Assembly: GCA_022509225.1 (NCBI GenBank)
Contig: JAFLTM010000010.1
Location: 1-37,950, forward strand
Direction of reading: 5' to 3'
From: Muribaculaceae bacterium
GTDB lineage: Bacteria > Bacteroidota > Bacteroidia > Bacteroidales > Muribaculaceae
Length of the DNA stretch: 37,950 bases
The notes under the pieces are model-generated. The model was not told the origin of the DNA. It did no database searches and saw only the letters and a list, made by a program, of their open reading frames with translations. The translations under genes were made by a program, and so were the position numbers. The first letter of the stretch is position 1. Every line of letters starts with the position of its first letter. Below are positions 1-37,950 of this stretch, piece by piece.

Positions 1-496
1 TAATAAAGAAAAATGGATTGCATTTGTCGGTCTGGCGGATGGTAAACCTTATGAGATATTCACCGGGTTAGCCGATGATGAAGACGGTATTTTCTGTCCT
101 AAGAGTGTAAATCATGGCAAGATCATCAAGGCAACCGATGAAAATGGTAAAAAAAGATATGATTTTCAATTTATTAATAAGAGAGGTTATAAAACCACAA
201 TTGAGGGTTTGAGTGAAAAATTCAATCCTGAGTTCTGGAATTATGCCAAACTTATTTCCGGTGTTTTAAGATATGGTATGCCTATAGACCAAGTTTTAAA
301 ACTTGTAGGGGGACTTGAATTGGATTCTACAAGTATAAATACCTGGAAAAACGGTGTGGAAAGAGCCTTGAAGAAATATTTGCCCAACGGCACTGAGGCC
401 AAAGGTCATAAATGTCCTAATTGCGGTGCAGAATCTCTTGTTTATCAAGAGGGTTGTCTTATCTGTACGTCATGTGGAAATTCACGTTGTGGTTAA
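1..496 (+). CDS. nrdJ: Adenosylcobalamin-dependent ribonucleotide reductase, C-terminal part (5' end outside window)
   Basis: This is the 3' end of a gene whose start lies left of the window; reading is open from the first bases (frame beginning at base 2) to TAA at 494-496. About 164 residues remain. They match the C-terminal region of class II (vitamin B12-dependent) ribonucleotide reductase, which makes deoxyribonucleotides with adenosylcobalamin as radical source and needs no oxygen. Visible marks are the segment KWIAFVGLADGKPYEIFTG, a following basic/aromatic stretch, and a terminal zinc-ribbon-like cluster with CPNCG and then CTSCGNSRCG at the extreme end; the terminal cysteines are thought to re-reduce the active site. 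An in-frame TTG at 209 is internal, not the start. The next gene begins 34 bp downstream, so cotranscription with the glucanotransferase is possible. Confident on family; catalytic residues lie outside the window. Confidence 0.9.
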   Translation, partial: NKEKWIAFVGLADGKPYEIFTGLADDEDGIFCPKSVNHGKIIKATDENGKKRYDFQFINKRGYKTTIEGLSEKFNPEFWNYAKLISGVLRYGMPIDQVLKLVGGLELDSTSINTWKNGVERALKKYLPNGTEAKGHKCPNCGAESLVYQEGCLICTSCGNSRCG

Positions 497-530
497 GAAA
501 TCAAAAGATGAGTTTATTCACTATTAAATT

Positions 531-3209
531 ATGAAAATCTCGTTTAATATCCATTATCATACAAGGTGGGGAGAATCCCTATATTTGTGCGGAGATATTC
601 TCCGGTTAGGAGGTGGTGATCCGCATGAAGCTATAGAAATGAAACCTGTTTCCCCGGATTTGTGGAATGTGGAAATTGAGTTTAAAAAAGCACCGGATTC
701 AATTGATTTCTTTTTTATTGTGAAATCAAAGGATAGGGAGTGGCGTTATGAATGGGGAAAACCTCATCATTATCAGGCCTGCAAGGGCGTGGATTTTGTT
801 AAAATCTTTAGTTCATGGCATGATCGTCCCATTGATTTACCCTATTATTCGTCAGCTTTTGTAGATGGTATTCTAAAAAGAAAGAACAAAGATGCAGATT
901 TTATAAGTTCACCGGGTTCTATGCAATTACAAGTCAGTGCTCCTATGGTGAAACCTGATGAAGTTCTTGCAATCTGTGGAGAAGGAGATCTATTAGGCAA
1001 TTGGCTTCCTTCCAAAGCATTGGTGATGAATGATTCAAAATATCCTGTATGGACAGCCTCCATTCCGCTTTCAACGTATCAAAAGCCTTTTGAATATAAG
1101 TTTGTCGTTGTAAAAAAAGACACCGGGGAAGCGGTGGCTTGGGAAAACATCAACAACAGGATATGCGGTTTTACAAATGAAAAAAACGGTACACTTATAA
1201 TTGTAGATGGACTAAGATTTGCAAATCCTCGCGACAATTGGAAAGGTGCTGGAACTGCAATTCCCGTTTTCTCGATAAGAACTTCTGATGATGATGGAGT
1301 GGGCGATTTCTTAGATCTCAAAAAAATGGTTGACTGGTGTGAGCTAACAGGTCAAACCATACTTCAGATTCTCCCTATCAATGATACAACCAAGACAGGA
1401 GAATGGACCGATTCTTATCCATATAGTGCCAATTCCACATTTGCCCTTCATCCAATGTTTATTCGCCTTGAAGAAGTTGGAGTTTTGAAGGATGACAATA
1501 GAATGAAGCAATTTAAAAAGGAAGTTGCCAGGCTTAATCAATTAAAAGAAGTCGATTATGAGGCGGTTAATAAATTAAAAGTGTCTTACCTGAAAGAATT
1601 TTTCAGGGAAAGTGGAGAAGAAACTTTGAATAATAGGGAATTCAAAGCATTTGTAGAAAATAATGATGACTGGCTGATGCCATATTGTGCTTGGAGAGTT
1701 TTATGTGAAAAATACGACACTCCGGATAACAATCTCTGGGGAGAAATGTCAGTGTTTGAATATGACAAAGTTGAAAAATTCAGCCGGGAGAATAAAGATG
1801 AGATTCTTTTCCATTATTTTGTGCAATATCATTTAGATAAACAGCTCCGATCGGTTACTGAATATGCTCATTCCAAAGGAGTGGTCTTAAAAGGTGATAT
1901 CCCAATAGGGATAGGGAGATTCAGTGTCGACGCATGGCAATATCCCCGTTTGTTTAACATGAATTGTCAGGCAGGTGCGCCTCCTGATGATTTCTCGGTG
2001 TTGGGTCAAAATTGGGGCTTCCCGACATATAATTGGGAAGAGATGGCTAAGGATGGTTTTCAATGGTGGAAAGCAAGATTCCGGAAAATGGCAGAATATT
2101 TTGACGCTTATCGTATTGATCATATTCTGGGATTTTTCAGGATATGGCAGATACCATTGAATGCTCTACATGGATTGTTGGGTTACTTTAATCCGGCCCT
2201 ACCCTATTCACCTGATGAATTGAGAAACAACTATGACTTTAGGATAGATCCAGCCATACAAACCAATCCTCTAATAATGGAATGGATGCTGACTGATTTC
2301 TTTGGAGGGAACTCGGAAGAAGTGAAACGACTCTATCTTGACAACATTGGCGATGGGAAGTATAAATTGAAGGAATTCGTCGATACCCAATCCAAAGTTG
2401 CCGAATATTTTGCCGGACAGGAACATAATGAAAAAAATATATTGATATGTAATGGATTGCTCGGATTAATCGATGATGTCCTTTTCATAGAAGATCCTTA
2501 TAAGAAAGATCATTATCACCCCAGGATTGCAGGACAACACACTTATCAATACCGGATGTTGTCTGATCATGATAAATGGTCTTTCAATAGGCTTTACGAT
2601 GATTTTTATTATCATAGACATAATGATTTCTGGTATGGAAAAGCAATGTGGAAACTTCCACCCCTGATTGACTCTACCCGAATGTTGTGTTGCGCAGAAG
2701 ATCTTGGCATGATTCCGGCTTGTGTGCCGGAAGTCATGGCAAGGTTAGAGATTCTATCGCTTGAAATTCAAAGAATGCCAAAAGATCCGGCTCTTGCGTT
2801 TGGAGACACATGGCGATATCCTTATTTTTCTATATGCACAACATCAACGCATGATATGGGAGGAATTCGTGTATGGTGGGAATCAGACAGGGCATCAACT
2901 CAGAGATTCTTCAACGAGGCTTTGCATGAACCGGGAGAAGCTCCATATTATGCCGAGCCTTGGGTATGCAAAAAAATCTTGGAATTGCAATTAAAAAGCC
3001 CGTCTATGTTCTGCATCCTTCCACTTGCAGACTGGTTATCGGCAGATGAGGAGTTAAGGAGGGAAAATCCACATGATGAACAAATAAATGAACCCTCAAA
3101 TCCCAACCATTATTGGCGATATAGAATGCATCTGAATGTGGAGGATCTTTTGAAACAAGCTGAATTCAACAAAGAATTGAGAAACGCTATCATCACTTCT
3201 GCGAGATAA
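531..3209 (+). CDS. malQ: 4-alpha-glucanotransferase (GH77 amylomaltase) with two N-terminal CBM20 domains
   Basis: The 892-residue protein transfers alpha-1,4-glucan segments between maltooligosaccharides, releasing glucose, in cytoplasmic starch and glycogen use. Residues about 1-105 and 128-230 look like two tandem CBM20 starch-binding domains (for example FNIHYHTRWGESLYLCGD, then LAICGEGDLLGNW). The GH77 barrel fills the rest. Expected catalytic residues by family motif are Asp530 (YRIDHILGF, nucleophile), Glu723 (CAEDLG, acid/base) and Asp775 (STHDMGG). This is the long plant-DPE2-like layout usual in Bacteroidales, against roughly 500-700 residues for simple bacterial MalQ. An insertion splits the GH77 domain, as in DPE2. 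No signal peptide is present, so it should be cytoplasmic. It starts 34 bp after nrdJ and ends at a strong hairpin terminator. Family call is secure; the natural acceptor (maltose, glycogen or other) cannot be read from sequence. Confidence 0.95.
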   Translation: MKISFNIHYHTRWGESLYLCGDILRLGGGDPHEAIEMKPVSPDLWNVEIEFKKAPDSIDFFFIVKSKDREWRYEWGKPHHYQACKGVDFVKIFSSWHDRPIDLPYYSSAFVDGILKRKNKDADFISSPGSMQLQVSAPMVKPDEVLAICGEGDLLGNWLPSKALVMNDSKYPVWTASIPLSTYQKPFEYKFVVVKKDTGEAVAWENINNRICGFTNEKNGTLIIVDGLRFANPRDNWKGAGTAIPVFSIRTSDDDGVGDFLDLKKMVDWCELTGQTILQILPINDTTKTGEWTDSYPYSANSTFALHPMFIRLEEVGVLKDDNRMKQFKKEVARLNQLKEVDYEAVNKLKVSYLKEFFRESGEETLNNREFKAFVENNDDWLMPYCAWRVLCEKYDTPDNNLWGEMSVFEYDKVEKFSRENKDEILFHYFVQYHLDKQLRSVTEYAHSKGVVLKGDIPIGIGRFSVDAWQYPRLFNMNCQAGAPPDDFSVLGQNWGFPTYNWEEMAKDGFQWWKARFRKMAEYFDAYRIDHILGFFRIWQIPLNALHGLLGYFNPALPYSPDELRNNYDFRIDPAIQTNPLIMEWMLTDFFGGNSEEVKRLYLDNIGDGKYKLKEFVDTQSKVAEYFAGQEHNEKNILICNGLLGLIDDVLFIEDPYKKDHYHPRIAGQHTYQYRMLSDHDKWSFNRLYDDFYYHRHNDFWYGKAMWKLPPLIDSTRMLCCAEDLGMIPACVPEVMARLEILSLEIQRMPKDPALAFGDTWRYPYFSICTTSTHDMGGIRVWWESDRASTQRFFNEALHEPGEAPYYAEPWVCKKILELQLKSPSMFCILPLADWLSADEELRRENPHDEQINEPSNPNHYWRYRMHLNVEDLLKQAEFNKELRNAIITSAR

Positions 3210-3234
3210 AATAAAATAAAATAAAAGTTAGAAT

Positions 3235-3266
3235 AAAAAAAGCGGGTCAAAAACCCGCTTTTTTAT
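3235..3266. terminator. Bidirectional intrinsic terminator between malQ and folE
   Basis: Inverted repeat AGCGGGT (3241-3247) and ACCCGCT (3253-3259) with a 5-nt loop, flanked by an A-run on the left and a T-run on the right, so it can terminate both convergent transcripts. The T-run overlaps the folE stop codon. Confidence 0.9.
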
Positions 3267-3841
3267 CTAAGACCTGCAAGGGTCATGAACTCTTTTCTTA
3301 ATTCCGGATCGTTTTTGAAATTACCTGTAAATTCATAAGTGACAGTGGATGAATCTTGCTTCTCCACCCCTCTCATTTTCATACAAAGATGTGCAGCATC
3401 AACTGCAACAATCACTCCGTCATTTGGCAAGATTTTTGATATCACTTCACATATTTGAGAAGTAAATCTCTCTTGGACCTGCAATCTTTTTGCATAAACA
3501 TTAACAATACGAGCAAGTTTCGATAAGCCTATTATTTTCCCCTGAGGCAGATATCCTATACATACTTTTCCGAAAAAAGGAAGAATATGATGCTCACACA
3601 TGCTGTAAAATTCAATATCCTTCACTATAACCATTCCGGAGCCATTGTATTGAAATATAGCTTTCCCGCCTATCTCTTCTGCATCTTCTTCATAGCCTTC
3701 AGTTATAGCCAACAAAGCTTTGGCTGCTCTTTCCGGTGTTTTAAGCAATCCTTCACGTTCCGGTTCTTCTCCTATTAATTTCAATATCTCCTTGTAATGA
3801 AAGGCTATTTTCTTTGTCAGATTCTCCTTGTCAGCATTCAT
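3263..3841 (-). CDS. folE: GTP cyclohydrolase I
   Basis: The 192-residue enzyme converts GTP to 7,8-dihydroneopterin triphosphate, the first step of tetrahydrofolate synthesis (and of related pterin and deazapurine routes). The zinc ligands of the family are visible: Cys82 and His85 in SMCEHHILPFFG and Cys153 in AHLCMKMRG. The substrate-binding stretch GLSKLARIVNVYAKRLQVQE and the C-terminal KQDSSTVTYEFTG are also canonical. Length is normal for bacterial FolE. The ATG overlaps the stop codon of the upstream SPOR gene by 4 bp, implying translational coupling; tpiA lies before that. The 3' end runs into the bidirectional terminator. Confidence 0.97.
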   Translation of the reverse strand: MNADKENLTKKIAFHYKEILKLIGEEPEREGLLKTPERAAKALLAITEGYEEDAEEIGGKAIFQYNGSGMVIVKDIEFYSMCEHHILPFFGKVCIGYLPQGKIIGLSKLARIVNVYAKRLQVQERFTSQICEVISKILPNDGVIVAVDAAHLCMKMRGVEKQDSSTVTYEFTGNFKNDPELRKEFMTLAGLR

Positions 3842-4365
3842 TGCTTGATAATTACAATTTGGCTTTTAACCACCCTCATTTCATTTGAAAAACTTGGGAA
3901 TGCCTGTTTTAATTCCGTTAAAGCACTGTTTGCTTCAGCAACGGTCATGAAATTTCCGATTCTGGTGTACCAGTTGGGAGCATTGGAAAAAGTATAGATT
4001 TGACCTTTATACTTAGGGAATTTTGCCAAAATAGCATTTCCGCGAGCTTTAGCCCTTGATTCCAATGTATTTGGATTTCTGCCCTCTCCAAATACCTGGA
4101 TTCTATACCCGGCTAACTTATTTACACCGGGTTTTAGATTAGAGTGAGAACTTTTATTTGATGACGGCTGCAAAAGCAATTCTAAAATTGATTCAGGAAT
4201 TTCAATATTAATCCTGCCATCTGATTCGTTTTCAATTTTTTCAATTGGATTTACCGGCTCTTGCGCAAAAATGGGATGATTAAAAATGAATGAAAAAATA
4301 ACAAGGATAAGAAAGACCCTAAAAAAGGTCTTCCTTTCCTTATTGATCGATCCAAAATTTATCAT
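3838..4365 (-). CDS. SPOR-domain envelope protein
   Basis: A 175-residue protein with an N-terminal hydrophobic segment (about residues 14-34, FFRVFLILVIFSFIFNHPIF, with a possible cleavage site after FA), a variable Ser/Asn-rich linker, and a C-terminal SPOR domain (about 85-172, beginning AGYRIQVFGEG, with WYTRIGNFMT near its end). SPOR domains bind denuded septal peptidoglycan glycans, so a periplasmic cell-wall role is likely, but no specific partner can be inferred. It is the middle gene of the minus-strand set tpiA, SPOR, folE: 48 bp after tpiA and overlapping folE by 4 bp. This gene order recurs in Bacteroidales as far as I recall; the functional logic is unclear. Confidence 0.88.
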   Translation of the reverse strand: MINFGSINKERKTFFRVFLILVIFSFIFNHPIFAQEPVNPIEKIENESDGRINIEIPESILELLLQPSSNKSSHSNLKPGVNKLAGYRIQVFGEGRNPNTLESRAKARGNAILAKFPKYKGQIYTFSNAPNWYTRIGNFMTVAEANSALTELKQAFPSFSNEMRVVKSQIVIIKQ

Positions 4366-4413
4366 AACAAAATAAGTTATTCTTATAGATTATGATAAAT
4401 CAGTTGAAACTTA

Positions 4414-5166
4414 TTAATCAAAAGCTTTTACTATTCCCATAAATGATTCAGCTTCAAGAGAAGCACCTCCAATTAGGCCGCCATCAACATCCGTTTTGCT
4501 GAATAATTCTTTGGCATTACTCGGTTTGCAAGAACCACCATAGAGAATTGATGTGTTGTCTGCTATCTCGACACCATATTTTTGTGCTATCACTTTGCGT
4601 ATATGGGCATGCATCTCTTGAGCTTGATCGGACGTGGCAGTCTTTCCTGTTCCAATGGCCCAAACGGGTTCGTAAGCAATTATAATTTTCCCGAATTCTT
4701 CCGGAGTCAGTTCAAAAAGAGCTTCGACTTGAGCCTTAACGACTTCATTGTATGTGCCGTTTTCTCTTTCCTCAAGGACTTCACCTACACAAAATATTGG
4801 AGTAAGACCATTCTCTAATGCAAGTCTTGTTTTCTTTAGCAACATTTCATTGTTCTCTCCAAAATATTGGCGTCGTTCACTGTGGCCTAAGATAACGTGG
4901 GATGCACCGGTTGATTTAACCATCGACGCACTCACCTCACCTGTATAGGCACCCTTAACATGTTCTGAACAGTTTTCAGCTCCGAGTTTTAACGGTTCGT
5001 CAATCACTCCTTTTATAGAAACAAGATGAGTGAAAGGCACGCATATCACTACTTCGCATTTTGCCGGAGTTTCTTTTAAAAGATCATTCACCTGGCTTGC
5101 AAGTTCAACTCCTTCTTCCAGGACTGTATTCATTTTCCAGTTCCCTGCTACAATATTTTTTCTCAT
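4414..5166 (-). CDS. tpiA: Triosephosphate isomerase
   Basis: The 250-residue glycolytic enzyme interconverts dihydroxyacetone phosphate and glyceraldehyde 3-phosphate. All hallmark elements are present: Asn9 and Lys11 in GNWKMN, the electrophile His95 in LGHSERR, the catalytic base Glu166 in [14 protein letters not shown] (which includes the mobile loop 6), and the phosphate-binding loops YGGSC and GGLIGGASL. Length is exactly that of the family. It is first in a minus-strand operon with a SPOR protein and folE. A good Bacteroidota -7 box lies upstream at 5217-5224, in the spacer shared with divergent uvrB. Confidence 0.98.
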
Positions 5167-5216
5167 GTTAAGATATATTAGTTAGACTTATTCTAATTTC
5201 TTATTATATAATGATG

Positions 5217-5247
5217 CAAAGGTAAGTTTTTTTTATTCTTCACACAA
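5217..5247 (-). promoter_or_regulatory. Probable housekeeping promoter of the tpiA operon
   Basis: Read on the minus strand, TACCTTTG (5217-5224) matches the Bacteroidota -7 consensus TAnnTTTG, with a partial -33 element (TTGT, 5244-5247) 19 bp upstream. It leaves a leader of about 45 nt before the tpiA ATG. Confidence 0.65.
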
Positions 5248-5275
5248 CACATATTATGGAACAGCCTATAAATTG

Positions 5276-5291
5276 TTGGCACAAATATTGC
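5276..5291 (+). promoter_or_regulatory. Sigma-54 type -24/-12 promoter upstream of uvrB
   Basis: TTGGCAC-AAATA-TTGC is an exact match to the RpoN core (TGGCAC-N5-TTGC). The GG at 5278-5279 and the GC at 5290-5291 are separated by the required 10 bp. The predicted start near 5302 gives a leader of about 66 nt to the uvrB ATG at 5368. The motif lies in a non-coding spacer and points towards uvrB-ygiQ. The element is visible in the sequence; use by RpoN is inferred. Confidence 0.6.
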
Positions 5292-5343
5292 ATGTCTAAA
5301 TGGATTCATACAGATTAACCTAACCTGTTTGATTTCGATTCAT

Positions 5344-5351
5344 TATATTTG
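5344..5351 (+). promoter_or_regulatory. Possible housekeeping -7 box of uvrB
   Basis: TATATTTG fits TAnnTTTG 17 bp before the uvrB ATG, but no -33 TTTG is found at the usual 19-20 bp spacing. If used, it would give a leader of roughly 10 nt and would exclude any start codon upstream of 5368. Confidence 0.4.
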
Positions 5352-5367
5352 CAAAATATCTTTTTTA

Positions 5368-7485
5368 ATGGAATACAGACTTACATCAGAATATCAACCC
5401 ACGGGAGACCAGCCTGAAGCTATAGAGGAACTTGTGAAAGGAGTTGAAGCAGGGAATCCCCATCAGACATTACTTGGTGTGACAGGATCCGGAAAAACCT
5501 TCACCATGGCAAATGTGATCCAACAAGTCAAACGTCCAACGTTGATATTATCTCATAATAAAACTCTGGCTGCACAATTATATTCTGAATTCAAAACGTT
5601 TTTCCCGGAAAATTCGGTCCAATATTTTGTGAGCTATTATGATTATTATCAGCCCGAAGCCTATATCCCTTCTAATGACAAATATATTGAAAAGGACCTG
5701 ATGATAAACGATCAGATTGAAAGATTACGACTTTCAACAGTGGCCGCTCTTCTATCCGGAAGAAGGGATCTTGTCGTTGTATCAAGTGTAAGTTGCATAT
5801 ATGGGATGGGTAATCCCGATGATTTCACTCAAAGTGTGATAAATATATCAGTGGGCCAGAATATTGCGAGAAATCATTTTCTTCGAAAATTGGTTGATGC
5901 CCTCTACTCCCGTTCCGAGATCACATTGGCTCCGGGAGAATTCAGAGTTAAAGGTGACACAGTTGATATAATGTTGTCGTTCGAAGAGATACAGCTGCGT
6001 GTGATATTTTGGGGTGACGAGATAGAAAAAATTCAGACTGTTGACCCGCATACAGGTGTTGTGTTGTCTAATCTTGAAGGATTTAAAATTTATCCGGCTA
6101 ATATATTTGTCACCACCAAAGAAAGAATGGGGTCAGCAATCGATCGTATTTCTGTTGATCTGGGCAAACAATGTGATTTCTTTGTAAAAGAAGGAAGGAT
6201 GCTAGAGGCTGATAGATTGCGGGAAAGGGTTTCTTATGACTTGGAGATGATGAAAGAACTGGGGCATTGTTCGGGTATAGAGAATTATTCCAGATATTTC
6301 GACGGCAGAGAACCGGGAATGAGGCCATTCTGTCTTTTGGATTATTTCCCGCGTGATTTTCTCACCATAATAGATGAGAGCCATGTCACTATTCCTCAAT
6401 TAAGAGGTATGAATGGTGGAGATCTTTCCAGAAAGATGAATCTTGTTGAATATGGGTTTAGGCTACCTGCAGCAATCGACAATCGTCCTCTGAAATTTGA
6501 TGAATTTGATTCCTTGACCCCTCAAAAAATTTATGTCAGCGCTACACCGGGGGATTATGAACTTATAAAAAGTGAAGGAGTGTTCACTGAACAAGTGATT
6601 AGGCCTACAGGACTTTTGGATCCTGAAATAGTGGTGCGACCCACCATGAATCAAATTGATGATCTAATGGAAGAAATTAGAATCAGGATGGAAAATGATG
6701 AACGGGTTCTTGTCACAACTCTCACCAAACGAATGGCAGAAGAACTTGATGCACATCTAAGAAAATGGGGGGTGAGCAGCGCTTATATCCATAGTGATGT
6801 AGACACTTTGGAGAGAATAAGAATATTGGAAGACTTGAGAGAGGGTGTCTATGATGTTTTGGTAGGTGTTAACCTTTTGAGAGAGGGACTCGATCTTCCA
6901 CAAGTAAGTCTTGTGGCCATCCTTGATGCAGATAAAGAGGGATTTCTTCGTAATCACAGGTCTCTGACACAAACTGCAGGAAGGGCAGCAAGAAATGTCA
7001 ATGGGAAAGTTATAATGTATGCAGATAAAATAACTGACAGCATGCAAAAAACCATTGATGAAACAGAGAGACGAAGGGCTAAACAAAAACTTTATAATGA
7101 GAGGAATGGAATTGAACCCAGTCCTATTGTAAAAAAATCTTCTGCAAGAGAACTTATAACCTTATATGGAGGTGAGGAATTAACAGATGCAAAAAAAATG
7201 GTTCCTACTACTCCGGTTGAAAAAAGAGCTGCTGCTAAAGGAAAGACTTTTACCAAGCCTGCTGTTTCATATTATAATGAAGAGGAACATCAAATTGGTA
7301 TGGCGGCTGACCCGGTTATCGAGTATATGACAACCGATGAATTGAAAAAAAGAATTGAAAAGGTGAATCGTGATATGCTTGATGCCGCAAGGAAAACTGA
7401 CTTTATTTCAGCTGCAAAACTAAGGAATGAGCTTATAGCACTCGAAGAGATCCTTGAAAATAAGGAACTTTCAATAAATTCGTGA
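5368..7485 (+). CDS. uvrB: Excinuclease ABC subunit B
   Basis: UvrB is the damage-verifying helicase of nucleotide excision repair, loaded by UvrA and then recruiting UvrC. With the ATG at 5368 it has 705 residues and begins MEYRLTSEYQPTGDQ, the conserved N-terminus. In-frame codons extend back to 5329 but add non-homologous residues and lie across a candidate -7 box, so they were not used. Motifs: Walker A GVTGSGKT (37-44), the beta-hairpin region YYDYYQPEAYIP, DESH Walker B, SATP, motif VI region QTAGRAARN, and a C-terminal UVR motif that contacts UvrC. The next gene starts one base after the stop codon. A sigma-54 type element and a possible housekeeping -7 box lie upstream. Confidence 0.97.
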   Translation: MEYRLTSEYQPTGDQPEAIEELVKGVEAGNPHQTLLGVTGSGKTFTMANVIQQVKRPTLILSHNKTLAAQLYSEFKTFFPENSVQYFVSYYDYYQPEAYIPSNDKYIEKDLMINDQIERLRLSTVAALLSGRRDLVVVSSVSCIYGMGNPDDFTQSVINISVGQNIARNHFLRKLVDALYSRSEITLAPGEFRVKGDTVDIMLSFEEIQLRVIFWGDEIEKIQTVDPHTGVVLSNLEGFKIYPANIFVTTKERMGSAIDRISVDLGKQCDFFVKEGRMLEADRLRERVSYDLEMMKELGHCSGIENYSRYFDGREPGMRPFCLLDYFPRDFLTIIDESHVTIPQLRGMNGGDLSRKMNLVEYGFRLPAAIDNRPLKFDEFDSLTPQKIYVSATPGDYELIKSEGVFTEQVIRPTGLLDPEIVVRPTMNQIDDLMEEIRIRMENDERVLVTTLTKRMAEELDAHLRKWGVSSAYIHSDVDTLERIRILEDLREGVYDVLVGVNLLREGLDLPQVSLVAILDADKEGFLRNHRSLTQTAGRAARNVNGKVIMYADKITDSMQKTIDETERRRAKQKLYNERNGIEPSPIVKKSSARELITLYGGEELTDAKKMVPTTPVEKRAAAKGKTFTKPAVSYYNEEEHQIGMAADPVIEYMTTDELKKRIEKVNRDMLDAARKTDFISAAKLRNELIALEEILENKELSINS

Positions 7486-7486
7486 G

Positions 7487-9364
7487 ATGGGAAATGTGAA
7501 AAATCCCATTAGAAAAGAATATTTTCTGCCTACCACAAGGGATGAAATGATCCGATTGGGGTGGGATCAGGCGGATATAATCATTTTTTCCGGTGATGCT
7601 TATGTAGACCATCCTTCATTTGGAGCTTCAGTTATTGGAAGGGTTTTACAAAACGCCGGATTTAAGGTTGCGATAGTCCCTCAACCTAACTGGAGAGATG
7701 ATCTCAGAGATTTTAAAAAATTAGGGAGACCTCGTTTATTTTTTGGTGTTTCAGCCGGTGCCATGGATTCAATGGTGAACCATTACACTGCCGGTCGACG
7801 TCTTCGTCATGACGATGCATACACCCCGGGCGGCCGACATGGTATGCGCCCCGATTATCCAACTATTGTTTATTCAAAAATCCTGAAAGAACTCTATCCG
7901 GATAGTCCTGTAATTGCAGGTGGAATAGAGGCATCTCTCCGCAGGGTTTCACATTATGATTATTGGCAGGATAAACTTCGTCCTTCCATTTTGTCGGACT
8001 CAGGAGCCGATATGTTATGTTACGGCATGGGAGAAAGGACCATGTTGGAAATTGCACGTCAACTGGATTCCGGCATCCCAATCCATGAAATTACTGATAT
8101 TCCTCAGACCGTGCTCTTTTCTAACCAGATTCCCGCATCAACAGATATAAGGCTTCACAGTTATGAGGATTGTTTAAAAAATAAAAAGCTTCAGGCAGCA
8201 AATTTCAAATTTATTGAAGAGGAGTCAAATAAATATGAGGGGAAGGTGATATGGCAGAAAACCGGAAATAAAATGATAAAGATCAATCCGTTGTTCCATC
8301 CTATGACAGAGGATGAAATGGATGCGATCTATTCCTTGCCTTTCACCCGGATGCCCCATCCTCGATATAAGGGGAAGGATATTCCTGCCTATAATATGAT
8401 AAGACATTCCGTCACATTGCATCGAGGATGCTTTGGCGGCTGCTCGTTTTGCACAATTTCTGCCCATCAAGGAAAATTCATATCATCACGGTCAAAAGAG
8501 TCTGTGCTCAAAGAAGTGAAACAGATTACTGAAATGAATGATTTCAAGGGATATATATCTGATTTAGGGGGGCCATCCGCTAATATGTATTCTCTGAAAG
8601 GGAAAGATATTGAAATTTGTAAAAAATGCAAAAAGCCATCTTGTCTCCATCCGGTTGTGTGTCCTAATCTGAATGTAAATCACAGTAAACTGCTTGACTT
8701 ATATAAAAGTGCTTCTTCAATTGAGGGAGTAAAAAAAACTTTTGTGGGTAGTGGAGTAAGGTATGATCTGGCAATGGCGCCTGTTATTAATCCTGTTGAT
8801 AGGGATATAAATAATAAATATATAGAGGAATTAATTGAGCATCATGTGAGCGGAAGACTTAAAGTGGCACCGGAGCACACTTCAGACCATGTATTAAATT
8901 TGATGAGGAAACCCTCTTTCTCATTATTTAAAAAGTTTAAAGCTAAGTTCGAAAGTGTAAATAGAGCTCAAAATTTAAAACAGGAACTAATACCTTACTT
9001 TATTTCTTCTCATCCGGGATGCAAGCTGGATGATATGGCCGATCTGGTTGTGGAAACAAAAGATTTGAATTACCACCTCGAACAGGTACAGGATTTTACT
9101 CCCACACCAATGACGCTATCCACTGAAATATATTATAGTGGAATCAATCCATACACCGGAGAAAAAATATATATTCCAAAAACAGAAGAAGAAAAGAAAT
9201 TTCAAAAACAATTTTTTTTCTGGTACAAACCGGAATTGTTTAGAGACTTGTCTCTATTTTTGAAGAAAGTGGGAAGAATAGATATTTTAAAAAGACTTTC
9301 CTCGAATTCTGAAAGAAATTATCGCAAGAAAAATTCAAAGAGAGAAAGACCTGAGCCATATTGA
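7487..9364 (+). CDS. ygiQ: YgiQ-family radical SAM protein
   Basis: The 625-residue protein belongs to the UPF0313/YgiQ group of radical SAM enzymes. An N-terminal domain (LPTTRDEMIRLGWDQADIIIFSGDAYVDHPSFG) precedes the radical SAM domain, whose [4Fe-4S] cluster ligands are Cys315, Cys319 and Cys322 in RGCFGGCSFC. A second Cys-rich stretch follows (CKKCKKPSCLHPVVCPN), then the DUF3362-type C-terminal part and a basic tail. The reaction is not established for the family as far as I know. One base separates its ATG from the uvrB stop, so the two are cotranscribed, which may hint at a stress-related role but does not prove it. Length is slightly below that of E. coli YgiQ. Confidence 0.93.
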   Translation: MGNVKNPIRKEYFLPTTRDEMIRLGWDQADIIIFSGDAYVDHPSFGASVIGRVLQNAGFKVAIVPQPNWRDDLRDFKKLGRPRLFFGVSAGAMDSMVNHYTAGRRLRHDDAYTPGGRHGMRPDYPTIVYSKILKELYPDSPVIAGGIEASLRRVSHYDYWQDKLRPSILSDSGADMLCYGMGERTMLEIARQLDSGIPIHEITDIPQTVLFSNQIPASTDIRLHSYEDCLKNKKLQAANFKFIEEESNKYEGKVIWQKTGNKMIKINPLFHPMTEDEMDAIYSLPFTRMPHPRYKGKDIPAYNMIRHSVTLHRGCFGGCSFCTISAHQGKFISSRSKESVLKEVKQITEMNDFKGYISDLGGPSANMYSLKGKDIEICKKCKKPSCLHPVVCPNLNVNHSKLLDLYKSASSIEGVKKTFVGSGVRYDLAMAPVINPVDRDINNKYIEELIEHHVSGRLKVAPEHTSDHVLNLMRKPSFSLFKKFKAKFESVNRAQNLKQELIPYFISSHPGCKLDDMADLVVETKDLNYHLEQVQDFTPTPMTLSTEIYYSGINPYTGEKIYIPKTEEEKKFQKQFFFWYKPELFRDLSLFLKKVGRIDILKRLSSNSERNYRKKNSKRERPEPY

Positions 9365-9374
9365 TTGCGAATAG

Positions 9375-9406
9375 ATTGGCTAATAAAGAATTTTAAGTTA
9401 TCTTTG
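9375..9406 (+). promoter_or_regulatory. Housekeeping promoter of dpp5
   Basis: ATTG (9375-9378), 20 bp, then TATCTTTG (9399-9406): a good Bacteroidota -33/-7 pair. The leader of about 75 nt contains a small hairpin GGGAA-N5-TTCCC at 9420-9434. Confidence 0.65.
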
Positions 9407-9486
9407 CCTATAAACCGTTGGGAAGATTATTCCCGAATCTGGAGGGATAATACTTGAAATAACAATCTAACTAAACAGCCATACAA

Positions 9487-11586
9487 ATGAAAAAAAACTA
9501 TCTGATAATGGGAACATTATTGTTGCCTCTTCTCGCCGCTTGCAGCGGAGAGAAAAAAAAGGAAAATAAGATTATTGACAAACCTGACATAAAGGTTGAA
9601 AACGGCTTGTTGACCCCCGAGATTCTGGAGTCTTTCGGCCGTATATCCCAGGCACTCCCCTCACCTGACGGGAAAGATATAATTTTCACTTTATCTTATG
9701 AAAGTATAGAGGAAAACCGTTCTAATGCAGAAATATATAAAATAGGAACGGAAAACACTGAGATGCAAAGACTAACCACTACAGCATCTTCAGAATCAAA
9801 TATAAGATGGATTGAAAACGGGTCAAAAATAGCCTATCTCAAGAAAGATGACCAATTGAATTCAACCCAACTCTTTGTGATGAATGCAGACGGATCTGAT
9901 TCAAAACGAATTTCGGAAGTGAAGAACGGAATAGAATGTTTTGAAATATCACCGGATGGAACGAAAATCATCTACGGTTCTCCCATAGATGATTTCAATA
10001 AAAATGATGAACAGCTTTTTGAAGGATTACCGAAGACAACCGGAAGAGTCGTCGATGACCTCATGTATAAGCACTGGGATGAATGGGTGACACAGATACC
10101 TCATCCGTTTGTTGCCGATTTCTCATTACAAGGCCTCACTAATGCCAAAGATATAATGGAGGGGGAACCATACGAATGTCCGATGAGACCTTTTGGGGGC
10201 GCTGATGCATTTGCATGGGCTCCCGATAGTAAATCATTGGTTTATGTTTCAAGGAAGCTCAAAGGTCAGGATTATGCATTTTCCACCAATAGCAATCTCT
10301 ATTGCTATGAATTGGAATCCGGAAGAACCACATGTCTCACTGAAGAAAATCCCGGTTATGACACAAATCCGGCATTTTCTCCTGACGGCACAAAACTTGC
10401 TTGGCTTTCGATGGCGACAGCCAAATATGAAAGCGATAAAAAAAGATTGATGGTGATGGATGTTGCTACCGGTGAGAAGACCGATCTTACATCAAACTGG
10501 GACTATTGGCCTGAAGAAATCGCTTGGTCTCCAAATGGCGAATCCATTTGGTTCACTGCTTATTATCAAGGTGTTTCCCCTGTGTTTAAAATTAATGTTA
10601 AGGATTGTAAGATAGACACTATCGCTGACGGAATTTGTGATTTTACCGGCGTAATGCCTCTATCCGACAATTCGGCAATTGTGCTGCGACATTCAATGCG
10701 ATCACCCAATGAAATCTGCCATATCACAGAGGGTTCAGAAGAGGTAAAGGAACTCACCTCAGTTAATAAAGACCTTCTGGCTGAACTAAAATTGGGTGAA
10801 GTTCAAAAAGTGATGGTTCCGACAACCGACGGAAAGGAGATGTTGTCTTGGATTATCACTCCTCCTGATTTTGACCCGACTAAAAAATATCCTGCTATCG
10901 TGTATTGTCAAGGTGGCCCTCAATCCGCTGTAAGCCAATTTTGGAGCTACAGATGGAATTTTATGATTATGGCGGCCAACGGTTATGTCATCATAGCACC
11001 CAACAGACGAGGTGTACCCGGGTTCGGCACTGAATGGAATCGTCAGATTTCAGGCGATTATGGTGGTCAGAATATGAAAGATTATCTCTCAGCAGCAGAT
11101 TATTTGGGAGCGCAACCTTATGTTGACAAATCCAAGATGGCTGCTATTGGTGCAAGTTACGGTGGCTTCTCAGTGTATTGGCTTGCAGGTCATCACGAAG
11201 GTCGTTTCGCAGCTCTGATAGCTCATGCCGGAATTTTCAATGTAGAGGCTCAATATCTTGAAACAGAAGAAATGTGGTTCGCTGATTTTGATTTAGGAGG
11301 ACCATTCTGGGACAAAACCAATGCGGTTGCACAAAAAAGTTATGCCAATTCTCCTCACTTGTTTGTTAATGAATGGACCGCTCCGATTCTTGTTACGGTG
11401 GGAGAATTAGACTACAGAATACTTGCCTCTCAAGGAATGATGGCGTTTAACGCTGCAAAAATGCATGGTCTTGAGGCTGAAATGCTTGTTTTCCCTGATG
11501 AAAACCATTGGGTGTTAAAACCACAGAACGCAATCCTATGGCAAAGAGTATTCTTCAGGTTCCTTGACAAATATCTTAAAAATTAA
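9487..11586 (+). CDS. dpp5: Dipeptidyl-peptidase 5 (S9C serine peptidase), lipoprotein
   Basis: A 699-residue secreted peptidase. The N-terminus has a lipoprotein signal peptide with lipobox LLAAC (Cys19). Then comes a seven-bladed beta-propeller-like region with repeated SPDG/APDS-type strand ends, and a C-terminal alpha/beta hydrolase. The catalytic triad is visible: Ser557 (GASYGGFS), Asp642 (GELDYRI) and His674 (DENHWVL). The stretches DLMYKHWDEWV and AGHHEGRFAALIAHAGIFN closely resemble Porphyromonas gingivalis DPP5 as I remember it, which removes N-terminal dipeptides from oligopeptides in the periplasm. The P. gingivalis enzyme has an ordinary signal peptide rather than a lipobox. No acidic surface-export signal follows Cys19, so periplasmic-side anchoring is more likely. 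It is monocistronic, with its own promoter and terminator. Confidence 0.9.
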   Translation: MKKNYLIMGTLLLPLLAACSGEKKKENKIIDKPDIKVENGLLTPEILESFGRISQALPSPDGKDIIFTLSYESIEENRSNAEIYKIGTENTEMQRLTTTASSESNIRWIENGSKIAYLKKDDQLNSTQLFVMNADGSDSKRISEVKNGIECFEISPDGTKIIYGSPIDDFNKNDEQLFEGLPKTTGRVVDDLMYKHWDEWVTQIPHPFVADFSLQGLTNAKDIMEGEPYECPMRPFGGADAFAWAPDSKSLVYVSRKLKGQDYAFSTNSNLYCYELESGRTTCLTEENPGYDTNPAFSPDGTKLAWLSMATAKYESDKKRLMVMDVATGEKTDLTSNWDYWPEEIAWSPNGESIWFTAYYQGVSPVFKINVKDCKIDTIADGICDFTGVMPLSDNSAIVLRHSMRSPNEICHITEGSEEVKELTSVNKDLLAELKLGEVQKVMVPTTDGKEMLSWIITPPDFDPTKKYPAIVYCQGGPQSAVSQFWSYRWNFMIMAANGYVIIAPNRRGVPGFGTEWNRQISGDYGGQNMKDYLSAADYLGAQPYVDKSKMAAIGASYGGFSVYWLAGHHEGRFAALIAHAGIFNVEAQYLETEEMWFADFDLGGPFWDKTNAVAQKSYANSPHLFVNEWTAPILVTVGELDYRILASQGMMAFNAAKMHGLEAEMLVFPDENHWVLKPQNAILWQRVFFRFLDKYLKN

Positions 11587-11640
11587 AATCAGATGTGACT
11601 GTTAGGGTCTAGAACTTCTTTTAACGGATCAATATCCTAC

Positions 11641-11671
11641 AAAAAAAATACCTATTACTAGGTATTTTTTT
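11641..11671 (+). terminator. Terminator after dpp5
   Basis: Hairpin TACCTA (11649-11654), loop TTAC, TAGGTA (11659-11664), flanked by eight A and a run of T, so an extended A-T stem can form. It lies 55 bp after the dpp5 stop codon. Confidence 0.8.
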
Positions 11672-11713
11672 ATTTTTGATTCATCCTGAAAATAAGCTGC
11701 CACTTAATTTTAT

Positions 11714-11721
11714 TAATTTTG
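11714..11721 (+). promoter_or_regulatory. -7 box of feoAB
   Basis: TAATTTTG fits TAnnTTTG 19 bp before the feoAB ATG. No convincing -33 element and no obvious Fur box were seen in the spacer. Confidence 0.5.
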
Positions 11722-11740
11722 AAACATCAAACACAGATAG

Positions 11741-14182
11741 ATGAGGCTTTCGGAACTCAAACCGGGACAAAGCGGAATTATTGTTAAGATTTTAGGACAT
11801 GGCGCTTTTAGAAAAAGAGTCATGGAAATGGGGTTTGTCAAAGGTCGTCAGATAACGCATGTATTGAATGCCCCCCTTCAGGATCCTATAAAATTCCAAT
11901 TGATGGATTATGAAGTGTCTCTGAGAAGGTCTGAAGCCAATATGATAGAGATAGAGTCGGTTGAAGACTGGGATCATCAGGTGGAAAATAAAATTAAGGT
12001 CACACCTATTAGTAGTGCTTCCACAATTTCAGTCAGGAAAGACAAAATTATTAATATTGCCCTGATAGGTAACCCTAACTGCGGCAAGACATCTCTTTTC
12101 AATATTGTTTCCGGTGCGCACGAACATGTGGGGAATTATGCCGGTGTGACTGTTGGCGCAAAAGAGGGGAAAATGAAATATAAGGGATATGAGTTTAATG
12201 TTGTGGATCTTCCGGGAACATACTCATTATCCGCTTATTCTCCTGAGGAACTGTATGTGATGAGGTATTTGAAAGATGAAACCCCTGACGTGATAGTAAA
12301 TGTGGTGGTGGCATCCAATTTGGAACGTAACCTCTTTCTCACTACAGAGCTTATAGACATGAACAGGAGCATGGTGATTGCTCTTAACATGTTTGATGAA
12401 CTCGAAAAAAAGAATATAAAACTTGATTATGATTTACTGGGTAAGATGCTCGGTGTGCCGATAGTGCCGACAACAGCATCTACCGGCTGGGGGATTGACA
12501 AACTTCTTGACACTATAATCGAAGTGTATGAATTGCAGAACCCTGACACCCGCCATATCCACATAACAATGCGACCTGAGGTTGAAGAATCCATCAGGAA
12601 ATTAATTGATGCACTTAAAGAGGACAAAGATATTCCGGAACGTTTTTCTCAAAGATTCCTTGCTATCAAGATGCTTGAAAGAGATCCGGAGGTGAAACGT
12701 ATGCTCGAGAAGTATCCATCTTATCCGATATGCGAAAAAATAAGGGATGATCAAGACAAGAAGATACAAAAAGCTTTGGGAGAAGACGCAAATGCAATAA
12801 TCTCTTCTGAAAAATTTGGATTCATTCAAGGGGCATTGGCAGAGACAATGCAAAACGAAGGAGAAAAGACCGACTATTCAACCAAGGTTATAGATGCATT
12901 TGTCACAAATAAATTGTTTGGTTTCCCGATTTTCTTACTTGTTATGTGGCTTATGTTTTGGGCCACTTTCCAAATTGGTTCTTATCCTATGGAATGGATT
13001 GAGAATCTGATAGGTTGGATTTCAAATATTCTTGGACAAAACATGACCGACGGGCCCTTGAAGGATTTAATTCTCGACGGAATAATCGGGGGTGTGGGTT
13101 CGGTTATCGTGTTCCTTCCCAATATTTTAATCCTCTATACTTTCATATCGTTTATGGAAGATTCAGGTTATATGGCCAGAGTTGCTTTTATAATGGATAA
13201 ACTCATGCATAAAATGGGGCTTCACGGTAAATCATTCATACCACTTGTTATGGGTTTTGGATGTAACGTTCCTGCCATAATGTCAACAAGGATTATAGAA
13301 AGTCATTCAAGCCGACTGATAACTATTTTAATAAATCCGTTCATAAGCTGTTCAGCACGTATACCTATCTATGTGCTTTTGGCAGGTGCATTTTTCCCGA
13401 CAAATGGAGCATGGGTCTTTGTAGGTCTTTATGTCTTGGGGATAGTGGTTGCAGTTTTGACAGCACGCCTTATGCGTCGCTTTTGGTTTAAAGCTGATGA
13501 AACTCCTTTTGTCATGGAGCTTCCCCCTTATAGGATGCCAACATTAAAAGCCACATTGAGAAACATGTGGGCTAAAGCTGACCAATACATCAAGAAAATG
13601 GGAGGTTTGATTTTAGTAGCTTCTATAATAATTTGGGCTCTCTCCTATTTTCCCAGATATGATTATAAAGATATTCCTCCCGAGTATCAAACAGAAGTTT
13701 TGTCTGAAATGAACGATTCTCCGGGAAACAGTTTTGTTAATGAAGAAGAAATGGAAGGTTTTATTTTATCAGAGTATCAGGAAAGCCATTCTATTTTGAG
13801 TTATATAGGAAAATTTATTCATCCCGTCATGCAACCCCTTGATCTGGGGTGGAAAGCTTGTTGTTCCCTTTTGGCAGGATGTGCAGCCAAAGAAGTTGTT
13901 GTCTCAACATTAGGGGTGTTATATGTAGGTGAAGATGATGCGGATCTATTGTCAAAACGACTGCAGACTCCCTCCAAATTAACCGGCAAAACACCTTTCA
14001 CTCCTGCCTCTGCACTTGGATTCATGGTTTTTGTTTTGCTTTATTTTCCTTGTGTCGCAACTATAACAGCTATCGTTAAGGAAACAAGATCTTGGAAATG
14101 GGGTCTTTTCTCTGTTCTCTACAACACTTCTATCGCCTGGGTTTGTGCGTTTGTGATTTACAGGATAGCCCTGTTATTTTAG
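11741..14182 (+). CDS. feoB: Ferrous iron transporter, FeoA-FeoB fusion
   Basis: The 813-residue protein joins a FeoA-like SH3 domain (residues 1-75, MRLSELKPGQSGIIVKILG) to FeoB, an arrangement common in Bacteroidota. The G-protein domain shows G1 GNPNCGKTS (110-118), G3 DLPGT (157-161) and G4 NMFD (216-219), followed by the helical guanine-dissociation-inhibitor region. The membrane part carries two Gate motifs (FIPLVMGFGCNVPAIMSTR and LLAGCAAKEVVVSTLGVLY) and ends in a hydrophobic helix. The protein moves Fe(II) across the inner membrane and serves anaerobes living where iron is reduced. The fused FeoA replaces a separate gene, and no feoC-like gene is adjacent. The gene converges on clpC, with two hairpins between them. 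Confidence 0.96.
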   Translation: MRLSELKPGQSGIIVKILGHGAFRKRVMEMGFVKGRQITHVLNAPLQDPIKFQLMDYEVSLRRSEANMIEIESVEDWDHQVENKIKVTPISSASTISVRKDKIINIALIGNPNCGKTSLFNIVSGAHEHVGNYAGVTVGAKEGKMKYKGYEFNVVDLPGTYSLSAYSPEELYVMRYLKDETPDVIVNVVVASNLERNLFLTTELIDMNRSMVIALNMFDELEKKNIKLDYDLLGKMLGVPIVPTTASTGWGIDKLLDTIIEVYELQNPDTRHIHITMRPEVEESIRKLIDALKEDKDIPERFSQRFLAIKMLERDPEVKRMLEKYPSYPICEKIRDDQDKKIQKALGEDANAIISSEKFGFIQGALAETMQNEGEKTDYSTKVIDAFVTNKLFGFPIFLLVMWLMFWATFQIGSYPMEWIENLIGWISNILGQNMTDGPLKDLILDGIIGGVGSVIVFLPNILILYTFISFMEDSGYMARVAFIMDKLMHKMGLHGKSFIPLVMGFGCNVPAIMSTRIIESHSSRLITILINPFISCSARIPIYVLLAGAFFPTNGAWVFVGLYVLGIVVAVLTARLMRRFWFKADETPFVMELPPYRMPTLKATLRNMWAKADQYIKKMGGLILVASIIIWALSYFPRYDYKDIPPEYQTEVLSEMNDSPGNSFVNEEEMEGFILSEYQESHSILSYIGKFIHPVMQPLDLGWKACCSLLAGCAAKEVVVSTLGVLYVGEDDADLLSKRLQTPSKLTGKTPFTPASALGFMVFVLLYFPCVATITAIVKETRSWKWGLFSVLYNTSIAWVCAFVIYRIALLF

Positions 14183-14215
14183 TTTTTTCATAATATTAAA
14201 GCGTATAGGTAATAG

Positions 14216-14234
14216 CCTCTAAGACGATTAGAGG
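14216..14234 (+). terminator. Hairpin after feoAB
   Basis: CCTCTAA (14216-14222), loop GACGA, TTAGAGG (14228-14234): a perfect 7-bp stem 34 bp past the feoAB stop codon. It has no T-run directly after it, so it is probably an upstream companion of the stronger hairpin at 14251-14287. Confidence 0.45.
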
Positions 14235-14250
14235 GTGTGTCAAAAAGAAA

Positions 14251-14287
14251 TAAACCCTAAAAGTTTTTGTCTAACTTTTAGGGTTTA
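14251..14287. terminator. Bidirectional terminator between feoAB and clpC
   Basis: A perfect 15-bp inverted repeat: the arm starting TAAACCCTAAAAGTT (14251-14265), a 7-nt loop, and its complement (14273-14287). The site is A-rich on the left and T-rich on the right, which suits both convergent transcripts. Confidence 0.8.
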
Positions 14288-14344
14288 CTTCTTATCATGG
14301 CATCTCAAAAACTGATATTATAGATCTATGCTTTTTACTTAGAT

Positions 14345-16894
14345 TTATTTGTCAATCAGAGACTCGTATTCAACTTTGGGTTTCTCATCGCCTTCAGAGT
14401 AAGACACATTGATATTTCCAGCTATCTTACCTTCAGCATTTAACCTCAACATAAGTTCAGCCAACTCATCTTCAAGGTATTTTTGGATCGACCTTTTTAA
14501 TGGCCTTGCCCCGAAGTTTCTGTCATAGCCCTTTTCTGCAATGAAAAGTTTGGCTTCGTCGCTTATATTAAGATTAAAACCAAGTTTCTCAACTCTTGAA
14601 TAATAATCTTTTAATTCTATGTCAATGATCTTGAGGATTGCATCCTTCTCCAATTGATCGAACATGATGATATCGTCAACCCTGTTCAAAAATTCCGGTG
14701 AAAATGCCCTGTTCAAAGCTTTGGATATTACACTCTGGGCTTGTTGTTTGGACACAACCTCGGTGTTAAATCCGACACCTCCCCCGAATTCTTTCAGCTG
14801 ACGAGAACCCACATTACTCGTCATGATCAGGATTGTGTTTTTAAAGTCTATTTTCCTGCCTAAAGAATCGGTTAGCCTTCCTTCATCCATCACTTGAAGA
14901 AGAAGATTGAACACATCCGGATGCGCCTTCTCTATCTCATCAAGCAACACCACTGAATAAGGATGCCTCCTTACTTTTTCTGTAAGCTGTCCGCCTTCTT
15001 CATATCCAACATATCCCGGAGGTGCTCCAACAAGTCTTGAAACGGTGAATTTTTCCATAAATTCACTCATGTCAAGTCGAATCAAAGCATCTTTGGAATC
15101 AAAAAGATATTCTGCAATCTTCTTTGCAAGATGTGTTTTCCCTACTCCTGTGGGCCCTAAAAACATAAACACACCAATTGGCTTGTCAGGATTTTTAAGA
15201 CCTATACGGTTGCGTTGAATTGCCTTGACAACTTTTTTTATTGCATCATCCTGACCAATCACTGACCCTTCGAGCACTGAACCCATTTGCAAAAGTCTGC
15301 TTCCTTCAGCCTGTGCAATCCGTTGGGTGGGCACGCCTGTCATCATGGCAACAACTTGTGCCACATTTTCTTCATCAACCGGCTGCCGTTCCTCATCTAT
15401 TTTCTTTTCCCAATCCTGTTTAACTTTTTCAAGTTCCTGCTTCTTTTTATTCTCTTCGTCTCTTAACGAAGCAGCGAGTTCAAAGTTTTGTGATTTTGCT
15501 GCCTGAAGTTTTTCTTCAGTTATTTTGTCAATCTCTTTTTCAAGTTTTTCTATTTCTTCCGGCACCACAATTTTTGTTATATGAACTCTGGATCCGGCTT
15601 CATCGAGTGCATCAAGAGCTTTATCGGGGAAATTACGGTCGCTGACATACCTTTGGGTAAGGTCAACACATGCGCGTAGAGCCTCATCAGTATAATTTAC
15701 ATTATGGTGACTCTCATATTTGTCTTTAACCTTTTTCAAGATCTCCAATGTCTCATCTGGTGTAGTAGGCTCCACCATTACTTTCTGGAAACGACGTTCC
15801 AAGGCACCGTCTTTTTCAATATTCTGCCGGTATTCATCAAGAGTCGTGGCACCAACACACTGGATTTCGCCTCTTGCCAATGCAGGTTTAAGCATATTGG
15901 CGGCATCCATGGATCCGGCGGCTCCACCAGCACCGACAATGGTATGGATTTCATCAATGAAAAGGATTATATCGGGATTTTTCTGAAGTTCATCTAAAAC
16001 CGCCTTTATCCTTTCTTCAAATTGACCACGATATTTTGTGCCCGCCACCATTCCTGCCATGTCAAGACCGATCACTCTTTTATTGAGAAGGACACGTGGC
16101 ACCAGATGTTGCATAATTCTAATTGCCAGTCCTTCTACTATAGCAGATTTACCCACACCCGGTTCACCTATTAAAACGGGATTGTTCTTTTTTCTTCGAG
16201 AAAGAATCTGGGCTAACCTCTCTATTTCATTTTCTCTACCCACCACTGGATCAAGCCTGCCTTCAGCGGCAGCTTTTGTCATATCATATCCAAATTTATC
16301 CAAGGCAGGTGTGTCGGTTTTCTGACCTTTCGCACGAGTTGACCCCGGTTTGTTACCACGATTAAAATTGTCAGGCTGACCAAAGGGGGGCATATCATCC
16401 TCGTCATCCTCCTCCTCAAAGTTTTTACCGGCCTTGGGCAATGAAAAATCATTAAGATTCTGAATGGTTATATCAAAATTCAGATATTTCTCTTTTATGT
16501 TTTTTAACACTTCGCTGTCCATGGCTCTTTGATCATGAATCAGAGCAAGCAAGATGTGTTCACCTGACACAACATGAGCATTCATTTTCCTTGCCTCAGA
16601 CACGGCGAGATGCAGATGCCTTATGGCGGAAAGAGTTATTTTAAAATGTTGTTCGAACAAAGTGGTGCTTTCTAAAGGGGTTTCATTAGAGCTGAGATAA
16701 TCCTCTAAAAGTTGTTCCATTTCTTCAATCGGAATATTGAGCTGGCTAAGAATCCTGTAGGCATAACCGTCGTGATTCCGGAGTGCCCCTAAAACAAAGT
16801 GTTCGCTTTGAATGACACCGGAATTAAATTTTTTGGCTTCATTATAGGCTGCTTCGAGTATAGGACGAAACTGCCTTGAATAATCATTTTTCAT
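14345..16894 (-). CDS. clpC: Clp protease ATP-binding subunit ClpC
   Basis: The 849-residue AAA+ unfoldase feeds substrates to ClpP. The N-domain with two Clp repeats (about 1-145) is followed by an unusually acidic linker (EEEDDEDD, about 160-167). The first AAA domain has Walker A GEPGVGKS (243-250) and Walker [10 protein letters not shown] middle region carries a UVR-like motif ([16 protein letters not shown]), which marks ClpC rather than ClpA or ClpB. The second AAA domain has Walker A GPTGVGKT (580-587) and Walker [10 protein letters not shown]. The C-terminal D2-small domain is complete. It is monocistronic and divergent from gyrA. Its 210-bp upstream spacer holds an exact sigma-54 type element and no convincing minus-strand TAnnTTTG box, so sigma-54 control is a real possibility. 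Confidence 0.95.
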
Positions 16895-16946
16895 TTATAT
16901 TAATCTGTATTTATTCACAAAAACATCAAATACTGAGAAATAAAAA

Positions 16947-16962
16947 GCAAATAATGTGCCAA
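16947..16962 (-). promoter_or_regulatory. Sigma-54 type -24/-12 promoter upstream of clpC
   Basis: On the minus strand, TTGGCAC-ATTAT-TTGC matches the RpoN core exactly. The GG (16959-16960) and GC (16947-16948) are separated by 10 bp. The predicted start near 16936 gives a leader of about 42 nt to the clpC ATG. No competing TAnnTTTG box was found on this strand of the spacer. Presence of the element is direct observation; RpoN use is inferred. Confidence 0.65.
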
Positions 16963-17005
16963 TAAATCAAAACATCCGTTTCTTATTTTTTGAATTGGTA
17001 TTCTT

Positions 17006-17037
17006 TTTGTCTGTTATGATAAAAATTAGTAACTTTG
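17006..17037 (+). promoter_or_regulatory. Housekeeping promoter of gyrA
   Basis: TTTG (17006-17009), 20 bp, then TAACTTTG (17030-17037): the best Bacteroidota -33/-7 pair in the window. It gives a leader of about 60 nt and places the short open frame that begins at 16956 partly upstream of the transcript. Confidence 0.8.
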
Positions 17038-17104
17038 CTTTAATGTTGAAAGAGGATGAATCAACGATTAAACAAGCCTCTTTTCGATTGAAAAAATTAG
17101 ATAA

Positions 17105-19603
17105 ATGCAAGAAGGCGAAGATAAAATTATTCCGATTAACATAGAGTCGGAAATGAAAAGTGCGTATATCGATTATTCGATGTCCGTAATAGTTTCACGT
17201 GCTCTGCCGGATGTGAGAGACGGTTTCAACCCGGTGCATCGTAGGGTTTTATATGGCATGAACGAACTTGGCAACTTCTTTTCGGGTGATACAAAGAAAT
17301 CTGCCCGTATAGTGGGAGAAGTTATGGGTAAATACCACCCGCATGGCGACAGTTCGATTTATATGACAATGGTGAGAATGGCCCAGGATTGGTCGCTCCG
17401 CTACCCTCTTGTGTTCGGTCAAGGCAATTTCGGATCCATAGATGGAGACTCGCCGGCTGCCATGCGTTACACGGAGGTGAAGCTCGACCGTATGGGCGAG
17501 GAAATGCTCAGAGATATTGACAGAGACACGGTTGATTTTGTCCCCAATTTCGATAATACACTTGAAGAACCTTCTGTGCTTCCAACTAGGATTCCTAATC
17601 TTTTGGTTAACGGAGCTTCCGGCATCGCAGTGGGAATGGCAACAAACATGCCTCCACATAATTTGACGGAAGCTTTAAATGCAAGTATTGCGTTGATCGA
17701 TGATCCGGAGATAACCATCGATGGCCTGATGGAATATATTAAAGCCCCCGATTTTCCAACCGGAGGTGAAATTTTTGGCCTTCAGGGTGTGAGAGATGCC
17801 TTTGAAACCGGAAAGGGTCGCATAACTTTGAGGGCAAAAGCAGAAATAGAAAACACCGGCACGCATGATCAGATAGTGATTTCCGAGATTCCATACGGAG
17901 TTATAAAAAACGATCTTGTGAAAAGTATTGCAGACCTTGCAATAGAGAAAAAGGTTGAAGGAATCGCAGAGATAAAAGACACGAGTGCCAGGGGTCAAAT
18001 GCATATTGCCATTGAAATCAAGCGTGATGCCAATGCCAATGTTGTATTGAACAAGCTTTACAAACTTTCACAACTTCAGACAACTTTCAGTGTAAATAAT
18101 GTTGCATTGGTCAATGGAAGGCCTAAGACTTTAAATTTAAAGGAAATACTTAGTGCTTTTGTAGATCATAGGCATGAGATAGTCATTAGACGAACCAGGT
18201 TTGAACTTAAAAAAGCCGAGGAGAGAGCTCACATCCTGCGAGGCTTGATGATTGCCTGCGACAATATTGATGAGGTAATTGCTATAATTCGGTCTTCTCA
18301 AACAACTGAGGAGGCAAGACGAAGATTGGCTGAGTCATTTGATTTGGATGATATCCAGACAAGGGCGATTGTTGAAATGAGGCTAAGGCAGCTCACGGGA
18401 CTTGAAATGGAAAAACTCCGCAAAGAATTCGAGGAACTGATGCAGCTTATCGCACATTTGAACGAGATACTTAATAATGATCAGGTTTGCCGTCAAGTCA
18501 TGAAAGATGAGCTGGTGGAGATCCGAGACAAATATGGCGATGAGAGGAGAACCAAGATCAATATGTTTGCCGGAGATCTTAACGCTGAGGATTTCTTCCC
18601 TGACGATGAGATGATTATAACAATATCGCATCTGGGATACATCAAACGTACTCCATTAAGCGAATTCAGATCGCAGCACCGTGGTGGAGTTGGTGCCAAG
18701 GGAAGTGATACGCGTGACACGGATTTCATTGAGTACATTTATCCGGCATCAAATCATAACTATATGCTCTTCTTCACCAAAAAAGGAAGATGCTATTGGC
18801 TTAAAGTTTATGAAATACCGGAATGTGCCAAGAACTCCAAGGGAAGGGCAATACAAAATCTCCTGAATATAGATGCTGAAGATTCTGTAAATGCATTTAT
18901 AAGGATTAAACATTTAGACGACAAGGATTATATTAATTCTCATAACCTTATCTTCTGCACCAAAAACGGTATTATTAAAAAGACATCGCTGGAAGCCTAT
19001 TCAAGGCCAAGAGCCAATGGTGTGAACGCTATAATAATCCGGGAAGATGACCAGTTGATCCAGGTAAGACTGACTGATGGCAATTCAGAAATAATAATGG
19101 CCGACAAAGAGGGCCGCGCCATCAGATTCCATGAAAGTAAAGTTCGTGAGATGGGAAGGATGTCTACCGGTGTCAAAGGAATGACGTTAGGTGAAGAGGG
19201 TGATGAGGTTATAGGAATGATTACTATGACGGGCGATCCGGACGAAACGGTGATGGTGGTTTCTGCAAACGGTTATGGCAAACGTTCCGCCCTTGAGGAT
19301 TATAGGGTTACCAACAGAGGTGGCAAAGGTGTCAAGACAATGAACATTACCGATAAAACAGGGGAACTTGTTGCCATCAAAAATGTGAATGACACCAACG
19401 ATCTTATGATCATTAACCAAAGCGGAATAACTTTGCGTCTATCTGTCGCAGACATTAGGGTGATGGGAAGGAACACACAAGGTGTAAAACTCATAGACCT
19501 ATCAAAAAGAGGCGACACTATAGCTTCAGTTTGTAAAGTGGCTTCAGATTCTCAGGAAGAGATTGAGGAGGAAGCAAATGAAGGAGGGGTTGAAGAAAAT
19601 TAA
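17105..19603 (+). CDS. gyrA: DNA gyrase subunit A
   Basis: The 832-residue subunit cuts and rejoins DNA in the gyrase heterotetramer. The catalytic tyrosine is Tyr122, preceded by Arg121 (AAMRYTEV), exactly E. coli numbering. The quinolone pocket reads [10 protein letters not shown]: Ser83 is retained but the position of E. coli Asp87 is Met. A GyrA-box-like QHRGGVG near residue 522 starts the C-terminal beta-pinwheel and favours GyrA over ParC. The protein ends in an acidic tail ([15 protein letters not shown]). The ATG at 17105 gives the standard N-terminus ending in [23 protein letters not shown] gene follows after 21 bp, probably in the same transcript. Confidence 0.95.
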
Positions 19604-19624
19604 AAACAAATAAATATTAGGCTC

Positions 19625-20848
19625 ATGAAAAAGTTTCTTACAATTTTGTTTTGTGCCGGCATGGTTCTCCCGATGTTCGGCCAAAAAGCCTTGGTTGAAC
19701 AGGCAGCTAAATTATCAGGCAAACCTGCTCAACTTAACGAGGCACGAAATCTGATCAAACAGGCAATGTCAAACCCGGAAACGCAAAATGATGCCCGCAC
19801 TTATTACATAGCAGGCAAAATTGAGTTTGACGCCTACGACAATGCTTTCAAGACCCAGATGATCAATCCCGGAGATCCGTCAGCTCAACCGGATGTTATG
19901 GGTAAGGAATTGATGGATGGATATAATTATTTTCTTAAAGCTCTTCCGTTAGACAGCCTTCCCAATGAAAAAGGCCAGGTGAAACCGAGGTTCTCAAAAG
20001 ATATCTACAATAAACTTTGGGGGCATGCGAATGACTTTTTCACTATCGGAGGAGAATATTATAATAGCCAGATGTATTATCCCCAGGCATACGATGCTTT
20101 CATGATTTATGGTGAGCTTCCAAACACCGTTTTGGCAGGTCATGGTGGCGAAACAATTTCACCGGAACAGGTTGCGACTGCATTCTTCAATGCAGGCCTT
20201 TCAGCTTATCAAGGCAACAAACTTGATGAGAGTGCCCTTGGATTCAAAAAGGCAAGACTTGCCGGCTATCAACAGCCTGAGGCTTATATATATGAAATAG
20301 CTTGTCTTCAGACAATAGGCCAGCAAGATGAAAGTCGTCTTCCTGAAATTCAAGAAAAAATTATGGATGTTGCAACAGCCGGAAATGAGAAATTTGGTCT
20401 TGAACAGCCGATATTCCTTAACAATATGATCAATTCGCTCGTAAGTGAAAATAAAATGGATGAATCCATTAATTTATTGAATGGAATAATTGCTGAGAAT
20501 CCCGATATGCCGGCTCTCTATGGTTTAAGAGGCTTTGTTTATGACAGAATGGAAAAAGACGATCTTTCGGAAGCCGATTATCGCAAGGCTGCATCTTTAC
20601 CTGATGTTGATTATGACACATTGAAAAATGCTAGTAAAAAGCTATTCCGTGTAGGCACAACTAAATTGAATGATATAGAAGGCTCATCAGCAGAAGCCAA
20701 TGCAGCACGTCAAAACATAAAGGAAAATTATTTTGAAGAGGCCCTCAGAATTGCCAATCAGGCAGCTCCTATGAGCAATGGCGATCCTGACCTTCAAAAT
20801 GTTCTCGACAGTCTTGATTATGCTTTGACAACTTATTTTTCAAAATAA
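19625..20848 (+). CDS. Secreted tetratricopeptide-repeat protein
   Basis: A 407-residue protein with a Sec signal peptide (MKKFLTILFCAGMVLPMFG, cleavage likely near residue 19-20) and helical repeats throughout. The clearest TPR-like units are around AFFNAGLSAYQGNKLDESALGFKKA and ALYGLRGFVYDRMEKDDLSEADYRKA. It is therefore a periplasmic scaffold protein. No enzymatic motif is visible and the partner is unknown. It sits 21 bp after gyrA, an order I recall from other Bacteroidales, and is closed by a strong terminator. Function cannot be assigned beyond TPR-mediated protein binding. Confidence 0.8.
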   Translation: MKKFLTILFCAGMVLPMFGQKALVEQAAKLSGKPAQLNEARNLIKQAMSNPETQNDARTYYIAGKIEFDAYDNAFKTQMINPGDPSAQPDVMGKELMDGYNYFLKALPLDSLPNEKGQVKPRFSKDIYNKLWGHANDFFTIGGEYYNSQMYYPQAYDAFMIYGELPNTVLAGHGGETISPEQVATAFFNAGLSAYQGNKLDESALGFKKARLAGYQQPEAYIYEIACLQTIGQQDESRLPEIQEKIMDVATAGNEKFGLEQPIFLNNMINSLVSENKMDESINLLNGIIAENPDMPALYGLRGFVYDRMEKDDLSEADYRKAASLPDVDYDTLKNASKKLFRVGTTKLNDIEGSSAEANAARQNIKENYFEEALRIANQAAPMSNGDPDLQNVLDSLDYALTTYFSK

Positions 20849-20874
20849 TTTAAAACAGCAAACTAAAAAACAGG

Positions 20875-20903
20875 GGGGTGTGTCAATATAATTGGCACAC
20901 CCC
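20875..20903 (+). terminator. Terminator of gyrA-TPR unit
   Basis: 12-bp stem GGGGTGTGTCAA (20875-20886) with TTGGCACACCCC (20892-20903), one G-T wobble and a 5-nt loop, then TTAATTTGTTTT. It lies 26 bp after the TPR stop codon. The left arm shares an 11-mer with 14233-14243. Confidence 0.85.
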
Positions 20904-21030
20904 TTAATTTGTTTTATCGGGGAAAGGTTGGTATATAAGTATGACAGATGATTTCAAAAGATTCTTTTTCATCTTAAATTTTTATTCATCTCTTTTTCAA
21001 AATTTATAAAATAAATTGATTGTTTTTTTT
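20904..21030. other. A/T-rich spacer without a recognised gene
   Basis: Between the terminator and the mreB promoter the sequence is A/T-rich with T-runs. A 22-codon frame from ATG 20941 has no supporting features. Nothing else is recognised. Confidence 0.5.
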
Positions 21031-21069
21031 TAATTTTGTGGAATATATTCAAGAGAATAAACACTCTTG
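21031..21069 (+). promoter_or_regulatory. mreB -7 box and leader hairpin
   Basis: TAATTTTG (21031-21038) matches TAnnTTTG and predicts a start near 21044. The leader holds a hairpin CAAGAG (21050-21055) and CTCTTG (21064-21069) with an 8-nt loop, about 28 bp before the mreB ATG. No clear -33 element is present. Confidence 0.5.
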
Positions 21070-21097
21070 TTTTTAACCCTCTAATAAAAACGGAAAA

Positions 21098-22117
21098 ATG
21101 GGTCTTTTTTCCTTTACACAAGAAATAGCAATGGATTTAGGCACAGCCAATTCCATTATAATACATAACGATAAAATAGTAGTTGATGAGCCATCTGTTG
21201 TGGCCATTGAAAATAAAACCGACAAGCTGCTTGCAGTTGGCACACAGGCTCACCAGATGGAAGGGAAAGAACCTCCGGGGATTCGGACTATACGCCCATT
21301 GAGAGACGGTGTTATAGCAGATTTTAATGCAGCCGAGCAGATGATCCGAGGTTTGATAAAGATGGTTAGCTCTAAACGCAGGTGGTTTTCTCCCTCCTTA
21401 AGAATGGTTGTGTGTATCCCATCAGGTTCCACTGAAGTCGAAATCAGAGCGGTGCGAGATTCGTCGGAACATGCCGGTGGCCGAGATGTGTATATGATCT
21501 ATGAGCCTATGGCTGCCGCCCTTGGCATAGGATTGGATGTTGAGGCACCTGAGGGAAATATGATAGTGGATATAGGTGGAGGATCAACCGAGATTGCAGT
21601 GATTTCGCTTGGAGGTATTGTCAGCAATAAAAGTATAAGAATTGCCGGAAATGATCTCACAGCCGATATTCAGGAACACATGGCAAGAGTCCATAATTTA
21701 AAGGTTGGCACAACAATGGCAGAACAGATAAAAATAAATGTCGGCTCAGCTTTGCCTTTCCTTGAAGATGGTCCCGAACCGTTTGTAGTAACTGGTCCGA
21801 ATAAAATGACTTCGTTGCCTATGACGGTGCCAGTTACTTACGAAGAGATTTCACATTCAATCGACAAAACTATTTCACGAATGGAGGCTGCCATCTTGGC
21901 GGCCCTGGAAGAAACACCCCCTGAATTATATGCCGACATAGTGAAAAACGGTATTTATCTTGCGGGTGGAGGTGCGCTCTTGAAAGGGCTTGCAAAAAGA
22001 CTGACCGATAAGATTAAAATTGAATTCATAGTGGCTGATGATCCTTTGCATGCCGTTGCTAAAGGAACCGGTGTGGCTCTGAAAAATATCAACAGATTTT
22101 CTTTCCTCATCAGGTGA
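21098..22117 (+). CDS. mreB: Rod-shape determining protein MreB
   Basis: The 339-residue bacterial actin forms membrane-bound filaments that direct lateral peptidoglycan synthesis. Actin-fold signatures are the phosphate-1 loop MDLGTANS near the N-terminus, phosphate-2 IVDIGGGSTEIAVISLGG, and the adenosine loop YLAGGGALLKGL. Length is standard. It is the first gene of the elongasome cluster mreB-mreC-mreD-PBP2-rodA. A perfect 8-bp hairpin spans its stop codon, which may lower readthrough into mreC. Confidence 0.97.
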   Translation: MGLFSFTQEIAMDLGTANSIIIHNDKIVVDEPSVVAIENKTDKLLAVGTQAHQMEGKEPPGIRTIRPLRDGVIADFNAAEQMIRGLIKMVSSKRRWFSPSLRMVVCIPSGSTEVEIRAVRDSSEHAGGRDVYMIYEPMAAALGIGLDVEAPEGNMIVDIGGGSTEIAVISLGGIVSNKSIRIAGNDLTADIQEHMARVHNLKVGTTMAEQIKINVGSALPFLEDGPEPFVVTGPNKMTSLPMTVPVTYEEISHSIDKTISRMEAAILAALEETPPELYADIVKNGIYLAGGGALLKGLAKRLTDKIKIEFIVADDPLHAVAKGTGVALKNINRFSFLIR

Positions 22118-22128
22118 TAACACCTGAT
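22109..22128 (+). terminator. Hairpin across the mreB stop codon (possible attenuator)
   Basis: ATCAGGTG (22109-22116), loop ATAA, CACCTGAT (22121-22128), followed by TTATTTGTTG. The TGA stop lies inside the hairpin. The T-tract is weak, so partial termination or mRNA processing is more likely than a full stop. Confidence 0.5.
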
Positions 22129-22172
22129 TTATTTGTTGTATTTGTTGTTTCTCAAGTTCTTACAGGAGAAGC

Positions 22173-23030
22173 GTGAAGAATCTGTTAAATTTTTTTATAA
22201 AGTATGGGACATGGTTCATCTTCTTTTTTTATGTGATTTTGAGCTGTGTCATACTTTTTACTTATAATTACTATCATTCTTCTATCTATTTTAGTTCAGC
22301 CAATAAAATATCTGCATCGATCTACGGTACAACATCTGAGATTTCTTCCTACTTTCATCTCAAGGAAATAAATCAGAGTTTGCAAGCCAATAATGCACGA
22401 TTAGAAAATGAAGTCTTGAACCTTCGCCATCAGCTTGCAGAATATCAGACTTTGCATTCCGATTCACTCCTGTTTGACAAAGATATGCAGGCACGTTATG
22501 ATTATGTGGCTGCAACTGTTATAAACAACAGCATCAGGCATCCCAAAAATTATTTTTCAATTAATCGTGGTTATGAAGACGGAATCCGTCCGGGTCAAGG
22601 CGTGGTGGATCAAAATGGTGTGGTTGGTATTATAAATGTAGCCGGACCAAACACCTCAAGAGCTATCTCATTATTGAATGAAACACAAAGGTTTTCAGTT
22701 AAATTAAAAAATTCTGATTTTATAGGGTCTCTTTCATGGAAAGGGGGTGACCCTGCAATAGCCTATATGGAAGAAGTGCCACGGCATGCAAAATTCCATG
22801 CCGGCGACACAGTTGTGACCAGCGGTTACTCTCTTTCTTTCCCGGCAGACATACCCGTAGGTGTTGTGATGAATAGAATAAAAGGTTCAGACGATAATTT
22901 TTTTATTCTCAAGGTGAGATTGAACCCCGACTTCAAGTCATTAAGCACTGTCAGGGTTATCAAAGATAATTTTAAGGAAAGTGTCGACTCGCTGAGTAAA
23001 TTTGATATAACGGAAGATAACAAAAGATAA
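22173..23030 (+). CDS. mreC: Rod-shape determining protein MreC
   Basis: A 285-residue bitopic elongasome protein. A short cytoplasmic N-terminus leads into a single transmembrane helix (about 12-32), a coiled coil (about 60-92, INQSLQANNARLENEVLNLRHQL), then the periplasmic double beta-barrel with the family motifs INRGYEDGIRPGQGVVDQNGVVGII and VVTSGYSLSFPADIPVGVV. MreC links MreB to PBP2 and stimulates its activity. The start is GTG at 22173, preceded by AGGAG (22164-22168), a clearer Shine-Dalgarno than most genes here. The mreD ATG lies 3 bp after its stop. Confidence 0.93.
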   Translation: MKNLLNFFIKYGTWFIFFFYVILSCVILFTYNYYHSSIYFSSANKISASIYGTTSEISSYFHLKEINQSLQANNARLENEVLNLRHQLAEYQTLHSDSLLFDKDMQARYDYVAATVINNSIRHPKNYFSINRGYEDGIRPGQGVVDQNGVVGIINVAGPNTSRAISLLNETQRFSVKLKNSDFIGSLSWKGGDPAIAYMEEVPRHAKFHAGDTVVTSGYSLSFPADIPVGVVMNRIKGSDDNFFILKVRLNPDFKSLSTVRVIKDNFKESVDSLSKFDITEDNKR

Positions 23031-23033
23031 CGG

Positions 23034-23543
23034 ATGACTGCAAAGATTGGCGGATACATAGTCTTGTTTTTATGCTGTGTTTTGGCTCAAGTGTTGATAT
23101 TCAATTATATCACCCTATTTTATGTGGCTATTCCGGTTGTATTTATCTATTTCATAATCCGGGTGCCTGTTAACTTAAGCTTGCCATTACTTTACACATT
23201 CGCTTTTTTGTTAGGACTGACGGTAGATATTTTTTCCGACACTCCCGGAGTCAACGCCCTTGCATGTGTCTTGATAGCGGCTCTAAAATCTCCAATATAT
23301 TATATTTATGTGGGAAAAGATGATAGGACTCAATTTCTTGTGCCTTGTGTGGCAACCCTGGGACTTATAGATTATTGCAAATATCTTTTAACTTTCATTG
23401 GTATTTATTGCTTCCTTGAATTCACAATAGAATATTTTAGTTTTGCCAACGTTAAAGATATTGTGATCTTAACTTCTGCAAGCACCGCATTCACCTTTGT
23501 TATATTGCTTGCCATTGATTGCCTGATCCCGGTTAAAACATGA
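23034..23543 (+). CDS. mreD: Rod-shape determining protein MreD
   Basis: The 169-residue polytopic membrane protein has about five hydrophobic helices. The segment FLLGLTVDIFSDTPGVNALACVLIA resembles the conserved MreD loop (GLxxDxxxxxPxG). It is identified by size, topology and position between mreC (3-bp gap) and the PBP2 gene (4-bp ATGA overlap). MreD is a core elongasome member without known catalytic activity. Confidence 0.88.
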   Translation: MTAKIGGYIVLFLCCVLAQVLIFNYITLFYVAIPVVFIYFIIRVPVNLSLPLLYTFAFLLGLTVDIFSDTPGVNALACVLIAALKSPIYYIYVGKDDRTQFLVPCVATLGLIDYCKYLLTFIGIYCFLEFTIEYFSFANVKDIVILTSASTAFTFVILLAIDCLIPVKT

Positions 23544-25393
23544 GAAAGAATTATAGGCTTGCAAAAAGAAAATATGTAATCGGAGGTATCTTATGTCTTG
23601 TTGTCATCATATACCTTATACGGCTTTTTAATCTGCAGGTGAGCGATGACACCTATAAGCTGAATGCCGAAAGTAATGCATTCTTCAAAAAGACAGTATA
23701 TCCCGCCAGAGGCTTGATATATGACAGGGAGGGAAGGCTTCTTGTTTTTAATCAACCTGCCTATGATATAATGCTCATTCCCAAAGATGTGAGGGATTTC
23801 GACACAGTTGCTTTTTGTTCTTTGTTAAATTTAACCAAGGAACAGTTGGAGGAAAAATGGGCGGATATGAAAAATCCCCGGAAAAATCCCGGTTATTCAT
23901 CCTATACCCCTCAAAAGCTCATCTCCCATCTTTCTTTTGAGGATTACGGACGTCTTCAGGAAAAACTCTACATGTTTCCCGGTTTCTATATCCAGACCAG
24001 GACAATACGCCAGTATAATTATGAAAATGGTGCAAATATACTCGGGAATATAAGGGAAGTTTCGGCGGACGATGTTAAAAGAGATTCTTATTATCGCTCC
24101 GGAGATTACACCGGTGATCTGGGGGTTGAAAAAAGTTATGAAGAAGTATTGAGAGGTAAAAAAGGGATGGAGATCCTAATGAGGGATGCTTTAGGGAGAA
24201 TTAAAGGGAAATATGAAGAAGGGATTCATGATATAGCACCAGAATCCGGGAGTAATCTGACACTCTCAATAGACATGGAGCTTCAGAAGTATGGGGAGGA
24301 ATTGATGCAAAATAAATTAGGTGCAATAGTGGCAATCGAACCTTCAACCGGAGAGATTTTGGCATTAGTTACAGCACCTAATTATGATCCTTCATTATTG
24401 GTTGGCAAAGAGAGAGGGAATAATTATGCCGCCTTGGTTGCAGATCCGCTAAAGCCTCTTTACGACAGGTCAATTCAAGGCAGATATCCTCCGGGTTCAA
24501 CTTTCAAACCATCTCAAGGCTTGATTTTTCTTCAAGAAAATATAATCACTGAAAACACAGTCTTTCCCTGCTATCACGGCTATGTCAACGGACTTAGGGT
24601 CGGATGCCATGGACATGGTTCTCCCCTTCCGCTTAAGCCAGCTCTTCAGACTTCTTGTAACGCATATTTTTGTTGGGGATTTAAAAATATGATTGACAAA
24701 AGAGGGACAAAATCTTATGACCAATTGGAGAAATGGAAAAATTATCTTGTCGAGATGGGTTACGGCTATAAGCTTGGGGTGGATCTACCCCATGAAAACA
24801 GGGGATTTATCCCTAATTCAGACTATTATTCAAAGTCTTTCAGGGGTCCGAGATGGAGTGCCAACTCAATAATTTCAGTCTCTATTGGTCAGGGTGAGGT
24901 CTTGGCAACACCTTTACAGATAGCTAACTTGTGTGCCACTATAGCAAACCGAGGTTATTTCTATACTCCCCATGTTGTAAAAGAAATAACTGACACGGTT
25001 ATAGGAGAAGAATTCAAGACTAAAAGGACTCCATCGATCGATAAGAAATATTACGATATAGTGGCAGAAGGAATGAGAATGGCTGTTACAGGCGGTACAT
25101 GTCGGCTTGCCGCTCTTCCTGATATAGAAGTTTGTGGAAAGACAGGCACCGCTCAGAATCCTCATGGGAAAGACCATTCTGTTTTCATGGGCTTTGCGCC
25201 CTACCATGATCCGAAGATAGCTGTGGCGGTCTATGTCGAGAATGCCGGTTTTGGTGCAACTTACGGTGTGCCTATAGGCAGTTTGATAATGGAAAAATAT
25301 TTGAAAGGAGAAATAGCTGCCGACAGAAAGGGACTGGAATCAAGGATGTTGAATTCTAATACTATAATAAATAGTGGAGTCAAGAGTCACTGA
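23540..25393 (+). CDS. mrdA: Penicillin-binding protein 2 (elongasome transpeptidase)
   Basis: The 617-residue class B PBP crosslinks peptidoglycan during elongation. One N-terminal transmembrane helix (about 13-32) precedes the pedestal domain, which begins with the conserved ARGLIYDREGRLL. The transpeptidase motifs are Ser320-x-x-Lys (GSTFKP), Ser372-Cys-Asn374, and Lys534-Thr-Gly (KTGTAQN). Length is normal. Its start overlaps mreD by 4 bp, and its last 20 bp overlap the rodA start, so the two are translationally linked. Works with RodA, encoded next. Confidence 0.96.
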   Translation: MRKNYRLAKRKYVIGGILCLVVIIYLIRLFNLQVSDDTYKLNAESNAFFKKTVYPARGLIYDREGRLLVFNQPAYDIMLIPKDVRDFDTVAFCSLLNLTKEQLEEKWADMKNPRKNPGYSSYTPQKLISHLSFEDYGRLQEKLYMFPGFYIQTRTIRQYNYENGANILGNIREVSADDVKRDSYYRSGDYTGDLGVEKSYEEVLRGKKGMEILMRDALGRIKGKYEEGIHDIAPESGSNLTLSIDMELQKYGEELMQNKLGAIVAIEPSTGEILALVTAPNYDPSLLVGKERGNNYAALVADPLKPLYDRSIQGRYPPGSTFKPSQGLIFLQENIITENTVFPCYHGYVNGLRVGCHGHGSPLPLKPALQTSCNAYFCWGFKNMIDKRGTKSYDQLEKWKNYLVEMGYGYKLGVDLPHENRGFIPNSDYYSKSFRGPRWSANSIISVSIGQGEVLATPLQIANLCATIANRGYFYTPHVVKEITDTVIGEEFKTKRTPSIDKKYYDIVAEGMRMAVTGGTCRLAALPDIEVCGKTGTAQNPHGKDHSVFMGFAPYHDPKIAVAVYVENAGFGATYGVPIGSLIMEKYLKGEIAADRKGLESRMLNSNTIINSGVKSH

Positions 25394-26843
25394 CCGCAAA
25401 AGCTCCGTGTTTAGTAACGTTGACTGGTTCACCGTGATACTTTATGTCATACTGGTGATTGCAGGTGCCGTGAGTATTTATGCGGCGACCTATGATTTTG
25501 ACAAGGCCAGTATCTTTGATTTCAGTGAATTTTCAGGTAAGCAAATCAGATGGATCGGATTTTCATTTGTAATTGCGTTTATTATTCTTTTGCTCGACTA
25601 TAGACTTTATGAAGCTTATGCCTATCCAATATATGGCGTGGTGATACTTGTATTGATAGCTACGGTTTTTTTATCTCCAAACATACATGGCTCACATTCA
25701 TGGCTCGTGTTTGGTCCTGTTAGCCTTCAACCGGCAGAATTCGGAAAATTTGCTACCGCTTTGGCACTTGCAAAACTTTTTGATTCCTATAATTTTTCTC
25801 TCAATGCAAAACCCAGCAATTATTTTAGGGCTCTTATAATAATATTGTTACCGATCTGTATTATTCTTTGTCAAAAAGAAACAGGAAGTGCCTTGGTTTA
25901 TCTTGCGTTGATTTTTGTATTATACCGGGAAGGTATGAGCGGATTTGTTTTAAGTGCAATATTTCTGTCGGTTTTATATTTTGTAATTGCGGTTAAGTTT
26001 ATGAATCCCTTTCTATGGGGATTGAGTTTGGGTGAATTCTGTGTTTTATCGATCATAAGCGTTATCTATTGCCTGCTGTTAATATTTTATTGTAAGGATT
26101 TTATCATAGCACGCAACGTGACACTGGGATTCCTGTCATCAGGTTTGATTGCATTGTTGTTGACGGTGCTTGATATTGAAATAAATGGTCTTTTATTCTT
26201 CATGATAATTTTGGGTGCAGCTATTGTTTACACCGCAATTGCAATGTTGAAATATAGACTTAAGAAATTCTTGATTTCAATTGGCTTTGTGTTGCTTTCA
26301 GTGGGATTCCTTTTTTCTGTCAATTATGTTTTTGATAAGGTTTTGCAACCACATCAGCAAACCAGGATAATGGTATTGCTGGGTATCGAAGAGGATTTGC
26401 GGGGAGTTGGATACAATGTAAACCAATCCAAGATAGCCATCGGGTCGGGAGGATTGACAGGGAAAGGTTTCCTTAATGGCACTCAGACTAAACTGAAGTA
26501 TGTGCCTGAACAACATACAGATTTTATTTTCTGCACCATCGGCGAAGAGCAAGGTTTCTTAGGTTCTGCATTGGTGCTGACAGCATTTTTAGTGTTGATC
26601 TTAAGATTGATTCATATCGCGGAACGGCAGAAAGATGCTTTTTCACGCGTTTATTCCTATTGTGTAGTGTCTTTATTGATTTTTCATATTTGTATTAATG
26701 TTGGAATGGTAATAGGCTTATGTCCGGTTATTGGCATACCACTCCCCTTTTTCAGTTATGGAGGATCGTCGTTATGGGGTTTTACCATTCTCTTGTTTAT
26801 AATGCTGAGGCTTGACGCTGAACGAAAAATCAAAAATATTTAA
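25374..26843 (+). CDS. rodA: Peptidoglycan glycosyltransferase RodA
   Basis: A SEDS-family polymerase of 489 residues that makes glycan strands with PBP2. About ten or more hydrophobic helices are visible, as are SEDS landmarks: GSHSWLVFGPVSLQPAEFGK, the loop IAIGSGGLTGKGFLNGTQTKLKYVPEQHTDFIF, and GIPLPFFSYGGSSL. It is longer than E. coli RodA (about 370) because of an extra central hydrophobic block, as in other Bacteroidota. The GTG at 25374 lies inside the end of the PBP2 gene; an alternative GTG at 25407 would remove 11 residues. Last gene of the elongasome run. Confidence 0.93.
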   Translation: MESRVTDRKSSVFSNVDWFTVILYVILVIAGAVSIYAATYDFDKASIFDFSEFSGKQIRWIGFSFVIAFIILLLDYRLYEAYAYPIYGVVILVLIATVFLSPNIHGSHSWLVFGPVSLQPAEFGKFATALALAKLFDSYNFSLNAKPSNYFRALIIILLPICIILCQKETGSALVYLALIFVLYREGMSGFVLSAIFLSVLYFVIAVKFMNPFLWGLSLGEFCVLSIISVIYCLLLIFYCKDFIIARNVTLGFLSSGLIALLLTVLDIEINGLLFFMIILGAAIVYTAIAMLKYRLKKFLISIGFVLLSVGFLFSVNYVFDKVLQPHQQTRIMVLLGIEEDLRGVGYNVNQSKIAIGSGGLTGKGFLNGTQTKLKYVPEQHTDFIFCTIGEEQGFLGSALVLTAFLVLILRLIHIAERQKDAFSRVYSYCVVSLLIFHICINVGMVIGLCPVIGIPLPFFSYGGSSLWGFTILLFIMLRLDAERKIKNI

Positions 26844-26853
26844 TTTTTTTCTT

Positions 26854-26963
26854 TAACTTTGCCGAAAGACCGGAGCTTGCAGCATGTCAATGTATCGGGT
26901 CTAAATATATGTGTCGTTGGTAGGAACAAACTTGAAGATTAACTTCTATTTTTTTTTTATTTT
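26854..26963 (+). ncRNA. Candidate small RNA or leader with -7 box and terminator-like end
   Basis: TAACTTTG at 26854-26861 fits the -7 consensus and predicts a start near 26867. About 80 nt later a small hairpin GAAG-ATTAA-CTTC (26934-26946) is followed by TA and ten T. AGACC (26867-26871) can pair with GGTCT (26898-26902). The unit could be a short RNA, or an attenuated leader of the gene at 27033. No -33 element is present and the terminator stem is only 4 bp. I recognise no Rfam-type family. Confidence 0.3.
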
Positions 26964-27032
26964 AATGATACATTTCCCCTTTCAATGGTTATATAGATAA
27001 AAGATTAGAAATATTAAATCTAAAAAATTATT

Positions 27033-27392
27033 ATGGCAAATAAAAGAATATTCAAGAAATATGTGGAAAGCGTTGGTGATTCCGCATGTGCATCTATGGT
27101 TGACGTTTACGAAACAGTAGAAAATATCGACAAAGCAAAAGTTGCCGATGCAGTTGAAAAAGTGCTATGTGCTGTGGCTGCTGCTAAAAGTAATGCAGAT
27201 GTGACTTTTGACAAAGGTGTCAAAGCTTTTGCTAACCTGAAAGAATATAGCAAAGCAAAACAGGCATTCTTTAAGAACCTTTTCAAAAAGGTGAATGAAG
27301 ATTTTTATAATGATCTTGATGAGGCTTTAAAACTGTTTAACAGTGCAGTTCCTCAGGAAGTAAAAGACGAGAATAAAGAGGCAGTAAAATAA
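27033..27392 (+). CDS. Hypothetical small helical protein
   Basis: A 119-residue protein I do not recognise. It has no signal peptide or membrane segment, is rich in Lys, Ala, Val and Asp, and should be mostly alpha-helical. It contains two Cys (CASM, LCAVAAAK) near the middle but no metal motif. The region KAKVADAVEKVLCAVAAAKSNADVTFDKGVKAFANLKEYSKAKQAF reads as amphipathic helices. Codon use looks like the neighbours, and the frame is clean from ATG to TAA. It is followed after 7 bp by the PlsC-like gene, so it probably leads that transcript. Upstream is a 189-bp spacer with a -7 box and a T-run. Function unknown. Confidence 0.7.
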   Translation: MANKRIFKKYVESVGDSACASMVDVYETVENIDKAKVADAVEKVLCAVAAAKSNADVTFDKGVKAFANLKEYSKAKQAFFKNLFKKVNEDFYNDLDEALKLFNSAVPQEVKDENKEAVK

Positions 27393-27399
27393 TCTCTGA

Positions 27400-27942
27400 A
27401 TGAGGTTCTGGCGTCTTTTGCTTAGAATAGCCCGCTGGGACGTACATATAACTGTGCCCGAACGTAAGAAGGCAATAATTTGTGTGGCGCCTCATACTTC
27501 AAATTGGGATTTTATTATTGGACTTATCGCATATAGATCAGTGGGAAGGAAAGCCGGATTTCTGATGAAAAGTTTCTGGTTTTTCTTCCCTCTTAAATAT
27601 ATTCTGAAGAGTTTGGGAGGCATTCCTGTAAAAAAAGAACCATCGCAGTCATTGACATCTCAGATTATCAGTGATTTTAAGAATTCTGACCAACTGGTCA
27701 TAGCAATCACCCCGGAAGGGACAAGGAAAGGAGTTGAAAAATGGCGTACGGGCTTTTTAACTATTGCCTATGGGTCATATGTCCCGATAGAATTGGGAGT
27801 GATCGATTATAGAGAGAAGGTTGTGAAAATTGAAAGGGAATTTATCCCTACAGGAAATATTTCTGAAGATTTAATTAAAATCAGGCAATATTTTTCACAA
27901 TTTAAAGAAAAAGCATTGTATCCGGACAAATATATCCCATGA
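27400..27942 (+). CDS. PlsC-like acyltransferase (lysophospholipid acyltransferase family)
   Basis: A compact 180-residue protein with the acyltransferase motifs HTSNWD (His32 to Asp37, HX4D) and PEGTR (105-109). This is the LPLAT family that moves acyl chains from acyl-ACP or acyl-CoA to glycerolipids. At 180 residues it lacks the N-terminal helices of full PlsC (about 240), so it may be a peripheral membrane enzyme acting on a different lipid. The hydrophobic stretch SFWFFFPLKYILKSLG could contact the membrane. It lies 7 bp after the helical orphan and 3 bp before the nitrilase gene. The acceptor is unknown. Confidence 0.85.
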   Translation: MRFWRLLLRIARWDVHITVPERKKAIICVAPHTSNWDFIIGLIAYRSVGRKAGFLMKSFWFFFPLKYILKSLGGIPVKKEPSQSLTSQIISDFKNSDQLVIAITPEGTRKGVEKWRTGFLTIAYGSYVPIELGVIDYREKVVKIEREFIPTGNISEDLIKIRQYFSQFKEKALYPDKYIP

Positions 27943-27945
27943 TTT

Positions 27946-28737
27946 ATGAACCTTAAAGTTTGTCTTGTCCCCATGGAAATAAGATGGGGTGAAAAATCAA
28001 GGAATCTCTTGAAAGTAGAAGACCTCTTAAAAAATGTTGAGTCTGACACAAAACTGGTTGTCTTGCCTGAGACATTTTCTACCGGTTTTCCGTCACCGGA
28101 TAATATTTCTTTGATAAAAGAATTGGCTGAACCTGACGATGGCCAGACAATTAAAGCTCTTCGAAAATTAAGTGAAGGATATGGTTATGCAATCACCGGT
28201 AGTTTCTTGGCATACGATTCTGGGTGTTTTTACAATAGGATATTCTTTATCTATCCGGATGGTGATGTGAAATTTGCCAACAAACGTCATCTGTTTGCTT
28301 ATGGCGGGGAAAATAAGATTTTCAAACCGGGTAATTCAAGATTAACGGTGAACTATCTTGGCTGGAATATATGTCTTATAGTATGTTATGATTTAAGGTT
28401 CCCGGTATGGTGCAGGAATGTGAATAATGATTATGACATTATGGTTGCCGTTGCAAACTGGCCTGTGTCAAGAATAAATGTATGGGAGACTCTGCTTAAA
28501 GCCAGAGCGATGGAAAATTCAGCCTATGTGTGTGGTGTTGATTGCAAAGGGATTGATACAAGAGGAAGCGAATACAATGGTAGTTCGCACCTGTTCGATT
28601 ATAAAGGTAATGATCTAGCTTTAGCAATTAACGACAGTCCGCTGCTTTATGCTTCACTTAACTACGAAAAGCTATTGGATTACAGGGAGAAATTTCCCGT
28701 TTGGAAGGATAATGATTATTTTGAGCTAAAGATATAA
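27946..28737 (+). CDS. Nitrilase-superfamily omega-amidase (YafV-like)
   Basis: The 263-residue carbon-nitrogen hydrolase has the Glu-Lys-Cys catalytic triad of the superfamily: Glu42 (LPETFSTGF), Lys113 (NKRHLF) and Cys147 (VCYDLRFPVW). The PETFSTGF context and overall length point to the YafV/Nit2 omega-amidase branch, which hydrolyses alpha-ketoglutaramate or related side products as metabolite repair. No signal peptide, so cytoplasmic. It starts 3 bp after the PlsC-like stop. Its last 22 bp overlap the convergent small gene on the minus strand, and a terminator-like hairpin follows. Confidence 0.88.
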   Translation: MNLKVCLVPMEIRWGEKSRNLLKVEDLLKNVESDTKLVVLPETFSTGFPSPDNISLIKELAEPDDGQTIKALRKLSEGYGYAITGSFLAYDSGCFYNRIFFIYPDGDVKFANKRHLFAYGGENKIFKPGNSRLTVNYLGWNICLIVCYDLRFPVWCRNVNNDYDIMVAVANWPVSRINVWETLLKARAMENSAYVCGVDCKGIDTRGSEYNGSSHLFDYKGNDLALAINDSPLLYASLNYEKLLDYREKFPVWKDNDYFELKI

Positions 28738-29045
28738 CGGGTAAAGGCAAATGCCTTTCTTCTTTTTAAATATTCAGGGTCATCCTGATTCAAATATGCC
28801 TCCCTTTCAAACGAAATATTTTTATAGGCTTTGTAAGAATTTCTGTAGAGAATTAATTTAATTATCCATTCAATGATGTAAAACAGATAGAACGGTATGA
28901 AAAGAGTTTCAAGTTGTTGGCACGTGTGGATTTTTTCGTGATTCAAAATGATTTCACTGCAGTCCCCTTTAGCAAAAATTATCCCGAAAAGATTTATCGC
29001 ATAAAACCTTTTTCCAACAGGCAATATCTTATTAATAATAATCAT
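28716..29045 (-). CDS. Small membrane protein with HExxH motif (minimal M56/M48-like)
   Basis: A 109-residue protein with HEKIH (His36, Glu37, His40) in NHEKIHTCQQLE, then a hydrophobic helix FIPFYLFYIIEWIIKLILY (49-67), then ISFEREAYLN with candidate third ligands Glu80 or Glu82. The order HExxHxxQ, hydrophobic helix, Trp, ExEA matches the core of the M56 peptidase at 34718-36316 (HEQAHVDQ ... FQWFNPAAWF ... HEYEADRY). I have seen similar hypothetical proteins in Bacteroidales. No other domain is present. Whether it is an active protease is unknown. Its ATG overlaps that of divergent rlmH, and its 3' end overlaps the nitrilase gene by 22 bp. Confidence 0.75.
   Translation of the reverse strand: MIIINKILPVGKRFYAINLFGIIFAKGDCSEIILNHEKIHTCQQLETLFIPFYLFYIIEWIIKLILYRNSYKAYKNISFEREAYLNQDDPEYLKRRKAFAFTRYIFSSK
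28743..28766 (+). terminator. Terminator-like hairpin after the nitrilase gene
   Basis: AAAGGCA (28743-28749) pairs with TGCCTTT (28752-28758), practically a 6-bp stem with a 4-nt loop, followed by CTTCTTTTT. It sits 5 bp after the nitrilase stop codon and inside the coding sequence of the minus-strand small gene. Confidence 0.55.
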
Positions 29046-29514
29046 GGATATTTACATTGTTTCAATCGGAAAAGTAACAGCGGGCTGGATAAGTCAGGGA
29101 ATTGATGAATATGAAAAAAGAATTGTCAAATATATAAAATTCTATTCAAAAATTTTGCCTGATGTAACTAAATCAAAAATTCCCGTGCCACTCAGAGTAA
29201 AAGAGGAGGGAAAACTATTCCTTAATGAAATCTCAGGTTCGGATTTTGTTGTTTTACTTGACGAAAAGGGAGTGGAATTCACTTCCGAACAATTTTCCGG
29301 ATGGTTAGAGAAAATGATGGTGTCAGGAAAAAAAAGATTGTTGTTCCTGATAGGAGGTCCCTACGGTTTTTCAGATGAAATTTACAAAAGGAAAGACGCA
29401 ATGTTGTCATTATCAAAGATGACATTTACCCATGAAATGGCTAAACTTTTTGCTACGGAGCAGATCTATAGAGGTTTATCAATTTTACGTGGTGATCCCT
29501 ACCATCATAATTAA
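29044..29514 (+). CDS. rlmH: 23S rRNA pseudouridine-1915 N3-methyltransferase
   Basis: A 156-residue SPOUT methyltransferase that methylates pseudouridine 1915 in helix 69 of 23S rRNA on assembled ribosomes. Diagnostic are the N-terminus MDIYIVSIGKVTAGWI, the knot segment LLFLIGGPYGFSDEI, and the near-invariant C-terminus ATEQIYRGLSILRGDPYHHN. Length is standard. The ATG at 29044 shares two bases with the start codon of the divergent gene (CATG, 29043-29046), so any promoter must lie inside that gene or further upstream. Confidence 0.96.
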   Translation: MDIYIVSIGKVTAGWISQGIDEYEKRIVKYIKFYSKILPDVTKSKIPVPLRVKEEGKLFLNEISGSDFVVLLDEKGVEFTSEQFSGWLEKMMVSGKKRLLFLIGGPYGFSDEIYKRKDAMLSLSKMTFTHEMAKLFATEQIYRGLSILRGDPYHHN

Positions 29515-29533
29515 ATGATCATCATAATTTAAT

Positions 29534-29983
29534 ATGAAAGATATCGAAGCAGACCTGATAAATATAAAAAAGGAATTTTATCGTTATCGTAACGGTGTGA
29601 TTGCTGATACTCTACGAAAAAGTTACCCTGAGTATCAATTAATTTTCGGATTAATCTTACCTCAGATTGCAGAAATAGCGTCAAAGTATAGTAAAAATTT
29701 GGAATTGGCAAATGCATTATGGCATCGTAAGGAATGCCGTGAAAACCGTATTTTGGCCCTTTATATTATGCCCGTAAATGCATTGAACAAGGATGAAGTG
29801 GAAAAATTGATAAAAGATTTATCAACATTTGAGGAAGCGGAAATTTTAAATTTCAAAATTCTAAGGTTTCTTCCATTTGCCAACTCATTGATCAAAGAAT
29901 TTGAGGTTTCCGATGGTAATGTTGGCAAATTTCATAACAGAGCTATCTCTCTTCTAAAAAAGAGTATTGAAAGTCAAAATTGA
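29534..29983 (+). CDS. Small helical protein, AlkD/HEAT-like (uncertain)
   Basis: A 149-residue, all-helical soluble protein. The stretch ELANALWHRKECRENRILALYIMP resembles a HEAT-like repeat of the AlkD family of DNA alkylation-repair glycosylases, but the protein is about 60 percent of AlkD length. I cannot see the conserved Trp/Asp/Arg catalytic set, so activity is doubtful. It starts 19 bp after rlmH and is probably cotranscribed. Its last 10 bp overlap the 3' end of convergent metH. Alternatives are a generic ARM/HEAT adaptor. Confidence 0.6.
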   Translation: MKDIEADLINIKKEFYRYRNGVIADTLRKSYPEYQLIFGLILPQIAEIASKYSKNLELANALWHRKECRENRILALYIMPVNALNKDEVEKLIKDLSTFEEAEILNFKILRFLPFANSLIKEFEVSDGNVGKFHNRAISLLKKSIESQN

Positions 29984-32900
29984 CGTAACAATCGCTTCAT
30001 TTTTGAAACTTCTATTCGTCTCCTGTGTGCGTAATCTGTTATTTGATCCTCTCCTATTTCTCCCACAATGAAATAGCGGGAATCTTTATTGGATATATAT
30101 AATCCGCTAACAGAAGCCTGAGGATACATCGCACCGTTTTCAGTCAACCTGATTCCTATTTTTTCATAGGGCAATATATTCACGGTTGTATGAATCAGTT
30201 CCTGGTCAGGTAACATTGGATAACCCCATGCAGGTCTTATACCTCCCGTCCCATATCCCCACAATTCTTTTTTTACCTTGGCATGGAGCCATTCTGATGA
30301 TGCTTCAGCATATCTGTCAGCTAAAGTACGTATAATCATTGCACGATATTTGTCACCTTTAGCTTCATATTGTTCTGCCTTTTTATTCCAAATCTCCCCT
30401 GCTGTCAGTGCAAAAAAGCCTATATAATCTATTTCTGTATCCTTTTTATTAATAAAATCGCAACAGGATAATAACTGACTGTCACGAGTTTGTTGCCTGA
30501 GCATAGGTAAGGTCACTGAACCGGTGTAGATATTTTTTTCATCCGAATAAGCCACTTTGAATACCAGAACGGCTTTACCGTCAAAACCGGGACTTGTTAA
30601 GATCTCTTCGATTTCTGCCTTGGCAACCTTATATAATTCCAAAGCCTCCTCTCCTCTTTTTAGATCATCATCTTTTAGGGAAGTCAACCATTTTTCACAC
30701 TCTACTTCATCAGTTGAAAAAGGAAAATCCTTCAAATAAGACCCGGTAAGTTTCCAGGCATGAAAAAACATTTTCCAGTTAATCAGGCATATAATTTCCG
30801 GATTTTTTAAATCAAAAAAGATAGGTTTCCCTATTTCAACTGCAGGCTTTGTCGGTTTATGAAACAATCCTTCACATATTTTTGCCTCTTGAAGTAACTG
30901 ATTATACGGTATCAAGCGGGCATTTGCATCATTTTTATTTCGGAGTTTCCTGTATTCTTCTTTTATGCCATGAATATAATTTTCACGTTTATTTTCATTG
31001 AGCAGTTCAGATGCCATTACCGGATTTTTTGATGCATCCTCCGCATGAATCACGATTCCTGAATAGTAAGGCGCTATCTTCAAAGCTGTGTGAAGTTTTG
31101 ACGTTGCGGCACCTCCCACAATTACAGGTATGTCGATTTTCTCTTTTTCTAAAGTATCTATCACAATCCTCATCTCGGAAAGTGAAGGGGTGATTAATCC
31201 TGAGAGACAAAGAATATCAGGCTTCTCTATTTTTATTGCCTCCACAATCTTTTCAGGTGGAACCATTACCCCAAGATCAATAATCTCATAATTATTGCAA
31301 TTCAATACAGTTGCAACGATATTTTTACCTATATCGTGCACATCTCCTTTGACCGTGGCAATAACAATCTTACCCGATTTGCTTTGAGAATCCGAATTTA
31401 TGTTCTGTAAGTGAGGTTTTAGGTATTCAACGGCTGAATTCATTACACGGGCAGTTTTGATTACCTGTGGCAGAAACATCTTGCCTTCACTGAAGAGATC
31501 CCCCACAGTTTTCATACCTTCCATTAAAGGTCCTTCAACAATATCGATCACGTTACCATTATACTTGGCTAATGCTTCATCCAAATCATACGTCAAATTC
31601 TTCAATTCTCCCGAAATCATTGCATTTTGAAGCCTCTGTTCAACTGATATGTCAGATGGAGGGGTTGGAAAATCTGAATTTGTAGCATTTTTTTTCTCCG
31701 GTTCAAGCACAAGATTCAGGAGTGCAGTCTCGCTTTCCTGATTTCCTGTTAGGAGTACATCTTCAATCAACTCTCTAAGATTTCTTTCTATCTCTGAATA
31801 TTCAGGCAACGCAGCCGGATTAACTATAGCCATATCCAGACCGGCTTTTATTGCATGATGCAAGAAAATGGAATGCAGAATTTCTCGGATGCGGTTTTTA
31901 CCTCTGAATGAAAAGGAAAGATTACTGATTCCTCCACTTGTCAAGGCTCCCGGCAAATTAAGTTTTATCCATTCGACAGCCCTGATAAAATTGGATGCAT
32001 ACATTGCATGTTCGGGCATTCCTGTTGCGATTGCCATAACTCCCACATCAAAGATAATATCTTCAGGTTTAAACCCACACTTTTCCCGTAGGAGGGTATA
32101 TGCCCGTTGACAAATTTCTATCTTTCTCTCATAGGTATCTCCGGGACCCTTTTCATCAAATGTCATGACAATGAGTGCGAAACCTAATTCTTTCACTCTT
32201 TTTGCTCGTTTCAGGAATACTTCCTCACCCTCTTTTAATGATAAGGAATTAACAATACCCTTTCCGGGTATATTCTTTAATGCTGTTTCTATTATATCCC
32301 AATTCGATGAATCAATCATCAGAGGTGATTTGGCTATCAAAGGTTCCGATTCAATATACCTTATGAACCTTACAATTTCATTTTTTCCGTCCAAGAGGGG
32401 ATCATCCATATTGATGTCAAGAATTCCGGCCCCCTGTTTAACTTGCATGCCTGCAATTTCAATAGCTTCTTCAAGATTATTTTCTTTTATCAGGCGTAGA
32501 AATTTTTTTGATCCGGCAACATTACACCTTTCCCCCACCAATGTGAAAGTTCCCGGCTTTATGGTGAATATTTCATTACCCGAGAGCGACAGGCCATTCC
32601 TTGTCGACAATGGGCTGTAGGGTTTATAAGAAGACAGGAGTTCTTTTAATATGGCTATATGCTGAGGCGTGGTACCACAACAACCTCCCAAAATATTAAT
32701 TTTTCCGGTGTCCAGGATTTTTTTTATTCCGGAGACAAATTGATTTGGCGTAAAGTTATATGACCCGTTTTCATCGGGTAAGCCTGCATTAGGATGACAC
32801 GATATGTAATGTGGGCTGAAGTTACTGATCTCTTCTATGAAACCCGACATTTCCTCAGGTCCGAAGCCACAGTTCAAACCAATAGAAATAATGTTATCGT

Positions 32901-33615
32901 TATCGTAACCGGAAATTGAAGTAATAAAGGCAGGAAGACTTTGTCCGGTAAGTAGATAACCGGCATTATTGGATACTGTTGCTGACACCATTATCGGAAG
33001 TTTAACACCTTTTTCAGCCATTATCTGATTAGCTGCGTCAAGACCTGCTTTAAGATTTAAAGTGTCATAGAATGTCTCAAACAACAAAAGATCGGTTCCT
33101 CCTTCTATAAGTCCCTCTATTTGATCCCTGTAGGCATTGTATAGAATATCATAGGTAATATTTCTTTTTTCCGGATCGGTTATATCCGGGCTCATTGACA
33201 CGGATCTGTTGGTTGGTCCTATGGAACCTGCAACAAAATGTTTAGACGGTTTTTTATCAATTTCAAAACTTGAAATTGCATTCCGTGCCAACATGACTCC
33301 TTCCCTATTTATTCGTTTCACTAATTCGGGATTGGAATCAAGTCCATAGTCTTTAAGAGATATTGAGTTGGCGTTAAATGTGTTGGTCGTTATAATATCG
33401 GCACCGCTTCTTAGATAATCCTCATGAATTTTTTGAATGGCTTGCGGTTTGGTTAGATTCAAAATATCATTACACCCGAAAAGAGGTAGGGGATGTTTTA
33501 AAAATTCCCGACCACGGAAATCATTTTCCTGAAATCCGTTTTTCTGAATCATGGTGCCTAACCCACCATCCAGTAATAATATCCGTTCTTTTAACTCTCT
33601 CCTGAGATTTTTCAT
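29974..33615 (-). CDS. metH: Cobalamin-dependent methionine synthase
   Basis: The 1213-residue enzyme transfers a methyl group from methyltetrahydrofolate to homocysteine through methylcobalamin. Domains in order: homocysteine-binding barrel (about 1-325, ending in the zinc motif GGCCGTTP), pterin-binding barrel (about 345-620), cap and cobalamin-binding domain (about 650-890) with His760 in GDVHDIGKN as the cobalt ligand (E. coli His759), and a complete SAM-dependent reactivation domain (about 900-1213) with RPAWGYP. All four modules are present. It follows metF by 2 bp. The 3' end overlaps a convergent gene by 10 bp. No frameshift is seen. Confidence 0.97.
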   Translation of the reverse strand: MKNLRRELKERILLLDGGLGTMIQKNGFQENDFRGREFLKHPLPLFGCNDILNLTKPQAIQKIHEDYLRSGADIITTNTFNANSISLKDYGLDSNPELVKRINREGVMLARNAISSFEIDKKPSKHFVAGSIGPTNRSVSMSPDITDPEKRNITYDILYNAYRDQIEGLIEGGTDLLLFETFYDTLNLKAGLDAANQIMAEKGVKLPIMVSATVSNNAGYLLTGQSLPAFITSISGYDNDNIISIGLNCGFGPEEMSGFIEEISNFSPHYISCHPNAGLPDENGSYNFTPNQFVSGIKKILDTGKINILGGCCGTTPQHIAILKELLSSYKPYSPLSTRNGLSLSGNEIFTIKPGTFTLVGERCNVAGSKKFLRLIKENNLEEAIEIAGMQVKQGAGILDINMDDPLLDGKNEIVRFIRYIESEPLIAKSPLMIDSSNWDIIETALKNIPGKGIVNSLSLKEGEEVFLKRAKRVKELGFALIVMTFDEKGPGDTYERKIEICQRAYTLLREKCGFKPEDIIFDVGVMAIATGMPEHAMYASNFIRAVEWIKLNLPGALTSGGISNLSFSFRGKNRIREILHSIFLHHAIKAGLDMAIVNPAALPEYSEIERNLRELIEDVLLTGNQESETALLNLVLEPEKKNATNSDFPTPPSDISVEQRLQNAMISGELKNLTYDLDEALAKYNGNVIDIVEGPLMEGMKTVGDLFSEGKMFLPQVIKTARVMNSAVEYLKPHLQNINSDSQSKSGKIVIATVKGDVHDIGKNIVATVLNCNNYEIIDLGVMVPPEKIVEAIKIEKPDILCLSGLITPSLSEMRIVIDTLEKEKIDIPVIVGGAATSKLHTALKIAPYYSGIVIHAEDASKNPVMASELLNENKRENYIHGIKEEYRKLRNKNDANARLIPYNQLLQEAKICEGLFHKPTKPAVEIGKPIFFDLKNPEIICLINWKMFFHAWKLTGSYLKDFPFSTDEVECEKWLTSLKDDDLKRGEEALELYKVAKAEIEEILTSPGFDGKAVLVFKVAYSDEKNIYTGSVTLPMLRQQTRDSQLLSCCDFINKKDTEIDYIGFFALTAGEIWNKKAEQYEAKGDKYRAMIIRTLADRYAEASSEWLHAKVKKELWGYGTGGIRPAWGYPMLPDQELIHTTVNILPYEKIGIRLTENGAMYPQASVSGLYISNKDSRYFIVGEIGEDQITDYAHRRRIEVSKMKRLLRQF

Positions 33616-33617
33616 TT

Positions 33618-34571
33618 TTAAAAGACCTGATCGGCTATTTTAACGATACTGTCTGATGCACTCATGGTATAGAAATGGATACCGGGACATCCCTTTTCAA
33701 GTAATTCTTTACATTGTTTCACACTCCATGAGATTCCAATTTCTTTGGCCTCTTTATCATCCTTGCACTCTCTTATCATAGAAGCGAGCTCTTCCGGGAT
33801 ATCAATATGGAAAGTTTTTGGCAATATGTTGATATGTGATTTTTTGGTTATAGGTTTTATCCCGGGCAAAATAGGAACCTTTATTCCCTCCTTGCGGCAC
33901 TTTTCCATAAAGGTGAGAAATTTTTTATTGTCGAAAAACATCTGAGAAATCAAATAATCGGCACCATTTTCCACTTTCTTTTTGAGATAGAAAAGATCAG
34001 AATCCATATTGGGAGCCTCATCATGTTTTTCGGGATAACATGCCATGCCGTATGAGAAAGGAGTTTGGATTCCTTCTATGATCGTGTCATCTATTCCTAT
34101 GCCTTTATTGAAGTCATTGACTTGATTTTGAAGATCGGAAGCATGTTGATTGTAGGTTGCAAATGTGTCGTTGCTCTTTATACTTCCTTTTTCATCACCT
34201 CTGATTATAAACACATTGTCTATCCCAAGGAAGTTAAGTTCAAGAAGGGCATACTCTGTCTCTTCCCGTGTAAAGCCTGAGCAGATGATATGAGGAACCG
34301 GCAGAAGTCCATAACGATATTTTATAGCAGCAGCGATTGCCACGGTGCCTGGTCTTTTCACAACGCTAATCCTCTTGTGAGTGCCATCGGGTAACGGCTT
34401 ATACACATATTCACTGTGATGTGATGTTATATTGACAAACTTAGGATTGAATTTCAGGAGTTTGTCTATTATATTATATACCTTGAATACGCTGTTGCCC
34501 TTCAGGGGAGGAAGAATCTCAAACGAAAGGATTGGATTCGTTGATTCCTCTATTATTTGATTAATCTTCAC
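33618..34571 (-). CDS. metF: 5,10-Methylenetetrahydrofolate reductase
   Basis: A 317-residue FAD-dependent reductase that makes methyltetrahydrofolate for MetH, encoded next. Family features: SFEILPPLKG near the N-terminus (Glu active-site region), VNITSHHSEY, NVFIIRGDEKGS, and GADYLISQMFFDNKKF. Length is normal. Translation appears to start at GTG (34569-34571). The stop codon is 2 bp from the metH ATG, giving a tight metF-metH operon. A -7 box lies at 34603-34610. No cobalamin or SAM riboswitch was recognised in the 146-bp upstream spacer. Confidence 0.95.
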   Translation of the reverse strand: MKINQIIEESTNPILSFEILPPLKGNSVFKVYNIIDKLLKFNPKFVNITSHHSEYVYKPLPDGTHKRISVVKRPGTVAIAAAIKYRYGLLPVPHIICSGFTREETEYALLELNFLGIDNVFIIRGDEKGSIKSNDTFATYNQHASDLQNQVNDFNKGIGIDDTIIEGIQTPFSYGMACYPEKHDEAPNMDSDLFYLKKKVENGADYLISQMFFDNKKFLTFMEKCRKEGIKVPILPGIKPITKKSHINILPKTFHIDIPEELASMIRECKDDKEAKEIGISWSVKQCKELLEKGCPGIHFYTMSASDSIVKIADQVF

Positions 34572-34602
34572 TTTATGATTTTTCTTGTATCTAATTAAAT
34601 TT

Positions 34603-34610
34603 CAAAATTA
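34603..34610 (-). promoter_or_regulatory. -7 box of metF-metH
   Basis: On the minus strand this reads TAATTTTG, fitting TAnnTTTG, about 32 bp before the metF start. No -33 TTTG at the usual spacing. Confidence 0.45.
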
Positions 34611-34645
34611 GCTTATTTTTTTCAAATGATTATCCACACTCACAA

Positions 34646-34680
34646 AAATAAGAGTCAGACCCTCTTACAAGGCTGACTCT
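34646..34680 (-). terminator. Terminator of the blaI-M56 unit
   Basis: On the minus strand AGAGTCAG and CTGACTCT form an 8-bp stem (34673-34680 with 34651-34658), then TATTTTTG. It lies 38 bp after the M56/TonB stop codon and before the metF promoter. Confidence 0.7.
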
Positions 34681-34717
34681 AAGATAACTCTGCAATTCAT
34701 TGTTTCTTTTTTCTTCT

Positions 34718-36316
34718 TCACTCCAATTTGAAGTTGATCGGCAGTTCATAAACCGAAGCCACCGGTTTTCCATCCACGTTGGCAGGAATCCATTTACCCG
34801 GTAAAGCCTTGACTGCCCGGAGAGCTTCCTCTTCCAATGAAGGATCCACTGATTTCAAAACTTTGAAATTGCCGGTAGATCCATTTGCATTGATTTCAAA
34901 AATTACAATCACGGTTCCCTCTATTTCCTTTGCATACGCATCTGCAGGATATCTTACAATATTAGCCACATCTTTTATGAGCTTTGAATCTCCTCCATCA
35001 TAAGAAGCCGGTACCATTGTTGTTTTGTCCTTTACAACCGTTTCCTTTGTTTCATATTTTTTTTGTGTAAAATAACCTATGACTTGAATAGAATTCGTAC
35101 TTGGAGTAACAACAGGTTGCGAATTTTCTGGCAAGACATCAGAATCTGTCTTTACCTGATTCAGGGTGATAGAGCCTACATATTCTCCATCTTTTGTCTT
35201 AATAATAATCTTTGCAGGATCTTCATTTTTTTTAACCGTTATACTCTGAATTTTATCAGTATCCAAATTTGCCATTTCCTCTTCGGTTGCCTCTTTGCCG
35301 TTGATAAGAATAATTGTATTTTGCTTGGCAATTTTCTCTTCTGTATCATTATTATCGATGGCATCTGTCTTAACTATAATTGCCTCCCCGGATTTTATTT
35401 CGGGAGTGGATTCCATCAAAACAGATGCTACTGCCGGTGTATGAATCAAAAATCCTCCCACACCGGAAAAAATACAGACTATTACCACTCTGGCAATCAA
35501 ATTTTTCTTAAATCTAATTTTGTTCATCATAATTAATCGTTTTTTTAGTGAGCAATTGTTCAATCCGTCGGTTAGGCCTGAAAACCGATTTCTTGAGATA
35601 TTATTTATCAAAAGCATTTGATATCTGTTTTTATCTGTTCCTTTAGACAAGACATACCGGTCGGCTTCATATTCATGAATACGTTGCAATTCCCTCTGAC
35701 AAAACCAGGCTGCAGGATTAAACCATTGAAAGATGAGAACTAAATGAGCCAAGACAAGGTCGAACCAATGCATTTGATCAACATGTGCCTGTTCATGTTT
35801 TAAAAGGATTTCCAGATCCTCTTCCGAATTATATAACGTGTCCGCAAAAATGAAAATCCTGTTGTTCCATGAGAAAGAGGAAAGAGACTTATTGGAATGT
35901 AAGTAAACCTCTCTGCCATTTATTTCTATAACCTCCGATCTTTTCATTAACATCCAGAGTCGCAGGATGGAAATTAGCATTGAGATTACCATAACGCCAG
36001 CTCCAATAAAATATGTGCAGATAATCCAATTTTTTAAGATATCTATCTTAAAAACGTCTTTTGGAGTATTACTGATTTCTCCAATTGGATAGCTACGTCC
36101 CTCTCCTATCTCAATCAGTGGACCTGAATTAGATTCAGGGATGCAAATCACTGCAAGAGGCACTAAAATCATCAATCCGTAAATAATAAGAATAATTCTC
36201 CTGTTAAAAGCCGGATTGACTCGCGACTCCATTAAAAATCTGTAGGCTATCGTACTTAGAAGTAAGACAATGGCCATTGCAAGAATGTAGCCGAAAAAAG
36301 TATAATGATATATCAT
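34718..36316 (-). CDS. BlaR1-like M56 membrane peptidase fused to a TonB C-terminal domain
   Basis: The 532-residue protein starts with three membrane helices (about 5-25, 40-60, 98-120). The M56 zinc peptidase segment follows, with HEQAH (His174, Glu175, His178) and the candidate third ligand Glu217 in HEYEADRY; a further helix lies near 275-296. A periplasmic stretch contains ILINGKEATEEEMANLDTD, a motif seen in related proteins, and a TonB-like C-terminal domain (about 440-532, VIVIFEINANGSTGNFKVLKS to the end). In the BlaR1/MecR1 paradigm such a sensor peptidase inactivates the BlaI repressor encoded upstream (4-bp overlap). The ligand here is unknown; no beta-lactamase gene is adjacent. 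Confidence 0.9.
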   Translation of the reverse strand: MIYHYTFFGYILAMAIVLLLSTIAYRFLMESRVNPAFNRRIILIIYGLMILVPLAVICIPESNSGPLIEIGEGRSYPIGEISNTPKDVFKIDILKNWIICTYFIGAGVMVISMLISILRLWMLMKRSEVIEINGREVYLHSNKSLSSFSWNNRIFIFADTLYNSEEDLEILLKHEQAHVDQMHWFDLVLAHLVLIFQWFNPAAWFCQRELQRIHEYEADRYVLSKGTDKNRYQMLLINNISRNRFSGLTDGLNNCSLKKRLIMMNKIRFKKNLIARVVIVCIFSGVGGFLIHTPAVASVLMESTPEIKSGEAIIVKTDAIDNNDTEEKIAKQNTIILINGKEATEEEMANLDTDKIQSITVKKNEDPAKIIIKTKDGEYVGSITLNQVKTDSDVLPENSQPVVTPSTNSIQVIGYFTQKKYETKETVVKDKTTMVPASYDGGDSKLIKDVANIVRYPADAYAKEIEGTVIVIFEINANGSTGNFKVLKSVDPSLEEEALRAVKALPGKWIPANVDGKPVASVYELPINFKLE

Positions 36317-36678
36317 TGTTTCTTTTTGTTTTTAACTATCTCAATCAATTCAGCTATCTCTTTATCTGAAAGATTTTCATCTTTCAAGAGTGCGTTGACA
36401 AGACCGGCCATTGAACCATTGAAAAATTTTGACACAAATGATTTCAATGAACTCCGGCTGAATTCATCTTGGCTTATTTTGGCGCTATAAAGATTGGTAT
36501 TGCCTATCGTGCGATGTTTTACCCATCCCTTTTTCTCAAGGATTCGCAGAAATGTTGCAACTGTGTTGAAATGTGGACGTGGCTCCGGATACATTTCCAA
36601 AATTTCTCTGGCAATCATTTCATCTTTAGTCCATAATTTTCTCATCAGGTCTTCTTCCTTGTCAGTCAATGATTTCAT
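36313..36678 (-). CDS. BlaI/MecI/CopY-family transcriptional repressor
   Basis: A 121-residue winged-helix repressor: LTDKEEDLMRKLWTKDEMIAREILEMYP, then HFNTVATFLRILEKKGWVKHRTIGNTNLYSAKIS, then a C-terminal dimerisation region (FNGSMAGLVNALLKDENLSDKEIAELIEIVK). It is cotranscribed with the M56/TonB sensor (4-bp overlap), the standard BlaI-BlaR1 arrangement. AACTAA-type half-sites overlap and precede its -7 box and probably mediate autoregulation. Target genes beyond the pair are not visible in the window. Confidence 0.92.
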   Translation of the reverse strand: MKSLTDKEEDLMRKLWTKDEMIAREILEMYPEPRPHFNTVATFLRILEKKGWVKHRTIGNTNLYSAKISQDEFSRSSLKSFVSKFFNGSMAGLVNALLKDENLSDKEIAELIEIVKNKKKQ

Positions 36679-36710
36679 TTGGTTTATATTTTATTAAAAT
36701 AATTCCGATG

Positions 36711-36753
36711 CAAATGTAACTAAAAAAAATCAAATGCAACTAAATTATTAGTT
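36711..36753 (-). promoter_or_regulatory. blaI promoter with candidate BlaI operators
   Basis: The minus strand reads TACATTTG (36711-36718), a -7 box, with TTG about 18 bp upstream. Plus-strand CAAATGTAACTA (36711-36722) is repeated as CAAATGCAACTA (36731-36742), exactly 20 bp apart. AACTAA (36738-36743) and TTAGTT (36748-36753) form a dyad. The arrangement suits autorepression by the BlaI-like protein; binding is inferred. Confidence 0.5.
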
Positions 36754-36773
36754 ATATTTTGTAAAAATTAGTC

Positions 36774-36810
36774 AAAAAGAAAGGCGCACCTTAATTCCGG
36801 CACACCTTTC
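36774..36810 (-). terminator. Terminator of the GH16 gene
   Basis: On the minus strand GAAAGGTGTGCC (36799-36810) pairs with GGTGCGCCTTTC (36779-36790) over 12 bp, including three G-U wobbles, with an 8-nt loop and then TTTTT. The wobbles become mismatches on the plus strand, so it should work only for the minus transcript. Confidence 0.75.
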
Positions 36811-36844
36811 TAAGAATATTGTGGAATGGTCTCTTAATTAATTA

Positions 36845-37642
36845 TTATTGCTTTTGGTAGAACCTCACCCAGTCTATTTCCATAATATCCGGCAGTTCAT
36901 CAGGATTTGCTTTACCAACCCAATTCCCTTCAAGTTGCATATCTATCAAGAGATAGAATTCTTTGTCGAAAGGGAACTGCCCCTCTTTATCTGTCTCGAT
37001 TTTCGGATATGTGAATGTATGTTCTCCGTTTATTGCAAACACTAGGCTATCGGGATGAAGTTCCACGCTATAGATATTATATTCATTATTAATTATTTTG
37101 CCTGTGGCATAATGAGGAGGCACAGTATCCAGCCCTAAGACCTGAGTATAATAACTATGAATGGTTTGGTAGGCTATTGTGTCTGAGTTCAATCTCTCCA
37201 TAATGTCGATTTCACCCCCAACCGGCCATTTTTCCTCTATGTAAGGTAGTAACCAAATTGCAGGCCATGCACCTGTCACATCTCCAAATTTAGCCCGGAT
37301 TTCAAGTTTGCCGTGACCGAACCCCTTTTTATTTTTTGTAAACACTCCTCCTGTGAGGTAAGGAACCGTATCTATAGATCTGTCAGGATTTATTATACCT
37401 CTTAGGATAAGGTTGCCGTTTCTTACATCATAAAGGGTATCTGCCTGCGACATATAATTGTTCCAGTCACTTTCTCCTCTTGGGATACGGCTCCATACTG
37501 AATCATTGAGAACACCATCGGTGTTGAAATCATCTTCCCATACCAGCACCCAATCTGGTTGTTTTTCAGTTTTTTTCTTGTCACAACTTATCACAGCTCC
37601 AACTGCAATAAAAAGTAGAATAAATAGATAAAATTTTCTCAT
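36845..37642 (-). CDS. Family 16 glycoside hydrolase, lipoprotein
   Basis: A 265-residue secreted endoglucanase-like enzyme. The ATG at 37640-37642 is preferred over the TTG codon just before it. The lipoprotein signal peptide MRKFYLFILLFIAVGAVISC places the lipidated cysteine at Cys20. The GH16 jelly roll follows, with catalytic motif EIDIME (nucleophile and acid/base Glu) in GGEIDIMERLNSD. Other GH16 landmarks are LVWEDDFNTDGVLNDSVWSR and YLLIDMQLEGNW. GH16 members cleave beta-1,3(4)-glucans, agars or carrageenans; this one resembles the laminarinase or lichenase group, but substrate cannot be fixed. It is solitary: no SusC/SusD or sulfatase genes are adjacent, and it has its own terminator. 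Confidence 0.9.
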   Translation of the reverse strand: MRKFYLFILLFIAVGAVISCDKKKTEKQPDWVLVWEDDFNTDGVLNDSVWSRIPRGESDWNNYMSQADTLYDVRNGNLILRGIINPDRSIDTVPYLTGGVFTKNKKGFGHGKLEIRAKFGDVTGAWPAIWLLPYIEEKWPVGGEIDIMERLNSDTIAYQTIHSYYTQVLGLDTVPPHYATGKIINNEYNIYSVELHPDSLVFAINGEHTFTYPKIETDKEGQFPFDKEFYLLIDMQLEGNWVGKANPDELPDIMEIDWVRFYQKQ

Positions 37643-37950
37643 CAAAGTTTATAAATTTTGTAAATGTGGTTAATAATCACAAAATTAACCATTTTTATTT
37701 AAAATAAAAACAATGAAGAAATTCGACCATAACAATAATCCTGAAAAAGCAAATTATTTGCTATCACCGGCTATAAAGCTATAATAAAACCATCCTCTGA
37801 CTCTCAGAAGGGAAATTTTTTCTCCTGAAATTAACAGCCGGACTTTTAATTTTAAGCCTTTTTCAAAAGAAATTCAACAACAGATCGCTTAATTCTTTGA
37901 AAATATCCTGTTTCGTTATCAGCAGAACGATTTAAAAATGGCTGAGATCA
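37643..37950. other. Intergenic region at right end; GH16 -7 box and palindromes, no gene recognised
   Basis: On the minus strand, TAATTTTG (37680-37687) is a likely -7 box for the GH16 gene. A perfect palindrome AGCAAAT-T-ATTTGCT lies at 37748-37762. A short hairpin CCTCTGA/TCAGAAGG (37794-37811, one bulge) is followed by a T-run. Short frames on either strand (for example 23 codons from 37713) have no support. An ATG at 37938 could begin a plus-strand gene that continues past the window. Confidence 0.5.

Follow-up and report, generated by a model that had tools for sequence, protein, structure and literature searches.

The analysed window, a stretch of 37,950 nucleotides, is contig C2 of a 1.98 Mb Muribaculaceae assembly that is 83% complete (genome G000). 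It carries uvrB (5368..7485, + strand), encoding the 705-residue excinuclease ABC subunit B (TIGR00631 and NF003673 above cut-off; Pfam UvrB domains), followed after a single base by ygiQ (7487..9364, +), encoding a YgiQ-family radical SAM protein (TIGR03904 above cut-off); the two genes presumably share one transcript. The divergent neighbour of uvrB is tpiA, the gene for triosephosphate isomerase (4414..5166, - strand; PF00121). Between tpiA and a GTP cyclohydrolase I gene lies a 175-aa ORF without a Pfam match (3838-4365, -), and a protein resembling it adjoins tpiA in several relatives. Upstream of uvrB, positions 5276-5291 (+) read TTGGCACAAATATTGC, i.e. TTGGCAC-AAATA-TTGC, exactly as in the initial annotation. 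This candidate sigma-54 (-24/-12) promoter element has the GG-N10-GC core, the leading T and an A directly after the GC, and the ATG of uvrB (5368) follows 76 nt downstream. Sigma-54-dependent starts sit about 12 nt past the GC, a spacing that predicts a start near 5303 (+) and a uvrB leader of about 65 nt, close to the ~66 nt given earlier. A putative housekeeping -7 box, TATATTTG, occupies 5344..5351 (+) and fits the TAnnTTTG consensus used in PMC9723704.

The window contains only one other exact TGGCAC-N5-TTGC site. It precedes clpC (14345..16894, -), which encodes a Clp ATPase with Clp_N, AAA_2, UVR and ClpB_D2-small domains; the candidate element, TTGGCACATTATTTGC at 16962-16947 (-), lies 52 nt before the ATG and has the same core and leading T as that of uvrB, as had been reported. 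Several intragenic TTGGCAC strings had been described as lacking the TTGC part, which is true of those at 21237 and 28917-28918, but the string at 21705-21706 (TGGCACAACAATGGC) keeps GG-N10-GC and departs from the core by one base. The uvrB leader (5309-5318, +) and the clpC leader (16909-16900, -) have the 10-mer TACAGATTAA in common at different offsets from the element, probably by chance.

Across the G000 assembly the exact core occurs 12 times, against two occurrences of the reversed pattern; with the leading T the counts are nine and zero. Four of the 12 sites are intergenic, 29-76 nt before the start codons of uvrB, clpC, groES-groEL and a phoH-like gene, and the remaining eight fall within ORFs, so background sites evidently exist. 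A looser class was defined as TTGGCA[CT]N5TTG[ACT] for genome counts and, with the leading T dropped, as TGGCA[CT]N5TTG[ACT] for promoter scans. With the leading T, this class numbers 22 sites against 6 reversed in G000, 30 against 4 in the relative G008 and 21 against 10 in the relative G025. In G000, six of the 22 are intergenic, each 26-76 nt before the start of uvrB, clpC, groES, clpP, the phoH-like gene or an HlyD-like gene, and 16 lie inside ORFs of at least 120 aa. Class sites at groES, clpC and clpP are common to all three genomes. When the counts of the exact core with its leading T are summed over the 36 relatives of the same genus, they give 105 sites, and the reversed control gives 62; the core outnumbers the control in 19 genomes, equals it in 11 and falls below it in 6. 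The genome-wide excess is therefore modest in the relatives and strong in G000.

Promoter scans covered the 300 nt upstream of each gene in 37 genomes placed in one genus by the classification tool. They used the best 30 of the matches for clpC, the phoH-like gene and uvrB, the 30 loci from all genomes with a match for groES, and 27 orthologues for uvrA; loci missing from the scan include uvrB of G011, G018 and G028 and clpC of G023. The class motif is conserved at groES (28/30) and clpC (29/30), and not at uvrB (2/30); it occurs at 8/27 uvrA genes, 3/30 phoH-like genes and 4/173 background gene starts taken from the same loci. The reversed class is found once each at groES and clpC (1/30) and nowhere at the phoH-like gene (0/30), uvrB (0/30), uvrA (0/27) or the background starts (0/173). 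Allowing up to two mismatches, 29/30 loci are positive for both groES and clpC, and the clpC site of G022 lies ~320 nt upstream, outside the 300-nt scan.

The distribution at uvrB is much narrower. The initial annotation had taken loss of the motif in sister species to speak against it, and the element is indeed absent from 28 of the 30 same-genus uvrB promoters, that of G025 among them. Exact sites are found in G000 at -76 and in G008 at -49. These two positions do not align with each other, so the site has either moved or arisen twice. The UvrB proteins of G025 and G008 are about equally close to that of G000 (88% and 87% identity). A 30-genome ClpC tree joins G000 to G008 with a support of 93/72, short of what the tool counts as firm, within a firmly supported group of three genomes that G025 completes. 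A second role of the G008 sequence TTTGGCAC as a -33 box was considered and, in view of the spacing, rejected. Among 80 uvrB loci from named genomes, L039 alone carries the class motif (TGGCACACCTTTTGT at -54, ending in TTGT); a scan of the same loci requiring GG and GC exactly gave two matches only, both with two mismatches and outside the class (L054 at -87 and L067 at -211). Thirteen of these 80 matches begin at a non-ATG codon and two have less than 300 nt upstream; among the 30 same-genus loci, L180 has 154 nt upstream and L188 begins at a non-ATG codon. Taken together, after subtraction of eight loci sharing sequence, 3 of 102 distinct uvrB loci possess the class motif, two of them in exact form. 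In simulated sets of 30 uvrB upstream regions, an exact site arose in 0/200 sets, at least two one-mismatch matches in 1/200 and at least two class matches in 2/1000, related genomes being treated as independent in these and all other simulations.

The other excision-repair gene shows a recurrent pattern. The eight uvrA genes with the class motif belong to G001, G005, G008, G009, G012, G014, G026 and G035, against a simulated mean of 0.04 and a largest value of 1 in 1000 sets (again with related genomes taken as independent). None of the 27 orthologues has an exact site, four have a site within one mismatch, and the distances run to the start of the protein match, which is often inside the gene. 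In G008, TTGGCATATATTTTGC lies 17 nt before a UvrA gene scoring above the TIGR00630 and NF001503 cut-offs. Six of the eight motif-bearing genomes are on the ClpC tree, at about five places; the sites of G005, G012 and G014 have flanking letters in common and may, judging from these letters, represent one event. A second UvrA paralogue, ~37% identical, bears the class motif in two of the eight genomes scanned among those that have it (L355 and L356, from G010 and G031); these two occupy neighbouring places on the tree and lack the motif at the first uvrA. UvrA was not found in the 83% complete G000 assembly.

The uvrB element is probably a real but auxiliary, lineage-specific sigma-54 promoter that would operate beside the housekeeping -7 promoter. 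RpoN polymerase would form a closed complex at the GG/GC element (5276-5291), to be opened under protein-folding or envelope stress by one of the genome's three AAA+ activators. The cell would then make a second uvrB-ygiQ transcript, starting near 5303, besides the basal transcript that the -7 box (5344-5351) provides. On the same reading, the element would have joined only recently an older proteostasis regulon under sigma-54 control, comprising groESL, clpC, clpP and htpG, with excision-repair genes recruited repeatedly, uvrA in several lineages and uvrB here. Binding, transcription, the stress signal and the identity of the acting activator at uvrB are all inferred.

The -7 box itself argues against a promoter served by sigma-54 only. 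The box proposed in the initial annotation is present in the window, and TAnnTTTG occurs within 70 nt of uvrB in 16/30 genomes, where simulation predicts 1.6; at the same distance it is found in just 1/30 genomes at groES and 3/30 at clpC. As the box is scarce at groES and clpC and frequent at uvrB, the former two genes look mainly sigma-54-driven, and uvrB looks mainly housekeeping-driven with an addition here. The same frequency at uvrB can be read differently: the element might be a chance match, and uvrB-ygiQ transcribed only by the housekeeping sigma factor from the -7 box. The eight intragenic exact sites in G000, the empty promoters of 28 same-genus genomes including the close G025, and the non-aligned positions in G000 and G008 all fit such an accident. 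However, the two genomes with exact uvrB sites are paired on the ClpC tree, L039 has a third class site, class sites recur at uvrA, and the reversed control yields only two exact sites genome-wide. Coincidence appears unlikely, though it deserves serious attention.

The machinery that an auxiliary sigma-54 promoter would need is encoded in G000. RpoN scores above the TIGR02395 cut-off and contains the RpoN box SRRTIAKYR; the family is present in 4/14 control genomes. PF00158 has seven matches in G000, of which three are strong (L014, L015 and L016; >220 bits) and carry GAFTGA or GSFTGA, and four are weak, ClpC itself among them. Since the PF00158 family is present in 14/14 control genomes, it is the GAFTGA-type loops that bear the claim for activators. 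From the gene surroundings, two of the three activators read as NtrC-like response regulators beside kinase-like neighbours, and one is without a receiver domain. When the surroundings of 56 groES and clpC sites were compared for an upstream activator site common to them, the recurring words were only modestly more frequent than in simulation and no dyad emerged. The RpoN DNA-binding domain of G007, G017, G021 and G035 matches as two pieces within one open frame, which suggests an insert.

A motif of this kind could be genuine and yet be bound by a regulator other than RpoN polymerase. Family and full-protein searches did not find rpoN in 3/36 same-genus relatives (G034, G022 and G032), whose groES and clpC elements remain; G034 is 99% complete and retains exact elements at both genes. 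The family search likewise did not find rpoN in 2/24 same-order genomes (G040 and G052). In addition, the base after TTG is frequently T or A in place of C. In the three same-genus relatives, assembly gaps and true loss are both possible, and gaps would remove the difficulty. The spacing and core are, however, those of the textbook sigma-54 promoter, and the -7 box is rare at groES and clpC. Furthermore, in Flavobacterium psychrophilum a -24/-12 motif (SM4) precedes the mapped starts of GroESL, Lon, DnaK, GrpE-DnaJ, HtpG and ClpB (PMC9723704), and a different regulator is accordingly highly improbable. Even slightly less credible is binding of RpoN polymerase as a road-block, or in the service of another transcript, with uvrB expression not raised: the element is 5' of and near the -7 promoter and near the divergent tpiA, but its orientation points to uvrB and nothing specific favours repression.

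In Escherichia coli, uvrA and uvrB are controlled by the SOS/LexA system, which likewise makes excision repair stress-inducible, through a different regulator. Among the matches listed in literature searches directed at excision repair, control of uvrA or uvrB by sigma-54 was not found, and in a term search sigma54 and RpoN were absent from two Bacteroides thetaiotaomicron transcriptome papers (PMC12596196; PMC7366714). In Salmonella, genotoxic stress switches on an RNA-repair operon through an RpoN promoter controlled by RtcR (PMC9879122). That system resembles the one proposed here in that a sigma-54 promoter makes genes for nucleic-acid repair responsive to stress; it differs in that RNA is what is repaired, the activator is a dedicated one and the signal is genotoxic (SOS-dependent). 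In the parts of that study consulted here, uvrB figures only as a deleted test gene (PMC9879122).

Further parallels come from other Bacteroidota. The sigma-54 regulon of F. psychrophilum is like that of G000 in having a -24/-12 element before groES-groEL and three PF00158 proteins, and its remFG-sprCDBF operon combines a sigma-54 promoter with another one, as proposed for uvrB; it differs in that uvrB, uvrA, excinuclease and clpC appear nowhere in the main text (PMC9723704). In a comparative study, heat-shock and ATP-dependent protease COGs of Bacteroidota are reported as enriched for sigma-54 promoters, B. thetaiotaomicron GrpE and GroES are described as sigma-54-dependent, and enrichment is also reported for some DNA-repair COGs, e.g., COG2003 (PMC12316311). 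The heat-shock and protease targets are thus shared with the present genomes, whereas uvrB, excinuclease, COG0556 and COG0178 are not in its main text (PMC12316311). The initial annotation had presented a stress-repair grouping of this sort as one not familiar to it from the literature. Given that a sigma-54 proteostasis regulon with chaperones, Clp and Lon is already published (PMC9723704; PMC12316311), the grouping is mostly known, although its excision-repair part was not met among the literature matches listed. Sigma-54 control of chaperones together with Clp proteases is therefore of a known kind, and the candidate novelty is that such a regulon extends to excision repair.

The RpoN regulon proposed to join uvrB with ClpC accordingly survives in several respects: RpoN and its activators are present, the clpC and groES elements are conserved, the uvrB element is shared with G008, and uvrA offers a recurrent parallel; it fails in the conservation of uvrB. 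The motif is distributed unevenly over the repair genes but keeps recurring, so the uvr sites look like a minor, evolving outgrowth of a stress regulon that is already known. Whether excision repair, through uvrA in several lineages and uvrB-ygiQ here, has been repeatedly drawn into the proteostasis regulon, such that protein-damage or envelope signals would prime DNA repair, is an evenly balanced question. Descriptions of stress-gene control in Bacteroidota are sparse. Should the uvr elements be functional, RpoN would couple excision repair to protein-quality control in these gut bacteria, and the patchy presence of the elements would provide a natural gain/loss set for how a promoter joins a regulon. 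For this group of bacteria, the groES and clpC sites provide a firm reference from which the RpoN element can be defined.

Further genes carry the motif. Three of the four background matches (L214, L215 and L216, from G034, G030 and G004) precede, by 45-71 nt, a gene in the vicinity of clpC that is htpG-like by reading of the translation, and so these are probably true targets too. The class motif is also found 26-89 nt before clpP in G000 (L282), G008 (L290) and G025 (L281), with G000 ClpP scoring above its NCBIfam cut-off, so that the regulon may include the complete ClpCP protease. The phoH-like gene, which scores below the NCBIfam PhoH cut-off, was rejected as a stable target, with the class motif in just 3/30 genomes (AGGCAC-type matches before it were left out of the count). 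The HlyD-like, TolC-like and rpoB genes are identified by reading of translations. Class motifs precede HlyD-like or TolC-like efflux genes at L271 (G000:C15:17322), L274 and L264; L271 shares its contig with two activator genes and is separated by ~1.6 kb from one of the activator matches. Sites before a TolC-like gene and before rpoB are common to G008 and G025, those of rpoB lying 71 and 82 nt upstream (L299, G008:C45:138764; L306, G025:C271:6008), an odd position for a sigma-54-type element, at the gene of an RNA polymerase subunit.
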